The notes beneath the pieces were generated by a model. That model did no database searches, was not told the DNA's origin, and saw only the letters and a list, made by a program, of their open reading frames with translations. Positions 1-64,000 of a stretch of 64,000 bases of DNA are shown here, one piece after another. Source of the stretch: Sulfurimonas lithotrophica. GTDB lineage: Bacteria > Campylobacterota > Campylobacteria > Campylobacterales > Sulfurimonadaceae. The position numbers and the translations under genes are program-made. The stretch lies in NCBI RefSeq assembly GCF_009258225.1, contig NZ_CP043617.1, positions 1,178,001-1,242,000 on the forward strand, given 5' to 3'. Numbering within the stretch: the stretch's first letter is position 1; the number at the start of each line of letters is the position of its first letter.

Positions 1-577
1 AACCTTTATGCTCTAAAGCTTTGATCATGATTTTCTCTAACTTTTTAGGATCTAACATTGACTCACGTCCTACAAAAGATGCACCAGCAGCTATAGCTAA
101 GTTAGATGCATTAAAAGTTGGATCGATATTTCCGGCTTTTTGTGATACAGTCCACATACCCTGAGGTGTAGTAGGTGAAGTCTGAGAATTTGTTAAACCG
201 TAGATAAAGTTATTAATAACAATTAAAGTCATATCTATATTTCTTCTGCAAGAGTGGATAGTATGGTTACCACCGATTGCAAGTGTATCACCGTCACCAC
301 CGACACAAACTACTAATTTATCAGGAAAAGCCAATTTAACACCTGTACCGTATGCAACAGTACGACCGTGTGTAGTATGAATAGTATTAAAGTCAACATA
401 AGAAGAAAATCTTCCTGAACAACCAATACCGGAAACTACACATACGTCATCTTGGTTTACCCCCATTTTGTCAATTGCACGGATGAATGCTTTTAAAATA
501 ACACCATCACCACAACCCCAACACCATAGTGTCGGCATTTTTTCAAGTCTTAAATATTTATCGTAATTAAATGCCAT
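1..577 (-). CDS. oorB: 2-oxoglutarate:ferredoxin oxidoreductase, beta subunit (3' end outside window)
   Basis: Thiamine-diphosphate subunit of the ferredoxin-dependent 2-oxoglutarate oxidoreductase, which interconverts 2-oxoglutarate and succinyl-CoA plus CO2 with reduced ferredoxin. The reading frame from the ATG at 577 runs off the left edge after about 192 residues. It carries the N-terminal cysteine motif WCWGCGDG and the diphosphate/Mg-binding segment GGDGDTLAIGGNH followed by NNFIYGLTN, typical of OorB/KorB. The start lies one base after the oorA stop, so translation is probably coupled. The gamma subunit (oorC) would be expected further left. Family assignment is firm; direction of flux is not readable from sequence. 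Confidence 0.95.
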   Translation of the reverse strand, partial: MAFNYDKYLRLEKMPTLWCWGCGDGVILKAFIRAIDKMGVNQDDVCVVSGIGCSGRFSSYVDFNTIHTTHGRTVAYGTGVKLAFPDKLVVCVGGDGDTLAIGGNHTIHSCRRNIDMTLIVINNFIYGLTNSQTSPTTPQGMWTVSQKAGNIDPTFNASNLAIAAGASFVGRESMLDPKKLEKIMIKALEHKG

Positions 578-578
578 C

Positions 579-1724
579 TTAGAATACCTCTTTTACTTTG
601 TTTACAATTTCATATGGTGATATTGCTCTACCATTAACTTTATAAAGACCTTCAATGTCAAGTCTTTGAGAAACTCTTTCAACTTCTTCAGTGTATTGTC
701 TAATATTAAGCTCAACACATAATACATTTTTAACTTTATCGGTAAAGTGTTTAATTCTATCTGCCGGTGAAGGCCATAATGTAATCGGTCTAAATAAACC
801 AGCTTTAATTCCATCAGCTCTTAAGTGACGAATCGCCTCTTTAGCAGCTAGAGAAACTGAACCGTAAGCAACAATTAAAACATCATTTTCTTCTAAATCA
901 TCACACATAAATTCTTCGTTAAGTTCTAACTCATCAGTATGAGCCATAACTTTGTCTTCAAGTCTTTGAATAAGTTTTCTACAAGTTTCAATCTCTTCTG
1001 TAGGGAAACCTTTTGCATCATGATGAAGACCGGTAAAGTGGTATCTATAACCTTCAAACATTGGATTAAGAACCGCTGGCTCTGTTGGACCACATTCATA
1101 CGGTCTATAATCTTCAGGAGCACCTTCGAATTTTTTACGAGGTACAATTCCAGCTTGTACTTCTTCTACAGTCGGTAGCATTGCCTTACCGTGCATATGT
1201 CCTAATGTTTCATCTGTTAAAACAATAACAGGTTGCATGAAACGATCAGCTAAGTTGAATGCACGAACAACTTCAGTATAACACTCAGCTAAGTTTCCGG
1301 CACATAAAGTGATTGAACGATAATCACCGTGAGACGGATTTCTTGCTTGTCTAACATCACCTTGAGATACACGAGTTGGAAGACCGGTTGATGGACCACC
1401 ACGCATAACATTTACTAAAACTAAAGGAACTTCAGCCATTTGAGCTAAACCTAAATTTTCAGCTTTAAGCGATACACCTGGACCAGATGTTGCAGTCATA
1501 GTGCGAACACCGCCCATACCAGCACCGATAGCAGCACAAATACCTGCTATCTCATCTTCCATTTGAATTGCAGCCCCACCTTCTTTTGGTAAAAGGTCAG
1601 AAATTGTATGCATAATCTCACTTGATGGTGTAATTGGATAACCACCAAAAAATTTACAACCGGCATCAACTGCAGCTCTTGCAGATAGATCGTTACCGGT
1701 AGATATTACTTCTCTAGTTGCCAT
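579..1724 (-). CDS. oorA: 2-oxoglutarate:ferredoxin oxidoreductase, alpha subunit
   Basis: Alpha subunit (381 residues) of the OorDABC complex, the pyrimidine-binding and CoA-facing half of the enzyme. The N-terminal region has the signature GYPITPSSEIMH and the following MEDEIAGICAAIGAGMGG, then TATSGPGVSLKAE, all typical of the alpha domain of 2-oxoacid:ferredoxin oxidoreductases. The C-terminal part (about 280-375) is the transketolase-C-like domain. The start overlaps the oorD stop by one base (TAATG arrangement) and its stop lies one base before oorB, so the three subunits are one translational unit. In Sulfurimonas-type organisms this enzyme serves the reductive TCA cycle; that role is inference here. 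Confidence 0.96.
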   Translation of the reverse strand: MATREVISTGNDLSARAAVDAGCKFFGGYPITPSSEIMHTISDLLPKEGGAAIQMEDEIAGICAAIGAGMGGVRTMTATSGPGVSLKAENLGLAQMAEVPLVLVNVMRGGPSTGLPTRVSQGDVRQARNPSHGDYRSITLCAGNLAECYTEVVRAFNLADRFMQPVIVLTDETLGHMHGKAMLPTVEEVQAGIVPRKKFEGAPEDYRPYECGPTEPAVLNPMFEGYRYHFTGLHHDAKGFPTEEIETCRKLIQRLEDKVMAHTDELELNEEFMCDDLEENDVLIVAYGSVSLAAKEAIRHLRADGIKAGLFRPITLWPSPADRIKHFTDKVKNVLCVELNIRQYTEEVERVSQRLDIEGLYKVNGRAISPYEIVNKVKEVF

Positions 1725-2071
1725 TATTTAACTCCTTGCTCAAGTGACATATAGTTGTTTGCAACAATCTTAGCTTGACGTTCTTTAGATTCGTCCGTAA
1801 GTTTCGCAAAACTGTATCCAGCTTCTTTATATTCCTTTTTATCTGCTACATATATAGCAAAATCAGGACATGAAATTTCACATTCCATACAGCCGATACA
1901 AGCTTCAGGGTGATCAACAGATATCATAGCACCAAGAGTCGATGATGATTCGTATTTCATTCCAAGTACACCTGATGGACATACAGACACACAAATATCA
2001 CAAGCTTTACAATTATTTGTATTTACCCATACAGGCTGATTACCTGGGTTTTTAGTTTCAAAAGTTCCCAT
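1724..2071 (-). CDS. oorD: 2-oxoglutarate:ferredoxin oxidoreductase, delta (ferredoxin) subunit
   Basis: Small electron-transfer subunit of 115 residues with two [4Fe-4S] ferredoxin motifs, CKACDICVSVCP at about residues 22-33 and CIGCMECEISCP at about 58-69. It carries electrons between the alpha/beta catalytic pair and free ferredoxin. A good Shine-Dalgarno (GGAGAA) precedes the ATG. It is the first gene of the oor group and is separated from sucD by 173 bases that contain a perfect inverted repeat, so it may have its own promoter. Confidence 0.95.
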   Translation of the reverse strand: MGTFETKNPGNQPVWVNTNNCKACDICVSVCPSGVLGMKYESSSTLGAMISVDHPEACIGCMECEISCPDFAIYVADKKEYKEAGYSFAKLTDESKERQAKIVANNYMSLEQGVK

Positions 2072-2132
2072 TTATTCTCCTATTTTTATATTTAAAACTC
2101 TACACCTAAAATAGATTGTAAAGCTTAAATTT

Positions 2133-2138
2133 ATTATC
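2133..2138 (-). promoter_or_regulatory. possible -10 box for oorDABC
   Basis: GATAAT on the minus strand, about 62 bases upstream of the oorD start, in the only sizeable gap of the mdh-to-oor cluster. No clear -35 is visible. The spacing suits a promoter but the match is one of several AT-rich hexamers. Confidence 0.35.
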
Positions 2139-2196
2139 CCTAAGAAGGATAACTTAGTTTTCTTAAATATCCTCTAAGCTGTGCTAATGACGCTTA

Positions 2197-2221
2197 ATAA
2201 TGTAACGTTTTGTTACATTAT
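2197..2221. promoter_or_regulatory. perfect 10-bp inverted repeat between sucD and oorD
   Basis: The arms ATAATGTAAC and GTTACATTAT are separated by five bases. No run of T follows on either strand, so it does not look like an intrinsic terminator. It could be an operator for a dimeric regulator (the core TGTAAC-N5-GTTACA resembles Crp/Fnr-type half-site geometry), or an mRNA stem that adjusts sucCD versus oorDABC expression. Function is not established. Confidence 0.6.
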
Positions 2222-2244
2222 GAGGCTCGCACTGTTTCTTAAAG

Positions 2245-3117
2245 TTACTTATTTAAAACTTCTGATACAGCTTTTCCAATATCAGCAGGTGACACAACTA
2301 CTTTGACACCGGCAGCTTCTAAAGCATCCATTTTCTCTTTTGCAGTGCCTGCACCACCTGATACGATAGCACCAGCGTGACCCATACGTTTACCTTTAGG
2401 TGCAGTTTGACCTGCAATAAATGCAACAACAGGTTTAGTTATTTGTTCTTTAATAAGCTTAGCTGCTTGAATTTCAAGGTCTCCACCAATCTCACCAATC
2501 ATAACGATTGCTTCTGTTTCAGGATCTGCTTCAAACATCGGTAAAATTTGTTTATATGAAAGACCGATAATTGGATCTCCACCGATACCGACGGCTGTAG
2601 TAATTCCGTATCCTTCATTACATACTTGGTTAGCACCCTCGTATGTTAATGTACCGGATTTTGAAATAAGCCCAACATTACCTTTTTTGAAAATCATACC
2701 AGGCATAATTCCAATTTTACACTCTTCAGCAGTAATGATACCGGGACAGTTTGGACCAATAGTTTTCATATTGTGTTTAACCGCATAAGCTTTAGCCGCT
2801 TGCATATCGCGTACAGGTGCACCCTCTGTGATAATTACTGCAAGCTCAATTCCAGCTTCGGCTGCTTCCATAACTGCATCTGCAACAAAAACAGGTGGAA
2901 CAAAAATCATAGAAACAGTAGCACCTGTAGCACTTACAGCTTCTTTTACCGTATTAAACACAGGTTTGCCTAAATGTTCTTGTCCGCCTTTGTTTGGTGT
3001 AACACCGCCAACGATGTTTGTACCGTATGCTATACATTGTTCAGCGTGGAAAGAACCCTCTTTCCCTGTAAAACCTTGAACAATTACTTTTGTATCTTTA
3101 TTTACTAAAATGCTCAT
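2245..3117 (-). CDS. sucD: succinyl-CoA synthetase (ligase), alpha subunit
   Basis: Alpha subunit (290 residues) of succinate-CoA ligase, which interconverts succinyl-CoA and succinate with formation or use of nucleoside triphosphate. The N-terminal CoA-binding Rossmann domain has [15 protein letters not shown]. The ligase domain has GPNCPGII and the phospho-histidine segment [10 protein letters not shown] (His about 245). Length equals the family norm. It lies 33 bases downstream of sucC. The segment after its stop holds the inverted repeat before oorD. Confidence 0.97.
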
Positions 3118-3150
3118 ATTAAATTACTCTCCTTTTCTAAAGAAACTTCA

Positions 3151-4323
3151 CTAAGCTTGTTTTGCTGCAGCTACTGCTTTTGCAGCACCGTCAGCTAAAT
3201 CTGTTGCAGCTATAACATTTGATATATTTGCATTTTTTAGAATTTCTGCCGCTTCAGGTGCATTTGTACCATCTAAACGAACAACTACAGGAACATGTAC
3301 ATCAGTAAGTTTAGTAGCTTCTAATATACCGTTTGCAATACGATCACAACGAACGATTCCACCAAAAATATTTACGAAAATTGCTTTAACATTTGGATTT
3401 TTTAGAATTATCTCAAAACCTTTTGCAACTGTTTCAGCATTTGCACTACCACCAACATCTAGGAAGTTTGCAGGTGTACCACCCATATAGTTAATAGTAT
3501 CCATAGTACCCATTGCAAGACCTGCACCGTTTACCATACAACCAATTTCACCATCAAGTGATACATAAGAAAGACCATATTGACTTGCCTCACGCTCATC
3601 AGCATCCTCCTCACTTAAATCTCTCATATCTTCAATATCTTGGTGACGACCTAATGCAGAATCATCAAATCCCATTTTTCCATCTAGTGCTAAGAATTCA
3701 CCGGAACCAGTTTTGATTAATGGATTAATCTCAATCATCTCAGCATCGTTTTCCATATATACTTTATATAAAGCCTGAGCGAATTTAATAAATGCACCCT
3801 GCTCTTTTTTATCAGTAATACCTAACCCAAATACTAATTCACGACCGTGAAAACCTTGAAAACCAACAGCAGGATCAACTGCAACTTTAATGATTTTTTC
3901 AGGTGATTCTTCAGCAACTTTTTCAATCTCCATACCACCCTCAGTAGAAGCCATGATTACAGGCATCTCACGAGCGCGGTCAAGTACTACACCAAGATAA
4001 AGTTCATCTTTAATGTCAGCACCCTCTTCTATATATACCTTATGTACTTCTTTACCTTCAGGTCCTGTTTGGTGAGTAACAAGTTGCATACCTAGTATTT
4101 CACTAGCCAATTGTTTAACTTCATCTTTACTTTTTGCAAGTTTAACACCACCGCCTAAACCGCGACCACCAGCGTGAATTTGAGCTTTTACAACCCAAAT
4201 GTTTCCACCAAGTTCTTCTGCGTTACGAGCAGCTTGTTCCGGTGTATTTGCAACAATACCGCGAGGTGTCGGCACACCATATTTAGCAAAAATTTGTTTT
4301 GCTTGATATTCATGTATATTCAT
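3151..4323 (-). CDS. sucC: succinyl-CoA synthetase (ligase), beta subunit
   Basis: Beta subunit (390 residues; usual length about 388) with an N-terminal ATP-grasp fold (MNIHEYQAKQIFAKYG, then VVKAQIHAGGRGLGGGVK) and a C-terminal CoA-ligase domain containing NIFGGIVRCDRIA. It supplies the nucleotide and succinate sites of the SucCD complex. It follows fumC by 27 bases with a clear GGAG ribosome site, so it sits in the mdh-fumC-sucCD operon. Confidence 0.97.
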   Translation of the reverse strand: MNIHEYQAKQIFAKYGVPTPRGIVANTPEQAARNAEELGGNIWVVKAQIHAGGRGLGGGVKLAKSKDEVKQLASEILGMQLVTHQTGPEGKEVHKVYIEEGADIKDELYLGVVLDRAREMPVIMASTEGGMEIEKVAEESPEKIIKVAVDPAVGFQGFHGRELVFGLGITDKKEQGAFIKFAQALYKVYMENDAEMIEINPLIKTGSGEFLALDGKMGFDDSALGRHQDIEDMRDLSEEDADEREASQYGLSYVSLDGEIGCMVNGAGLAMGTMDTINYMGGTPANFLDVGGSANAETVAKGFEIILKNPNVKAIFVNIFGGIVRCDRIANGILEATKLTDVHVPVVVRLDGTNAPEAAEILKNANISNVIAATDLADGAAKAVAAAKQA

Positions 4324-4350
4324 TTATTCTCCTTATTTTAAAGTGGTTAT

Positions 4351-5742
4351 TTACGCTTTAGGCGCAATCATATCTTCTGGTTTAACATACTCATCAAACT
4401 CTTCAGCAGTTAAAAGACCAAGCTCAATTGCCGTAGCTTTTAATGTAGAGTTGTTTTTATGTGCAGTTTTTGCAATTTTTGCCGCATTTTCATAACCGAT
4501 ATACGGGTTAAGTGCAGTAACTAACATTAATGAGTCATGTAAATAGTGGTCTATTTTTGCATCAACAGGCATAATACCAACAGCTGCATTGTCGTTAAAA
4601 GAAATAATAGAATCACTTAATAATCTTACAGATTGTAAAAAGTTATATGCAATAACAGGCTTAAATACATTTAACTCAAAGTTACCTTGACTAGCCGCAA
4701 AACCGATAGTCGCATCATTGCCCATAACTTGGCAAGCTACCATAGTTACTGCTTCAGACTGAGTAGGATTTACTTTACCAGGCATAATTGAAGAACCGGG
4801 CTCGTTTTCAGGAATTGTAATCTCACCTAAACCACATCTAGGCCCAGATGCCAACCATCTTACATCGTTAGCAATTTTCATCATATCCGCAGCAAGTGCT
4901 TTTAGGGCACCGTGAGCAAATGTAAGCGCATCATGAGAAGTCAGCGCATGAAATTTATTTGGAGCGGTTATAAAATCATGTCCAGTAAGTTCTGATAGTT
5001 TAGCCGCTACTCTCTCTCCAAGTTCAGGGTGAGCGTTAAGTCCGGTTCCAACCGCAGTACCGCCAAGAGCAAGTTCGCGAACTGCTTCTAATGAATCTTT
5101 TGCCATTTTTTCACATTTACTTAGCATCTCAACCCAACCACTAATCTCTTGACCTAGAGTTAAAGGAGTTGCATCTTGAAGGTGAGTACGTCCTATTTTT
5201 ACAATAGAATCAAACGCTTCACTCTTAGCTTGCAGTGTTGCTTTTAACTTTGCAATCGCAGGTAACAAAGACTCTTCTACTGCAATAACAGATGCTACGT
5301 GCAATGCTGTAGGATATGTATCATTTGAAGATTGAGATTTATTTACATCATCATTTGGATGAACAAGCTTTTCAACTCTGAAATCTCCTCCAAGTATTTC
5401 CGTTGCACGGTTAGCTAATACTTCGTTGTTGTTCATATTTGATTGCGTACCTGAACCTGTTTGCCAAACAACTAAAGGATAGTTTCCATCCAGTTTACCT
5501 GCTAACATGTCATCGGCAGCTTGAGCAATAGCATCTGCTTTTTTAGCATCAAGTTTTCCAAGATCTTTATTTACAAGTGCAACCGCTTTTTTAAGATAAG
5601 AAAATGCTCTTGTAATTTCATAAGGCATTTTCTCTTCACCGATTTTAAAGTTTTGGATTGAACGTTGTGTCTGCGCAGCCCAATAAGCATCTACAGGTAC
5701 TTGCATCTCACCCATAGTGTCTTTTTCAATACGTGTACTCAA
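4351..5742 (-). CDS. fumC: class II fumarate hydratase
   Basis: Oxygen-stable, iron-free fumarase interconverting fumarate and malate. The signature [11 protein letters not shown] lies at about residues 315-325, and the segments [10 protein letters not shown] and [10 protein letters not shown] are present. A longer reading frame opens at a TTG at 5757, but the first five codons contain AAGGAG. A second TTG at 5742 sits six bases after that site, begins the family-typical [12 protein letters not shown], and lies just beyond the mdh stop, so 5742 is preferred (463 residues, close to E. coli FumC). The ribosome site is thus inside the last codons of mdh, implying translational coupling. Confidence 0.96.
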
Positions 5743-5743
5743 A

Positions 5744-6706
5744 TTATTCTCCTTCAAAAAATTTATTATTATTTAAAGAGTCAATTAGCTCCTGAACAGA
5801 TGCGCAAGAATTTTTAAACATATCTTTTTCTTTTTCATCCAATGTAACTTCGATAATTTTCTCAGCCCCGTTAGCTCCAAGCATTACAGGTACACCTGAA
5901 ACTACATCGTTATATCCGTATTCACCATCTAAATAAACGGCACAAGGGTGAATCTGTTTTGTATCTTTTAAAATTGCTTCAACCATAATTGCCGTAGATT
6001 TAGCAGGAGCATAATAAGCAGAACCTGTTTTTAAATAACCTACTATTTCTGCACCGCCGTGTCGAGTACGGTGAACAATTTCATTGATTTCATCATCGGT
6101 TAAAACATCTGACAAAGGTACACCGGCTACTGTAGAATAGCGAGGCAAAGGAACCATATCATCACCGTGTCCACCCATAACAGATGCACGTATTTGTCCG
6201 CCGCCGTAACCAAGCTTTTCTTGAATAAAGGCAGCCATACGAGAACTATCTAAAATTCCAGCCATACCGATAACACGGCTTCTATCAAATCCACTTTCCT
6301 TTAGAGCTACATAAGTCATAGCATCTAGCGGGTTAGAGACCATTATAATTATGGCATTCGGAGAATATTTTGCTATTCCTTGAATTACTTCTTTTGTGAT
6401 TTTTGCATTTATCATCAGTAAGTCGTCACGACTCATACCAGGTAAACGTGGGCTACCGGCAGTAACTACTACCACATCACAATCAGTAAGTTGAGATATG
6501 TCTTCAGCAACCGTAACAACGGTATGACTTCTAACCGCTGCTGCAGCTTGAGACATATCAAGGGCTTTACCTTTAGCTACTTCGATTTTATTGTCACGTA
6601 AAATAATCTCATGACAAGTACCAAGCATAGCTAGAGAGTAAGCAACGGTAGCACCGACATTACCTGCACCGACAATACCTACTCTCTTCCCTCTTTCTTT
6701 ATTCAT
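5744..6706 (-). CDS. mdh: malate dehydrogenase (lactate/malate dehydrogenase family)
   Basis: NAD-dependent malate dehydrogenase of the LDH-like type, 320 residues. The N-terminal dinucleotide motif is [17 protein letters not shown]. The mobile loop [12 protein letters not shown] has the arginine that selects dicarboxylic substrate, [10 protein letters not shown] follows, and the catalytic histidine is in [11 protein letters not shown]. It is the first gene of the mdh-fumC-sucC-sucD group, with AAGGAG before the ATG and a TATAAT box 25 bases upstream. Confidence 0.95.
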
Positions 6707-6730
6707 ACTTACTCCTTAAATTTTACTTCT

Positions 6731-6736
6731 ATTATA
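6731..6736 (-). promoter_or_regulatory. -10 box of the mdh-fumC-sucCD operon
   Basis: TATAAT on the minus strand, 25 bases upstream of the mdh ATG and downstream of the icd terminator. There is no evident -35, which is usual for campylobacterotal sigma-70 promoters. Confidence 0.65.
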
Positions 6737-6757
6737 AAACTATCAGTATAGTTTCAT

Positions 6758-6788
6758 AAAAAAAGCAAAATGAGGGAAAATCCCTCAT
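6758..6788 (-). terminator. intrinsic terminator of icd
   Basis: A 7-8 bp stem (TGAGGGA/TCCCTCA at 6771-6777 and 6781-6787, loop of three) is followed on the minus strand by T-rich sequence. It lies directly after the icd stop and before the mdh promoter, so icd is a separate transcription unit. Confidence 0.8.
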
Positions 6789-6799
6789 AATACTTACAC

Positions 6800-8974
6800 T
6801 TATATAGCGTCTATTATAGCGTTAAGTGTTGCAGATGGACGCATTGCAGCTTCAGCTTTTGCATCATCAGGATGAAAATACCCTCCAACATCTTGGGCTT
6901 TACCCTCAACAGACATAAGTTCTGACATAATTTGCTCTTCTTTTTCCGTTAACTCTTTAGCAACTGAAGCAAATTTAGCAGCTAACTCAGTATTATCTGA
7001 TTCAGCTAAAGCTTTTGCCCAGTATTGTGCTACATAAAAATGAGAAGCTTTATTATCAGGTTCACCACACTTTCTTGATGGAGCTTTATTATTATCCAAA
7101 TAACCCTCATTTGCAGTATCTAAAGCAGCTGTAACTGCAGCTAGTTTATCAGAGTCATGTTTTTGAGCAATAAATCTTAAAGATTCAGCTAATGCTAAAA
7201 ATTCACCAAGTGAATCCCAACGCAAGTGTCCTTCAGCTAAAAATTGATCAACATGTTTAGGAGCAGATCCACCCGCACCTGTTTCATATAAACCACCACC
7301 TGCAATTAATGGAACTATTGAAAGCATTTTAGCAGATGTACCAAGCTCTAAAATCGGATACATATCAGTTAAATGATCACGTAAAACGTTACCTGTTACA
7401 GCGATAGTATTTTCACCTCTACGGATACGCTCATTTGTAAAACGTGTAGCATCCGTAACATTCATAATTCTAATATCAAGTCCGGATGTGTCATGATCTT
7501 TTAAGTACATATTTACTTTTTTAATCATCTCAGCATCGTGAGCACGGTTTTCGTCTAACCAGAATACTGCAGGATAACCTTCAATACGAGTTCTCTCAAC
7601 TGTTAAACGAACCCAGTCTTTGATAGGGATGTCTTTAGCACGGCTCATTCTCCAGATATCACCAGCCTCACAATCAAAACTCATAAGTTCAGTCCCGTCT
7701 TGGGCAGTTACAGTAACTTTACCGGCTTCTGCAAGTTCAAAAGTAGTTGGGTGAGAACCGTACTCTTCAGCTTTTTGAGCCATTAGACCTATATTTTGCA
7801 TAGTACCCATTGTAGATACGTCGTATTGACCGTTTTTAACACAATCAGCTACCATCTCAGCATGAAACATTGCATAAGTAGAATCAGGTATAACAGCTAC
7901 AGTTTCTAATGCTGCACCTGTTCTATCCCACTGCTTACCGCCTTCACGAACAACAACAGGCATAGATGCATCGATAATAATATCATTTGAAGCATTAAAG
8001 TTAGTAGTCCCTTTATCCGAATCAACCATAGCAATTTTAGGTGCATCTGCATCTACAACTGTTTGAAATGCCGATTTAATCTCAGCTTCTTTTGAATGAC
8101 CTGCGATTTTTTTCTCTAAATCACTCATACCAAGATTTGGATTTACACCTAATTCTTTGAATGTATCGGCATATTTAGCAAATACGTCTTCAAAAAAGAT
8201 TTCAAAACCGTGACCAAACATAATAGGGTCAGATATTTTCATCATAGTAGCTTTTAAGTGAAGTGACCAAATTAGACCTTCGGCTTTTGCTTCATCTATT
8301 GTTTTTCTATAAAATTCACGTAAAGCTTTAACAGACATAAAAGTACCGTCTAAAATCTCACCTTCAAGTGCATCGATAGATTTAAGCTCTTTGCCGTTTA
8401 AAGCAATAGTTACTTTTTGATTCTTATTCATAGTAACAGATTTTTCATTACCGTAAAAGTCACCGTTTCCACCCATATGAGCTACACGTGCTTTAGAGTT
8501 TTCAGAATAATCTTTAAGTCTATGAGGATTTTTTTGAGCAAAATTCTTAACAGCTTTAGCAGCACGACGATCAGAGTTACCTTCACGAAGAACAGGATTA
8601 ACTGCAGAACCTAAACAAACACTATATTTAGCTTGAATTTCTTCTTCCTCGGCATTTGCCGGATTTTCAGGATAATTAGGAATATCATAACCCTGTCCTT
8701 GAAGTTCAGCTATACAATCTTTTAGTTGACCTACAGATGCTGAGATGTTTGGAAGCTTGATAATATTTCCATCTTCTTGAAGTACCACTTCACCTAATTT
8801 AGATAAATTGTCTTCAGCTAAACCCATAGCTGCAAGTACACGACCCGCTAGTGAGATATCACTTGTAACTACTTCAACGCCTGCTTCTTTTGTAAACGCA
8901 TTTACGATAGGTAGTAACGAATAAGTTGCCAAAGCCGGAGCTTCATCAATCTTTGACCAAATTATTTTTGACAT
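6800..8974 (-). CDS. icd: monomeric NADP-dependent isocitrate dehydrogenase
   Basis: Large monomeric-type isocitrate dehydrogenase (IDH-II class), 724 residues, converting isocitrate and 2-oxoglutarate. It begins MSKIIWSKIDEAPALATYSLLP and contains the family-specific blocks MSDPIMFGHG-like (SDPIMFGHGFEIFFEDVF), NFNASNDIIIDASMPVVVR and GAGGSAPKHVDQF. An ATG at 8980 also exists, but the AAGGA site abuts it directly. The ATG at 8974 has normal six-base spacing and gives the family N-terminus. It has its own terminator; neighbours are TCA-cycle genes. Confidence 0.95.
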   Translation of the reverse strand: MSKIIWSKIDEAPALATYSLLPIVNAFTKEAGVEVVTSDISLAGRVLAAMGLAEDNLSKLGEVVLQEDGNIIKLPNISASVGQLKDCIAELQGQGYDIPNYPENPANAEEEEIQAKYSVCLGSAVNPVLREGNSDRRAAKAVKNFAQKNPHRLKDYSENSKARVAHMGGNGDFYGNEKSVTMNKNQKVTIALNGKELKSIDALEGEILDGTFMSVKALREFYRKTIDEAKAEGLIWSLHLKATMMKISDPIMFGHGFEIFFEDVFAKYADTFKELGVNPNLGMSDLEKKIAGHSKEAEIKSAFQTVVDADAPKIAMVDSDKGTTNFNASNDIIIDASMPVVVREGGKQWDRTGAALETVAVIPDSTYAMFHAEMVADCVKNGQYDVSTMGTMQNIGLMAQKAEEYGSHPTTFELAEAGKVTVTAQDGTELMSFDCEAGDIWRMSRAKDIPIKDWVRLTVERTRIEGYPAVFWLDENRAHDAEMIKKVNMYLKDHDTSGLDIRIMNVTDATRFTNERIRRGENTIAVTGNVLRDHLTDMYPILELGTSAKMLSIVPLIAGGGLYETGAGGSAPKHVDQFLAEGHLRWDSLGEFLALAESLRFIAQKHDSDKLAAVTAALDTANEGYLDNNKAPSRKCGEPDNKASHFYVAQYWAKALAESDNTELAAKFASVAKELTEKEEQIMSELMSVEGKAQDVGGYFHPDDAKAEAAMRPSATLNAIIDAI

Positions 8975-9109
8975 TTTCATTCCTTCGAATAGGGTAATTT
9001 AATTCCTAAAGTTTGTATAACTTACGGATATGTAACACAAATCATACTAAGTTTAATCTAATAATTATCATCAAAAATTGTAAAGATGGATTTATTTAAA
9101 AGATATGTT

Positions 9110-10054
9110 TCATTTGGTAGCACGTTTTATATTGCTTAAATGTGTAGAATAGTTACATGAGAAATCATGCTCACCGCTCTTTGATTTCATAAAATATAGA
9201 TAATCTGTTTTTGCCGGAAATACTGCGGCCTTTATAGCTTCAAAACCTACATTACAGACTGGAATATCGGGTATGCCGTGGTTTTTATAGGTATTATACA
9301 AGCTGTTGTCTTCGCGAATTCGCTTAGGCGTAATTCTAATATGAGAATATTTTCCATAGTTTAAAGTACCATCCATTTGCAGTTTCATACCTTTTTTAAT
9401 TCTATTATAAATCACTGATGCTACCAACGGCATCTCTTGATTATTTGCCGATTCTTTTTGAATCACTGAAGCAACTGCTACAAAATGAAACCATTTTTTT
9501 TCATTATAGGTACCGAAAAGCTTATAAGATAGTTTTTTCATTTGCTTTTTTGACTCGAAAAGAAGTAATTTTATAAGCATCTCTTCATTTATTCCGATAG
9601 GTATTTTATATGTATCTGGAACAAATGCACCCTCCTCTATCGGTGTGTATTTTTCATACACCTGTTGAAGCTTCCCTCTATTAAGTTTAAGGTTTGTCGA
9701 GAGTTGATTTAAAAATATATATGTTGTTTCCCCCGGTATCAATGTTACGCTAGTCAGTGCCGCTTTTGCTTTTGTTAGTCTATATAAAAAATCTGCTCTT
9801 GTTAAACTTTGCACTCCAATATCAATCCAGCCGCTTTGAGGCGAACCTATTACTCTTAGTAATAGAGAGTCAAGTTTAGATAAATCATAATTATTTCCCG
9901 ACAAATGTGTTATAATCTTATTTATTGAACCATTTGGAATATAGATAATTTTTTTTGACTTGATTGGCTGATTTAGGTAATAAATGAAAGATAAACTTAT
10001 AATTAATAGTATCTCAAAACTATATTTTAGTATTGTTAGCTTTTTTATATTCAT
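9110..10054 (-). CDS. mltG: endolytic murein transglycosylase MltG (YceG-like)
   Basis: Inner-membrane lytic transglycosylase that cuts nascent glycan strands and helps terminate peptidoglycan polymerisation. It has 314 residues, with one N-terminal membrane segment (about 8-26) and then a periplasmic YceG domain. Conserved pieces include VIQKESANNQEMPLVASVIYNRI (catalytic Glu in QKES), KLQMDGTLNYG and YNTYKNHGIPDIPVCN. The start overlaps the start of the divergent AsmA-like gene by 71 bases. No internal ATG/GTG/TTG would preserve the membrane anchor, so the overlap appears real. Confidence 0.9.
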   Translation of the reverse strand: MNIKKLTILKYSFEILLIISLSFIYYLNQPIKSKKIIYIPNGSINKIITHLSGNNYDLSKLDSLLLRVIGSPQSGWIDIGVQSLTRADFLYRLTKAKAALTSVTLIPGETTYIFLNQLSTNLKLNRGKLQQVYEKYTPIEEGAFVPDTYKIPIGINEEMLIKLLLFESKKQMKKLSYKLFGTYNEKKWFHFVAVASVIQKESANNQEMPLVASVIYNRIKKGMKLQMDGTLNYGKYSHIRITPKRIREDNSLYNTYKNHGIPDIPVCNVGFEAIKAAVFPAKTDYLYFMKSKSGEHDFSCNYSTHLSNIKRATK

Positions 10055-13000
10055 TTTATTAACACTTTCTGCAACATATTTACTTTTAAGTTCCGGAGTT
10101 TATCTTAAAAATATTAATTTTAATTCTGTAAGCATAAACAAATTATACATAAAATGGAATGAAAAATTAAATATTCATATACAAGAAATAAATATTTCGG
10201 CTAATGATTCATCTTCAAAAACAGGTTTTTCAAAAACCGACCTTATTTCATATTTAAATAAAATTATTTTTTTGCCGGTGTTTACAGAATCTATCGTTGT
10301 TGAAGATATCAAATACAAAGATATCAAAGCTCATCTAAAATACACTGATGAAGACGGTGGCAATATAGAAATAAATTCAAAAAAACTAAATATTTCCACA
10401 AATATATATACGGGACAAAATTATATCAATGTGTCTATAGATAAATTTAAAAACTCCACAAAAGATATAAACTTAAGCGCTAATATAATACTAGATTCAA
10501 AAAGAAACAAACTTTTTCTTGATTCAAAAATAAACGTTGCAGATGATATATCCTTAAACTTTTTTGCAAGGTCTGATTCAAAAAGATTAGATTATGCTAT
10601 AAAATCAAATAAAACAATTCCAAGCACAAGTTACTTAGTCTCAATACTAAATATTGATCCCAGAGTTGTATATTGGGTAGATACTGCAATAAAAATGGAT
10701 GGATTAGACATCAAACAGGCTTTTGGTTTTATTGAATATGACAAAATGGATGAGGCACTTGAAAATTTTTATGCATACGGTACTGCTAATAATTTAGAAT
10801 ACACTTATGACCGGAAGCTTGACTCTATTAAAACAAAATATACGGAGCTGTTTTTTAAAGACGGCGTTCTTTTTATACTGCCCAATGAATCCAAAACTTA
10901 TAATTTTAACTTGGATGCGAGCTGGCTTAGAATAGATTTTACAAAACCAAAAGAGATACTTACACTGCATCTGCTTTTTGACGGTATTGTAAACAAGGAT
11001 TTAAAAAATCTTTTAGAACGCTACAAGATAAAACTACCTTTTATCCAAAATAGCGGTTATATGGATACAAATTTAATCCTAGAAATAAATTTGCAATCAC
11101 TGGACGTAGATGCCAAAGGTGAGTTCTACACAGATAATGCAAATTTTAACTACCTAGGTCTTAATCTTGACCTAAAAGACACTCTTGTAAAACTTCATAA
11201 TTTTGATGTAAGAATACCTAAAATGTCTGCAAAATATAAAGATATCGCAGATGCGGACGTAAACGCAGTTTTGGATTTAAAAAACTCTCTAGGCTTTATA
11301 GATTTTGATTTTAAAAAGATATTTTTCGGTGACGCATTAAAATTAAATACAAAAGAAAATCCACTAAACGTAAAATACCTTATATCTCCAAAACAAGATA
11401 AAATCGAATTAGATAGTTCAAAATGGCTTTTTAATAAACAAAATATGAATATTGAAGCCATTAGCATCCCTTTTGATTTGAAAAATCTAACAGCAGATAT
11501 TCCAACATCCGAATTATCTATAAACGATATGCTGACTGCATATATTTCAGGCAAAGTAAATCTAAAAAAGCTTAAGTTTGATTTAGAGGCAGATTTAGTG
11601 AAATTCAAATACAAGAATATCAAATTAGCTCAAGCAGATGCACATCTAAAAGCTATTTATGAAAATAAAAAACTTACTCTTACATCCATAGAACCTATAA
11701 ATTTAGACGCAAGCAAACAAGACGTTAAACTTGAAAAACTAAAAGTTATATATCACGATAATTTAGTAGATGCAAAAAGCTCAAATACAGAAATAAAAAA
11801 TCTTTTAAACACAGGTTTTAATTTAAGATACTCTTTTAAAAACAAAAGTGGCTATTTAAATCTTAATAAATTAAATTTTAATAATGACGCTCTTGGTAAA
11901 ATATTTAAAAAAAATAATAATGTTGAGTTTAAAATAAGATCTACAAATGAACAATTTGTAGTTAACTCAAAAGAATTAAAAGTATCTGCATTTATTACAC
12001 CCCAGCAATGGGTACTGGCTTTTAACTCCTTAAATAAATTAATGCCTTATTCTCCTTTTTTACAAAAATACCAGATAGATAACGGAAATTTTTCTATCTA
12101 CAAAAGGGAGAGTGAAGAAAATATTAAATTTTTAGCAAAAGTTGATTATAAACATACCCTATTGCATCTAGGCGGAAAAAATATTTCAAACTATACAATC
12201 AAAGGTGAAATAGATAACAGCAATAATACTTCCTATATGGAGATAAACGACAAAGTTAATGTTAACGTCGCAAACGACATTATCGCAATTAAAGGGAGCA
12301 ATGTAGGAATCAACCTAAATAAAACAGTAGATTTAATAAATGAAATAAGCTCCACAAACCAAAAACCTTCAAAGTCTCATATATCATTATCTTTTGACAA
12401 CTCTTATATATATTTGAGTGATCAAAGACGTGTTATAGCAGACAGCATGGAACTTCAATATTTAAATGAAATAGTTACTGCTCAAATAAAATATAAAGAT
12501 GCAGAAGCAGGTTTTAAATATAAAAAAAGAAAATTCCATTTATACGGTTCCGGTTTTAACAGTTTATTTATGGAAAACCTTTTTGCACTCTCAAAATTTA
12601 AAGGCGGTTCACTAGATTTTTCAATAAAGGGAGATATAGACGAGTTTGGCGGGGTTATATACATCAAAGACACTACTATTAAAAAATTTAGACTTTTAAA
12701 TAATATTCTTGCTTTTGTAAATACCGTACCGTCTTTGGTAACATTTTCTCTTCCCTCATATAACACAAGGGGTCTTCACACTAAATCAGCATATATGAAA
12801 TTTTCATATAAAAACCATATTTATGATATTAGCGATATATATCTTGATTCTAAAGAACTAGATATATTGGGTCACGGAAAAACAAACATTAAAAACGATT
12901 CTATAGATATGGAACTGAATTTAAAAACCGATTTAGCTAGTGAAGCCTCGAAGATACCGCTTGTCGGATATATACTTTTTGATAAAGACAGCATATCGAC

Positions 13001-13127
13001 TACTGTTAAATTAGACGGAAAATTAAGTGACCCAAATATTAAATCGATGCTGCCAAAAGAGATAATAGTAGCACCGATAAATATAATAAAAAGAACTCTT
13101 CTGTTACCTTTTAATATATTTAATTAA
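9984..13127 (+). CDS. large AsmA-like / DUF3971-type envelope protein
   Basis: A 1047-residue protein with one N-terminal membrane segment (about 15-37) and then a long periplasmic region rich in alternating beta-strand patterns, Lys and Asn. The C-terminal part (about 840-1040: GGSLDFSIKGDIDEFGG, then LGHGKTNIKNDSIDMELNLKT and ISTTVKLDGKLSDPN) resembles the AsmA C-terminal region of YhdP/TamB-like proteins. Such proteins are thought to bridge the periplasm and move phospholipids. Start ATG at 9984 overlaps mltG head to head. Its stop is one base from the convergent permease gene. Function is by family analogy only. Confidence 0.75.
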   Translation: MKDKLIINSISKLYFSIVSFFIFILLTLSATYLLLSSGVYLKNINFNSVSINKLYIKWNEKLNIHIQEINISANDSSSKTGFSKTDLISYLNKIIFLPVFTESIVVEDIKYKDIKAHLKYTDEDGGNIEINSKKLNISTNIYTGQNYINVSIDKFKNSTKDINLSANIILDSKRNKLFLDSKINVADDISLNFFARSDSKRLDYAIKSNKTIPSTSYLVSILNIDPRVVYWVDTAIKMDGLDIKQAFGFIEYDKMDEALENFYAYGTANNLEYTYDRKLDSIKTKYTELFFKDGVLFILPNESKTYNFNLDASWLRIDFTKPKEILTLHLLFDGIVNKDLKNLLERYKIKLPFIQNSGYMDTNLILEINLQSLDVDAKGEFYTDNANFNYLGLNLDLKDTLVKLHNFDVRIPKMSAKYKDIADADVNAVLDLKNSLGFIDFDFKKIFFGDALKLNTKENPLNVKYLISPKQDKIELDSSKWLFNKQNMNIEAISIPFDLKNLTADIPTSELSINDMLTAYISGKVNLKKLKFDLEADLVKFKYKNIKLAQADAHLKAIYENKKLTLTSIEPINLDASKQDVKLEKLKVIYHDNLVDAKSSNTEIKNLLNTGFNLRYSFKNKSGYLNLNKLNFNNDALGKIFKKNNNVEFKIRSTNEQFVVNSKELKVSAFITPQQWVLAFNSLNKLMPYSPFLQKYQIDNGNFSIYKRESEENIKFLAKVDYKHTLLHLGGKNISNYTIKGEIDNSNNTSYMEINDKVNVNVANDIIAIKGSNVGINLNKTVDLINEISSTNQKPSKSHISLSFDNSYIYLSDQRRVIADSMELQYLNEIVTAQIKYKDAEAGFKYKKRKFHLYGSGFNSLFMENLFALSKFKGGSLDFSIKGDIDEFGGVIYIKDTTIKKFRLLNNILAFVNTVPSLVTFSLPSYNTRGLHTKSAYMKFSYKNHIYDISDIYLDSKELDILGHGKTNIKNDSIDMELNLKTDLASEASKIPLVGYILFDKDSISTTVKLDGKLSDPNIKSMLPKEIIVAPINIIKRTLLLPFNIFN

Positions 13128-13128
13128 A

Positions 13129-14331
13129 CTATTCGTTTCTAAGAACTGTTAATATATCTACTTCACTGGCTTTTTTCGCAGGATAAAATGAAGATGCTAT
13201 AACAATAACAAAAGCTCCCGATATAATTAAAAGAAAATCTTTTAAACTTAGGTCAAGAGGTAAAGATGTCGTCGGATATACATCTTTAGGTAAAGAAACA
13301 ATGTCAAATGTCGATAGAATCCACATACCGCTTAATCCAAGCACTACACCTGCAAAAATCCCACTTATACCGATAACGATACCTAGATATAAAAATATCT
13401 TTTTAATTTCTGTTTTTGTAGCACCTAAAGACATAAGTAACGCTATATCGCTTCTTCTATTCATAACAGTCATAAGCAGTGATGAAATAATGTTTATGGC
13501 CGCTATAAGTATAATCAACATTAAAACTATAAATAAAGATACTTTTTCAAGCTCTAGTGCCGCAAAAAAGTTAACATTATCTTCCCACCAGCCTTTTATG
13601 GAAACATTTGGCGGCAATACTTTTTGAATCTTTTGAATATCTGAATGTGGGTCTGATGAAAAAATATGTATCCCGTCATACTGATTTGAAGGTATTCTCA
13701 AAAGTTTTTGCAAAGACTCAATCGTAGTATAGCTATATGCTTTATCGTAAGCACTAAGTCCAGAATCAAAAACCCCTTTAACTTTAAAACGTTTTATTCT
13801 AGGCGTTACGGACAACCCACCCGGTTCAGCACTCGTAAATATATACATAAGTTTATCATCTAAAAAGATATCAAACTCATCTTTTAAACTTTTTCCCACA
13901 AGGACATCAAACTTTCCAAAATTTGTGTCTTCTATAGCTTTTGCCAATATTTTATTAACTTTGGCTTCATCATTAAAATTTACGCCAAAAATATATCCAC
14001 CTTCCAGTTTCGCACCACTTCTGGTCATGACGGTTGACTGAACATAAGGACTAAACTCTAAGTTGGGAAACTTAGTTTCTAAATCTAAAAGAAGTTTTTC
14101 GTTTGTAGCGCCGTAAAATTTGGGTATAACAGTTAAAGGGTAGTTCATAACGGTAAGTTTTTTTCTAAACTCGTTATCAAAGCCGTTCATAAGCGACATG
14201 GCTATAATTAAAACCATTACACCCAAAGATATGCCTAAAAAAGCAAGCATAGCAGACAAAAAGATAAAAGGTTGATCCTTGTCAAACCTTAAAAATCTTT
14301 TTACCAAATATGGTATTAGTTTCTTTTTCAA
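13129..14331 (-). CDS. ABC transporter permease of the LolC/LolE (FtsX-like) family
   Basis: Inner-membrane permease of 400 residues with the LolC/E layout: a membrane segment at about 22-45, a large periplasmic domain at about 50-265, and three membrane segments at about 270-390. The N-terminal [36 protein letters not shown] is typical. It probably extracts lipoproteins for LolA, whose gene is about 2.8 kb away. The start is TTG, sharing TTGA with the secA stop (4-base overlap). Whether it is a LolC/E hybrid (LolF) or another exporter is not decided; no ATPase gene is adjacent. Confidence 0.82.
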
Positions 14332-16916
14332 GATTCGGATGCACCGTTTCCAGCAAATACTCCCTTCTTAGGTCCACTTTTCCCGCAGCATTGCTTATAT
14401 TTTTTTCCGCTGCCGCATGGACACGGCTCGTTTCTTGCAGGTTTCTTTTTTGCAGAAGATTCTTCTTGAGTGCTTAATTGCATAGCTGCTTCATCTACTT
14501 TTCTTTGTAGTTCAAGCTGCTGGGCCATTCTTTTTGCTTCATCTTCGGCAGATTCCATTCTAAACTGAATAATCTGGAGAGTTTTAATAGTGTTAAACTT
14601 AATATCGTTGATAAGTTCACCAAAAAGGTTAAAGCTTTCTTTTTTGTATTCAACTAATGGGTCTTTTTGATTATATGCACGAAGTCTAATTCCTGTTTTC
14701 ATGTTATCCATTGCATAAAGGTGCTCACGCCATGCAGAATCTAACTCTTTTAAGTATAACTCACGTGCGACTTCACTTTGAATATCACGTTCCAACACGG
14801 ACATTTTTTCATCATATGATTTTTTTAGTTCGATATTTACTTTTTCAAAAAGATCTTCGTAGTCTAAATCACTAAGTATATTAGCTTCTATATCAAAGTT
14901 TATATCCTCTTTAATATGTTTAGTAAGCTTCTCAATATTAAAGTCTTCTTTTGCAGCACCTTCAAAAATATCTGAAATAAAAAGAATATTTTGGACATAA
15001 TCAGCCCTTATTTCATTAACTTTTTCAAAAATATCAAATTCAGGGTTAAGAAGTTGGTTTCTAAATTTATAAACTATTTTTCTTTGTTCATTTGCAACAT
15101 CATCATATTCAACAATTTGTTTACGACCTTCATAGTGCATATTTTCAACTTTTTTCTGAGCTTTTTCAACTGCACGAGTAACCATTTTAGACTCTATATA
15201 TTCGCCGTCTTCAACACCTAGTCTTTCCATAATGGATTTAATCTTATCGCTTCCGAAAATACGAAGAAGATTATCTTCTAAAGATAGATAAAACTGTGTA
15301 GTACCCGCATCACCCTGACGACCAGAACGTCCACGAAGTTGATTGTCTATACGTCTATTTTCGTGTCTTTCCGTACCGATAATATATAGTCCGCCGAGAG
15401 CTTTTATTTCTTCACTCACTTTAATATCAACACCGCGACCCGCCATATTTGTAGCAATTGTTACGGCACCTTTGGCACCTGCTTTTTTGATTATCTCACC
15501 TTCTTGTTCATGGTTTTTAGCATTTAAAACCGTATGAGCTACTTTTTCTTTTTTTAGTATGCTATGCAAGACTTCAGATTTTTCGATAGATGCAGTACCG
15601 ATCAACACCGGTTGACCGGTTTTTTGTAGCTCTTTTATTTTTTTAATAACAGATGCAAACTTCTCATTTTCAGTTTTATATATTAAATCATTTAAATCCT
15701 GACGAGATATAGGTATATTTGTAGGTATAGATACAACGTCAAGGTTATATATTTGAGAGAATTCCGTAGCTTCAGTTTCGGCGGTACCCGTCATTCCAGA
15801 TAGCTTATTGTACATTCTAAAATAGTTTTGGAAAGTAATATCTGCCAGTGTTTGAGTTTCTTCTTTGATTTCAACACCCTCTTTAGCTTCTAATGCCTGA
15901 TGCAAACCTTCGGAAAAACGACGACCTTCACTTAAACGACCGGTAAATTCATCTACAATAACAACTTCGCCGTCGTTTACAACATAATCGACATCTTTTT
16001 CAAATAAGTAGTTGGCTTTTAGTGCCTGATCTAGTGCATGAGGCAGTGAAGCGTTTTCCGCAGAGTATAGGTTTTCAACTTTAAATAACTCTTCTGCTTT
16101 TGTTATACCCTCTTCTGTTATAAGGATAACTTTGTCTTTTTCATCAACCGTAAAATGTTCATCTTTTATTAGTTTTAAGGCAATGCCGTTTGCGTCATGA
16201 TAATCTTGCATGGTCTTATTAACAGGACCAGATATTATCAAAGGCGTCCTTGCTTCATCAATCAAAATAGAATCCACTTCATCGACTATAACAAAGTTAT
16301 GTCCTCTTTTTTGAACCATTTGTTCTATTGAATAACTCATATTATCGCGTAAATAATCAAAACCAAACTCATTATTTGTACCGTATGTAATATCAGCGTC
16401 ATATGCTTTACTTTTGATTTCAGGGTCATGCATATCTTCTAAAATAATACCGACGCTAAAACCTAAAAATTCATACAGTGCACCCATTTCTGTACCGTCA
16501 CGTTTCGCCAAGTAGTCATTTACGGTAACTAAATGTACGCCTTTACCGGTCATAGCATTTAAAACAATGGCAAGTGTTGCGACAAGTGTCTTACCTTCAC
16601 CGGTTTTCATCTCGGCAATTCTGCCTTCATGAAGAACCATACCGCCTATTAGTTGAACATCAAAATGACGCATACCAAGAGTTCTAATACTTGCCTCTCT
16701 TGTAATTGCAAATGAATCAACTAAAACATCATCTAAAGTTTTCTCATTGTTTTGTATGCTTTGCTTTAACTCGTTAAAACTATTTTTTAATTCATCATCA
16801 CTTAATTCTTTATATTTACTCTCTAAAGAGTTTATAGCTTCTACTCTTTTTTTATATTTTTTTAATTCGCGATCATTAGAAGTTCCAAAAATCTTACCCA
16901 TAAATGCTTGTAGCAT
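14328..16916 (-). CDS. secA: preprotein translocase ATPase SecA
   Basis: Motor ATPase of the Sec pathway, 862 residues from the preferred start. Walker A is in [12 protein letters not shown] (about 105-115), the DEAD-box-like motif in [18 protein letters not shown], and [10 protein letters not shown] is the helicase motif VI. The C-terminal zinc/SecB-type tail reads [14 protein letters not shown]. An upstream TTG at 16922 exists, but the AAGG site abuts it; the ATG at 16916 has six-base spacing and gives [18 protein letters not shown]. It is transcribed ahead of the LolC/E-like permease. Confidence 0.97.
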
Positions 16917-16948
16917 CTCCAACCTTATGAAAAGCTACTATATAGTAA

Positions 16949-16954
16949 ATTATA
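16949..16954 (-). promoter_or_regulatory. -10 box of secA
   Basis: TATAAT on the minus strand about 33 bases upstream of the secA ATG. A 12-base palindrome, TACTATATAGTA (16936-16947), lies between it and the gene, at the expected transcription start. Confidence 0.55.
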
Positions 16955-17066
16955 TAGTGCTAAGAAATTGTAATAATTTTATCATAGTAAAAATAATAAA
17001 AGGCATAAATGGAACAATATCATAATATTAGAGTCATATTAATTAATATGTAAATGATTACTTGTG

Positions 17067-17072
17067 TATAAT
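17067..17072 (+). promoter_or_regulatory. -10 box of lolA
   Basis: TATAAT preceded by TGTG, 20 bases upstream of the lolA ATG in the divergent secA/lolA gap. Confidence 0.6.
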
Positions 17073-17092
17073 TTTTCTAAAAAAGAGTCTAA

Positions 17093-17608
17093 ATGAAATT
17101 ATTTTTAACTATATTGTTTATCGCAGTTCATACATATGCATCTTTATCTGAAATAAATACTTTTGAAGCCGATTTTACGCAAAGTATTACGGATGAAAAA
17201 AATAAAGTATTAAAATATAATGGACATATAACTGCTTCTAAGCCAAAAAGTGCAACTTGGCAATATCACTACCCTATAGAGAAAAAAATATATATAAATA
17301 ATTTTGAAGCTACTATCGTTGAACCTGAAATAGAGCAAGTTATAATAAGAAGGATAGAGAGTGAGTTTGATTTTTTTCAATTAATCAAAAAAGCTAAAAA
17401 AATTAATGAAAACAGTTTTTTAACCGTTTATAATAACACCGAGTATATCATTAAAGTACAAAACAATTTAGTAGAGTCCATTTCTTTTTTAGATCAATTT
17501 GAAAATAAAGTTAAAATAGAATTTTCAAATCAGAAACAAAATCATAAGATAGATACAAGTGTCTTTACCCCTAAATATCCTATGGATTTTGATATTGTAA
17601 ACGATTAA
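17093..17608 (+). CDS. lolA: outer-membrane lipoprotein carrier protein LolA
   Basis: Periplasmic chaperone that ferries lipoproteins from the Lol exporter to the outer membrane. It has 171 residues with a signal peptide (MKLFLTILFIAVHTYAS). The mature start TFEADFTQSITDEKNKVLKYNGHI and the following PKSATWQYHYPIEKKIYINN match the LolA half-barrel pattern. It is divergent from secA. Its stop is interleaved with that of the convergent DUF3817 gene (shared TTAA). Confidence 0.88.
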   Translation: MKLFLTILFIAVHTYASLSEINTFEADFTQSITDEKNKVLKYNGHITASKPKSATWQYHYPIEKKIYINNFEATIVEPEIEQVIIRRIESEFDFFQLIKKAKKINENSFLTVYNNTEYIIKVQNNLVESISFLDQFENKVKIEFSNQKQNHKIDTSVFTPKYPMDFDIVND

Positions 17609-17907
17609 GATCTAACTTTAATTGCTATTGCGTCACGAAGGCTTTTATCTGTTACAAAAGTCCCAAATGGTACAAACGATGCTATAAATATTTTAATAGC
17701 CTCTTTTTTATCTATCTCTTTATCAACCAAGTTTTGCATCAAAAGCATTATCAAAGCTATAAATAAAACGCCATGAGCCATCCCGATAACTTTTACATAG
17801 GTAGGATCACCCCATACGTATTTTAAGGGCATCGCTATAAAAAGAAGAAGTAACCATGAAACACCTTCCGTTAGTGCCGTATATCTAAGTAAGTTTAGTT
17901 GATTCAT
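17605..17907 (-). CDS. DUF3817 integral membrane protein
   Basis: Small membrane protein of 100 residues with about three hydrophobic segments (roughly 8-30, 38-58 and 72-90). It has the DUF3817 pattern: N-terminal LRYTALTEGVSWLLLLFIAMPLKY, then VKVIGMAHGVLFIAL, then ASFVPFGTFVTDKSL. Molecular role is unknown. It is a single gene, convergent with lolA with a 4-base overlap, and has an extended -10 of its own. Confidence 0.8.
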   Translation of the reverse strand: MNQLNLLRYTALTEGVSWLLLLFIAMPLKYVWGDPTYVKVIGMAHGVLFIALIMLLMQNLVDKEIDKKEAIKIFIASFVPFGTFVTDKSLRDAIAIKVRS

Positions 17908-17934
17908 AAATAACCTTTAAGAAAAATTTGTTAA

Positions 17935-17943
17935 ATTTTAGCA
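17935..17943 (-). promoter_or_regulatory. extended -10 promoter of the DUF3817 gene
   Basis: TGCTAAAAT on the minus strand, 28 bases upstream of the DUF3817 start and downstream of the histidine-kinase gene's stop. Confidence 0.5.
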
Positions 17944-18005
17944 AAATATGGATAATATTTTATTTTTATTATAAATTACTTTTATATTTTAATAAAAGAA
18001 AAATT

Positions 18006-20162
18006 TTATAGATACTTTTCTAACACATTGATTAATTTACTTTTATTCGCAGGTTTTGTTAAATACTCATCCATTCCGATTTCTAAAAATCTTTCTCTAT
18101 CGCCTTTTAGTGCATTAGCAGTTAATGCAATAATAGGCGTATGCGGGAGATTTAGTTGTTTTTCAAGTTCTAAAATTTTTTTTGTAGCTTCCATTCCATT
18201 CATATTTGGCATATTCTCATCCATTAATATTGCATCGTATTTCGTTTTTCCACAATCACATATAATTTTAGGAAAACGCTCAATTGCTTCTAAACCGTTA
18301 TTTGCAATATCGAAAGTTAAACCAATTTTTTTCAAAATAACTTTCATAAACATTTGATTTGCTTTGTTGTCCTCAACCAGCAAAATATGCCCACTCAATT
18401 TCTTATGTGTTTGTATTATACCTTCTTGAGTTTGTGATTCTATCTCTTTAACAGGTATCGTAAAATAAAATTCACTGCCTTTACCGAGTTCACTTTTTAC
18501 TTTTAGTTCCCCGCCAAGAGCTTTTACAAGCCTAGAACTTATTGTTAAACCAAGTCCTGTTCCTCCATATTTTCTGGTAGTTGAGTTGTCTGCTTGTGTA
18601 AAAGGTTTGAAAATTGTTTTAATTTTCTTAGGATCAATACCTATTCCTTCATCCTTTATATTGACACTTAATTTTTCATCAATATATTTTACTTTAAAAC
18701 TAACCGTTTTATTTTCATCGGTAAACTTAAGAGCATTAGATAAAAGATTTGTAATAACCTGCTTTATTCTTAAAGAATCACTATTTATATGCTTAGGCAG
18801 ATTTTTATCAATATCAACTTTAAATATGAGATTTTTTTCTAATATTCTGGCTTTAAAGAGTTCAGATACAGATTCAAGTTCATCCAGAGGATTAAAAACT
18901 CTACTTTCAATATTAATTTGATTAGATTCTATTTTCGAAAAGTCTAAAATATCATTAATAATATCAAGTAAATTATAGCTTGAATTGCCAATTATATTCA
19001 AATACTTGAGTTTATCTTTATTTTCTTCATCCTCTTTCAAAAGGTCTATAAAACCCATTATCGCATTTAAAGGTGTTCTTATTTCATGACTCATGTTGGC
19101 TAAAAATTCAGACTTGGCGATATTTGCAGCTTGGGCTTTTTGCATAGCCCCTTTGTATTCATATGTTTTTTGCTCTATTATTTTTTGAGATACCTTTTCA
19201 GTTTCTTTTTCGTAGTATCTTAAGAGTAAAAATACGATTAATATAATTAACCCCGTCAAAACGAATGTTTTAAAAATATTTTTCCACTGTTCATTTACGA
19301 TATCCGTAATATCATAAGCAATCAAAATAGTTCCAAAAGAGGTGTTGTTAAAACTTGTCATCTTAAAAGTGCTGTTAATTAAATATATTCTACCCTCTTT
19401 TTCTACCTGAGAGATTTCTTTGTTTAAATCTATACTATCAAAAAAGGGTTCAAAAAATTCATTGAAATTAGGTGCTAAAAATCCTTTTTTTATAGGAGTT
19501 TTATTTAAATATGTATTTTTAATAAAGTTTTTTAAAAAATCTTTATTCAACAAAGACGTAGCATGGGCACTAGATGCTATTTTGTTAATATACTCAATAA
19601 AAAAGTTACTTGATATACCCATATCTAAAACACCGTAATGTACACCTTCGTATATTATCGGTATTGTAATCCTGTAAGGTATACTCATTTTACCGGCCTC
19701 AAAACCAAATAAATTTTTTTTAAGTTCATTAGCTTTTTTTATAATAGGTCTAACAACAGACAAATCATCATTATTCATCTCCGGTCTATGGGCTCTCAAT
19801 ACGACTATAGAATTCGTATCTGTTATAAGCATTGTTTTAACGAATTTATTCTCTTTTTGGATTTTATCGAACATAGGTATAAAATATTTCTTCAATAAAT
19901 CGATATTTTTATTTATAATACCCTCTTTTATTTCAGGTACACTCAACAAATTTTCTAATCTTTTTTCATATATATGTTCTATATCTTTAATCTTTTGTTT
20001 AAAAACTTTCCCTATAAGTTTTTGTTCATTTTTTATATTTTGTTCAAAATATCTTTGCATGACAAAATATTCAAAGTATATAAATAATGTAAGAATTACA
20101 ATTATAGATACCAAGACACCGTATTTTAATATGTTATTCTTTTTTTGATTCAAATTTCTCAC
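18006..20162 (-). CDS. hybrid sensor histidine kinase with periplasmic double-Cache-like domain
   Basis: Membrane sensor kinase of 718 residues. Membrane segments at about 13-34 and 296-316 flank a periplasmic domain whose block FGFEAGKMSIPYRITIPI...YGVLDMGIS resembles dCache_3-type sensors. Then come a HisKA domain (MSHEIRTPLNAIMG, phospho-acceptor His359), a HATPase domain (N-box, DEGIGID, GGTGLGLTIS) and a C-terminal receiver with acceptor Asp648 (AILMDENMPNMNG). No output or DNA-binding domain is present. The start overlaps the thioredoxin-like gene by 4 bases, so it ends a redox operon and probably senses a related signal. Ligand and partner are unknown. Confidence 0.9.
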   Translation of the reverse strand: MRNLNQKKNNILKYGVLVSIIVILTLFIYFEYFVMQRYFEQNIKNEQKLIGKVFKQKIKDIEHIYEKRLENLLSVPEIKEGIINKNIDLLKKYFIPMFDKIQKENKFVKTMLITDTNSIVVLRAHRPEMNNDDLSVVRPIIKKANELKKNLFGFEAGKMSIPYRITIPIIYEGVHYGVLDMGISSNFFIEYINKIASSAHATSLLNKDFLKNFIKNTYLNKTPIKKGFLAPNFNEFFEPFFDSIDLNKEISQVEKEGRIYLINSTFKMTSFNNTSFGTILIAYDITDIVNEQWKNIFKTFVLTGLIILIVFLLLRYYEKETEKVSQKIIEQKTYEYKGAMQKAQAANIAKSEFLANMSHEIRTPLNAIMGFIDLLKEDEENKDKLKYLNIIGNSSYNLLDIINDILDFSKIESNQINIESRVFNPLDELESVSELFKARILEKNLIFKVDIDKNLPKHINSDSLRIKQVITNLLSNALKFTDENKTVSFKVKYIDEKLSVNIKDEGIGIDPKKIKTIFKPFTQADNSTTRKYGGTGLGLTISSRLVKALGGELKVKSELGKGSEFYFTIPVKEIESQTQEGIIQTHKKLSGHILLVEDNKANQMFMKVILKKIGLTFDIANNGLEAIERFPKIICDCGKTKYDAILMDENMPNMNGMEATKKILELEKQLNLPHTPIIALTANALKGDRERFLEIGMDEYLTKPANKSKLINVLEKYL

Positions 20163-20548
20163 CTACAAATTTTCAAGTGACTCTCTAGCATTTCTGGCGT
20201 TATTTTACCAAGAAGCGGTTTGCAAATAAATAGTTCTTCATTATCCAAGAAAAATAATGCGGGATATTCTAAAGTATATAATAATTCTACCGGATAAGTT
20301 TTTTTCTGATCTTTTACTATTATTACGGAAATAAAATTATCATTTATTTCATCAATATATTCATTATTCATAAACACTTTTTCTATCATATCTCTATATT
20401 GTGAGATCTCTTTATCTAAAAGTAATGCTATAAGATACTTTTTTTCCTTTACGGCTTTATGATGTGCTTTATCGAAGTCATAATGCCATGAAATATAATT
20501 TGCTTCTAAAAAATTAATTAAAAAAATTAAAACCAATAAATACTTCAT
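20159..20548 (-). CDS. periplasmic thioredoxin-fold protein lacking CxxC
   Basis: 129 residues with a short signal peptide (about 1-16). The pattern YDFDKAHHKAVKEKKYLIALLLDK ... VFMNNEYIDEINDNFISVIIV ... EYPALFFLDNEE resembles the DUF255/thioredoxin_7 fold, including the cis-proline (Pro96). Where the active-site CxxC should lie (about 45-54) the sequence reads DKEISQYRDM, with no cysteine. Only Cys109 and Cys128 exist, near the C-terminus. It sits between a multihaem cytochrome gene (1-base overlap) and a hybrid kinase gene (4-base overlap). It may be a binding or assembly factor rather than a reductase. Confidence 0.65.
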   Translation of the reverse strand: MKYLLVLIFLINFLEANYISWHYDFDKAHHKAVKEKKYLIALLLDKEISQYRDMIEKVFMNNEYIDEINDNFISVIIVKDQKKTYPVELLYTLEYPALFFLDNEELFICKPLLGKITPEMLESHLKICR

Positions 20549-22353
20549 TATAATTCTTTTGTAACTTTCTCTAACTCAATCACAGGTGGATTTGTTAGCT
20601 GAGGATATGCATTTTTTACTATGTCCGTAACCCATTGAGGATATATTCTAAAGTTTAGCTTTACAACAACTTTGGATAGTTTAACATCTTTTAAATCAGA
20701 TATATCAAAACTCTCTACCCTTCTCTCTCCGGATGGAATTCTAGTATCACTTATCATCTTTTCATATCTCCAAAAGAAAAGTCCAACAGGTTTTAAGTCT
20801 TTATCACCGAATACTTTCATAAAAACTTTTGCATCCGGACCAAGATTTCCATCTTCTTTTAATTTTCCGCTTCTAAAAACAATGTTTGAACCCTTATCAT
20901 AAAGTGTTACTTCAAGCCACAGCTCTCTAAAATCTGATACTCCCGTCGGTAGATGATGACCAGCTCCTACGTTTTTAACGCCTACTAAAATTTTATTGTC
21001 TCTAATATCTACATCCAACTCCGCTGCAGTTTTCAAAAGTTGTATAGTTTGATCTTCATGTTCTTTACTTTTTAAACCTGACAAAAAGTGGTTTGAACCT
21101 GAAAAATAATGTACCTTAACATCCTTTTTGATAGCTCCGCCATCGGTAGATGTTCCTTTTAACGGAGTAAGCTTTCCGTCTTGAAGTTTCGTCATATGAC
21201 AATCTATACACGTCTTATGTTTAGATTTGTCTTTTGGATTATTAAACGGAGATTTTTCCCACTCTTTAAATGTTGAGACCACGGCTCTTTTTGAATCAGG
21301 CAAGAACTCATCGTGACATGATGCACAATATGAACTATCTTTATAGATATCTTTCATATAACTGTCTTTATGTACTTTTGGATTGGAGTTTATAAATTTT
21401 TCACCCAGCCAAGCTTTTACACCATGAGTATTGTCTTCAAATACATACTTTTCTCTGCTCGTCAAATCAAGTGTATATGAACTGTTTCCTTTTGATTTAG
21501 CATCTATTATTCTATGGCAAGCTATACAGGATACACCCTCTTCAAGTCTTGAATTCCCGTGTACTTTTAATTCATCTATTAAGTCTTTCGACCCGCTCTC
21601 AAAAACAATAGCAGGCATATTGTTGCCGTCCATTGCATGTGCAGTCCTTGTTTTATCCGTGGTTACGGCACTTGGATTGTGACATCCCATACACCAAAGT
21701 CTAAATTCTTGTCCCATATCCTCAGCTGCTAAGTTCTCTAAAACCATATAATAAGGGTTTGTACCTGCCATATGTCTATGGTTTGAATCAGCCCACTGAT
21801 TAAAAATATCCTCATGACATGATTTACATCTTGCAGAGTTTGTCCAATCTTGATTATGATATCTTTTGAAGCCCTCTTTTATCTGTATATTATGTAGTTT
21901 AATCTCTTCACTGTATGAAGGTGTTTGAATAAATACTAATATAAAAAGAGCAACTGCAACATTTGGAGCTTTCTCTTTTATATGCCAAAAAAGAGATGCC
22001 AAAAGTATAAAAGAACCATAAAGATGTATATTAAATGCAGCAATTCCTATTTCATCTCCGCCACGATTACCTACTAAAAACAAATATGTTCCGCTTATGA
22101 TTATCAAAAACAAAATACTTCCAAGGAATACACCGCTTGTGCTGTTTACTTTTCTTATAACCATATACTTATATGTATGTTTGTTTACATATGGAATCAA
22201 AATTAAGACTGAAACAAAAATTGAACTTAAAATATGGATAGCCTGAATCATCCTAAAATATTCCCAAGAAATATCGAAATAGCTCATCTGAAATATGCCG
22301 CTTATAAACATTAAAAAGATGGATAGTTTCATATATAGTGTACTATTTTTCAT
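20548..22353 (-). CDS. membrane-anchored pentahaem c-type cytochrome with b-type-like membrane domain
   Basis: About 601 residues. The first ~150 hold about five hydrophobic segments with histidines at membrane positions (IQAIHILSS, FNIHLYGS, FWHIKEK), recalling a small cytochrome b-like domain. The periplasmic part has five CxxCH sites: CKSCH, CMGCH, CIACH, CASCH and CIDCH (about residues 176, 221, 276, 343 and 382), then a beta-rich tail of about 200 residues. An ATG at 22365 also exists; the GGAG site lies between, favouring 22353. The start overlaps the peroxidase-like gene by 11 bases. Likely quinol-to-periplasm electron transfer; substrate unknown. Confidence 0.8.
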   Translation of the reverse strand: MKNSTLYMKLSIFLMFISGIFQMSYFDISWEYFRMIQAIHILSSIFVSVLILIPYVNKHTYKYMVIRKVNSTSGVFLGSILFLIIISGTYLFLVGNRGGDEIGIAAFNIHLYGSFILLASLFWHIKEKAPNVAVALFILVFIQTPSYSEEIKLHNIQIKEGFKRYHNQDWTNSARCKSCHEDIFNQWADSNHRHMAGTNPYYMVLENLAAEDMGQEFRLWCMGCHNPSAVTTDKTRTAHAMDGNNMPAIVFESGSKDLIDELKVHGNSRLEEGVSCIACHRIIDAKSKGNSSYTLDLTSREKYVFEDNTHGVKAWLGEKFINSNPKVHKDSYMKDIYKDSSYCASCHDEFLPDSKRAVVSTFKEWEKSPFNNPKDKSKHKTCIDCHMTKLQDGKLTPLKGTSTDGGAIKKDVKVHYFSGSNHFLSGLKSKEHEDQTIQLLKTAAELDVDIRDNKILVGVKNVGAGHHLPTGVSDFRELWLEVTLYDKGSNIVFRSGKLKEDGNLGPDAKVFMKVFGDKDLKPVGLFFWRYEKMISDTRIPSGERRVESFDISDLKDVKLSKVVVKLNFRIYPQWVTDIVKNAYPQLTNPPVIELEKVTKEL

Positions 22354-23560
22354 TTTTATCTCCATCTACTATATCATACTCGACTATATTTCCTTCGAGA
22401 GATTTTAAAAATTCTACTATATCATCCGTCTGCTGCGATGTTAAGCTCATACCGAGTTGGTGTCTAGCCATAAGTATAACGGCATCGCGTATTTTCATAA
22501 CTGAACCGTTATGGAAGTACGGAGAGGTTTTAGTTACATTTCTAAGCATCGGTACACGGAAGAGTCGCCTTCCGTCTTTACCCATAAACCCACCTTTGTT
22601 CTCAAAAGGGTATGTATGATACACACCGTTATTGAATCCAAAACTTCCTATCTCCCTACCCTCGTCTTTAAAAGAGTTTGTTACATCCATTATAGAGTTA
22701 TAATCCCTTACAGGAAATTTTTGGATACTTTGCCCGCCGACGGTTATACCCGTATGACAGCCCTTACATCCGAAATCTATAAAATTCGATAAACCTCTTT
22801 TAGCTGATGCGCTCATAGCATCATTATCGCCTTCTAAAAACCTGTCATATGCGCTTCTAGTAGTTAATGTTCTTAAATAAGCCCCTAAAGCCTTTTGTAC
22901 ATATTCAAATTTTACTTCACCAAAACTATGTCTAAAAAGTTTATTATATTTATCACTCTCTTTTAGTCTTTGTTCAACTTCTTTCTCATCCATAGCCATT
23001 TTATACTTATCTTTTATAGAATTACCGCTTTGTTCCTCTACACTCTCAACACTTCCATCCCATGTAAGATATTTGGCGAGAGATGAGTTTAGTGTAGTTA
23101 AGGTGTTTAGATGTAAAGGATTTTCTCCTCCTTGATGACCAATAGCATTTTCCTGTCTATCGGTACCGCTTTGATCGCTTAAATGACATATAATACAATC
23201 TGATTTTTTATTTTTTTTAGCCGTTAAAAGGTCTGAATATACTGTTTTATTTTTGGAGTCTTTAGATATTAAATGGCAAGTTGAACAACTTATATCTTTA
23301 TTCTTTGATAGTATAGTGTCAAAATACAACTCTTTCCCGAGTGTAATTTTGTTTTTTGTCAATCTATTTTCTTTAGTATCGGTTAGTTTTAGTAAGTCTT
23401 TATAATCTGAGGGGATGCTTGCCATATTTCTCGACAATGCTACTTTTCTTAATTCATCATCACTATATAACTGCTTTGGACTTCTAGACGTAAAATAGGA
23501 TATTGTAAAAGAAGATGTGATTACAATAAAACTTATTAAAGCCAATATTCGTATACTCAT
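22343..23560 (-). CDS. cytochrome c peroxidase-like (CCP/MauG family) protein with three haem motifs
   Basis: 405 residues with an N-terminal signal anchor (about 3-22). Haem sites are CSTCH (92-96), CIICH (122-126) and CKGCH (265-269). The first and last match the two haems of bacterial cytochrome c peroxidases, with the family blocks LNTLTTLNSSLAKYLTWDGSVESVEEQ, FRVPMLRNVTKTSPYFHNG and DDIVEFLKSL present. The middle CxxCH lies in an insertion of about 25-30 residues just after the first. It heads the four-gene redox operon, with its own -10 upstream. It may reduce H2O2 or oxidise a partner protein; the extra haem is unusual. Confidence 0.85.
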   Translation of the reverse strand: MSIRILALISFIVITSSFTISYFTSRSPKQLYSDDELRKVALSRNMASIPSDYKDLLKLTDTKENRLTKNKITLGKELYFDTILSKNKDISCSTCHLISKDSKNKTVYSDLLTAKKNKKSDCIICHLSDQSGTDRQENAIGHQGGENPLHLNTLTTLNSSLAKYLTWDGSVESVEEQSGNSIKDKYKMAMDEKEVEQRLKESDKYNKLFRHSFGEVKFEYVQKALGAYLRTLTTRSAYDRFLEGDNDAMSASAKRGLSNFIDFGCKGCHTGITVGGQSIQKFPVRDYNSIMDVTNSFKDEGREIGSFGFNNGVYHTYPFENKGGFMGKDGRRLFRVPMLRNVTKTSPYFHNGSVMKIRDAVILMARHQLGMSLTSQQTDDIVEFLKSLEGNIVEYDIVDGDKNEK

Positions 23561-23601
23561 ACTTTACCCTTAAAAAATTATTAATTTTTAACAATAACTA
23601 T

Positions 23602-23607
23602 ATTATA
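23602..23607 (-). promoter_or_regulatory. -10 box of the peroxidase-cytochrome-kinase operon
   Basis: TATAAT directly preceded by TG on the minus strand, 42 bases upstream of the peroxidase-like gene. It lies between this gene and the acnB terminator hairpin. Confidence 0.55.
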
Positions 23608-23656
23608 CAGAAGTTTTTTAAAATTTTTATTGATGTAGAATAAGATTTTACTATAC

Positions 23657-23678
23657 AACAACGCAAAATTGCGTTGTT
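23657..23678 (-). terminator. hairpin after acnB
   Basis: Perfect arms AACAACGCAA and TTGCGTTGTT with a two-base centre, nine bases after the acnB stop. The following minus-strand sequence is only weakly T-rich, so termination efficiency is uncertain. Confidence 0.65.
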
Positions 23679-23687
23679 AGAATGGTT

Positions 23688-26255
23688 TTATTTAACCATT
23701 GCAGATAATTGTTCAGCAGATACCGTGTTAAAGTTTAAGTATTTATAAACCGTATCAGTCATCTCAGGAGTGATTTTTCCTGACACTATCTCTAAGTATT
23801 CTTCAGGAGTCGGTAGTTCACCTTTAAGTGCAACAACCGCAGCAAGTTCGGCAGAACCAAGATAAACCTGAGAATCTTTACCAAGACGGTTATCAAAGTT
23901 ACGAGTTGAAGTTGAGAAAACATATGCACCTTGACCAACTTGCGCCTGATTACCCATACATAACGAACATCCAGGGATTTCAGTACGAGCACCTGCCATA
24001 CCGAAGATTGAGTAGTAACCCTCTTCTGTAAGCTGTTTCTCATCCATTTTAGTCGGTGGACAAATCCATAGTTTGTTTTTAACAGGACCTTCACCTTTTA
24101 AAATCTCGCCTAATGCACGGAAAAGACCGATATTAGTCATACAAGAACCGACAAATACTTCATCGATTTTTGTTCTTAAACCGGCTTCGCGAACTTCAGT
24201 TAAAGTTTTAACATCATCCGGATCGTTTGGACAAGCTAAAATCGGCTCTTTGATTTGATCCATATCTATCTCAATTACAGCTGCGTATTCTGCATCAGAA
24301 TCAGCTTCCATTAACTGACCGTTTGCTACCCAGTCTTTCATTTTATCACGTCTGCGAGCTAATGTAGCTGCATCTTCGTAACCTTGCTCGATTAACTCAT
24401 CAATTAGTGCGATGTTTGAGTTTAAGTACTCTACAACAGGCTCACGATTTAGTTTAACCGTACAAGCTGCCGCACTTCTCTCAGCAGATGCATCTGAAAG
24501 CTCAAATGCTTGCTCACATTTTAAATCTTCTAAACCTTCAATCTCTAAAACACGACCTGCAAAAATATTTTTCTTACCGGCCTTTTCAACAGTTAATAAA
24601 CCGTCTTTAATAGCTTGATGAGGGATTGCATTTACCATGTCACGTAAAGTGATACCAGGTTGCATAGTACCTTTAAATCTTACAAGAACAGACTCAGGCA
24701 TTGTTAAAGGCATCATACCCGTAACACCTGCAAATGCTACAAGACCGCTTCCTGCTGGGAAAGATATTCCAATTGGGAAACGAGTATGGCTATCTCCACC
24801 TGTACCAACAGTATCCGGAAGACAAAGTCTGTTTAACCATGAGTGGATTACACCGTCACCTGGGCGAAGAATGAAACCTTTTCTGCTTGTCCAGAACTCA
24901 GGTAGTGTGTGCTGTAATTTAATGTCAGCAGGTTTTGGATATGCAGCAGTATGACAAAATGATTGCATAGTCATATCAGCACCAAAACTTAATGCTGCAA
25001 GCTCTTTAATCTCATCACGAGTCATTGGTCCCGTTGTATCTTGGCTTCCTACTGTAGTAGCGATTGGTTCACAGTAAACACCAGGTTTAACACCCTCTAG
25101 TCCACAAGCTTTACCAACCATTTTTTGTGCTAGTGTATAACCTTTACCATTATCTGCAGGCTGGGCAGGAGCCATAAATAAATCACTTGCATCCATACCT
25201 AAAGCTTCTCTAGCTTTAGCAGTAAGACCTTTACCGATAATAAGAGGGATACGACCACCTGCTCTCATCTCATCAGGAAGAGTATTTGGAGAGATTTCAA
25301 ATGTAGAAACAACGTTACCGTCTTTCACAATCTTACCTGCATTTGGCTTAACTGTAATAACATCACCTGTTTCAAGTGCATCAACGCTAGCTTGAATAGG
25401 TAAACATCCTGAGTCTTCTGCTGTGTTAAAGAAGATAGGAGCGATAATTGAACCGATAACTACACCACCCGTTCTTTTGTTTGGAATACCTGGGATATCT
25501 CTACCCATATGCCATTGAACAGAGTTAATACCGGATTTACGGCTAGATCCAGTACCAACAACATCACCAACGTATGCTAAAGGGTAACCTTTTTCTTTTA
25601 AAGATGCCATAGTTTCCAATGGATTTTCCATACGTGAACCAAGCATAGAGTTAGCATGTAATGGGATGTCAGCACGAGTAAATGCCTCAGATGCAGGCGA
25701 TAAATCATCTGTATTTGTTTCACCTGGAATTTTGTAAACAGTTACGGTAATCTCATCTTCAAGTGCAGGTTTGTTTGTAAACCATTCACCGTTAGCCCAA
25801 GACTCTACAACTTCTTTAGCTTTAGTATTTCCTTCATCCATTAGTGTTTTAACATCATTAAATGCATCATATACTAAAATAGTGTTTTTTAACTCTTCAG
25901 CAGCAGTCTCAGCTACTTCACCATCAATTTTAAGTGCTTCAACAAGTGGAGTTACATTGAATCCACCAAGCATTTTTCCTAAGATCTTACATGCTTTTAC
26001 TGCATCAATAGCATCACAGCTTGCTTTACCTTGAACTACATCGTTTAAAAATGCAGCTTTTACATATGCAGCGTCGTCAACACCTGCAGGAATTTTATTT
26101 TCAAAAATATCCATTGCATAGTCTTGTTCAACAATCGGTGAAGCTTTTAATAATTCAACAAGCTCAGCTGTTTGCTCAGCCGTTAGTGCTAGAGGTGGTA
26201 CGCCTAACTCAGCTCTTTCTTGTGTATGTGCTTTATAGTCATCTAAAAATGCCAT
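23688..26255 (-). CDS. acnB: aconitate hydratase B (also 2-methylisocitrate dehydratase)
   Basis: 855-residue aconitase B, isomerising citrate and isocitrate. AcnB order is seen: N-terminal HEAT-like domain (to about 160), swivel domain ([22 protein letters not shown]), then the catalytic domains with GGDSHTRFP. The [4Fe-4S] cysteines lie in [10 protein letters not shown] and [10 protein letters not shown]. It is a single gene with a TATAAT box and a terminal hairpin. It supplies isocitrate to the icd product encoded about 15 kb away. AcnB apo-protein binds mRNA in other bacteria; not testable here. Confidence 0.97.
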
Positions 26256-26283
26256 AGTTAACCCTTAAGTTTAAATTTGAAAA

Positions 26284-26289
26284 ATTATA
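26284..26289 (-). promoter_or_regulatory. -10 box of acnB
   Basis: TATAAT on the minus strand 29 bases upstream of the acnB ATG. Confidence 0.6.
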
Positions 26290-26376
26290 ACCTAATAAAA
26301 AGTCGCTTTTTAAATAGTGTTACGACAAGAAACATAAAATATTGATATTTTTACCAATTTGAGTAATTTTGTAACG

Positions 26377-26694
26377 TTAATTATTTGCTTTTAAACCTAC
26401 GGAAGCTTTGACTTGTAATAATTGCGAATCAAACCACTTTGTTTTGTCTATATTTGGAAATACTTCTTGCATAATTTTAAGAGGCGTATCATCCCAAGAA
26501 TTTGAATCTTGTGAAAAAGTCCAACCAAGTTCACTCATCACGTATGAAAATATTTGATTTATTATATTATAAGAAGATTCAATTGCCTCTTTATCATCGT
26601 TTTTCTCATGTTTTAGAATGTTTTTAACTAATTGTTTTCTTATATCCCTACTATATTGTTCTTTCAAAATTTCTATAATTTGTTTATTTTGCAT
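26377..26694 (-). CDS. uncharacterised 105-residue protein
   Basis: Not recognised. A predicted soluble, helical, charged protein with no signal peptide or cysteine. The N-terminal half is basic and amphipathic (KQIIEILKEQYSRDIRKQLVKNILKHEKND); the C-terminal half is Trp-rich (ELGWTF, NSWDD, TKWFD). It is a single gene with its own TATAAT box 31 bases upstream, between acnB and the divergent nfeD operon. An ATG with plausible spacing and the promoter support it as real. Confidence 0.65.
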   Translation of the reverse strand: MQNKQIIEILKEQYSRDIRKQLVKNILKHEKNDDKEAIESSYNIINQIFSYVMSELGWTFSQDSNSWDDTPLKIMQEVFPNIDKTKWFDSQLLQVKASVGLKANN

Positions 26695-26724
26695 CTAGTT
26701 CCCCAAATAAAGTATAAGTATGCA

Positions 26725-26730
26725 ATTATA
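26725..26730 (-). promoter_or_regulatory. -10 box of the 105-residue protein gene
   Basis: TATAAT directly preceded by TG on the minus strand, 31 bases before the gene's ATG. Confidence 0.55.
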
Positions 26731-26755
26731 CATATTAAATATAAAATGTTTCAAC

Positions 26756-26784
26756 TTGACTTTAAGATTCTATCTTAGTATCAT
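26756..26784 (+). promoter_or_regulatory. promoter of the nfeD-slipin-radical SAM operon
   Basis: TTGACT and TATCAT separated by exactly 17 bases, 46 bases upstream of the nfeD start. It is the only promoter noticed in the window with both a good -35 and optimal spacing. Confidence 0.6.
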
Positions 26785-26829
26785 TGTTAATTATTATCTT
26801 TTTTAATACTAGATTGTTAGGTGGAAGAT

Positions 26830-28125
26830 ATGAAACGTTTACTATTTTTTTTACTTCTAATAACTTCTCAGTTGCTAAGTAGCAACACTACCGTTGTAAG
26901 TTCAAGCATACACGGTGCAATCGGACCTGCAAGCAGCAACTATATTAAAGAAGCAATGCTTTATGCAAAAAACCAAAATGCCAATATCATACTTATAGAG
27001 CTAGATACTCCCGGTGGTCTTTCAACATCTATGAGAGAAATTATACAAGAGATTTTAAATTCTGATATACCTGTTGTAACATTTGTATATCCAAAAGGTT
27101 CACGTGCAGCCAGTGCGGGAACTTATATACTTTATGCCTCACATATAGCTGCAATGTCTCCGGGAACAAATCTGGGTGCGGCAACCCCTGTAAATATGAT
27201 GCCTTCTGCACAGCCAAAAGACTCAAACTCTAGTAAAACATCTACTTTAGAGAAAAAAGTTATTAACGATTCAATGGCATACATTAAAAGCTTAGCCGAA
27301 CTTAATGATAGAAACATCTCTTGGGCTTTAGATGCGGTAAAAGAATCTAAAAGCCTGTCTGCCAAAGATGCCTTAAAGTATAGTGTTATAGATATAATTG
27401 CACAAGACACAAAAGACCTGTTAAAACAGCTGGATGGAAAAACAATCAAAGTGTCCGATACAAATATAACACTAGAAACTTCCAATGTTACTATATTAAA
27501 TTACGAAGCTGATTTTAAAACCCGCCTTTTATCTATAATAACAAACCCGAATATGGCATATATATTTTTACTTATTGCAATATACGGCATATTTTTTGAA
27601 CTAATGAATCCCGGCGCAATAGTTCCGGGTGTTTTAGGTGCAATATCCGGAGTGATTGCACTTTACTCACTTAATATACTCCCCTTTAACTATGCAGGCT
27701 TACTTTTAATCATACTCGGAATTAGTTTTATGATAGCGGAAGTTTTTATTGCAGGATTTGGAATACTAGGTATAGGCGGTGTTATATCTTTTGCTTTTGG
27801 TTCCGTACTGCTTTTTGACTCACAGACATTGGGGAATGACATTTCAATACCTTTAATAATAGCTTTTACACTTGTAAGTTTTGCATTTTTTATCTTAGTA
27901 ATGAGGTTATTTATAAACTCTAGGTCTGCAAAAATTGTAAGCGGTGCCGAAGAGATGATAGGTTCTATTGCAGAGGTTAGCGAAGTAAACGAAAATAATT
28001 ACCGTGTACACTGCCACGGTGAGGTTTGGAGCGCAACAAGTGATAGCAAGTTAGACATAGGTCAAAAAGTTGAAGTAACAAATCTTAGTGGACTTACACT
28101 GAAAGTTAAACCAACAAAGGAGTAG
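26830..28125 (+). CDS. NfeD-family membrane serine protease (ClpP-like)
   Basis: 431 residues from the ATG at 26830. A GTG at 26821 is also open but overlaps the AGGTGG ribosome site. A signal peptide (MKRLLFFLLLITSQLLSS) is followed by a ClpP-class protease domain (LIELDTPGGLSTSMREI; catalytic Ser in SRAASAGTYILYASH), four or five membrane segments at about 235-360, and a C-terminal OB-fold NfeD domain (VHCHGEVWSATSD). This is the long NfeD1b form, which pairs with stomatin-like proteins. The slipin gene follows three bases later. Likely membrane quality control. Confidence 0.92.
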   Translation: MKRLLFFLLLITSQLLSSNTTVVSSSIHGAIGPASSNYIKEAMLYAKNQNANIILIELDTPGGLSTSMREIIQEILNSDIPVVTFVYPKGSRAASAGTYILYASHIAAMSPGTNLGAATPVNMMPSAQPKDSNSSKTSTLEKKVINDSMAYIKSLAELNDRNISWALDAVKESKSLSAKDALKYSVIDIIAQDTKDLLKQLDGKTIKVSDTNITLETSNVTILNYEADFKTRLLSIITNPNMAYIFLLIAIYGIFFELMNPGAIVPGVLGAISGVIALYSLNILPFNYAGLLLIILGISFMIAEVFIAGFGILGIGGVISFAFGSVLLFDSQTLGNDISIPLIIAFTLVSFAFFILVMRLFINSRSAKIVSGAEEMIGSIAEVSEVNENNYRVHCHGEVWSATSDSKLDIGQKVEVTNLSGLTLKVKPTKE

Positions 28126-28128
28126 AAG

Positions 28129-28881
28129 ATGTATTTTGATGTACCTGCAACAGGAATATATATAGTTGTATTTTTAATTATATTTTTATCAATGTCCATT
28201 CGTATATTACGCGAATATGAAAGAGGTGTCGTGTTTACGCTTGGGCGTTTTACCAGTATAAAAGGACCCGGGTTAATAATCTTAATCCCTTATATACAAC
28301 AAATGGTTAGGGTAGATTTGCGTACAATTGTGTTAGATGTACCGACACAAGATGTGATTTCACATGATAATGTCTCTGTTCACGTCAATGCAGTAGTATA
28401 TTTTCGTGTTATAGATGCGCAAAAAGCGATTATACAAGTAGAAGATTTTCACTCTGCCACAAGTCAGCTTGCTCAGACAACTTTGCGTTCGGTTTTAGGA
28501 GGACATGAGCTGGACGAGATGCTGGCTGAGCGTGAGAAACTAAATACGGATATTCAAGAGATTTTGGATAAACAAACGGATGCATGGGGAATTAAAATAT
28601 CAAATGTTGAAATTAAGCATATTGATCTTGATGAGAGTATGATACGTGCTATTGCTAAACAAGCTGAAGCTGAGCGTCAACGTCGTGCTAAAGTTATAAA
28701 CTCTAAAGGTGAGCTTGAAGCAAGCAAGAACTTGCTTGAAGCTTCTGAAATACTGTCTAAAAACGATTTAGGGATACAGCTTAGATATCTTCAAACTATG
28801 AGCGATATATCAAGTGATAAAACGAACACTATAGTTTTTCCTTTTCCAGCAGAGTTTAGCAAGTTTTTTAAAACATCTTAG
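28129..28881 (+). CDS. slipin (stomatin/prohibitin-like SPFH protein)
   Basis: 250-residue membrane-associated scaffold. An N-terminal membrane hairpin segment (about 7-25) is followed by the SPFH domain (REYERGVVFTLGRFTSIKGPGLIILIPYIQQMVRVDLRT ... VHVNAVVYFRV) and a coiled C-terminal helix (IRAIAKQAEAERQRRAKVINSKGELEASKNL). It is the cognate partner of the NfeD protease, three bases upstream. Both are probably cotranscribed with the downstream radical SAM gene. Confidence 0.93.
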   Translation: MYFDVPATGIYIVVFLIIFLSMSIRILREYERGVVFTLGRFTSIKGPGLIILIPYIQQMVRVDLRTIVLDVPTQDVISHDNVSVHVNAVVYFRVIDAQKAIIQVEDFHSATSQLAQTTLRSVLGGHELDEMLAEREKLNTDIQEILDKQTDAWGIKISNVEIKHIDLDESMIRAIAKQAEAERQRRAKVINSKGELEASKNLLEASEILSKNDLGIQLRYLQTMSDISSDKTNTIVFPFPAEFSKFFKTS

Positions 28882-28892
28882 AGGGTAAAGAG

Positions 28893-29918
28893 ATGTCTCA
28901 TAATGCTTGGCTAAGTAAAAAGACAAAAAACGGAAAAATATTATGTGAAGCGTGCTCTCAAGCCTGTATATTGGATGAGGAAGAGTATGGAATATGTGGT
29001 GTTAGACAAGTAAAAGATGGAGAATTAAAGCTTTTAGTGTATGGGCTGGCTGCAGCCGTAAACATTGATCCTGTTGAGAAAAAGCCTATGTTTCATTTTT
29101 TACCGAAGTCTAAAGCATTTTCAGTTGGTACTGTCGGATGCAACTTATCATGTCAATTTTGCCAAAACTACGAGATTTCTCAGTATCCAAAAGAACATGA
29201 ACATAAAATTACAGGGCGCGAGTTTCCGCCTGATAGTATAGTAGAGTTGGCAATTGAAAATAACTGTGCATCTATCGCATATACATACAATGAACCTATA
29301 GTATTTTTTGAATACACGTTCGATACCGCAAAATTAGCCCACGAAAGAGGCTTAAAAAATATATATGTTACAAGTGGATATGAGACACATAAAGCTATAG
29401 ATTTGCTTGAACCGTATTTGGATGGGATGAATATAGATATAAAATCTTTTTCAAATGAATTTTACAAAGATATATGTGGGGCAAAATTAAAACCCGTACT
29501 CGATACCGTTAAATACGCATACAATAAAGGGTTATGGATAGAAATCACAACTCTACTTATACAAGGACAAAATGATTCAGATGATGAAATACGTTCCATC
29601 GCTAAATTTTTAAAAGATATTGACGACTCCATACCGTGGCATCTATCTGCTTTTCATCCGACTTATAAGATGTTAGATATACCAAGGACTCCTGCTTCAA
29701 CACTTCACAGGGCATATAAAATTGCCAAAGAGGAAGGTTTAAAACACGTATATGTAGGAAATATCGATGATAACGACTATGAGTCCACATATTGTCCGCA
29801 GTGTAAAAACAGGGTTATAGACAGAAGCGGTCATATAGGTTCACTCGTTACAAATAAACTTGATGAAAACGGTACCTGCCCGTACTGTAGATATAAACTT
29901 GAAGGTGTATGGAGCTAA
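28893..29918 (+). CDS. amrS: AmmeMemoRadiSam-type radical SAM enzyme (AmrS)
   Basis: 341-residue radical SAM protein related to pyruvate-formate-lyase activators. The [4Fe-4S] motif is CNLSCQFC (Cys83, 87, 90). An N-terminal cysteine set (LCEACSQACILDEEEYGICGVR) and a C-terminal zinc-ribbon-like CPQC...CPYC match the AmrS family. Its reaction is not firmly known. The usual partners AmmA and Memo are not in this window. It follows the slipin gene by 11 bases. Its stop overlaps the stop of the convergent DUF3820 gene by 4 bases. Confidence 0.88.
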   Translation: MSHNAWLSKKTKNGKILCEACSQACILDEEEYGICGVRQVKDGELKLLVYGLAAAVNIDPVEKKPMFHFLPKSKAFSVGTVGCNLSCQFCQNYEISQYPKEHEHKITGREFPPDSIVELAIENNCASIAYTYNEPIVFFEYTFDTAKLAHERGLKNIYVTSGYETHKAIDLLEPYLDGMNIDIKSFSNEFYKDICGAKLKPVLDTVKYAYNKGLWIEITTLLIQGQNDSDDEIRSIAKFLKDIDDSIPWHLSAFHPTYKMLDIPRTPASTLHRAYKIAKEEGLKHVYVGNIDDNDYESTYCPQCKNRVIDRSGHIGSLVTNKLDENGTCPYCRYKLEGVWS

Positions 29919-30307
29919 AGCTTACGCTTATTTATCTCTTTTTTGATAAGCTCTTTTTGTTCACCGTGATAATTGTCTTTAAGCCATAAAAGATAAGAAT
30001 CAGGTAAATCTGTTAACAACATACCCTTATATTGTCCAAAACCTATTCTCGGGTGTTCTTTGTATATATCTTTATTCTCTTCGCATCTACACGCAATCCC
30101 CAAATGTTCTAATAATGACACAAAACTATCGTATTCAAGTGTTTTTTGTATTTTAAAACTGTAAGTATTAAAGTCAAACATACCGTGTCTAAAAGCTACA
30201 AACTCCTGCAACTCTTTTATTTGCTCAACACTAAGCTCTTCAAGGTTTGGAATATCAACCTTATAGGAGTTTGCATATTTTGTAAAAATAAAATGAGCTT
30301 TAGGCAT
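29915..30307 (-). CDS. DUF3820-containing protein of unknown function
   Basis: 130 residues. The C-terminal half (RIGFGQYKGMLLTDLPDSYLLWLKDNY) is the DUF3820 pattern found in putative quorum-sensing-regulated virulence factors and at the ends of some exonucleases. The N-terminal half (PKAHFIFTKYANSYKVDIP...) is not recognised. The ATG overlaps the ftsK stop by one base (TAATG), so it is cotranslated with ftsK; a link to chromosome processing is only a contextual hint. Confidence 0.7.
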   Translation of the reverse strand: MPKAHFIFTKYANSYKVDIPNLEELSVEQIKELQEFVAFRHGMFDFNTYSFKIQKTLEYDSFVSLLEHLGIACRCEENKDIYKEHPRIGFGQYKGMLLTDLPDSYLLWLKDNYHGEQKELIKKEINKRKL

Positions 30308-32508
30308 TAAAGAATTTCTCTCATACCTTTTGCGTTTGGAGCTGAGAGGATGCCCTCTCCTTCTAGTTGTTCTATAATCCTGGCAGAACGGTTATAACCA
30401 ACCTGTAATTTTCTTTGCAGATATGATATAGATGTTTTTCTGTCATTTAACACAACTCTTTTTGCATCTTCAAACAACTCATCCAATTCTTCATAGCTAT
30501 CATTACTTGAGCTAGATGATCCTTCCTCTTCCTCGATAAGGAAGCTTTTGTCATAGTTTGGCTCTTTTTGAGATTTAATAAATTCAACTATTTTCTCTAT
30601 CTCTTCTTCAGTACTCCAAGGTGCATGCAGACGTACAAGTGCAGGTGCACCTGGAGGTGTAAAGAGCATATCGCCTTTACCTAGAAGTGATTCGGCTCCC
30701 ATCTGATCTAAAATAATTTTAGAATCTACTTTTTGCCCTACTCTATATGATATACGTGAAGGAAGGTTAGCTTTAATAAGCCCTGTAACGACATCTACAC
30801 TCGGTCTCTGGGTTGCAACAACAAGATGTATGCCGGATGCTCTTGCCATCTGTGCAAGCCTTGCAATAGAGTGTTCAACATCTTTTCCACTCGTCATCAT
30901 TAAGTCGGCCAACTCATCAATAACTACAACTATATATGGAAATGGCTCATAGCCTCCCTTTTTAGCTTTTTCATTATAGTTCTCAATATTTTTAGTACGA
31001 GTGTCACTCATAAGCTCATAACGTCTCTCCATCTCATTTACCATATTATTAAGAGCTACAATGGCTTGTTTTGGCTTTGTTATAACAGGTGTAAGAAGAT
31101 GAGGGATATCGTTATAAATAGAAAATTCAAGCATCTTAGGGTCAATCATAAGAAGTCTAAGCTGATCAGGCGAATTTTTATATAAAAGTGAGAGTATCAT
31201 AGCATTTATACCGACACTTTTACCACTACCGGTAGTTCCGGCTATAAGCAAGTGTGGAAGCTTTTTTAAGTCAGTTACAAAAGGTTTTCCGACTATATCT
31301 TTCCCAAGGGCAATAGTTAAAGGTGATTTTGATTCTTTAAAAAGATTGTCATCTAAAAGTTCCCGTAGATAAATAGTCTCAACGGCTTCATTTGGAATCT
31401 CAATTCCGACTACATCTTTTCCCGGAATAGGAGCTTGAATACGGATCGTCTCAGCTGATAGTGCCATAGCCAAATCATCTTGAAGATTTAATATCTTACT
31501 TACCTTCACATTTGCAGCAGGCTTAAACTCAAACGTTGAAACGACAGGACCGGCATATGTACGAACAACATCACCCTCAATTTTAAAGTGAGCCAGTTTC
31601 TCTATCAAGTATTGTATTTTTTCATCCAGTTCACTTTCATCAATACTATGAGACTTTGCTTTTGGTTTTTGTAAAAAATCGATTTTCGGAAGTGTAAAAT
31701 TCTTTGGTTTTTCAGTTTTTCCCTTCTCAATTGTTTCTAAAAGTTTTGTATTTTCTTCTAATTCATCTACTATTAAAGCGTTTTTCTGTTCTTTGATTTT
31801 TGAGGCAAGTTCAACAATATTATGTGGTTTTTCAAATTTTTCTTCGTTTTTTACAGTTGAATCTTCTTCGCTTATCTCTTTATTTTTTTTAACGATTTTA
31901 ATTTTTGAAGAAGATTTTTCTTCGTTTCTAAAATAAGTCGGTGTTTCAATATCTAAAGCATCATCTTCTTCTTCGTTAATTTCTTCTTGAATGGTTTCAT
32001 TGTTTTTTTCTTCTTCGTAACTATATATATTTTCTTGAAAATTATTTTCTTTATTTGATTTTATATACTCAAAAAAATGACTTATTATCTCATGTGTATT
32101 TTTATCAAAGATAATAAGTGTTGATACCAACGATATCACCAACCAAAAAATCCATAACCCAAATGAACCTATATAAGGACTTAAAAAATCTACAAAGTTA
32201 CCTGCAAATACACCTCTAAAGTTATCTGTTATCAATAGTGCCTGAATAAGTAAAAACGAGAAAAATAATAAGAATGAAGATATAACTATCTCAAACTTTC
32301 TTAAATCAAGAGTTGTATCTTTGTAAAACTGATATAGTGGGATTAAAAAAATGAAAATATATGCATATGATATATAACCGAAATATTTATGATTTATTGA
32401 AGCAAAATAAGCTCCGTAACTACCTATTAGTGTAGCATCTGAAAAAATTGTAGCAAATCCTAGATAGATTAATATTCCAAAAACAAGTATAAAAATGGCT
32501 TCCTTCAA
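30307..32508 (-). CDS. ftsK: DNA translocase FtsK
   Basis: 733-residue septal DNA translocase. Four N-terminal membrane segments (to about 130) lead to an acidic, low-complexity linker (about 150-290) and then the RecA-like motor with Walker A GTTGSGKS (about 421-428), LLMIDPKMLEFS and VVIDELADLMM. The C-terminal winged-helix gamma domain (ISYLQRKLQVGYNRSARIIEQLE) would read KOPS-like sequences. The linker is shorter than in E. coli, as usual in Campylobacterota. It acts in chromosome dimer resolution with Xer recombinase. Confidence 0.96.
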   Translation of the reverse strand: MKEAIFILVFGILIYLGFATIFSDATLIGSYGAYFASINHKYFGYISYAYIFIFLIPLYQFYKDTTLDLRKFEIVISSFLLFFSFLLIQALLITDNFRGVFAGNFVDFLSPYIGSFGLWIFWLVISLVSTLIIFDKNTHEIISHFFEYIKSNKENNFQENIYSYEEEKNNETIQEEINEEEDDALDIETPTYFRNEEKSSSKIKIVKKNKEISEEDSTVKNEEKFEKPHNIVELASKIKEQKNALIVDELEENTKLLETIEKGKTEKPKNFTLPKIDFLQKPKAKSHSIDESELDEKIQYLIEKLAHFKIEGDVVRTYAGPVVSTFEFKPAANVKVSKILNLQDDLAMALSAETIRIQAPIPGKDVVGIEIPNEAVETIYLRELLDDNLFKESKSPLTIALGKDIVGKPFVTDLKKLPHLLIAGTTGSGKSVGINAMILSLLYKNSPDQLRLLMIDPKMLEFSIYNDIPHLLTPVITKPKQAIVALNNMVNEMERRYELMSDTRTKNIENYNEKAKKGGYEPFPYIVVVIDELADLMMTSGKDVEHSIARLAQMARASGIHLVVATQRPSVDVVTGLIKANLPSRISYRVGQKVDSKIILDQMGAESLLGKGDMLFTPPGAPALVRLHAPWSTEEEIEKIVEFIKSQKEPNYDKSFLIEEEEGSSSSSNDSYEELDELFEDAKRVVLNDRKTSISYLQRKLQVGYNRSARIIEQLEGEGILSAPNAKGMREIL

Positions 32509-32569
32509 GACTAACGACCTTTAAATATATTAAATTATTAAAGGAAGTATAGCCAAAAATGTTCCAATT

Positions 32570-34675
32570 TTAGAGATAATTTACCAGATTTAACTTTGAG
32601 ACTTTTCCTACTGTTGAGAGCATCGCTTCATAGTTTAGGGTTAACTGTGAAAGAGTAAGATGAGCTTCTGCCGCATCTGTATCTATAATACCCGAACGGA
32701 GAGTTATAGCACTTATTTCAAGCACGCTTGAACGATTTAAAGAACTGGTTAATGCATTTACTTGTGCACCAACTTTTGCATGTGAACGAAGAACATGGTC
32801 TTGCAAGTCGTCTATCATGGCAATAGCATCTTCAATACCCACACTACGCGTATGACCGCTAGATGCATCTGCATATACTTTGTGATCTTCAACTGCCGTT
32901 ATCATTGTATCTATAACTTTAAAAAAGTCTGTTTTTGGGTCTCTTACCTCTATAGAATTGTTTGCATTAAAAGACATTACGGATGAATCAGCCGAGAAAT
33001 CTCCACTGTTATTGTCAAACAGAGATATCTCCGTTAAAGTATCCGACACATTAAGTTGTTGGTATGTAATTTTTCCATCGTAACCTATATGTATATCGCT
33101 TACCAAATTAGCACTCTCTACAGCTGCATCGTAGTCGGTATCTACATTTGTGGTTGCAGGAAGCTGACCTGACGTAGCCATATTGATAACATCAAGTAGT
33201 TGTTGATATGTCATCTCATCTGCATCTACGGCTGCTCTAGGGTTACCCATATCAAATATTTCATAATTAGTTGCACCACCGTCTAGTGAAAAAGTGGAAC
33301 CCGCAGAACTTAAATCTATTTGAACATCTATAGCTGCACCGGTAACATCTCTACCTACCATTCTTAATTGCGTACCGTCTAATGTACCTGCGGTTCCTTG
33401 AGATAAATCTGCAACTTCTGAGAGTTTTGTTGATTCAGTTGCAAATGCATTTCCATCACGTACTATTTGTGGGATTGAACCCTTTATAGTTGTAGAATCT
33501 TTTTCAAAATAAGTTCTATCATATAACAAAGAGTCATTATTTACTATAGTTGCTGATGCAGAAGTATAATCTGACTTTACAAACTCTTTGACAAATAATC
33601 CAGGAGGGGTAGCACCTATGACAAAATTATTAAAAAGATTTTCTCCACCGTCTAAGTTATCTATTCTACCGGCATTTGCCCCATAAACTGCATCGTTGAT
33701 ATCTGCAAAGTCAGGACCGGCTTCATCAAAGTCTGTAGCACCTACCATATGAAACTCTAATTTACTTGAACCCTTAACCTTATCTTCTATAACAAATTCA
33801 CCGTTTAAGTTCATGGTAACATCAACCACTTTTAGTGCATTTGTATTTCCGTAAGCATTTCCAATCTGATCCATCAAGTCTTGAACCGTATCGGTATCAG
33901 ACATTAAAATCTCTTGATTAAAGGCTGTACCGTCACTTTTTACACCACGGATATAAAAATGATGTTTTGGATTTGCATTTGCGGCATCTGTATCACCCAT
34001 AAGCTGGCGAATAGTATTTTCCGGAGTTATATGGTCACCCTCTGTTTTTTCTGTAAGTCCTACGGGATAATCCTGAACTAAATTTTTATTAATAACATTG
34101 GTAGTAACTCTTCGTTTAACCAAATATTTTTCACCTAAAAAAAGCTCATCACCCGATATATTATATTGTTGTTTAGTTTTTGAACCGGTAAATGCGGACA
34201 TAGCCTTATCATTACCCTTATAAGTACCGTCATCCGCAATCGGTCTAATATCTACTGCCGAACCGGAAAAAAGGTATTGACCGTTAATGGAGGTGTTTGC
34301 CAAGTTTTTAAAATGCTCTTCTACAACTCTTAGCTCATCCGCAATAGCATCTAAAGAACCGTCACTATGGATACCGTTAGCAGCATTAACCATAAGCACA
34401 CGCATACGATCCATTGTTGTTGTAAACTCATTTAAAACTTCATCTGTTTGATTAGCCATTTTATAGCCGCTCTCGGTACTTTGCATAATCTGACCAAGAC
34501 CTTCTATCTCATTATCGAGTCTCATTGTCTCGGTAAATGTTCTAATATCATCTTTTGCATATTGAATATTAAGCCCACTGGCTATTTGTTTATTTACATC
34601 AAAAAGCTTACTTTGAATACTAGAGTTGTTTTTTGCATACAAATTTTTATAGTACATACTTGATGAAATACGCAT
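32570..34675 (-). CDS. flgL: flagellar hook-filament junction protein FlgL
   Basis: HAP3 junction protein of 701 residues. The N-terminal helices (MRISSSMYYKNLYAKNNSSIQSKLFDVNKQIASG) and C-terminal helices (LTLSQLTLNYEAMLSTVGKVSKLNLVNYL) are flagellin-type D0/D1. A large variable insert (about 180-580) makes it far longer than the ~300-residue enteric protein, but long FlgL is normal in Campylobacterota. A sigma-54 promoter lies about 52 bases upstream, consistent with mid-stage flagellar control. It is a single gene. Confidence 0.9.
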   Translation of the reverse strand: MRISSSMYYKNLYAKNNSSIQSKLFDVNKQIASGLNIQYAKDDIRTFTETMRLDNEIEGLGQIMQSTESGYKMANQTDEVLNEFTTTMDRMRVLMVNAANGIHSDGSLDAIADELRVVEEHFKNLANTSINGQYLFSGSAVDIRPIADDGTYKGNDKAMSAFTGSKTKQQYNISGDELFLGEKYLVKRRVTTNVINKNLVQDYPVGLTEKTEGDHITPENTIRQLMGDTDAANANPKHHFYIRGVKSDGTAFNQEILMSDTDTVQDLMDQIGNAYGNTNALKVVDVTMNLNGEFVIEDKVKGSSKLEFHMVGATDFDEAGPDFADINDAVYGANAGRIDNLDGGENLFNNFVIGATPPGLFVKEFVKSDYTSASATIVNNDSLLYDRTYFEKDSTTIKGSIPQIVRDGNAFATESTKLSEVADLSQGTAGTLDGTQLRMVGRDVTGAAIDVQIDLSSAGSTFSLDGGATNYEIFDMGNPRAAVDADEMTYQQLLDVINMATSGQLPATTNVDTDYDAAVESANLVSDIHIGYDGKITYQQLNVSDTLTEISLFDNNSGDFSADSSVMSFNANNSIEVRDPKTDFFKVIDTMITAVEDHKVYADASSGHTRSVGIEDAIAMIDDLQDHVLRSHAKVGAQVNALTSSLNRSSVLEISAITLRSGIIDTDAAEAHLTLSQLTLNYEAMLSTVGKVSKLNLVNYL

Positions 34676-34726
34676 ATCGCACCTCCAAACTGGTGTTATT
34701 ATTACTTACATTTATTTAATAGTTTT

Positions 34727-34744
34727 AAGCAATTCTAGTTCCAT
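34727..34744 (-). promoter_or_regulatory. sigma-54 promoter of flgL
   Basis: On the minus strand TGGAAC-N5-TTGCTT has GG and GC separated by exactly 10 bases, matching the sigma-54 -24/-12 consensus (TGGCAC-N5-TTGC). It lies 52 bases upstream of the flgL ATG. The sigma factor gene rpoN is in the same window. Confidence 0.75.
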
Positions 34745-34760
34745 ATCGACCATTTTTGCG

Positions 34761-34778
34761 AAAAAGATTAATCTTTTT
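34761..34778 (-). terminator. palindromic hairpin at the end of the sensor-like membrane gene
   Basis: Perfect 18-base palindrome AAAAAGATTAATCTTTTT overlapping the stop codon of the gene ending at 34768. It can fold with a T run on either strand, so it may terminate that gene before the flgL promoter. Confidence 0.45.
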
Positions 34779-35625
34779 CACCTTCTTTAATCGTTTTGTA
34801 AAACCATCCTAAACCGATTAACATAGTTGTAGTACCTATCAGCAAATAAAAAGCCGACAACATTTTACTATGATCGTCAAGTGCAATTTTAAAAACAACC
34901 ATTAAAGTTTCGATAGATAAAGCTATAATGATAGAGATAAGAAATTTACTTAAAACCTTATATTGCTTATCTTCAGAGTGATGAAACGACTGAAATAAAA
35001 CCTCATGCTCAAATATTTGTTTTGACAAATCAAAAATTGCCAACCCTAAAGTTATAGCAATAATAGATTTAAAAATATCATGTAAAAAATCAACTTCCCC
35101 TTTATAAATCAATATAGAAGTAAAAATATATCCGCCGTAGCCTATTAAAATTATAGATACTAAAGCAAGCATCAGCGAACCAAAAAAGTAAATAAGTCTT
35201 TTAACTCTATCATGAATTTTATTGTATTTAATTAGCTTTAACTCTTCAAGAAGCGTTATTAGGTTTATATCAAAGACATAGTATATATCATCTAAAAAAT
35301 GCACAACCGATATACTTGCATGACCTGTTTTATGATGTATATAGGGATTTGATATATAGATGTTGTTTTTATTTAAACCCAGTTTTATAAAGTAATGACT
35401 TTTATCGCTTCCAACTTGGCTATCATCCTGCTTTGCCATAGATAAAACAGGTGTAATTTGTTTAAAATCTTTATCTACTCCGTAGATTAATTGTATATAT
35501 TTGCTTCTTTTGAATATAGAATCAGCATTTTCAATATAATCATCAGGAAAATTAGATATCAAACTATAAATGTAATTTTCAACAGTCATTTTATGTTGTT
35601 TGTATATTCTAATGACTTCTTTCAT
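34768..35625 (-). CDS. membrane protein with N-terminal sensor-like domain, function unknown
   Basis: 285 residues from the ATG at 35625. An ATG at 35634 overlaps the AGGA site, so the inner one is preferred. Residues about 1-150 look like a Cache/PDC-type sensory domain (LIYGVDKDFKQITPVL...HYFIKLGLNKNNIYISNPYIHHKTGHASISVVHFLDDIYYVFDINL). Four membrane segments follow at about 158-280. No kinase, GGDEF or methyl-accepting domain is attached. Unusually, the presumed sensory part precedes the membrane region without an N-terminal anchor and may be cytoplasmic. It is a single gene with a TATAAT box. Confidence 0.65.
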   Translation of the reverse strand: MKEVIRIYKQHKMTVENYIYSLISNFPDDYIENADSIFKRSKYIQLIYGVDKDFKQITPVLSMAKQDDSQVGSDKSHYFIKLGLNKNNIYISNPYIHHKTGHASISVVHFLDDIYYVFDINLITLLEELKLIKYNKIHDRVKRLIYFFGSLMLALVSIILIGYGGYIFTSILIYKGEVDFLHDIFKSIIAITLGLAIFDLSKQIFEHEVLFQSFHHSEDKQYKVLSKFLISIIIALSIETLMVVFKIALDDHSKMLSAFYLLIGTTTMLIGLGWFYKTIKEGEKD

Positions 35626-35680
35626 AGTAACCATCCTAATATATAAAATTTGACATCACATTTATCAATACTATCTAAGA

Positions 35681-35686
35681 ATTATA
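35681..35686 (-). promoter_or_regulatory. -10 box of the sensor-like membrane gene
   Basis: TATAAT on the minus strand, 56 bases upstream of the preferred start at 35625. Confidence 0.5.
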
Positions 35687-35802
35687 AAACTCTACTTACT
35701 TTATATATATAATATTTTTTTATAAAATTATATATGATAATCAAAATTTAGATTTGATTTCACGCATCTTTAAGTATTTATAGATTATTATTTCATTTTT
35801 AA

Positions 35803-35886
35803 GCCAGCGTGGTGGAACGGTAGACACGACGGATTCAAAATCCGTTGCCTTCGGGTGTGGGGGTTCAAATCCCCCCGCTGGTACCA
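35803..35886 (+). tRNA. tRNA-Leu (anticodon CAA)
   Basis: An 84-base class II tRNA with encoded CCA. Acceptor arms GCCAGCG and CGCTGGT pair with a G-U at position 1:72. The D-arm GGTGGAACGGTAGACAC is leucine-like. The anticodon stem ACGGA/TCCGT carries loop TTCAAAA (anticodon CAA). A variable arm (GCCTTCGGGT) and T-arm GGGGGTTCAAATCCCCC follow. It reads UUG codons, which this genome also uses as starts. The next gene's stop codon (opposite strand) is six bases beyond CCA. Confidence 0.96.
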
Positions 35887-35892
35887 CTTTAA

Positions 35893-36117
35893 TTATTTTG
35901 AAGCAATAACAGTTGCAAACTTTCTAGCTATCGGAAATACTAACAAAACACTTGGAAATGCTATGGCATAAGCTACTATCCAAGCATGAAACCATATACT
36001 TATAAAATTATCAACAAAACCCAAATTTATTAAAGATATTGCCCCTGACATTATTAAACTCATAAAACCTGAGAGTAGAAGTGCCTGCACCTGATGAAGA
36101 TATTTGGAAGAAATCAT
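35893..36117 (-). CDS. DUF2798-like small membrane protein
   Basis: 74 residues with two hydrophobic helices (about 10-33 and 43-65) and the pattern LLSGFMSLIMSGAISLINLGFVDNFISIWFHAWIVAYAIAFPSVLLVFPIARKF, which matches the DUF2798 family. Function unknown. AAGGA precedes the ATG and a TATAAT at 36133-36138 lies close upstream. It is convergent with tRNA-Leu. Confidence 0.8.
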   Translation of the reverse strand: MISSKYLHQVQALLLSGFMSLIMSGAISLINLGFVDNFISIWFHAWIVAYAIAFPSVLLVFPIARKFATVIASK

Positions 36118-36220
36118 TTTAATCCTTATAAAATTATATATAACTATATCATTTGATAATTTTAGCTTAAAGACAACAATACACTAAACAATATTAAAAT
36201 AAAAATGTTAGAATTCCAAA

Positions 36221-37087
36221 ATGTTATTTAAATTATTTTTTATTTTTTTATTATCGCTTAATATATATGCACTTGAACATATAAAACAAACATACTATAT
36301 AGACTCGCACAACATAAATTCTAGCCTTTTTTTTAAAGATAAAAAAAACATTTTACTCTATACAATCCCTCAACAAAACTATTCGTTAAAAATAAAAAAA
36401 TCACAACTGCAAAAACTTTTAAAAGAAAACGGTTTTAAAGATTTTATAATTAATTCAAGATATGTGTATTTTGAAATAAATAGCCCTATAAACACATCAA
36501 AAATAGAATTGTTTTTAAAAAAACACTATAAACAAAAATATAAAACAATCAACATAAAACATATCACTGTAAAACCAAGATCTTATATGCAAGAGCTTCC
36601 TAAAAACTATGTCATCGATATAAGACGTCGTAATCACCTCTCAAAAGACGGTGTTATAAGCATCGAAGACAATTTTCATAAAAAATATTTTTTCAACTAC
36701 CTTATAGATGCAGATATAGATGTAGTACAGGCAAAAAGTAAAATTAACAAAGATGAAGAACTATCGCAAAGAAACATAAAAATCAAAACTATAAAGTTAG
36801 AAAAGTTTCGTGCCCTTCCATTGCAATATATACCGACCTCTGAGTTTCAAGCAAAACATCATATCAAAGCATATAAAACTCTTACTTATAGAGACATAGA
36901 AAAACTATCTCTTGTAAAAAAAGGTCAAAGTGTAAGTGTTTGGCTTAATAACTCAGGCATCAGTATATCTTTTGTTGCTAAGGCATTACAAAGTGGTAAG
37001 TTAAATGATATAATTACCATCCAAAAAAGCAATGGAAAAAGATTAAAAGCAAAAATTGTTGCAAAACAAAAGGTAGAACTAAAATGA
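36221..37087 (+). CDS. flgA: flagellar P-ring assembly chaperone FlgA
   Basis: 288 residues with a signal peptide (MLFKLFFIFLLSLNIYA) and a C-terminal SAF-type chaperone domain (VVQAKSKINKDEELSQRNIKIKTIKLEKF...YRDIEKLSLVKKGQSVSVWLNNSGISISFVAKALQSGKLNDIITIQ). It acts in the periplasm to assemble FlgI into the P ring. The N-terminal 160 residues are divergent and Lys-rich. Its last codons overlap the ubiX start by 4 bases. No sigma-54 site was found upstream; the gap has no GG dinucleotide at a suitable place. Confidence 0.85.
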   Translation: MLFKLFFIFLLSLNIYALEHIKQTYYIDSHNINSSLFFKDKKNILLYTIPQQNYSLKIKKSQLQKLLKENGFKDFIINSRYVYFEINSPINTSKIELFLKKHYKQKYKTINIKHITVKPRSYMQELPKNYVIDIRRRNHLSKDGVISIEDNFHKKYFFNYLIDADIDVVQAKSKINKDEELSQRNIKIKTIKLEKFRALPLQYIPTSEFQAKHHIKAYKTLTYRDIEKLSLVKKGQSVSVWLNNSGISISFVAKALQSGKLNDIITIQKSNGKRLKAKIVAKQKVELK

Positions 37088-37617
37088 GCAAAAGAAAAAT
37101 CGTAGTTGCAACAAGCGGAGCTAGTGGGGTAAACCTAGGGCTTAAAACACTTGAACTATTGCCTGATACTATCGAGAAACATTTTATTTTTACAAAAAAC
37201 TCGCTTACCGTACAAGAAAAAGAACTCGGTGCCATACTCCATGACAACGAAGATATATCTGCATCTATAGCATCTGGTTCATTTGGTGTAGATGCTATGA
37301 TAATTGCACCCTGCAGTATGAATACGCTGGCAAAAATAGCTTGCGGAATAAGTGACAACCTAGTTACAAGGTGTGCAAGTGTTATGATAAAAGAGCAAAA
37401 AAAACTTATTTTAGCTCCAAGAGAGATGCCTTTTTCCGCAATTGCATTAGAAAACATGCAAAAGTTGGCAACTTTGGGTGTAGTTATTGCACCGCCCGTT
37501 ATAGCATATTATTCTGAGCAACAAACCTTAGACGAGATGGAAAATTTTATTATAGGCAAATGGTTTGATCTACTTGGAATAGAAAACAATTTATATAAAA
37601 GATGGCAAGAGGATTAA
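37084..37617 (+). CDS. ubiX: flavin prenyltransferase UbiX
   Basis: 177 residues. It makes prenylated FMN, the cofactor of UbiD-type decarboxylases, from FMN and dimethylallyl phosphate. Family blocks are VVATSGASGVNLGLKTLELL, IIAPCSMNTLAKIACGISDNLVTRCASVMIKE, LILAPREMPFSAIALENMQKLA and GVVIAPP. The ATGA overlap with flgA and the six-base gap to coaD place it in the flgA-ubiX-coaD-tmk run. The UbiD partner is not in this window. Confidence 0.93.
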   Translation: MSKRKIVVATSGASGVNLGLKTLELLPDTIEKHFIFTKNSLTVQEKELGAILHDNEDISASIASGSFGVDAMIIAPCSMNTLAKIACGISDNLVTRCASVMIKEQKKLILAPREMPFSAIALENMQKLATLGVVIAPPVIAYYSEQQTLDEMENFIIGKWFDLLGIENNLYKRWQED

Positions 37618-37623
37618 TAAGAT

Positions 37624-38118
37624 ATGAATAAAAAGATAGCATTATATCCAGGGACATTTGATCCCATAACAAATGGACATTTTGATATTATCGAACGCGC
37701 ACTCGGGTTATTTGATGAAGTGATAGTAGCTGTTGCGATATCAACGGATAAAAAACCAATGTTTACATTGGATGAACGTATAGAGATGACAAAAGAAGCT
37801 GTAAAGCACCTAAAAAATGTAAAAGTGGTTGGGTTTAACAACTTAACGGTAGAACTGGCAAAAGAGCTGGATGCAAATATACTTATTCGTGGACTTCGTG
37901 CAGTTAGTGACTTTGAATACGAACTTCAATTAGGCTACCTAAACAACTCTTTAGATGACAGTATTGAAACTGTTTATTTAATGCCAAAGCTAAAACATGC
38001 TTTTATTAGTTCATCTATAGTCAGGGGACTTTTATCATTCAACGGAAAAACTTCTCATCTATTGCCAAAAGAAGTTCAAAAAATCATAGGAAGTATGAAT
38101 TCATGTACATTGCGATAG
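37624..38118 (+). CDS. coaD: phosphopantetheine adenylyltransferase
   Basis: 164 residues. Penultimate step of coenzyme A synthesis, ATP + 4'-phosphopantetheine to dephospho-CoA. The nucleotidyltransferase motif is YPGTFDPITNGHFDII (with T/HxGH-type TNGH), ILIRGLRAVSDFEYELQ follows, and the C-terminal signature is FISSSIVRGL. Its end overlaps the tmk start by 16 bases. Confidence 0.96.
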   Translation: MNKKIALYPGTFDPITNGHFDIIERALGLFDEVIVAVAISTDKKPMFTLDERIEMTKEAVKHLKNVKVVGFNNLTVELAKELDANILIRGLRAVSDFEYELQLGYLNNSLDDSIETVYLMPKLKHAFISSSIVRGLLSFNGKTSHLLPKEVQKIIGSMNSCTLR

Positions 38119-38672
38119 AAGGAATAGATACAGCCGGAAAAAGTACACAAATATCCGAACTTAAAAAAATATATCCGGATGCAGTAATTACAAAAGAGCC
38201 TGGGGCTACCGAAGTCGGTAAAGAGATAAGAAATATTGTTTTAAGTGCACGTGCAAAAAGTAAAAAAGCTGAATTTTTACTATTTTTAGCAGATCGTGCC
38301 GAACATATCAAAGAGGTAGTTAAGCCTAATTTAGAAAATATGATTATCTCAGATAGAAGTGCAATAAGCGGTGTAGCATATGCTTTGATTCAAGGTAAAA
38401 TAGATGAAAAAGAGTTAGTAAGTCTAAACGATTTTGCAACCGATAAAATATACCCAAATAAAGTTTTTCTTCTAAAACTCACAAAGGAAGAACTTGAATT
38501 TAGACTCTCACAAAAAAAGCTAGACGGCATAGAACTCAGAGGTGTTGAGTATTTACTAAGTATTCAAGAGTCCATAATAACAGCTGCAAAACTATTAAAT
38601 ATAAAACTTATAGAGGTAGATGCTACAAAGAGTATTAAAGAGATTACAGACGAGATTATTGAGTCTATTTAG
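38103..38672 (+). CDS. tmk: thymidylate kinase
   Basis: 189 residues, phosphorylating dTMP to dTDP. The P-loop is IEGIDTAGKST (about 5-15), the DR motif is in IISDRSAISGVAYA, and EPGATEVGKEIR is the substrate loop. Slightly shorter than E. coli Tmk but normal for Campylobacterota. The start lies inside the last codons of coaD. Its stop overlaps the convergent clcA gene by 8 bases. Confidence 0.93.
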   Translation: MYIAIEGIDTAGKSTQISELKKIYPDAVITKEPGATEVGKEIRNIVLSARAKSKKAEFLLFLADRAEHIKEVVKPNLENMIISDRSAISGVAYALIQGKIDEKELVSLNDFATDKIYPNKVFLLKLTKEELEFRLSQKKLDGIELRGVEYLLSIQESIITAAKLLNIKLIEVDATKSIKEITDEIIESI

Positions 38673-40071
38673 ACACACTTAGTTTCGTAGCATCTTCTAT
38701 ATAATTATCTTTTAGATTTTCATAAAAAGAACGTTCACTTACCAAAGAAGATATAAGGTTTGCAAAAATCGCGGCAATTAAAAGAAAAAATATTGCACTA
38801 TGACGATCCGTCATCTCAAATACAATAATAGCAGCAGTAAAAGGTGCCCTTGTAATTCCGGTTAAAAACGATGTCATTCCAACCAATATCAATAAGTTTG
38901 CATGCTCGCCTAAAATATGAAAATATTGGGCAACAAGTGCTCCAACGGCTGCACCCGAACTAAGTGAAGGAGCAAAAATACCACCTGCACCGCCGATACT
39001 AAATGTTGCCATTGTATTAAATATACGAACAAAAGGGATATACCAAGCTATAGTTTTATCTTCTTCATAAAGTAGTTTTTGCATCAGCTCCTTGCCTGAA
39101 CCCATAACATCTTCACCAAATAAGTAGATGCTCAGTGCTACTGCTAGACCGCTTAGTAAAATTATTTGAATCATTTTAGTTTTACTTTTTACTTCTAATA
39201 TAAAACTTAAAACTTTAAATATGATATCACCCATTTTACTTCCAAAATAACCTGACAACAAAGCTACCAATATAACAATATGAACAATATCCCAATTGTC
39301 CTGCAAAAGTTTTGGATATCCCAAATAAAGATAAGAACCTCCAAAACCCTGTGCAGTAAGACCAGCTACAATTACTGCCATAAACAGTGTTGTCTGATAA
39401 TGTTTTACATGATACTTTGAAAGTTCTTCAATAGCAAAAATCAAACCTCCCAAAGGGGTGTTAAAAGCTGCTGCCAAACCTGATGCCGCACCTGCAATCA
39501 AAGTATTTCTTTTTGCGACTTGCGGCCACCATGAAGGCAAAAATTTATAAATCACTATAAAAACAGAACTTGCTATTTGGATAGTCGGACCTTCACGACC
39601 CAGTACGCCACCGCCCAATACTTTTACAAAACTGGACAAAAGCTTTACAATTATTATTTTTAAATTGACAAAATAATCTACCAAGTAATCTTTTTTAGTA
39701 TCTGCGAGTTCTATTGATGCCATTACCTGTGGTATTCCGCTTCCTTTTGAAAACGGGGCAAAAGTAACTACCAACCACCAAGAGACTAAAAAACTAGCAG
39801 GAGTAACAATAAAAATACTTAAAGGATTTTGTCTAAACATCAAAACAGAGAGTTGCTCTAGGTATTTAAAAACTTCATAATATCCGTAGGCTATGGCTCC
39901 TGTTAAAAGTGAAGCAACCAAGAACGGAAAAAATAGATAAAACTGAACTTTTATTTTTGCATTTGCATCTACAGCGGTAAGATATATCTCTTTAAATTGT
40001 TGAGAAAAAAAATGAAAAAGAAAATGTTCCTTGATTTTTTGAACAATACTTACTTCATTATTTTTTCTCAT
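38665..40071 (-). CDS. clcA: ClC-family chloride channel/transporter
   Basis: 468-residue membrane protein with the ClC selectivity-filter motifs GSGIPQ (about 113), GREGP (gating glutamate, about 160) and GGIFAPSLSSGA (about 364), plus about ten hydrophobic helices. No CBS domains. Likely Cl-/H+ antiport or fluoride/chloride movement; the exact ion is not decided. It is a single gene with a TACAAT -10, convergent with tmk. Confidence 0.92.
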   Translation of the reverse strand: MRKNNEVSIVQKIKEHFLFHFFSQQFKEIYLTAVDANAKIKVQFYLFFPFLVASLLTGAIAYGYYEVFKYLEQLSVLMFRQNPLSIFIVTPASFLVSWWLVVTFAPFSKGSGIPQVMASIELADTKKDYLVDYFVNLKIIIVKLLSSFVKVLGGGVLGREGPTIQIASSVFIVIYKFLPSWWPQVAKRNTLIAGAASGLAAAFNTPLGGLIFAIEELSKYHVKHYQTTLFMAVIVAGLTAQGFGGSYLYLGYPKLLQDNWDIVHIVILVALLSGYFGSKMGDIIFKVLSFILEVKSKTKMIQIILLSGLAVALSIYLFGEDVMGSGKELMQKLLYEEDKTIAWYIPFVRIFNTMATFSIGGAGGIFAPSLSSGAAVGALVAQYFHILGEHANLLILVGMTSFLTGITRAPFTAAIIVFEMTDRHSAIFFLLIAAIFANLISSLVSERSFYENLKDNYIEDATKLSVSK

Positions 40072-40097
40072 TTTGTCGTCTTTAAGCTTTTTCTTTT

Positions 40098-40103
40098 ATT
40101 GTA
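40098..40103 (-). promoter_or_regulatory. -10 box of clcA
   Basis: TACAAT on the minus strand, 27 bases upstream of the clcA ATG. Confidence 0.45.
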
Positions 40104-40142
40104 ACAAAAAATAAAAGATTTTACTTACTTAAAGACATAAAT

Positions 40143-40805
40143 TTAATAAAATACTTTAGATTGCAAGATATCACAAAATGGGTCATGTATATCATTGCAA
40201 ACTTCTGTACCGATAAAAACATCATTATCGGTTTTATCATAAGTTTCAGACACAAAGTCCCAATTTATATAAGCCCAAAATTCTTCTAAGTATTTTGGAC
40301 GTACATTTCTGTAGTCAATATAATATGCATGTTCCCAGACATCACAAACAAGCAAAGGCACAAGATTTGAGCTTAAAGGTGTATCTGCATTTTGAGTTTG
40401 TTTTAAAGAAAGCTTACCACCCGCCTCTCTTACAAGCCAAACCCAACCGGAACCAAATAGTGTTGTACCAGCTTTTATAAACTCTTCTTTTAATGATTCC
40501 AAAGAACCGAAATCATCCTCTATTTTTGCTAAAAGCTTTTCACTTGGTGTTTTACTTTCATTTGTAAGAGAGTTCCAATAAAAAGTGTGGTTAAAAACTT
40601 GTGCAGCATTGTTAAACACCGCTCCATCCGAATCACGGATTATCGAAGATAATGAAAGTTCATCATATTTAGTACCTTTAATAAGTTCATTTAACTTATT
40701 TACGTATGTAGCATGATGCTTGTAGTAATGGTACTGTATAGTCTCTTCTGAGATAAAAGGTTCTAATGCATTGTCGGCAAACGGTAATTTTGGTAATTCA
40801 ATCAT
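40143..40805 (-). CDS. sodB: superoxide dismutase, Fe type
   Basis: 220 residues, dismutating superoxide in the cytoplasm. Metal ligands are seen in YHYYKHHATYVNKLN, FNHTFYWNSL and DVWEHAYYIDYRN. The GSGWVWLV block and Gln in KLSLKQTQNADTPL fit the Fe/Mn-SOD family; Fe is the usual metal in Campylobacterota. The C-terminal tail with three cysteines (about 185-220) is longer than in E. coli SodB. Single gene, divergent from hisS, with TATAAT and AAGGA upstream. Confidence 0.93.
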   Translation of the reverse strand: MIELPKLPFADNALEPFISEETIQYHYYKHHATYVNKLNELIKGTKYDELSLSSIIRDSDGAVFNNAAQVFNHTFYWNSLTNESKTPSEKLLAKIEDDFGSLESLKEEFIKAGTTLFGSGWVWLVREAGGKLSLKQTQNADTPLSSNLVPLLVCDVWEHAYYIDYRNVRPKYLEEFWAYINWDFVSETYDKTDNDVFIGTEVCNDIHDPFCDILQSKVFY

Positions 40806-40844
40806 AATAAATCCTTTTTATTAAAAAATATCATTCTCCCAACA

Positions 40845-40850
40845 ATTATA
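40845..40850 (-). promoter_or_regulatory. -10 box of sodB
   Basis: TATAAT on the minus strand, 40 bases upstream of the sodB ATG. Confidence 0.5.
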
Positions 40851-40965
40851 AAATTTTTTAATTAAGATATTTTTAATTTTTAGAATTACATTTATATAAG
40901 TAAAAAATGGTATCCTTTCATAATTATAAATATTTACATAATTTAGAACTGCTTTAAGGATAAAC

Positions 40966-42177
40966 ATGATTAAGTCACTAAGAGGGATGAACGATATTCT
41001 GAGTGAAGATTATGAAAGATATACTTACTTTATACAAACAGCAACTTTTATAGCACAAAACTACGGATTTCATTTTATAGAAACTCCTCTACTCGAAGAG
41101 ACTGCACTATTTAAAAGAAGTGTCGGAGAGTCAAGCGATATTGTCGGTAAAGAGATGTATCAGTTTATAGACAAAGGTGAAAATGACGTATGTCTTCGCC
41201 CGGAAGGTACTGCGGGCGTAGTTCGTGCATTTATTCAAAAAAAGCTAGACCGTGCAGGTGGAACTCACCGCTTTTTTTATCACGGAGCTATGTTTAGGTA
41301 TGAGCGTCCGCAAAAAGGTCGTTTAAGGCAGTTTCACCAATTTGGCGTTGAGAGTTTTGGTCAAGACAGCGTTTATGAAGATGCCAACATGATTATGATG
41401 GTTAGTGACATACTTAAAAAACTAGGCATCGGTTACAGACTTCAACTTAACTCTTTAGGGTGTAAAGAGTGTATGCCGACTTACCGTGATAAGCTTGTAA
41501 AATTTGTAAAAGAGTGCGAGGAGAGCATCTGCGAGGACTGTGTAAGACGTCTTGATACTAATCCTATACGCGTGCTTGATTGTAAAAACGATTCTTGTCA
41601 AGTACTTTACGAAGGTGCTCCAAAGCTTGTTTCTAACCTTTGCGAGTCTTGTGATGAAGATTTTACAAAACTCCAAGAGATTTTAGATGCAAACGATATA
41701 ACTTATGAGATAGATACAAATCTTGTACGCGGACTTGACTACTATTCTAAAACCGCTTTCGAATTTGTAAGTGACGATATAGGTAGCCAGAGTGCTATAG
41801 CAGGCGGTGGAAGATATGACAGACTTGTAGAATTTTTAGACGGGAAAGCTACACCTGCCGTTGGTTTTGCTATGGGAATAGAGAGGCTTTTAGAACTTAT
41901 AAAGCTGCCCGAAGCTAAACAAGAGGGATACTATATAGGGGCTATGGACGATGAAGGTATAGATTTGGTAATATCTTTAGCTCATAAAAAAAGAAAAACC
42001 GACAAAGTTAGTGTAGAATATAAAACTAAAAACTTTAAAAACCATATGAAAATGGCTGATAAAGTAAATGCAAAATATTTCTGCATTATCGGTTCAAATG
42101 AGATAGAAAATTCTACTATAACAATAAAAAATTTAGTAGATAAATCAGAAAAAACCATACATATAGAAGAGTTTTAA
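40966..42177 (+). CDS. hisS: histidyl-tRNA synthetase
   Basis: 403 residues, class II aminoacyl-tRNA synthetase charging tRNA-His. Motif 1 (LRGMNDILSEDYERY region), motif 2 (MFRYERPQKGRLRQFHQFGVE), the histidine loop LVRGLDYYSKTAFEF and motif 3 (PAVGFAMGIERLLEL) are present. A cysteine-rich stretch at about 165-225 (LGCKECM, CEESICEDCVRRL, CKNDSCQ, LCESCDED) looks like an added metal site. It is the first gene of the rightward run; its stop overlaps the speA start by one base. Confidence 0.96.
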   Translation: MIKSLRGMNDILSEDYERYTYFIQTATFIAQNYGFHFIETPLLEETALFKRSVGESSDIVGKEMYQFIDKGENDVCLRPEGTAGVVRAFIQKKLDRAGGTHRFFYHGAMFRYERPQKGRLRQFHQFGVESFGQDSVYEDANMIMMVSDILKKLGIGYRLQLNSLGCKECMPTYRDKLVKFVKECEESICEDCVRRLDTNPIRVLDCKNDSCQVLYEGAPKLVSNLCESCDEDFTKLQEILDANDITYEIDTNLVRGLDYYSKTAFEFVSDDIGSQSAIAGGGRYDRLVEFLDGKATPAVGFAMGIERLLELIKLPEAKQEGYYIGAMDDEGIDLVISLAHKKRKTDKVSVEYKTKNFKNHMKMADKVNAKYFCIIGSNEIENSTITIKNLVDKSEKTIHIEEF

Positions 42178-44006
42178 TGGATAAATACGGTTTAGATATA
42201 TTTTCTAATGATAATTTTATTATTATAGATGGGGAAGTTAAAATTAACTATAAATCAAAACCATCTATTTTAAATATTGTTCAAGAGATACGCTCACAAG
42301 AAATCAGAGGGCCAATGCTACTTAGATTTCCGCATCTAGTTAAAAAACAGATAAAGAGTCTTTATAGAAATTTTAACAATGCTATTGTTGAAAATAACTA
42401 TAACGGTTCTTTTAACGCTGTTTTTCCATTAAAAGTAAATCAATTTCCACATGCATTAGATGCTATCACTTCCCAAGGAAAAGAATTTAATTACGGCTTA
42501 GAAGCAGGCAGTAAAGCAGAACTTATTTTAGCAATGGCAAAAATAAATAAAGGTGCAGCCATAACCGTAAACGGGTTTAAAGATAAGGAGATGGTTTCTT
42601 TAGGTTTTATTGCCGCTAGTTCACAACATAATATAACTTTGACCATAGAAGGATTAAATGAACTTGAAACCATTATAGAAGTAGCTAACGAAAGTAATCT
42701 TGTAGTTCCAAACATAGGTATTAGAATTCGCCTACATAGTGTTGGAAGCGGTTCATGGGCTAAAAGCGGCGGTATGGATGCTAAATTTGGTTTGACATCT
42801 ACAGAAATTTTAGAAGCTATCACTCTACTTAGGGAAGCAAATATTCTAAACAAGCTAACAATGATTCATTTTCATATAGGTTCTCAAATGAGCGATATAG
42901 CCCCGTTAAAAAAGGCACTTCGTGAAGCTGGAAATATATATGCGGAACTAAAAAAAATGGGAGCCAAAAACCTTAAAAACATAAACATAGGTGGTGGTCT
43001 AGCCGTAGAGTATAATCAGCATGAACACTGTGCAAACTACAACTACTCCGTAAAAGAGTTTTCAAGTTCGGTAGTGTTTTTACTCGCAGAGATTATGGAT
43101 GCAAAGATGGTTGAACATCCAAACATATATACCGAATCGGGCAGATATGCAGTAGCATCCCATGCGGTTCTAGTAGCACCTGTACTAGAGCTTTTTTCAC
43201 AAGATTATCAAGAGAGACTTCTAAACCTAAAAGATATAAACCCGCCTCTCGTGGAAGAGCTTATAGAACTCAATCAACTCCTAAGTAAAAAAAATTCCAT
43301 AGAATATCTTCATGATGCACTAGACCATCAAGAGTCTCTATTTACCCTTTTTGATTTAGGTTACATAGATCTACAAGACCGATCAAATGCAGAAATTCTT
43401 GTACATAATATTATTAAAAAAGCACTTTACATAGAGGGTTTTGAAGGTTCACGCGAACTTGAACTGCTACAGGCAAGACTTCAAGAAAGGTATTTAGTAA
43501 ATCTGTCTATTTTTCAAAGTATGCCTGATTATTGGGGATTAGAACAAAATTTTCCGGTTATGCCGATACATATGTTAGATAAAAAGCCAATACGTGCAGC
43601 ATCTCTTTGGGATATAACTTGCGACAGTGACGGAGAAATTGGATTCAATTCTGATAAACCGCTTTATCTGCACGATATAAATCTTGATGAAGAGGAATAT
43701 TTTTTGGGTTTTTTTAATGTCGGTGCATATCAAGAAACTCTAGGAATGAATCATAATCTTTTTAGCAGACCTAATGAATGTACTATAAATATAGACGAAA
43801 AATCATATACTATAAGCAATGTCGTCGAATCGGATAACATCATAGAGGTTTTGGAAGATTTAGGTTACAAAGCAGATGAAATTTTAAATAAACTTGAATC
43901 TGATATATTTCAAAGTGATTTTATCACAAAACAAGAAAAAACTGATACACTAGCGGAATTAAAAATGTATTTAAGCCAAAACGGTTATTTAAGAACAACA
44001 TATTAA
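42177..44006 (+). CDS. speA: biosynthetic arginine decarboxylase
   Basis: 609 residues, PLP enzyme of the alanine racemase fold making agmatine from arginine for polyamine synthesis. The PLP-lysine is in FPLKVNQFPHALDAI, with GLEAGSKAELILAMA, HIGSQMSDI and NIGGGLAVEY following. The active-site motif near the C-terminus is WDITCDSDGEIGF. The start shares TAATG with hisS. Length is typical of the SpeA class. Confidence 0.94.
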   Translation: MDKYGLDIFSNDNFIIIDGEVKINYKSKPSILNIVQEIRSQEIRGPMLLRFPHLVKKQIKSLYRNFNNAIVENNYNGSFNAVFPLKVNQFPHALDAITSQGKEFNYGLEAGSKAELILAMAKINKGAAITVNGFKDKEMVSLGFIAASSQHNITLTIEGLNELETIIEVANESNLVVPNIGIRIRLHSVGSGSWAKSGGMDAKFGLTSTEILEAITLLREANILNKLTMIHFHIGSQMSDIAPLKKALREAGNIYAELKKMGAKNLKNINIGGGLAVEYNQHEHCANYNYSVKEFSSSVVFLLAEIMDAKMVEHPNIYTESGRYAVASHAVLVAPVLELFSQDYQERLLNLKDINPPLVEELIELNQLLSKKNSIEYLHDALDHQESLFTLFDLGYIDLQDRSNAEILVHNIIKKALYIEGFEGSRELELLQARLQERYLVNLSIFQSMPDYWGLEQNFPVMPIHMLDKKPIRAASLWDITCDSDGEIGFNSDKPLYLHDINLDEEEYFLGFFNVGAYQETLGMNHNLFSRPNECTINIDEKSYTISNVVESDNIIEVLEDLGYKADEILNKLESDIFQSDFITKQEKTDTLAELKMYLSQNGYLRTTY

Positions 44007-44015
44007 GGTTATATT

Positions 44016-44717
44016 TTGGGTATATTTAGAAATATCAAAGAAGATTTTGCAAACGCTTACAAAAATGACCCTGCTTTAAACTCATGGATGGATTTTTTAT
44101 TTAACTATCGTGGTATCTGGGCCGTAGTATGGCATAGAATTGCGCATTCCGTATATGAAGCAAACTTCAAAAGACTAGCAAGAATGATCGCTGGTTTTTC
44201 ACAATGGATGACAAGCGTAGAAATACATCCTGCCGCAAAACTTGGAAGTCGTGTTTTTATAGATCACGGGATAGGAGTAGTTATAGGTGAAACAACAATT
44301 ATTGAAGATGATGTATTAATATATCAAGGTGTAACACTCGGAGGAGTTTCACTTACACATGGGAAACGCCACCCTACTATACGAAAAGGTGCGGTAATAG
44401 GTGCAGGAGCTAAAGTTCTTGGAAATATCGAAATCGGAGCTTACGCAAAAATAGGTGCAAACTCTGTTGTAGTTAAACCCGTACCTGAATGCTCCACCGC
44501 TATCGGAATTCCTGCTCACGTAATTGAGAAAGGTCGCTGTAAAGATCCGTTTATGCATAATATGCTTCCGGATATAAATAAAGAGATGTTTGAATATTTA
44601 CTTAAAAGAGTTGCAATTTTAGAGCATATTCTTCATGAGGACAACAAAGAACTTTTAGAACAAGACTTAGAATTAGAACATATCTACGAATCTTTTATAA
44701 AAGCTATGAAAAATTAA
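44016..44717 (+). CDS. cysE: serine O-acetyltransferase
   Basis: 233 residues, making O-acetylserine for cysteine synthesis. The N-terminal helical part is followed by the left-handed beta-helix (IDHGIGVVIGETTIIEDDVLIYQGVTLGGVSLTHGKRHPTI...VIGAGAKVLGNIEIG), with the catalytic His of IDHG and HGKRHP. Start is TTG at 44016, seven bases after AAGG. It follows speA by 9 bases. Confidence 0.93.
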   Translation: MGIFRNIKEDFANAYKNDPALNSWMDFLFNYRGIWAVVWHRIAHSVYEANFKRLARMIAGFSQWMTSVEIHPAAKLGSRVFIDHGIGVVIGETTIIEDDVLIYQGVTLGGVSLTHGKRHPTIRKGAVIGAGAKVLGNIEIGAYAKIGANSVVVKPVPECSTAIGIPAHVIEKGRCKDPFMHNMLPDINKEMFEYLLKRVAILEHILHEDNKELLEQDLELEHIYESFIKAMKN

Positions 44718-44740
44718 TATTTAACACCACTTTTTTTTAG

Positions 44741-44746
44741 TATAAT
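44741..44746 (+). promoter_or_regulatory. -10 box of the aminotransferase gene
   Basis: TATAAT preceded by a run of eight T and AG, 31 bases upstream of the aminotransferase ATG. It matches the T-rich campylobacterotal promoter style. Confidence 0.6.
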
Positions 44747-44777
44747 TCCAAATATATTTTGTAATAAAAGGGCTATT

Positions 44778-45941
44778 ATGACTAATCGCATAAACTCACT
44801 ATCTGAGTCTATTACTATTGCTATAACAACATTATCTCAAGAATTAAAAGCTGAAGGTAAAGATATACTTAGCTTCTCAGCCGGCGAACCTGACTTTGGT
44901 ACACCTCAAGTTATTAAAGACGCAGCTATAAAAGCTATAAATGACGAGCACACGAAATATACTGCCGTTGACGGTGTCCCTGCACTAAAAAAAGCTATTG
45001 CCGGAAAACTAAAAAGAGATAACGGTTTGACCTATGAGCCTAACCAAATCATCACAAACAACGGTGCTAAGCATACATTGTTCAATCTATTCTCTGCAAC
45101 TATCGAAAATGGTGCGGAAGTTATAATACCTGCTCCATACTGGGTTACATATCCTGAACTTGTTAAATATTGCGGCGGTAAAGTCGTAGAGATTCAAACA
45201 GATGATACAACAGGGTTTAAAATAACTCCCGAGCAGTTAAAAGCGGCAATAACACCTAAAACAAAAATGTTAATTTTAACTATACCTTCAAATCCAACCG
45301 GTGCCGTATATTCAAAAGACGAATTGACTGCTATCGCAAAAGTTTTAGAAGGAACCGACATCATGGTTGCAAGTGATGAAATGTATGAAAAACTGACATA
45401 TGACGGTGAATTCGTATCATGTGCTTCTATAAGTGATGATATGTATAAACGTACAGTTACAATAAACGGTCTTTCAAAATCTGTTGCTATGACGGGATGG
45501 AGATTCGGTTACATGGCAGCTGCAGATACGGAACTTGTAAAAGCTACGAAAAAACTTCAATCACAAAGTACATCAAACATAAACTCTATTACTCAATACG
45601 CTGCAATAGCCGGGCTTGACGGTAGTGCAGATGCGGATATAGCTATGATGAAAAAAGCGTTTGTACAACGTAGAGACGAAGCTGTAAAGCTTATAAATGA
45701 AATAGAAGGTTTAAGTGTTTTAAAACCGGACGGTGCATTTTATCTTTTTGTAAATACTAAAGAGATAACACAAGACACACTTACATTTGCCAAAGAACTG
45801 CTTGATAAAAAACTTGTCGCCGTAGTTCCTGGTGAAGCCTTTGGAACTCCTGGTTATTTTAGGTTAAGTTTTGCAACAGACCTTGATACGATTCGTGAAG
45901 GTATCAAAAGAATAGAAGAATTTGTAAAAGAGAACTACTAG
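44778..45941 (+). CDS. aspartate aminotransferase (class I/II)
   Basis: 387-residue PLP aminotransferase. It has FSAGEPDFGTPQVI at the N-terminus, NNGAKHTLFN, PSNPTGAVYSKDE, the PLP-lysine in INGLSKSVAMTGWRFGY, and the carboxylate-binding Arg in YFRLSFA. This matches the AspC/AspB subgroup Ib; aspartate/2-oxoglutarate transamination is most likely, with prephenate or aromatic activity possible. It has its own -10 after cysE, and upp follows by 42 bases. Confidence 0.9.
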   Translation: MTNRINSLSESITIAITTLSQELKAEGKDILSFSAGEPDFGTPQVIKDAAIKAINDEHTKYTAVDGVPALKKAIAGKLKRDNGLTYEPNQIITNNGAKHTLFNLFSATIENGAEVIIPAPYWVTYPELVKYCGGKVVEIQTDDTTGFKITPEQLKAAITPKTKMLILTIPSNPTGAVYSKDELTAIAKVLEGTDIMVASDEMYEKLTYDGEFVSCASISDDMYKRTVTINGLSKSVAMTGWRFGYMAAADTELVKATKKLQSQSTSNINSITQYAAIAGLDGSADADIAMMKKAFVQRRDEAVKLINEIEGLSVLKPDGAFYLFVNTKEITQDTLTFAKELLDKKLVAVVPGEAFGTPGYFRLSFATDLDTIREGIKRIEEFVKENY

Positions 45942-45983
45942 TTCTTTTTTACATAAAACAACTTTACTCCACAGGAGTTTAAA

Positions 45984-46607
45984 TTGATTTACGAACTATC
46001 AAATCCACTTACAAATACACTTATCACTCATCTGAGAGATAAAAATACTCAAGCTCAACAATTCAGGCATACTATTGCTGAACTTACTAAACAACTCACA
46101 TATGAAGCACTTAAAGATTTTCCGCTAATACAAAAAAATATAGCTACATGGCACGGCAATAAAAAATTTGAAACAATTAAAGAGGAAGATATAGTAGTAG
46201 TAACGGTTTTAAGAGCAGGTTTACCTATGCTCGATAGCGTAATGGAACTTCTACCTAACTGTGTCGCAGGTTTTTTAGCTATGAAAAGGGATGAAAATAC
46301 ACATAAAAGCGTGCTTTACTATGATAGATTACCAAAGTGTAAAAATAAAACGATTCTTTTGGTTGATCCTATGGTTGCGACAGGCGGTTCTATGTGTGAT
46401 GCGATAGAACTCATCAAAAGTAAAGGTGTATCTAAAATTATTTCTCTAAATATTATCGGCTCACCCGAAGGATTAAAAAAGTTAAGTTCTAAACATCCGG
46501 ATGTGGATATTTATATCGCTCAAATAGATGAAAAACTAGATATAAATAAGTATATTATCCCCGGTCTTGGAGACGCAGGGGATAGATCTTATAATACTCA
46601 GGATTAG
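45984..46607 (+). CDS. upp: uracil phosphoribosyltransferase
   Basis: 207 residues, salvaging uracil to UMP. The PRPP motif is ILLVDPMVATGGSMCDAIELI, and the C-terminal uracil site is YIIPGLGDAGDRSYNTQD. Start is TTG at 45984 with AGGAG six bases upstream, giving MIYELSNPLTNTLITHLRD, which aligns with family N-termini. Its stop is one base from the convergent lpxD stop. Confidence 0.95.
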   Translation: MIYELSNPLTNTLITHLRDKNTQAQQFRHTIAELTKQLTYEALKDFPLIQKNIATWHGNKKFETIKEEDIVVVTVLRAGLPMLDSVMELLPNCVAGFLAMKRDENTHKSVLYYDRLPKCKNKTILLVDPMVATGGSMCDAIELIKSKGVSKIISLNIIGSPEGLKKLSSKHPDVDIYIAQIDEKLDINKYIIPGLGDAGDRSYNTQD

Positions 46608-46608
46608 A

Positions 46609-47559
46609 CTACTTAACCAATCTAGCTAGCTTTCCTTGAATTTTTAACCATATTTTATGTTCCATAAAAGGAAAACCTGCATAAGTTTTTCCACTTGTTT
46701 TTATGGTTTTTGTAATACCTGTTCTTGCGGCAAAAGTATTAAACGGTGCTATCTCTAAATGTCCTGCCGTTCCGGCTTGAGCACCAAATACATTACTTTT
46801 TCCGATTTTTGTCGAACCTGCAAAACCACTCTGGGCAGCTGCTACGGAGTATTCACCAAATACACAATTATGTCCGATTTGTATCAAATTATCAATTCTG
46901 GCACCTGTTTTTACTATAGTTGAGCCGAAAACTGCTCTGTCAATTGTAGTATTTGAACCAATTTCAACATCATCGCCTATTACAACATTACCGTTATGAT
47001 AAATTTTATTATGCTCGCCCATTTTATTTGAAGCAAAACCAAAACCGTCACTTCCGATTACCGTACCTGCATGAATAATACAATCGCTTCCGATTTCGCA
47101 CTCTTTATATACGATTACATTTGGATAAAGTATAGTATTATCACCTATTTTGGAATTTGCTCCAACATATGCACCAGCCATAATTATGCAGTTTTTACCT
47201 ACTGTAGCTCCATTTGCAATCTCTGCTTTAGCTGATACTTTACTACCCTCACCTATTTTTGCTTCTGGTAAATTGTCATCCTCTATAGGTGTAGAAAAGA
47301 ATTTAGATAAAGTAGCCATATCCCAATATGGAGATTCAACGACTAAAGCTATAGATCCTTCAGGAACTGCATCTTTATTCGCTTCGTCTATTAGTATTGC
47401 ACCTGCTTTGGACTTAGCTACATCTTTAAGATATTTAGGATTAGCAACAAAAGAAATTTCGCTAGCCGTAGCATCTGAGAGTGTATTCATAGCCGTAACT
47501 TCAAATCCGTCACTTTCTAACTCAATACCAATATTTGCTACTAATTCTTTTAGGGTCAT
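46609..47559 (-). CDS. lpxD: UDP-3-O-acylglucosamine N-acyltransferase
   Basis: 316 residues, adding the N-linked acyl chain in lipid A synthesis. The N-terminal uridine-binding domain (to about 100) precedes hexapeptide repeats forming a left-handed beta-helix, including IHAGTVIGSDGFGFASNKMGEHNKIYHNGNVVIGDDVEIGSNTTIDRAVFG and the catalytic His in IDNLIQIGHNCVFG. It follows ilvN by 5 bases. Linking lipid A to ilv genes is an operon convenience, not a shared pathway. Confidence 0.94.
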   Translation of the reverse strand: MTLKELVANIGIELESDGFEVTAMNTLSDATASEISFVANPKYLKDVAKSKAGAILIDEANKDAVPEGSIALVVESPYWDMATLSKFFSTPIEDDNLPEAKIGEGSKVSAKAEIANGATVGKNCIIMAGAYVGANSKIGDNTILYPNVIVYKECEIGSDCIIHAGTVIGSDGFGFASNKMGEHNKIYHNGNVVIGDDVEIGSNTTIDRAVFGSTIVKTGARIDNLIQIGHNCVFGEYSVAAAQSGFAGSTKIGKSNVFGAQAGTAGHLEIAPFNTFAARTGITKTIKTSGKTYAGFPFMEHKIWLKIQGKLARLVK

Positions 47560-47564
47560 ACAAG

Positions 47565-48044
47565 CTACCTCTCTAGTGCAACAGCACCGCTTCTAACGAT
47601 CTCTTTTGGGTTATATCTTTGGATAATCTTTAAAAAATTATCGACTCTTTTTGGCTCATCCGCAACCATAGCGATAATAATATTTTCACCAACGTTGACA
47701 ATTTTTCCGTTATAAGCTTCACAAAGAGTATTTATATCCGTAATATTTTCGGCTACGGGGAACTTAACCATAGCCATCTCTTTCTCAACTAAATCAGCAT
47801 GTTCATAAACTCTATATACAGGTATAAGTTTATGAAGTTGTTTAGTTATTTGTTCTATCACACGGACACTTCCGGATGTAACTATTGTAAGTCTTGAGTA
47901 TTTACTCTCAGGAATCGGAGCTACAGTCAATGATGTTATATTGTACCCACGTGCAGAGAAAAGGTCTGTTATACGAGATAATACACTAGATTCATTTACA
48001 ACGATTACCGATACTACTCTTCTTTCGCTATTTTCGTGTAACAT
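47565..48044 (-). CDS. ilvN: acetolactate synthase, small (regulatory) subunit
   Basis: 159 residues with an N-terminal ACT domain (RRVVSVIVVNESSVLSRITDLFSARGYNITSLTVAP) that senses valine, and a C-terminal domain (VADEPKRVDNFLKIIQRYNPKEIVRSG). It stimulates and confers feedback on the large subunit. The start overlaps the ilvB stop by one base. It could equally be called ilvH. Confidence 0.94.
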   Translation of the reverse strand: MLHENSERRVVSVIVVNESSVLSRITDLFSARGYNITSLTVAPIPESKYSRLTIVTSGSVRVIEQITKQLHKLIPVYRVYEHADLVEKEMAMVKFPVAENITDINTLCEAYNGKIVNVGENIIIAMVADEPKRVDNFLKIIQRYNPKEIVRSGAVALER

Positions 48045-49741
48045 TATTTATCTCCTTTCTTAGCTAACAACATCATGTTAAATAAACTTCCGCCCGCCGG
48101 AACCATAGGAAGAACATTTTCTAGTCTCTCAACAGTAACATCAATAAAAGTTACGACATCCTTTTTAATTGCATCTTTTAAAGCAGCATCAAACTCTTCT
48201 TTAGTAGATACTCTATACCCTGCCCCGCCAAATGCTTCTGCAAGTTTTACAAAGTCAGGTTGAACGCTTAAGTCTGTTTCAGAGTGACGTTTGTCATAGA
48301 AAAGTGTCTGCCACTGACGAACCATCCCTAAATAGTTGTTATTTAATATAATATTAATCACAGGTAGTTTTTTCTCAACTGCCGTCATCAATTCTTGAAC
48401 ATTCATCAAAATTGAGCCATCACCTGTAAAGTTAATACTTACTCTTTTAGGATCAGCTGCTTTAACACCCATAGCTGCGGGAAAACCAAAGCCCATTGTT
48501 CCAAGTCCGCCTGAACTTACAAACTGGCGAGCTCTGCTAAATGGATAGAACTGTGCAGTCCACATCTGATGCTGACCAACATCCGTTGAGATATTAGCTG
48601 TATCTCCAAGTATTTCGCCAACACGCTCTATTACCCATTGAGGTTTAATTCTATCACTGTCTTCATGATACATCAAAGGATGCAGTTCATCAAACTTAGC
48701 TATTGTTTCACGCCATTGAACATATTTTTTTGAATCAATCTTATCAACTTGCCCAAGCATATCTGTTACAACATTTTTAACATCCCCGACTATCGGGTAA
48801 TCTGCATTTACCAGCTTAGAGATAGATGCAGGATCGATATCTACGTGTACTACACCTGCATTTTTAGCAAACTCACTAAGTTTACCTGTAACCCTGTCAT
48901 CAAATCTCGCACCTAGTGCTATAACCAAATCAGTCTCACTCATAGCCATGTTTGATGCATATGAACCATGCATACCTAACATACCGACAAGAAGTTCATC
49001 ATCGTGACTTAAAGTTCCACGAGCCATAAATGTCTCAACGGCAGGAATTCCTGTTTTGCTAACCAACTCTCTAACTTCATCAGATGCATTAGAATTTATA
49101 ACACCACCGCCTAGATAAAAAAGCGGACGTTTTGCTTTACTCATAGCTTCAATAGCTTTTTTGATCTGACGTGGATTACCTTTTGTATGAGGTTTATATG
49201 TTTCTAAATCTAATTCAACAGTGTAATCAAACTCAGCAATCTCTGCAGTAACATCTTTTGGAATGTCAACATGAACAGGACCAGGACGACCAGATGCAGC
49301 TATATAAAACGCTTCTTTTAATATTCTCGGTAAATCTTCTGCCGTTGTAACCAGATAGTTGTGTTTTGTACATGAACGGCTAATTCCAACCGCGTCTATC
49401 TCTTGGAATGCGTCTGTACCGATTAAACTCATAGGAACCTGTCCAGAGATAACAACTAAAGGGATGGAGTCCATATATGCGTCTGCAAGACCCGTAACTG
49501 CATTTGTAAAACCCGGACCTGAGGTTATCATTGCAACACCAACTTTTCCGCTAGCTTTAGCATAACCCTCGGCAGCATGTACGGCAGCTTGTTCATGGCG
49601 AGTTAATATGTGATGGAACTTATCTTGTTTATAAATTTCATCATAGACATTCATGATAGCTCCACCAGGGTATCCAAACACAGTGTCAACACCCTCTTCA
49701 ATTAAAGCTTCTATGACCATTTGAGCGCCATTTATTTGCAT
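48044..49741 (-). CDS. ilvB: acetolactate synthase, large (catalytic) subunit
   Basis: 565-residue thiamine-diphosphate enzyme for the first common step of valine, leucine and isoleucine synthesis. It has VFGYPGGAIMNVYDEIY, the catalytic Glu in LTRHEQAAVHAAEGYA, GPGFTNAVTGLADAYMDSIPLV, the FAD-domain and the ThDP motif GDGSILMNVQELMTAVEKKLPVINIILNN. It heads ilvB-ilvN-lpxD and has a TATAAT 30 bases upstream. Confidence 0.95.
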   Translation of the reverse strand: MQINGAQMVIEALIEEGVDTVFGYPGGAIMNVYDEIYKQDKFHHILTRHEQAAVHAAEGYAKASGKVGVAMITSGPGFTNAVTGLADAYMDSIPLVVISGQVPMSLIGTDAFQEIDAVGISRSCTKHNYLVTTAEDLPRILKEAFYIAASGRPGPVHVDIPKDVTAEIAEFDYTVELDLETYKPHTKGNPRQIKKAIEAMSKAKRPLFYLGGGVINSNASDEVRELVSKTGIPAVETFMARGTLSHDDELLVGMLGMHGSYASNMAMSETDLVIALGARFDDRVTGKLSEFAKNAGVVHVDIDPASISKLVNADYPIVGDVKNVVTDMLGQVDKIDSKKYVQWRETIAKFDELHPLMYHEDSDRIKPQWVIERVGEILGDTANISTDVGQHQMWTAQFYPFSRARQFVSSGGLGTMGFGFPAAMGVKAADPKRVSINFTGDGSILMNVQELMTAVEKKLPVINIILNNNYLGMVRQWQTLFYDKRHSETDLSVQPDFVKLAEAFGGAGYRVSTKEEFDAALKDAIKKDVVTFIDVTVERLENVLPMVPAGGSLFNMMLLAKKGDK

Positions 49742-49770
49742 GAAAAGTCTCCTAATATAAAATTTTTTGG

Positions 49771-49776
49771 ATTATA
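49771..49776 (-). promoter_or_regulatory. -10 box of the ilvB-ilvN-lpxD operon
   Basis: TATAAT on the minus strand 30 bases upstream of ilvB. The perfect palindrome AAAAAGCTTTTT (49780-49791) lies just upstream of it. Confidence 0.6.
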
Positions 49777-49829
49777 CTTAAAAAGCTTTTTGATTTAGGT
49801 TAAATTCATAAATAATTTTAAAGTTTATA

Positions 49830-51950
49830 TTATTCTAAGATATCTATGCTCTTTACAGATGGCTGCCAATTCTTTTTAGAACCTTTTTTCAAAGATTCTA
49901 AATCTAAACTAACATTTTCATATTTAGAATAAAACTGCTCAAAAGTTGAAATAATATAATCATCCAGACCAAAGTATAATATATAGCTTTTAAACGCTTT
50001 TTCTATAGTTTTTTTATCTTTTTTCTTTCTGATGCCGTTTTCAATTTGCGTTATATACGCCAAAGAATAAATACTCGCAATAGACATTTTTTTAGAAGGT
50101 ATGTCTTTATATTTGTCTAAGACACCTTCAATTCCTATAATATCACCGTTTAAAGCATAAACTTTTGATAAATCTAAGTCATCGTTCCACAACTTATTAT
50201 ACTTTATGCCATCGGGAGTATTTGATAGAGTACTAGAGGTATCAATAAGTTTATATATATTTGCAAAATTTGATTTTTCTAAAGTTTTATAAAACTTATC
50301 TCTAAGTTCAATATCTTTAAGCATCATATTGACTTCGTCTTTAAAGTCTGGAAAGTCCACTAATATTTTCATCAATTTTATAGCCTTATGAATATCTCCC
50401 GATTGAATAAATTTATTGATTTTTATATACAAATTATCACCAAAAGAGATTACCGAAAAATACTCCGGAAATTCTTTTAAAAACGGGTTTACTTTTACAA
50501 GTTCAAAAACAATTTTAAAATCTTTTTTAATTATTGAGTTTTTAAATCTTGTATATATATCACTCTTAACCAACATATCCTGAATATGTTTTGTCTTTTC
50601 ACTTACACCCCGATATGGCGATAATAACTCTTTTATTTTATCTTTTGAACCATGTTCTACAGACATTTCCTGAGCACGCGTGAAAAGTTTTCTCCATTTT
50701 TTTTCTATAGCCTTATATACTTCCGATTTTTTATATGCGGGATGTTTATTTACTAATGAATATGCTAAAGCAAGTTTTTCATTTTTTACCATAAGTAAAA
50801 ATTTGTCAAATTCTTCATAGTCTTTAAAAAGTTTATTTATAAGAGTTTTTTTACTAGGTATATTTATAAAACTACCAAAAACTTCTAGGGATTCATCCTT
50901 TTTTGATTTTTGAAGCAATAAAGAAGCTTTTTCATAAACTCCCTCCCATATATCATCCATTGATTTATATATATCCGTATATTCCAGCAAAGGGTTGTTT
51001 TCTAGTAGAGAGTAAACCTTATCGTAACTCTTACTTTCTAAAAGTATTTGCATCTCCTTGATGCCTTTGTATATGTCAAAATACAATAATTCTCCGGATT
51101 CATTTGCTATAATCAATAGATCCTGTTCGCTATCATATTCGATAAACGTAATTCGTGAGCTTACTTTGATAAATTTTCTTGAAACTTGTTCAAATGTTTT
51201 TGTATCATAAACTATTACAAAACCAAGTGCGGTTGCTAAAAATAAAAATTTTTCGTTTGAAGAAACTTGAACAATCTCGTCATGTATGCCTGAAAGTCTT
51301 TTAAATACCTTTTGTTTACTCAAATCCCAAATAATTACAGATGAATTTTTATCTATACTGCAAAGCATGGAACTATCTAAAAATTCAACTTTCATAACAG
51401 GGGCATTATGACCTTTTAAGTTAGCCAAGGGAGTCATAGTAGCATAATTAAACACTTGAACCCTTTTGTCGTAACTAGCCGTAGCAACAAGATAAGAAGT
51501 TTTTGAAAACTGTATATCGTTTATAGTATCTGCATGTGAAGGTAATGTAAATAAAAGTCGTGAACTTTTAATATCACTTACAAATGTCCTGCCGTCTTCA
51601 CCGCCTGAAAAAAAATAAGAAGCCTTTGGGTCAATTGCAACACAGGTAACTTCACCGTGATGCCTGTTAATTTTAATGATTACTTTTTTTGTTCTGGTAT
51701 CATATAGTCTTGACTGTTTTGCATCTTCGCTTATAACAGCCATGTAAGCACCGTTATAACTATAATCTACAACCTGGTTTTTATACCATTGATGATTTAT
51801 GTTTACTTTAAAACCGTTTAGAGTTTCTAAACTTTGTTGGTCTAAAAACCTTACGGAGGTCATTTTGTCAACAACAAGTACGGTAGAATTTACTTGTTTT
51901 GAATAAAAGATTATAGTTTGCGGGAATTTTTTGCTTTTAACTGCGCTCAT
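49830..51950 (-). CDS. WD40-repeat protein with long helical C-terminal region
   Basis: 706 residues, no signal peptide or membrane segment. Residues about 1-300 form a beta-propeller: at least four WD40-like repeats are readable (HHGEVTCVAIDPKASYFFSGGEDGR, SHADTINDIQFSKTSYLVATASYDKR, GHNAPVMKVEFLDSSMLCSIDKNSSVIIWDL, then a weaker HDEIVQVSSNEKFLFLATALGFVIVYD). Residues about 310-700 are Lys-rich and helical with repeated MVK/LVKxxP-like units, suggesting a solenoid. Probably a protein-binding scaffold; partner unknown. The start overlaps the ilvA stop by 4 bases. Confidence 0.8.
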   Translation of the reverse strand: MSAVKSKKFPQTIIFYSKQVNSTVLVVDKMTSVRFLDQQSLETLNGFKVNINHQWYKNQVVDYSYNGAYMAVISEDAKQSRLYDTRTKKVIIKINRHHGEVTCVAIDPKASYFFSGGEDGRTFVSDIKSSRLLFTLPSHADTINDIQFSKTSYLVATASYDKRVQVFNYATMTPLANLKGHNAPVMKVEFLDSSMLCSIDKNSSVIIWDLSKQKVFKRLSGIHDEIVQVSSNEKFLFLATALGFVIVYDTKTFEQVSRKFIKVSSRITFIEYDSEQDLLIIANESGELLYFDIYKGIKEMQILLESKSYDKVYSLLENNPLLEYTDIYKSMDDIWEGVYEKASLLLQKSKKDESLEVFGSFINIPSKKTLINKLFKDYEEFDKFLLMVKNEKLALAYSLVNKHPAYKKSEVYKAIEKKWRKLFTRAQEMSVEHGSKDKIKELLSPYRGVSEKTKHIQDMLVKSDIYTRFKNSIIKKDFKIVFELVKVNPFLKEFPEYFSVISFGDNLYIKINKFIQSGDIHKAIKLMKILVDFPDFKDEVNMMLKDIELRDKFYKTLEKSNFANIYKLIDTSSTLSNTPDGIKYNKLWNDDLDLSKVYALNGDIIGIEGVLDKYKDIPSKKMSIASIYSLAYITQIENGIRKKKDKKTIEKAFKSYILYFGLDDYIISTFEQFYSKYENVSLDLESLKKGSKKNWQPSVKSIDILE

Positions 51951-53158
51951 ATATTTTTGTTTTTTAAATATCCCTCTTTTTTTAACCTGTCTATTATCTC
52001 GACTTGATGTTCTTCGCCTTTTGTTTCCATATGCACGGTTACATTGGCATCTCCGTAATCCAAAGATATAGCTGTTCTGTCATAAGATATATGAACTATA
52101 TTTGCACTTAACTCTTCTAAAATCTCAGTAAAACGCTTTAAAGAGCCCGGTTTATCAATAAGAGTAACCGTAATATTCATTTTTCTATGTGATTTTAACA
52201 AACCTTTTTCAATAATCACGTTTAAAAGCGTAACATCCATATTACCGCCGCTTAAAACTACAGCTACTTTTTTACCTTTTAAATGCTCAAGTTTACCATG
52301 AAGTACTGCTGCTACACCGACACTTCCTGCACCTTCAACAACAAGTTTTTGTTTCTCAAGCAAAAATAAAATAGCACTTGCTATCTCTTCATCATCTACA
52401 CTTATAAATTCATCAACACACCCAAGCATATGGGAAAGTGTGATTTTTGAAGTATCACGAACAGCTATACCGTCTGCAATAGTTCTAACACTTAAACTAT
52501 CTTGCGCTTTACCGCTGTGAAATGAATTTTTTAAAGCAGGTGCTCCACTAGCTCCTACAGCTATTATTTTTATATCTTGATTAATTTGTTTGACGGCAGA
52601 TGCTATACCCGAAATCAGTCCACCGCCTCCGGCAGGTACTACAATAGCATCCAAATTATCACACTTTTCTAAAATATCGAGTGCTATAGTACCTTGTCCG
52701 GCAATAACTTTTTCATCTTCAAACGGGTGTATAAACGTAAGTGAATTTTTTGTTCCAAACTCTAAAGCATATCCATACGCCTCATCATAGTTTGAACCGT
52801 GTAAAATCACTTCTCCGCCAAGCTGTTTTACACCGTTAACTTTCGTAAGCGGTGTTGATTCAGGCATAACTATAACTGCACGAATCCCAAACTTAGATGC
52901 CGAGAGTGCAACACCTTGGGCATGGTTACCTGCACTTGCGGCTATAACACCGTTTGCCATTTTAGATTTATCCAGTGAAGCTATTTTATTGTACGCTCCA
53001 CGAATTTTAAATGCACCTGTAATTTGTAAGTTTTCTTTTTTTAAATAAACCTCGATACCAGATACCTTACTCATCTGAGGTGCAAAAGCAAACGGCGTAT
53101 CTAAGATTACGTCTTTTATCCTATCTCTTGCTTCATATATTTCTTTTAGTTCTAACAA
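51947..53158 (-). CDS. ilvA: threonine ammonia-lyase (threonine dehydratase) with ACT domain
   Basis: 403 residues, deaminating threonine to 2-oxobutanoate, the first isoleucine-specific step. The PLP-lysine is in LQITGAFKIRGAYNKI, ASAGNHAQGVA is the Asn/phosphate loop, and PAGGGGLISGIA binds the cofactor phosphate. A C-terminal single ACT domain (MNITVTLIDKPGSLKRFTEILEELSANIVHISYDR) is typical of the shorter TdcB-like class with ACT; feedback response may differ from E. coli IlvA. Follows the CoA-binding gene by 8 bases. Confidence 0.93.
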   Translation of the reverse strand: MLELKEIYEARDRIKDVILDTPFAFAPQMSKVSGIEVYLKKENLQITGAFKIRGAYNKIASLDKSKMANGVIAASAGNHAQGVALSASKFGIRAVIVMPESTPLTKVNGVKQLGGEVILHGSNYDEAYGYALEFGTKNSLTFIHPFEDEKVIAGQGTIALDILEKCDNLDAIVVPAGGGGLISGIASAVKQINQDIKIIAVGASGAPALKNSFHSGKAQDSLSVRTIADGIAVRDTSKITLSHMLGCVDEFISVDDEEIASAILFLLEKQKLVVEGAGSVGVAAVLHGKLEHLKGKKVAVVLSGGNMDVTLLNVIIEKGLLKSHRKMNITVTLIDKPGSLKRFTEILEELSANIVHISYDRTAISLDYGDANVTVHMETKGEEHQVEIIDRLKKEGYLKNKNI

Positions 53159-53166
53159 TTACTTAC

Positions 53167-53592
53167 CTATCTATTTTCTAATTCTATTTTCGGACAATGA
53201 TTTTGAACAACCTTCATACCGGCTTTTTCTGCTCTTGCGGCAGCTTCATTGTTAACAAGACCCAATTGTCCCCAAAAGACTTTAACATCACCGCGTTCTA
53301 TACATACATCTACAACGGCATCAAAAACATTCGGTTTTCTAAATATATCAACCATATCAATCTCAAAAGGTATCTCTGCTAGTGAACGATACACTTTTTC
53401 GCCGAGAATAATATCCTCTTTTGGATAAACAGGTACTATCTTATAACCGTGTTCTTTTAAAAATTTAGCTACTTTATTGCTGGGTTTTGATTCGTCTGGG
53501 GATAAACCTAGTATTGCTATTGTCTTTACACTGTCTAAAATTTCTAAAATTTCTTCATTATTTGAATTTATAGTCGGAAATTCACATTCCAT
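53167..53592 (-). CDS. CoA-binding (YccU-like) protein
   Basis: 141 residues, a single Rossmann-like CoA-binding domain (VKTIAILGLSPDESKPSNKVAKFLKEHGYKIVPVYPKE...VDIFRKPNVFDAVVDVCIERGDVKVFWGQLGLVNNEAAARAEKAGMKVVQNHCPKIE). Substrate and reaction are unknown. A GTG at 53595 is also open, but the ATG at 53592 has the better spacing (six bases) to AAGG. First gene of the leftward group with ilvA and the WD40 gene. Confidence 0.88.
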   Translation of the reverse strand: MECEFPTINSNNEEILEILDSVKTIAILGLSPDESKPSNKVAKFLKEHGYKIVPVYPKEDIILGEKVYRSLAEIPFEIDMVDIFRKPNVFDAVVDVCIERGDVKVFWGQLGLVNNEAAARAEKAGMKVVQNHCPKIELENR

Positions 53593-53621
53593 CACATACC
53601 TTTAAATATATTATTATTCGG

Positions 53622-53627
53622 ATTATA
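53622..53627 (-). promoter_or_regulatory. -10 box of the CoA-binding/ilvA/WD40 operon
   Basis: TATAAT on the minus strand, 30 bases upstream of the ATG at 53592, in the 47-base gap after the diguanylate cyclase gene. Confidence 0.55.
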
Positions 53628-53642
53628 CCCAAATAATATTAT

Positions 53643-54908
53643 CTATATCTGACAAACCATATTTCTTCCGCTTGCTTTTGCCTCATACAGTGCTTTATCG
53701 GCTTCATTTATAAGGCTTTCTAAAGTATCTCCGTATTTATACTCACTGACACCGAAGCTACACGTAAGACTTCCGACTGTGCCAAAATTTTCTTTTTCGA
53801 TAATTTTTCTTAAAAATTCAACTTTCCTATATGCTTCGTTAATACCAAATTCAAATACCAATATAAACTCTTCTCCGCCCCACCTTGCAAAAAGGTCTTC
53901 ACTTCTAATATGCTTTTCAATCAATCTAGCTAAATGTTTCAGTACATTGTCACCCACAAGATGACCATATGTGTCATTAACATCTTTAAAGTGGTCAATA
54001 TCCAATACACACAAGCTTAGACCTTTATTGGTAAAGATTCTTTGTTTTATCTTTTCTTTCATCACTCTTACAAACATATTTCTATTATATATACTCGTCA
54101 AAGGATCGTGACTTGCCTCATATTCGTACTCGCGAGATTGTTCGGACATTGATGTTATATCGGTAAAAGAGAGTATAAATAAGCTATTTTCAAATTTAAC
54201 AGCCTTAATTGCAAATATGTGATTATTATTTTCAATATCTTTTATCTTAACTATTACATCTTCATTTTTCAATCTTTCAATAACGTCGGATATCCATAGT
54301 TCTTCAGTATCTACCAAACCTAAGTGATAGTAACCGTTTTCTTCAATAAATGTTTTACATATACATCCATATTTTTCTTGAAACTCGGAAATCGATTTTA
54401 CTTGAAAAAAATCCTCTATTGCACTATTGATTTTTATAGCTTTAACACCGTCTGTTAAAAGAACAAAATTATCTTGCAAGTTAATCAAACTTTGAATCTG
54501 CTCTTTTTCTATATGGATAAGTTTTTCACTCTTTTTCAATCTTAAATGAAAATCTATCCTTTTAAGTAGTTCAGTAACGTTAAACGGCTTATTCATATAA
54601 TCGACACCACCTACCTCATAAGACATTTTAATTGTCTCGTCATCTTGCTTTGCCGTTAAAAATATTATAGGTATATCTTTTGTTTTTTTATTTTTTAATA
54701 TTAACTTTGCCGTATCGAATCCGTTTAATTCAGGCATCATAACATCAAGCAAAATTAAATCAACTTCATTTGTCTGAAGTATATCAAGGGCTTCTTGTCC
54801 TGACATTGCCATTAAAAGATTATAATCTTCATCATTAGATTCAAAAATAGCTTCAAGTGTAAGTAAATTAGTTTTAACATCATCAACACAAAGTATTGTA
54901 TTAGACAC
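53643..54908 (-). CDS. response regulator with PAS and GGDEF domains (diguanylate cyclase)
   Basis: 421 residues, predicted to make cyclic di-GMP under phosphorylation control. A receiver domain (about 1-120; acceptor Asp in DLILLDVMMPELNGFD, about 55), a PAS-like domain (about 145-250), and a GGDEF domain with the active motif GGEEF in RWGGEEFILVFEF and NRNMFVRVMKEKIKQR. Start is GTG at 54908 with GGG eight bases before. It is a single gene. No cognate kinase is adjacent; the nearest is the hybrid kinase at 18 kb, with no evidence of a link. Confidence 0.92.
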   Translation of the reverse strand: MSNTILCVDDVKTNLLTLEAIFESNDEDYNLLMAMSGQEALDILQTNEVDLILLDVMMPELNGFDTAKLILKNKKTKDIPIIFLTAKQDDETIKMSYEVGGVDYMNKPFNVTELLKRIDFHLRLKKSEKLIHIEKEQIQSLINLQDNFVLLTDGVKAIKINSAIEDFFQVKSISEFQEKYGCICKTFIEENGYYHLGLVDTEELWISDVIERLKNEDVIVKIKDIENNNHIFAIKAVKFENSLFILSFTDITSMSEQSREYEYEASHDPLTSIYNRNMFVRVMKEKIKQRIFTNKGLSLCVLDIDHFKDVNDTYGHLVGDNVLKHLARLIEKHIRSEDLFARWGGEEFILVFEFGINEAYRKVEFLRKIIEKENFGTVGSLTCSFGVSEYKYGDTLESLINEADKALYEAKASGRNMVCQI

Positions 54909-55045
54909 CGAGTCACCCTTTTATTGTATAAACATATTATTTATTTATAAATTATTCTTACATTAGTTTACTGAAATATTTGTAAAATATCAAAAAATTA
55001 TACACTTTAATCTAAATTAATATGTTTTTTTTTAATATTAACGAA

Positions 55046-55810
55046 TTAAATCAATGATTCTTGTCCTAATCTGTATAATGCAAAGTCATATTTTAAAGGA
55101 TCTTTTGCGTCAAAAGAGCTCAATCTCTGTGTTAATTCTATCGCTGCTTGCAAATCATAGGTTTTTCTTTTTAACAGTCCCAGCTTTTTTCCTACATTAA
55201 ACGTATGGGTATCCAAAGGTATTATTAAATCTTTTGCATCTATACCGTTCCATAGACCCATATCTATATTATCATTTCTAACCATCCATCTAAGGTACAT
55301 CATCCAACGCTTTAATGCTCCGCTGCCTTTTGTTTTAGTGGTAACTTTTGAAATTAAAAAATTATAACCTTGACTCTCATACGGATATAACTCTTTAATT
55401 GTTAATATTAACTCGTTTATCCCGTCTATAACACTGTTGTTCTTTAAATATGCTTTTTTAAAAACATTCTCTAACGTATCTTTTTGATTTAAACGTTTTA
55501 GTGCGATAAACAAGGCTATAACATCTTGGGCTTTTTGAAACCTATAGTAATGATTTTTTAGAGACTCTTGTATATCATCTTCACCTTTATCAAGAAGTGA
55601 AAAATCAAGTGAGTTTAAAAACTTCACAATTTGTTTTACGTTTCCATATGCAAAGAGTGCACAAATAAGTGAGATTGTCGGATCTTTATATCTGTATGCT
55701 ACAAAAATCGGATCGAGTTTATCTTCATTTACTTCACCGATTTGGTTTCGTTTTAAAACCTCTGCATCCAAGCGTTTTTTAATGGAGCTGATAGAGTTTT
55801 TTTCTTTCAC
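55046..55810 (-). CDS. TIGR02757 family protein of unknown function
   Basis: 254 residues with the family pattern DPIFVAYRYKDPTISLICALFAYGNVKQIVKFLNSL, SGALKRWMMYLRWMVRNDNIDMGLWNGI and IPLDTHTFNVGKKLGLLKRK. The last two recall helix-hairpin-helix DNA glycosylases, so a nucleic-acid role is possible. Start is taken as GTG at 55810, placed after AGG and overlapping the end of rpoN by 32 bases. A later TTG would shorten it by 13 residues but has no ribosome site. Confidence 0.85.
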   Translation of the reverse strand: MKEKNSISSIKKRLDAEVLKRNQIGEVNEDKLDPIFVAYRYKDPTISLICALFAYGNVKQIVKFLNSLDFSLLDKGEDDIQESLKNHYYRFQKAQDVIALFIALKRLNQKDTLENVFKKAYLKNNSVIDGINELILTIKELYPYESQGYNFLISKVTTKTKGSGALKRWMMYLRWMVRNDNIDMGLWNGIDAKDLIIPLDTHTFNVGKKLGLLKRKTYDLQAAIELTQRLSSFDAKDPLKYDFALYRLGQESLI

Positions 55811-57047
55811 TTGAACCTGCTATATTTAGTTGTTTTCTATATTTCGCAATTGTGCGTCTAACCATTTTGACTTTAAATTTTTCTTGAATCATCTCTAAAA
55901 GTTTCATATCACTCAGTGGTTTTGCATGGCTCTCTTCTTTTACAAGTCCTATCAAATAATCTTTAATTGCTGCATTTGAAACATCTTCGTCAATTGCCGT
56001 GGTAAAGAACTCTTTCATAGCCAGTATTCCCCTGTCACAAGCTATATATTTGTTTGCAATGGCACGGGATATCGTTGATGGATTATGACCAAACTCATCT
56101 GCTAAAGTTTTAAGTGTTAAGGGCATAATTTGACCACCCGTAAAGAATTCATACTGATACTCAACTATCATAAGTCCAACTTTATAAAGAGTAGCCTTAC
56201 GCATATCAAGTGCATCTACAAGAGATTTTGCTTCTTTAATTTTTTGTGAGATAAAATCATGTTCTACCGCATACTCGGTATCTATACTTATAGTAGGATA
56301 ATAAGCATCGTTTAGTTTTACTTCTATATTTTCATTTTCATCAAAATATATCATTAAATCAGGGACTACCTGCTGAGACTCTTCTTGATATTCTATAGAA
56401 GGTGGATTTTTAAACGTACCCAAAACCCGCATAACTTCGGTAAAGTTTTCTTCATCGGAATAACTGTAAATATTTTGCATATCTTTTATAACCGTGCAAG
56501 CTAAAGGATATGCTTCATCACTTATGTCTGATGAATCAAGCTGAAACATAAAACTCTCTGACAAATCGACTGCACCGATACCTACAGGCTCAACATGAGC
56601 AAATCTAAGACGGATTTTTTCAAACTCTTCAAGTGTTATACCCTCTTCTTGACAAAAAGCCTCACTCTCACCTTCATAATAACCGTTTTCATCTAAGTTA
56701 GCCACTACATATTCAGCTATAGCTTCTGAAATCGGTGTAGGGAAAAGCGGAGCACCGAGTTGTTCATCCAAAACATCGTGAAGTGATCGATTCTGAACCG
56801 TCAAAGCTTCTATTTGCTCGGTTCTAGAGTTACTTACCGCCCTGTTTATTATTTTTTTCGGGATTTTTTTCTCATACTCTTCTTCAAAACCGGATTTAAC
56901 TTCAACCACTGGATTAGCCTCTATAAAAGGTTCCATAGCTTCACCCAAATCACTTAAACTAGAATGCAGTATCGGCAGCCAGTTTCTTAACGTATTGGAT
57001 AACTTGTGTTTAGTTTCAACCGATTGGGTTTGTCTAAGAGTTGCCAT
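55779..57047 (-). CDS. rpoN: RNA polymerase sigma-54 factor
   Basis: 422 residues. The Gln/Leu-rich activator-interacting region at the N-terminus is reduced (LRQTQSVETKHKLSNTLRNWLPIL). The core-binding region follows, then the DNA-binding HTH (LKTLADEFGHNPSTISRAIANKYI) and the RpoN box VRRTIAKYRK close to the end. In Campylobacterota it drives middle flagellar genes. flgL here has a matching promoter. It follows lptB closely, a conserved neighbour pair. Confidence 0.95.
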   Translation of the reverse strand: MATLRQTQSVETKHKLSNTLRNWLPILHSSLSDLGEAMEPFIEANPVVEVKSGFEEEYEKKIPKKIINRAVSNSRTEQIEALTVQNRSLHDVLDEQLGAPLFPTPISEAIAEYVVANLDENGYYEGESEAFCQEEGITLEEFEKIRLRFAHVEPVGIGAVDLSESFMFQLDSSDISDEAYPLACTVIKDMQNIYSYSDEENFTEVMRVLGTFKNPPSIEYQEESQQVVPDLMIYFDENENIEVKLNDAYYPTISIDTEYAVEHDFISQKIKEAKSLVDALDMRKATLYKVGLMIVEYQYEFFTGGQIMPLTLKTLADEFGHNPSTISRAIANKYIACDRGILAMKEFFTTAIDEDVSNAAIKDYLIGLVKEESHAKPLSDMKLLEMIQEKFKVKMVRRTIAKYRKQLNIAGSSERKKLYQLH

Positions 57048-57050
57048 ATT

Positions 57051-57773
57051 CTAGAACTTATAATCCTCACCTAGATAATGTGTACGGACATCTGCATTTG
57101 CTCTGATTTGCTCAGTCGTACCGCTTGCTAAAAGATTCCCGGATTTAATTACATAAGCTCTGTCACATACATCAAGTGTTTCACGCACGTTATGGTCGGT
57201 TATAAGTACACCTATGTCATATGATACAAGCTGATGAATAACCTTTTGAATATCCATCACGGCTATCGGATCAACCCCTGCAAAAGGTTCATCCAAAAGC
57301 AAAAACTTCGGTTTGTTAACAAGTGCACGGGCTATCTCTACACGACGACGCTCCCCACCGCTTAAACTAATACCTTTTCTGTAACGGATAGGTTCTATAT
57401 TAAACATATCAAGGAGTTCTAAGATTCTTTCTTCTCTTTTTTCTTTATCTTTTATAGTAACTTCTGCCGCTACCATCAGGTTGTCTTCAACACTCAAATC
57501 TTTAAATATTGAAGCTTCTTGAGGAAGATAGCCTATACCTTGCAAGGCTCTTTCGTGAAGGGGTTTTCCCGAGAGGTCTATATCATCAAAAAAGACCTTT
57601 CCGTCACTTGCTTCAACTAAACCGCATATCATATAAAAAGTAGTGGTTTTACCTGCACCGTTTGGACCTAAAAGCCCTACTACCTCGCCACTGTTTACTT
57701 CAAGGCTCATACCTTTTACTATCTCAAGGTCTTTTATTCTTTTTTTTAAATCAACTGCTTTTAACTTATGCAT
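57051..57773 (-). CDS. lptB: LPS export ABC transporter ATP-binding protein LptB
   Basis: 240 residues. Cytoplasmic ATPase of the LptB2FGC complex that extracts LPS from the inner membrane. Walker A GLLGPNGAGKTTTFYMI (about 33-49), Q-loop PQEASIFKDL, signature LSGGERRRVEIARAL, Walker B FLLLDEPFAGVDPIAV and the H-loop in LITDHNVRETL. Start directly abuts the tsaE stop, and rpoN follows by three bases. Confidence 0.95.
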   Translation of the reverse strand: MHKLKAVDLKKRIKDLEIVKGMSLEVNSGEVVGLLGPNGAGKTTTFYMICGLVEASDGKVFFDDIDLSGKPLHERALQGIGYLPQEASIFKDLSVEDNLMVAAEVTIKDKEKREERILELLDMFNIEPIRYRKGISLSGGERRRVEIARALVNKPKFLLLDEPFAGVDPIAVMDIQKVIHQLVSYDIGVLITDHNVRETLDVCDRAYVIKSGNLLASGTTEQIRANADVRTHYLGEDYKF

Positions 57774-58190
57774 CTATTCATACTCTCTTAAAATATATTC
57801 TCTTTTATTTGCATCTATTTTTTTTATATCTATCTCCAATACCTTAAAACCTACATCCACTAAAATATCACGTAGTTTATCATCACCCCACTCCACAATA
57901 TGCAAACCGTTTTTTTCCAACTCTTCAAGCATCCCCATAGATATAAAATGCTCAAGCCCTTTATTGTATATATCATAGTGATAAACTTTATCCGAATAAC
58001 ATTGTTGCAGGGAGAAGGTCGGTGACGTTACTTCATCATCTACACCAAGGGATGCAACAATATACTTTGTAAGAGTAGTCTTACCGGCTGCCAAATCTCC
58101 ACGTAAAATAATAACACCGTTTTTAAAAGCATCTACAATTTCATCGCTAAATTTTTCAACTTCATCAAGAGTCAGGGTATATTTTTTCAT
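57774..58190 (-). CDS. tsaE: tRNA threonylcarbamoyladenosine biosynthesis ATPase TsaE
   Basis: 138 residues. ATPase partner of TsaB/TsaD in making t6A37 on ANN-decoding tRNAs. The P-loop is LRGDLAAGKTTLTKYIV (about 28-44), with SPTFSLQQCY and HYDIYN following and the Trp-Gly motif IVEWGDD. Slightly unusual P-loop (GDLAAGKTT, Ala for the common Gly), as often seen in this family. The start overlaps the trpD stop by 4 bases. Confidence 0.93.
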   Translation of the reverse strand: MKKYTLTLDEVEKFSDEIVDAFKNGVIILRGDLAAGKTTLTKYIVASLGVDDEVTSPTFSLQQCYSDKVYHYDIYNKGLEHFISMGMLEELEKNGLHIVEWGDDKLRDILVDVGFKVLEIDIKKIDANKREYILREYE

Positions 58191-59173
58191 AATTTATTTG
58201 ATATCTCTATAATCTGCTTTAATTTTTCTTTTGCTTTTGAACATGCTATAGTCTCTTTTGCCATAGCTATACCGTCTTGAATATCACGGACTTTATCATC
58301 TACCATTAGTGCTGCAGCTGTATTTAAAAGTACGATATCTCTTTGTGCATCAGTAGCACAAGAATCAAAAATATTATATAAAATCTGTGCATTATGCTTT
58401 GCATCACCTCCTACTATTGCTTTTAGAGGTGCTTTTTTAAAACCGTATTCTTCAGGATCAATCTCAAACTCGCGTGTTTTACCGTCTTTAAGATAAGATG
58501 CATAAGTAACTCCGGATAAGCTTATCTCATCCATACCCTCTTCGGAACTCACGACTAGTGAACTTTTAGAACCGTTTATTTTAAGTGCTTCAGCCATTTT
58601 AGGGACAAACGATTTATCAAAAACACCTAAAAGCGATTTTTGGACATTTGCAGGATTTGTAAGGGGTCCTAAAATATTAAATATAGTCTTATCCGGAATA
58701 GTTTTTCTAACAGGGACAATAAACTTCATAGCAGGATGATGGTTTTGTGCAAACATAAAACAAAATCCGCTCTCTTCTAAAAGTTTTGCGGACTGGTTTG
58801 GAGTTATGTCAAGCCTTATTCCAAGTTTTTCAAGCATATCCGCACTACCGCTTTTTGACGTAATGGAGCGACTTCCGTGCTTAGCTACGTTACAACCCGC
58901 TGCAGCTGCTAATATTGACACGGTTGAAGATATATTAAAACTACCTATTTTATCTCCACCGGTTCCGACTATATCAATAGATTTTTCTCTTAATTCATTT
59001 GAAATCGGTAAAGGAAGTGCATATGTACGCATAACTTCTGCCGCAGCTGCAATAGCTTCAACGGGTGTATATTTATCTAGCTTCATACTTTGTAAAAAGT
59101 CACGCATCTGAGCATCACCCATTTCATGGTTAAAAAGTGACGTAAACTTCTCTTTTGCCTCTTCGTACTTCAT
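58187..59173 (-). CDS. trpD: anthranilate phosphoribosyltransferase
   Basis: 328 residues, second step of tryptophan synthesis. The PRPP site is DIVGTGGDKIGSFNISSTVSILAAAAG, with AKHGSRSITSKSGSADMLEKLG and RKTIPDKTIFNILGPLTNPAN following. Stand-alone, not fused to TrpG. It is embedded between an S4 protein gene and tsaE rather than in a trp operon; no other trp gene is in the window. Confidence 0.95.
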   Translation of the reverse strand: MKYEEAKEKFTSLFNHEMGDAQMRDFLQSMKLDKYTPVEAIAAAAEVMRTYALPLPISNELREKSIDIVGTGGDKIGSFNISSTVSILAAAAGCNVAKHGSRSITSKSGSADMLEKLGIRLDITPNQSAKLLEESGFCFMFAQNHHPAMKFIVPVRKTIPDKTIFNILGPLTNPANVQKSLLGVFDKSFVPKMAEALKINGSKSSLVVSSEEGMDEISLSGVTYASYLKDGKTREFEIDPEEYGFKKAPLKAIVGGDAKHNAQILYNIFDSCATDAQRDIVLLNTAAALMVDDKVRDIQDGIAMAKETIACSKAKEKLKQIIEISNKL

Positions 59174-59419
59174 TTATTGTTCCTTTATATATTCACCTTG
59201 AAGTGACTTTGGTGTTGATTTTGTAACAGGTATCTTTAATACTTTATATTTTTTAGATTCATTTAAATAGTTTATAGTTATCGTATCCCCTATTTCAACA
59301 TTTTTACTTGGTTTTACAACTATGTCATTTATTAAAACTACTTTATTTGAAAGCATATCCTGTGCGACGGAGCGTCTTTTCGTAATATTTACGGAATTTA
59401 AAAACTTATCTATTCTCAT
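59174..59419 (-). CDS. small S4-domain RNA-binding protein
   Basis: 81 residues, consisting of an S4 fold (MRIDKFLNSVNITKRRSVAQDMLSNKVVLINDIVVKPSKNVEIGDTITINYL) with a basic tail. Similar to the Hsp15/YlmH-type proteins that bind stalled 50S subunits or rRNA. First gene of the S4-trpD-tsaE-lptB-rpoN-TIGR02757 run. The ATG lacks a clear Shine-Dalgarno sequence. Confidence 0.88.
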   Translation of the reverse strand: MRIDKFLNSVNITKRRSVAQDMLSNKVVLINDIVVKPSKNVEIGDTITINYLNESKKYKVLKIPVTKSTPKSLQGEYIKEQ

Positions 59420-59445
59420 CTATCAACTTTTTAAAATTTTTGTTT

Positions 59446-59451
59446 ATTGTA
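59446..59451 (-). promoter_or_regulatory. -10 box of the S4-trpD-tsaE-lptB-rpoN run
   Basis: TACAAT on the minus strand, 27 bases upstream of the S4 gene's ATG. If this is the only promoter, rpoN is transcribed as the fifth gene from it. Confidence 0.45.
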
Positions 59452-59508
59452 GAATAAAAAAACTGAAAGGAATGTAAGAGTTGGAACAATAATTGCTAAA
59501 ATTGGCGA

Positions 59509-61284
59509 TTATGATGCAAAACCACTTTTGAAGCAATCTTTTTTCACCACTATACGTTTTTGCTTCTCTTTTCTTTTTGTATCTTTTTCGACAAATATTT
59601 TTTTACGGGTTTTTGGATCCAACTCCGTATAATACATAACGGCAGAATAGGTAGAAGGAGTAGGTGTAAAAACCTGAGCCTGTTCAGGATTCATTTTTAA
59701 CTCTTCAGATGTAAAACGTTTGAGTTCATGCATATCTTTCTCTTCGCATCCCGGATGCGCTGCAATAAGATAGTAGGTAAGAAATTGATTTTTCCCCTCT
59801 TCTTTATTTAGCCTGTCATACATCTTCTTAAAGTCAACCAAAGTTTCCTTGCCCGGTTTTCCCATAAGCTCAAGTACATGTTGTTGTGTATGTTCGGGTG
59901 CTACTTTAAGCTGACCCGATATATGATGTTTTACCATCTCTTTAAGATAAGAATATCCATGTTTTTTATCTGCCGTTATCAAATCATATCTAACCCCTGA
60001 TGCTATAAAAGCTTTTCTAACACCCTCTACTTCACGAACTTTTTTAAGCAGGTTTATGTTTCTGCCGTGATCCACGTGCATCACTTTACAAAGTCTCTCA
60101 GCATCTACACATCTCATATGATCACAGGTGCCTTTTTTCAGTTTTTTGTCACACTCATATCCGTACATATTTGCAGTAGGTCCGCCAACATCACTGATAA
60201 TCCCTTTATAATCTTTATACTGATTAAAGCTTTTTGCCTCATCCAAAATATTTTCTTCCGAGCGTGTCCTAATAGTACGCCCCTGATGCACACCAATGGC
60301 GCAAAAGTTACACTCACCCCAGCATCCGTGATGCGTCATAATAGAGAATTTTATCGTCTCTAAACATTTTACTTTACCCTCTTTTGCATAGTATGGATGC
60401 AACTCTCTTGTAAAAGGCAGGTTTGAATTTGCATCCATCTCATCTTCATTCAAATAATCACACGGTGGATTTTGAATAAGGAAACGTGCATCTACAGGTT
60501 GACACAATCCGTTTGCCGTTATTGGATCGTTGTTATCGTAAAAATCATCAAACAAATCTATATACTTCTCTTTATCATCTAAACAATCTTGATGAGAAGG
60601 CAGTTGTATGTATTCGTATTTCGGCTCTTTTGATATATAACAAATTCCCCTGATATCTTTGTAATCTTGATTTTTCTCTATCGCACGTGTTAATTGTTCA
60701 ATAGCAATCTCACCCATACCGTAAACCAAGATATCCGCTTTTGAATCAAAAAGAATAGGTTTTTTGAGTTTGTTCTGCCAATAATCATAATGACTTACCC
60801 GTCTAAGACTAGCCTCGATACCACCAAGTACCAATGGCACTGTATTTTTAAAATGTTGACGAATAAGATTACAGTAAACACTAAGTGCACGGTCAGGACG
60901 TTTATTGTTTTTTCCGCCGGGTGTATAATCATCAGAGTTTCTAAACTTCTTAGTAGCCGTATAGTTTGAAACCATAGAATCGACGCTTCCACCGCTTACA
61001 CCCCAATACAGTCTTGGCTCACCCAATCTTTTTATATCTTTATCGCTTTTTATGTCAGGTTGACCTATCATCCCTACTCTGTAACCAAGGCGCTCCAGCA
61101 TCCTGCCTACCATAGACACACCTATAAACGGCGAATCAATATAAGCATCTCCGCTTACAAGAATCACATCGCACTGATCCCACCCTAAAGCATCCATCTC
61201 TTCTCTGGTTGTAGGTAAAAAATCTTTTTGAGTAAATGTTCTAGTGTTTCTTTTTTCTTGTTTATTTTTATTTCTTCTACTCAA
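59509..61284 (-). CDS. YgiQ-family radical SAM protein
   Basis: 591 residues. The N-terminal YgiQ domain has WDQCDVILVSGDAYIDSPFIG and GGIEASLRRVSHYDYW. The radical SAM motif is HHGCWGECNFCAIGVHQGR (CxxxCxxC), and the C-terminal HISGQLKVAPEHTQQHVLELMGKPG is also family-typical. Reaction unknown. C-terminal end is basic (TRKKIFVEKDTKRKEKQKRIVVKK). Single gene, divergent from the acyl-CoA synthetase gene. Confidence 0.9.
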   Translation of the reverse strand: MSRRNKNKQEKRNTRTFTQKDFLPTTREEMDALGWDQCDVILVSGDAYIDSPFIGVSMVGRMLERLGYRVGMIGQPDIKSDKDIKRLGEPRLYWGVSGGSVDSMVSNYTATKKFRNSDDYTPGGKNNKRPDRALSVYCNLIRQHFKNTVPLVLGGIEASLRRVSHYDYWQNKLKKPILFDSKADILVYGMGEIAIEQLTRAIEKNQDYKDIRGICYISKEPKYEYIQLPSHQDCLDDKEKYIDLFDDFYDNNDPITANGLCQPVDARFLIQNPPCDYLNEDEMDANSNLPFTRELHPYYAKEGKVKCLETIKFSIMTHHGCWGECNFCAIGVHQGRTIRTRSEENILDEAKSFNQYKDYKGIISDVGGPTANMYGYECDKKLKKGTCDHMRCVDAERLCKVMHVDHGRNINLLKKVREVEGVRKAFIASGVRYDLITADKKHGYSYLKEMVKHHISGQLKVAPEHTQQHVLELMGKPGKETLVDFKKMYDRLNKEEGKNQFLTYYLIAAHPGCEEKDMHELKRFTSEELKMNPEQAQVFTPTPSTYSAVMYYTELDPKTRKKIFVEKDTKRKEKQKRIVVKKDCFKSGFAS

Positions 61285-61320
61285 AATTAAACCTTTATAT
61301 ATGGTGGTAGTATTTTTATG

Positions 61321-61326
61321 TATAAT
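61321..61326 (+). promoter_or_regulatory. -10 box of the acyl-CoA synthetase gene
   Basis: TATAAT directly preceded by TG, 32 bases upstream of the ATG in the divergent gap with the YgiQ gene. Confidence 0.55.
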
Positions 61327-61358
61327 GGTACTAAAAAATTTTAAAATAAGAGTTTAAT

Positions 61359-63044
61359 ATGCACTACCCATATGAAAATATTAAAGACTTTACTTTACGC
61401 TCATTTTTGCAACGTTCGGCATCCGTTTATCCGCAAAGACCTTTTGTATCTTATGTCGGAAATACGCCTATAACATATGATGAGTTCTACAAAAATGTAC
61501 TTCATACCTCAAACCAACTTAAAGAACTCGGAATTAAAAAAGATGACAAAGTGCTACTGCTGAGTGAAAATATGCCAAACTGGAGCATTGCTTATTTTTC
61601 AATAGTATATATCGGTGCAGTTGTAGTTCCGGTCCTTCCAGACTTTCATCCTTCAGATGTTCATCATATAATCAGACATGCAGAGGTAAACGGAGTTTTT
61701 GTTTCGGAAAAACATCAACAAACTATAGAAGAGTTTGAACATAAGGAGATAGATTTTGTCATAAACTTAGAATCATTAAGTATTATTGATGAATTAAGTA
61801 ATGAAAAATATATTCAAAAACATAAAAAATTAGCACAAAAAAATCCTGATAACTTCACAGATGAAAATATTTTTATTGATGATAACGACTTAGCGTGTAT
61901 AATTTATACATCAGGAACGACAGGACACTCCAAAGGTGTGATGCTCACACATAAAAATCTTACGACAAATGCCATGAGTACACATTCAATAATAGATATA
62001 ACTCCAAACGATATATTTTTATCTATATTACCCCTCTCACACGTCTTTGAAGGAACAGTCGGGATGCTTGTCCCAATGCTTCACGGTTCTAGTGTGCAGT
62101 ATATTAAAAAAACACCGACACCGAGTGTACTTTTAAAGGCTTTTGAAGTTGCCAAACCAACATTTATTCTGAGCGTACCTTTGGTAATAGAAAAGATATA
62201 TAAAAATAAAGTTCTATCTAAATTCAATTCCTCTTTGGTCACAAAAAATCTCTATAAAGTCCCTTATTTTAGAAAAAAATTAAACAAGATAGCTGCAAAA
62301 AAATTAGTTAAAACTTTTGGCGGAAGACTCCGTTTTTTTGCTATAGGCGGTGCAGGAGTTCCGGGATATGTTGAACAGTTTTTACATGAAGGCGATTTTC
62401 CTTATATAGTGGGTTATGGACTTACAGAAACATCACCTCTTCTTTGTGCTACACCAAGTACTATGAAAACAAAAATAAAATCAACCGGACCTTCAATGTA
62501 CGGAGTTGAAATTGACATAAGAAACAAACATAACATTACTGGTGAAGGAGAAATTTTTGCACGAAGTCCCAGTGTTATGATCGGTTACTACAAAGATAAA
62601 GAAAAAACCAAAGAAGTTTTAGATGCCGACGGGTGGTTTCATACGGGAGATTTAGGTTATATAGATGATGAAGGATACCTTTTTATAAGCGGTAGAAGTA
62701 AAAATATGATTTTAGGACCAAGCGGTGAAAATATATATCCAGAACAAATAGAATCAATAATAAATGAGCATGAACTTGTACTTGACTCGCTTATGCTCGA
62801 GCAAAACGGAAAATTAATAGCTAAAATTCACCTCGATTATGAAAAAATAGATGAACTATATCACGGTGAAAGTAAAAGCAGTGATGAAGTATTGGAGAAT
62901 ATAAATATTCTCTTAGAAGAGATGCGTCAAGAAGTAAACTCTAAAGTATCTTCATTCTCCAGAATGGTTAAGTTTGAAGAACAGCGTGAACCTTTTATAA
63001 AAACTCCCACCAAAAAAATAAAAAGGTATCTTTATCAAAATTAA
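61359..63044 (+). CDS. long-chain acyl-CoA synthetase-like AMP-binding enzyme
   Basis: 561 residues of the ANL superfamily, activating a carboxylic acid as acyl-AMP then thioester. The AMP motif is CIIYTSGTTGHSKGVMLTHKN (about 185-205), with GYGLTETSPLL, DADGWFHTGDLGYIDDEGYLFISGRSKNMI and a C-terminal Lys in PFIKTPTKKIKRYL. Resembles FadD-type ligases. No beta-oxidation genes are adjacent, so a role in recycling fatty acids into lipids is as likely as degradation. Confidence 0.88.
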   Translation: MHYPYENIKDFTLRSFLQRSASVYPQRPFVSYVGNTPITYDEFYKNVLHTSNQLKELGIKKDDKVLLLSENMPNWSIAYFSIVYIGAVVVPVLPDFHPSDVHHIIRHAEVNGVFVSEKHQQTIEEFEHKEIDFVINLESLSIIDELSNEKYIQKHKKLAQKNPDNFTDENIFIDDNDLACIIYTSGTTGHSKGVMLTHKNLTTNAMSTHSIIDITPNDIFLSILPLSHVFEGTVGMLVPMLHGSSVQYIKKTPTPSVLLKAFEVAKPTFILSVPLVIEKIYKNKVLSKFNSSLVTKNLYKVPYFRKKLNKIAAKKLVKTFGGRLRFFAIGGAGVPGYVEQFLHEGDFPYIVGYGLTETSPLLCATPSTMKTKIKSTGPSMYGVEIDIRNKHNITGEGEIFARSPSVMIGYYKDKEKTKEVLDADGWFHTGDLGYIDDEGYLFISGRSKNMILGPSGENIYPEQIESIINEHELVLDSLMLEQNGKLIAKIHLDYEKIDELYHGESKSSDEVLENINILLEEMRQEVNSKVSSFSRMVKFEEQREPFIKTPTKKIKRYLYQN

Positions 63045-63067
63045 AAAATATCGTATAGTATTTTTGA

Positions 63068-63073
63068 TATAAT
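63068..63073 (+). promoter_or_regulatory. -10 box of the FliL-like gene
   Basis: TATAAT after a T-rich stretch, 23 bases upstream of the FliL-like ATG, followed by AAGGAG. Confidence 0.6.
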
Positions 63074-63095
63074 TATCACTCTTAAGGAGTTTTTT

Positions 63096-63587
63096 ATGTC
63101 AGATAAAATAAAAAGTATTTTTATTTTCCTATTTTTTTTCGCTTTGATTGTCATACTTTCAATATACGGATTTATGACATCAGATTTTTCAAACCTAAGT
63201 AAAGTAGATAGTAGTTTAGATAGTAACCTAAAAGCTAAAATAGCCAAAAAACGTTACTACAGTACTGAAATTGTTATAAAAGACGACGGTGTAGTCGATT
63301 TGGGTGATTTTGAAATAAATATAGGAAACGGACATAAATTGATAACCAATATATCGGCAAAATATGAAAAACACGGCGGATGGGGTATGTCAAGCGGTGT
63401 TGATGATGAAATAAGTTCAAAAGGCACTTTGCTAAGACATGCCGCAATTGAAGCTATCATGAATAAGCATGAGGCGGATGTTAGAAGTTATAGAGTAAAA
63501 TCTGCTATAATCGATAGCATGAATAGACATCTATCTTCAACTAGGGTTGAGGATATCTACTTTAACAAGTTGATAGTAGCTGAATAA
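63096..63587 (+). CDS. FliL-like flagellar basal-body-associated membrane protein
   Basis: 163 residues. One N-terminal membrane segment (about 8-27), a short linker, then a periplasmic FliL-type domain (FEINIGNGHKLITNISAKYE...LRHAAIEAIMNKHEADVRSYRVKSAIIDSMNRHLSSTRVEDIYFNKLIVAE). FliL proteins stabilise stators around the motor. AAGGAG precedes the ATG. It is followed 13 bases later by a PAS-domain gene. It could be a second FliL homologue, since no other fli gene is next to it. Confidence 0.8.
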   Translation: MSDKIKSIFIFLFFFALIVILSIYGFMTSDFSNLSKVDSSLDSNLKAKIAKKRYYSTEIVIKDDGVVDLGDFEINIGNGHKLITNISAKYEKHGGWGMSSGVDDEISSKGTLLRHAAIEAIMNKHEADVRSYRVKSAIIDSMNRHLSSTRVEDIYFNKLIVAE

Positions 63588-63600
63588 AAAAGGAACTGCG

Positions 63601-64000
63601 ATGCAAACTGATTTTGATATGTTTTACGAAACCAAAGTACCTGAAGATGAACTAATAGTATCCCGCACCGATTTTTCGGGCAAAATAACTTATGTAAATG
63701 AAACATTTGCCGAAATTTCAGGATATAAGCCGGAAGAACTTATTGGGAAACCACATAATGTAATAAGACATCCTGATATGCCAAAGTCCGTGTTTGACAA
63801 TTTATGGGAGACTATAAAAAAAGGCGATGTTTGGCATGGCTATGTTAAAAATCGACGTAAAGACGGTGGTTATTATTGGGTGTATGCCAGAGTTTCTACT
63901 GTAAAAAAAGACGGTGTTCCAACAGAATATAAATCAGTTAGAGAACCTGTTTTAAAAGAAAAAGCCATTGAGATGCAAAATTTATACGATAAGCTTCGTG
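63601..64000 (+). CDS. PAS-domain protein, Aer/CetB-like (3' end outside window)
   Basis: 133 residues to the right edge, with no stop. The sequence FYETKVPEDELIVSRTDFSGKITYVNETFAEISGYKPEELIGKPHNVIRHPDMPKSVFDNLWETIKKGDVWHGYVKNRRKDGGYYWV is the PAS type of energy-taxis sensors (Aer, CetB), which usually bind FAD. Start ATG at 63601 after AGGA. Whether a methyl-accepting domain follows, or it is a short stand-alone PAS protein as in CetB, cannot be seen. Confidence 0.85.
   Translation, partial: MQTDFDMFYETKVPEDELIVSRTDFSGKITYVNETFAEISGYKPEELIGKPHNVIRHPDMPKSVFDNLWETIKKGDVWHGYVKNRRKDGGYYWVYARVSTVKKDGVPTEYKSVREPVLKEKAIEMQNLYDKLR

Follow-up and report, generated by a model that had tools for sequence, protein, structure and literature searches.

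The mltG-yhdP locus

The locus lies within a 64,000-nucleotide stretch of the Sulfurimonas lithotrophica genome (contig NZ_CP043617.1, positions 1,178,001 to 1,242,000), referred to here as the window, to which all coordinates below refer. It comprises two genes read in opposite directions whose 5' ends occupy the same DNA. The genes and their junction are as follows.

9110..10054, minus strand: mltG (YceG) gene, 314 aa with an N-terminal signal anchor, assigned by ORF and Pfam PF02618
9984..13127, plus strand: yhdP-like (AsmA-superfamily) gene, 1047 aa with an N-terminal signal anchor, assigned by ORF and Pfam PF13116
9984..10054, both strands: coding overlap of 71 bp, phase 123:213, wobble position opposite wobble position
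9981..9983, plus strand: in-frame stop codon TAA abutting the yhdP ATG, which pins the yhdP start

The MltG protein matched the PF02618 (YceG) model with an E-value of 1.2e-54 and 186.1 bits (curated cut-off of 32.4) over residues 38-311, and the YhdP protein matched PF13116 with an E-value of 1e-25 and 90.4 bits (curated cut-off of 46) over residues 229-1019. Assignment to the MltG/YceG and to the YhdP/AsmA-like families called for a domain score above the cut-off together with an N-terminal anchor, and both proteins comply, the anchors extending over residues 6-24 and 17-35, respectively. The overlap comprises the first 71 bases, or nearly 24 codons, of both genes, read on opposite strands. 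The original prediction had placed a shared stretch of 71 bases at exactly these coordinates, and both the coordinates and the observation held when compared with the ORF list and the sequence of the window. In this phase the third codon positions of the two genes are opposed, and first and second positions are swapped.

The genes around yhdP in the window lie on the minus strand, and no other long plus-strand gene interrupts them; this opposed orientation is reminiscent of a noncontiguous operon. At its 3' end (13127-13129) the yhdP stop codon is separated by 1 bp from that of a convergent permease gene.

Overlap of this kind is rare in this genome. A simple codon-usage gene caller, applied to the window and twenty further stretches (464 kb in all), yielded 42 divergent pairs, and with the longest starts only mltG/yhdP overlaps (1/42). 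When up to 10% was trimmed off each gene no pair overlapped (0/42, mltG/yhdP included); for mltG/yhdP, such trimming would remove both anchors.

Start codons and membrane anchors

Position 10054 is the most upstream mltG start in the ORF list. A start-codon scan around the junction, which for mltG covered 40 codons downstream, found no second in-frame ATG, GTG or TTG for either gene in the window. From these starts the predicted products begin with MKDKL (YhdP) and MNIKK (MltG). The original claim that no alternative start keeps the anchor therefore stands for both frames. The hydrophobic cores of the two anchors were located with a 19-residue Kyte-Doolittle window.

9983..10039, minus strand: MltG anchor hydrophobic core, residues 6-24, hydropathy of 1.86
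10032..10088, plus strand: YhdP anchor hydrophobic core, residues 17-35, hydropathy of 2.44

The cores are staggered, with only ~8 bp common to both, and this refines the original view that each frame of the shared DNA gives a transmembrane segment: the two cores are different DNA. Over its remaining length, the overlap largely sets a Lys/Asn-rich tail from one protein against a Phe/Leu-rich segment from the other. Lys/Asn codons (AAN) face Phe/Leu codons (TTN) at 8 of 24 pairings, Ile/Met codons (ATN) face Ile/Met codons at 7 and Leu codons (CTN) face Ser codons (AGN) at 5.

How readily such an arrangement can be encoded was apparent from 60 N-terminal anchors sampled in the same 464 kb, from which the mltG/yhdP pair itself was not removed. 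The antisense frame was open in 44/60 anchors in the phase of the overlap and in only 2 and 3 of 60 in the other two phases, and in the former phase it was also hydrophobic in 11/60. Double hydrophobicity by chance was accordingly rejected as the remarkable point of the locus. The genetic code makes an anchor overlap of this type easy to form, and it is its conservation that is remarkable.

In two metagenome contigs, L171 (~4992) and L172 (~3865), both on the mltG strand, ATA stands in place of the conserved mltG start codon, with no in-frame ATG, GTG or TTG before the mltG anchor; the yhdP ATG sits where a 71-bp overlap would place it. The ATA codon is explained by a non-standard start or else by faulty assembly.

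Conservation of the overlap across the order

A search for mltG in 79 relatives returned a match in 73, the remaining six being absent from the junction comparison, and a family search in 121 genomes of the phylum returned a match in all 121; all genomes listed belong to the window's order. The resulting junction set comprised 178 mltG loci in 176 genomes, which are related and thus not independent samples. An ORF of at least 240 codons lies divergent from mltG in 168/176 genomes, and 164 of these 168 facing ORFs, distributed over 16 of 21 families, have the codon phase seen in the window. The YhdP model PF13116 scored above its cut-off for 10/10 facing proteins scanned, which were drawn singly from ten other families out of a list of 15 family representatives.

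When the most downstream starts that spare the hydrophobic core were imposed on both genes, the overlap remained in 156/164 genomes, in five the genes came out 4-13 bp apart and three were undetermined. This core-sparing rule is crude and yields an implausible 317 bp for family f3. With a single candidate start per gene near the junction in the window and the overlap retained in 156/164 genomes elsewhere, start choice cannot do away with the overlap in the window or in most of the other genomes.

In the window's own family (f1) the overlap measures 71 bp in 42/47 genomes, and the other lengths, 65 bp (two genomes), 77 bp (two) and 74 bp (one), differ from it by multiples of 3. A stop codon lies 0 or 1 codon ahead of the first yhdP ATG in all 47. 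By rule, the yhdP start was set at the first ATG found within eight codons, and the mltG start at whichever ATG gave an overlap closest to 71 bp, several genomes in this comparison having additional in-frame mltG ATGs. The set of 47 represents the 49 family-f1 genomes minus G036, removed by the phase filter, and G004, which has no early yhdP ATG. Outside this family the length differs, Campylobacter volucris having an 83-bp and C. coli an 86-bp overlap. The overlap is thus kept in orthologues, with the same length in 42/47 genomes and the same phase in 164/168, and this conservation rules out chance.

Exceptions were few. The facing ORF of G036 is off-phase through a downstream frame break, its N-terminal ORF being in the usual phase, and that of G063, also off-phase, is a different-looking ORF without a YhdP match. 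In G095 (L238) and G127 (L197), which belong to one genus of family f11, mltG and yhdP are divergent with an intergenic region between them. Both genes are kept, separated, in these two genomes, and the interlock is therefore not indispensable. In eight genomes no ORF faces mltG, and a YhdP search of all eight gave a single hit, in G058; that hit lies on a different contig and scores under the curated cut-off. In the comparison genomes G071, G095 and G127, where the genes are paired or adjacent, this search was positive, and a miss is no proof of absence.

Some loci showed other peculiarities. The mltG match of G004 (L060) holds a stop, the mltG frame being interrupted in the assembly, and in G036 (L058) it is the yhdP frame that is interrupted. 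Two genomes of family f6, G071 (L090, L102) and G159 (L268, L285), carry two mltG-like genes each, and in G071 a yhdP-like gene lies opposite just one of them.

Both strands of the overlap are protein-coding

Across the 42 genomes with a 71-bp overlap, average pairwise differences in the overlap at codon positions 1, 2 and 3 (yhdP numbering) were 0.234, 0.246 and 0.494, respectively. The corresponding values were 0.421, 0.163 and 0.450 for codons 25-62 of yhdP, and 0.278, 0.125 and 0.443 for codons 25-62 of mltG. Positions 1 and 2 are therefore equally constrained within the overlap, as two coding frames in this phase predict. In 21 aligned rows, both proteins likewise have N-termini with the appearance of conserved anchors. 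Equal constraint at positions 1 and 2 together with anchor-like N-termini satisfies what is expected if both frames code through the overlap. The mltG/yhdP overlap is thus neither a product of chance nor a misannotation; dual coding is established here by sequence comparison, without proteomic or ribosome-profiling data.

Facing -10 boxes embedded in the partner genes

Synonymous constraint, measured as codon choice at conserved amino acids relative to each gene's own usage, extends ~110 nt beyond the overlap into each gene. Excess identity in yhdP codons 25-62 was 0.172, a value reached by 0/818 later windows (maximum of 0.086), and in mltG codons 25-62 it was 0.161, reached by 0/204 later windows, although here the maximum of 0.160 was barely exceeded. 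In two control genes from the same loci the equivalent value was reached far more freely, in 68/279 windows of the permease gene (34 sequences) and in 71/195 windows of icd (40 sequences). Codons 2-24 were also raised in the pair (0.133 and 0.134), but icd reached 0.165; since this control is as biased as the pair, codon bias in the first 24 codons was discarded as evidence and only codons 25-62 were counted. The constrained regions contain the following elements.

9908..9916, plus strand: predicted yhdP promoter, extended -10 element TGT-TATAAT (hexamer at 9911-9916), inside mltG codons 47-49
10142..10147, minus strand: predicted mltG promoter, -10 hexamer TATAAT, inside yhdP codons 53-55
9974..9977, plus strand: putative Shine-Dalgarno sequence of yhdP (TAGG), inside mltG codons 26-27, assignment inferred
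10065..10070, minus strand: putative Shine-Dalgarno sequence of mltG (AGAAAG), inside yhdP codons 28-29, inferred and weak

An exact TATAAT scan of both strands in 47 genomes, comprising 1864 column-strand positions in mltG and 5946 in yhdP, identified antisense nt 139 as the best column in mltG (46/47; next best 25) and antisense nt 159 as the best in yhdP (34/47; next best 11). The box within mltG precedes the yhdP start by 68 nt, and the one within yhdP precedes the mltG start by 88 nt. The mltG box has an alternative antisense site at nt 114 of yhdP, 45 nt nearer the mltG start, which is occupied in 11/47 genomes. One site or the other is occupied in 45/47 family-f1 genomes, never both, and, the boxes being predicted promoters, this is interpreted as a promoter shift inside coding sequence.

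Codon choice beneath the boxes is correspondingly narrow. The mltG codons within the yhdP box are ATT in 47/47 and ATA in 46/47 genomes, and Leu54 of YhdP is encoded by TTA in 34/36, compared with 26% TTA among Leu codons in the gene body; the mltG hexamer is therefore conserved beyond the need of the protein. Under the putative yhdP ribosome site, Leu27 of MltG is CTA in 42/47 and Tyr26 is TAC in 45/46, and under the putative mltG site, Leu28 of YhdP is CTT in 27/37.

In family f11, which includes Campylobacter, both boxes are exact in 44/44 in-phase genomes. In C. coli (L182) the boxes end 103 nt ahead of the yhdP ATG and 36 nt ahead of the mltG ATG. The boxes are weaker in family f14, where they are exact in 21/39 (yhdP) and 13/39 (mltG) genomes and within one mismatch in 25/39 and 39/39, respectively. 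Campylobacter sigma-70 promoters have an extended -10 element, TGxTATAAT, without a -35 element (PMC3656092). TGx precedes the yhdP box in 44/47 f1 genomes versus 12/44 f11 genomes, and in the window's mltG box the TG abuts the hexamer rather than lying one base away, so that the TGx spacing is missing.

These data show by sequence comparison that conserved, facing -10 boxes are buried in the partner genes. The original argument, which placed each promoter of necessity within the partner gene, is supported by the conserved antisense TATAAT columns; that the boxes are active promoters remains an inference in the absence of transcript data. A generic promoter scan, which returned 10 sites against 12.3 expected in shuffled sequence, was not used as evidence; it misses both boxes because it requires a -35 hexamer.

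Spacing of the boxes and a proposed mechanism

The gap between the facing -10 hexamers is exactly 225 bp in 85/164 in-phase genomes belonging to seven families (f1 34/48, f11 41/44, f14 3/40, f20 3/3, f10 2/2, f2 1/1 and f22 1/1). Gaps of 180 bp (11 genomes, with the moved mltG box) and 250 bp (five genomes) rank next in frequency. The exact box pair is absent from families f4, f15 and f18 and from 34/40 f14 genomes. The safest overlap lengths come from 18 genomes with boxes 225 bp apart and a single ATG per gene between them, in which the overlap ranges from 41 to 86 bp at the constant gap. The start codons have thus shifted while the length of the DNA block stayed fixed. This constancy may possibly reflect no more than the barring of indels from doubly used coding DNA.

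If transcription is assumed to start ~7 nt after each -10 hexamer, the 5' ends of the two mRNAs would be complementary over the following interval.

9923..10135, both strands: predicted complementary 5' stretch of both mRNAs, ~213 nt, inferred and unmeasured

The conserved boxes thereby predict an mRNA overlap of ~210 nt, for which there are no RNA data. The original suggestion that the two genes could interfere transcriptionally follows from this geometry of facing promoters and complementary 5' RNA; it too is inferred and unmeasured. The staggered cores, the order-wide conservation and the ease of encoding through codon complementarity lay beyond the view of that prediction.

The reading that we consider likely is that mltG and yhdP constitute an ancient interlocked divergent gene pair. 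In this model, the sigma-70-type promoter of each gene (a -10 element with no clear -35), its leader and its ribosome site would all lie within the first ~60 codons of the partner. A polymerase fired from one promoter would run through the facing promoter, and the first ~210 nt of each mRNA would be antisense to the leader, ribosome site and start of the partner. Collision or occlusion, together with RNA-RNA pairing of the leaders, would then lead to mutual dampening in cis, in an excludon-like manner, and the output of the glycan-strand terminator MltG and of the lipid-transport-type YhdP would be coupled in cis. Formation of the overlap would be explained by its phase, which makes a positively charged tail plus a hydrophobic anchor nearly its own complement, and the interlock would persist, at least partly, since moving an anchor or a promoter would harm the partner. 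Both the interference and the transcription starts are inferred, without transcript, ribosome-profiling or proteomic data.

Comparison with known systems

The excludon, reportedly described by Sesto et al. in 2013 and reviewed in PMC7154746, resembles the arrangement predicted here in that mRNAs of neighbouring genes overlap and each is antisense to the other. In contrast, the mltG/yhdP mRNA overlap is predicted to be short and symmetrical, takes in coding sequence of both genes and is kept in many families, and mutual exclusion has not been measured for this pair. Face-to-face (convergent) promoters with transcriptional interference are exemplified by pR and pL of coliphage 186. Interference between convergent promoters has been studied (PMC6593788). 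There, as predicted for mltG and yhdP, two promoters fire toward each other over a short interval; the predicted promoters of mltG and yhdP differ in being embedded in the protein-coding DNA of the partner and in belonging to chromosomal envelope genes.

The orientation class and the 123:213 phase of the overlap have been surveyed previously. Palleja et al. (2008) identified 75 divergent overlaps longer than 60 bp in 338 genomes, judged all of them to be start errors and proposed a rule flagging long divergent overlaps as errors; their set was confined to pairs of genes in KEGG pathways (PMC2478687). A statistical study of 58 species found divergent overlaps to be under-represented, with 123:213 as the commonest phase (59% of 331; PMC2174442). 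The mltG/yhdP overlap differs from those judged to be start errors in being conserved and in passing a dual-coding test. Noncontiguous operons (PMC7154746) likewise contain an oppositely read gene inside a same-strand run, but mltG itself is preceded by a conserved candidate promoter, and co-transcription across yhdP is hypothetical.

No earlier description of the mltG/yhdP overlap was found in the open-licence literature searched, supplementary tables being outside the scope of the search. Cj0530, which with Cj0529c we take to be the yhdP/mltG pair of Campylobacter jejuni, is named only as a periplasmic protein (PMC6421344, PMC5135748).

Alternative explanations

Start misannotation, in which one gene would begin farther downstream and no coding overlap would exist, draws support from the finding that 75/75 long divergent overlaps were judged start errors (PMC2478687), and from the fact that trimming each gene by up to 10% separates even this pair, at the cost of the anchors. 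No alternative start in the window retains either anchor, however, both proteins have conserved anchor-like N-termini, and the overlap, whose phase is almost invariant, shows equal constraint at positions 1 and 2; misannotation is thus largely refuted and very unlikely. A second proposal, which we regard as unlikely, dispenses with a promoter for mltG, the gene being read through from the upstream secA-permease genes across antisense yhdP as a noncontiguous operon, with the antisense TATAAT a by-product of a conserved K-L-Y motif. In its favour, yhdP is the sole long plus-strand gene among minus-strand genes, its stop lies 1 bp from that of the permease, and the yhdP-permease gap is at most 20 bp in 33/36 family-f1 genomes (13 not being usable). 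No terminator-like site was found in 12900-13400, but as only 0.2 such sites are expected by chance this absence says little. Against it, the TTA preference at Leu54 keeps the hexamer beyond protein need, and Campylobacter volucris (L072) lacks a permease match within 7.5 kb, in a family (f11) that keeps the box in 44/44 genomes.

The main rival to the interlocked, mutually dampening pair concerns why the overlap persists. Under neutral lock-in the overlap and the embedded promoters are real and without regulatory purpose, having arisen once by drift and being hard to undo, since separation needs a duplication that spares both anchors and both promoters. It is favoured by the variation in overlap length between families (41-86 bp where one ATG per gene lies between the boxes), by the displacement of one box (from nt 159 to nt 114 in 11/47 genomes) without any unlocking of the pair, by the escape of one genus that now has an intergenic region, and by a codon phase that makes dual anchors easy; YhdP in just one of the eight genomes without a facing ORF also hints at gene loss more often than separation. 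The exact 225-bp gap, recurring in seven families, is more than tolerance needs, but this is not decisive with indels barred. Indeed, because indels are barred in DNA used by two genes, broad retention and fixed spacing fit either selection or lock-in, and we find the case for lock-in evenly balanced. The escape of G095 and G127 and the promoter shift indicate that the layout can change. A bolder form of the dampening model, which can only be put forward as a possibility, is an order-wide see-saw in cis, its promoters held 225 bp apart by selection so as to couple strand termination by MltG with the supply of phospholipid to the outer membrane by YhdP.

Significance

What is new here is a head-to-head overlap that is real and deeply conserved and in which each gene carries the predicted promoter of the other, promoter activity being inferred. 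The locus provides a counter-example, backed by comparative evidence of dual coding, to the survey conclusion that no divergent overlap longer than 60 bp is real (PMC2478687), and it suggests a general coding reason for head-to-head overlap of anchors, namely that a charged tail and a hydrophobic core are near complements. The order supplies many natural replicates, including one genus in which the genes are unlinked, for deciding whether embedded facing promoters are regulatory or simply trapped. If the see-saw reading is true, the mltG/yhdP pair could be one of the oldest cases in bacteria of a dual-coding head-to-head overlap put to regulatory use.
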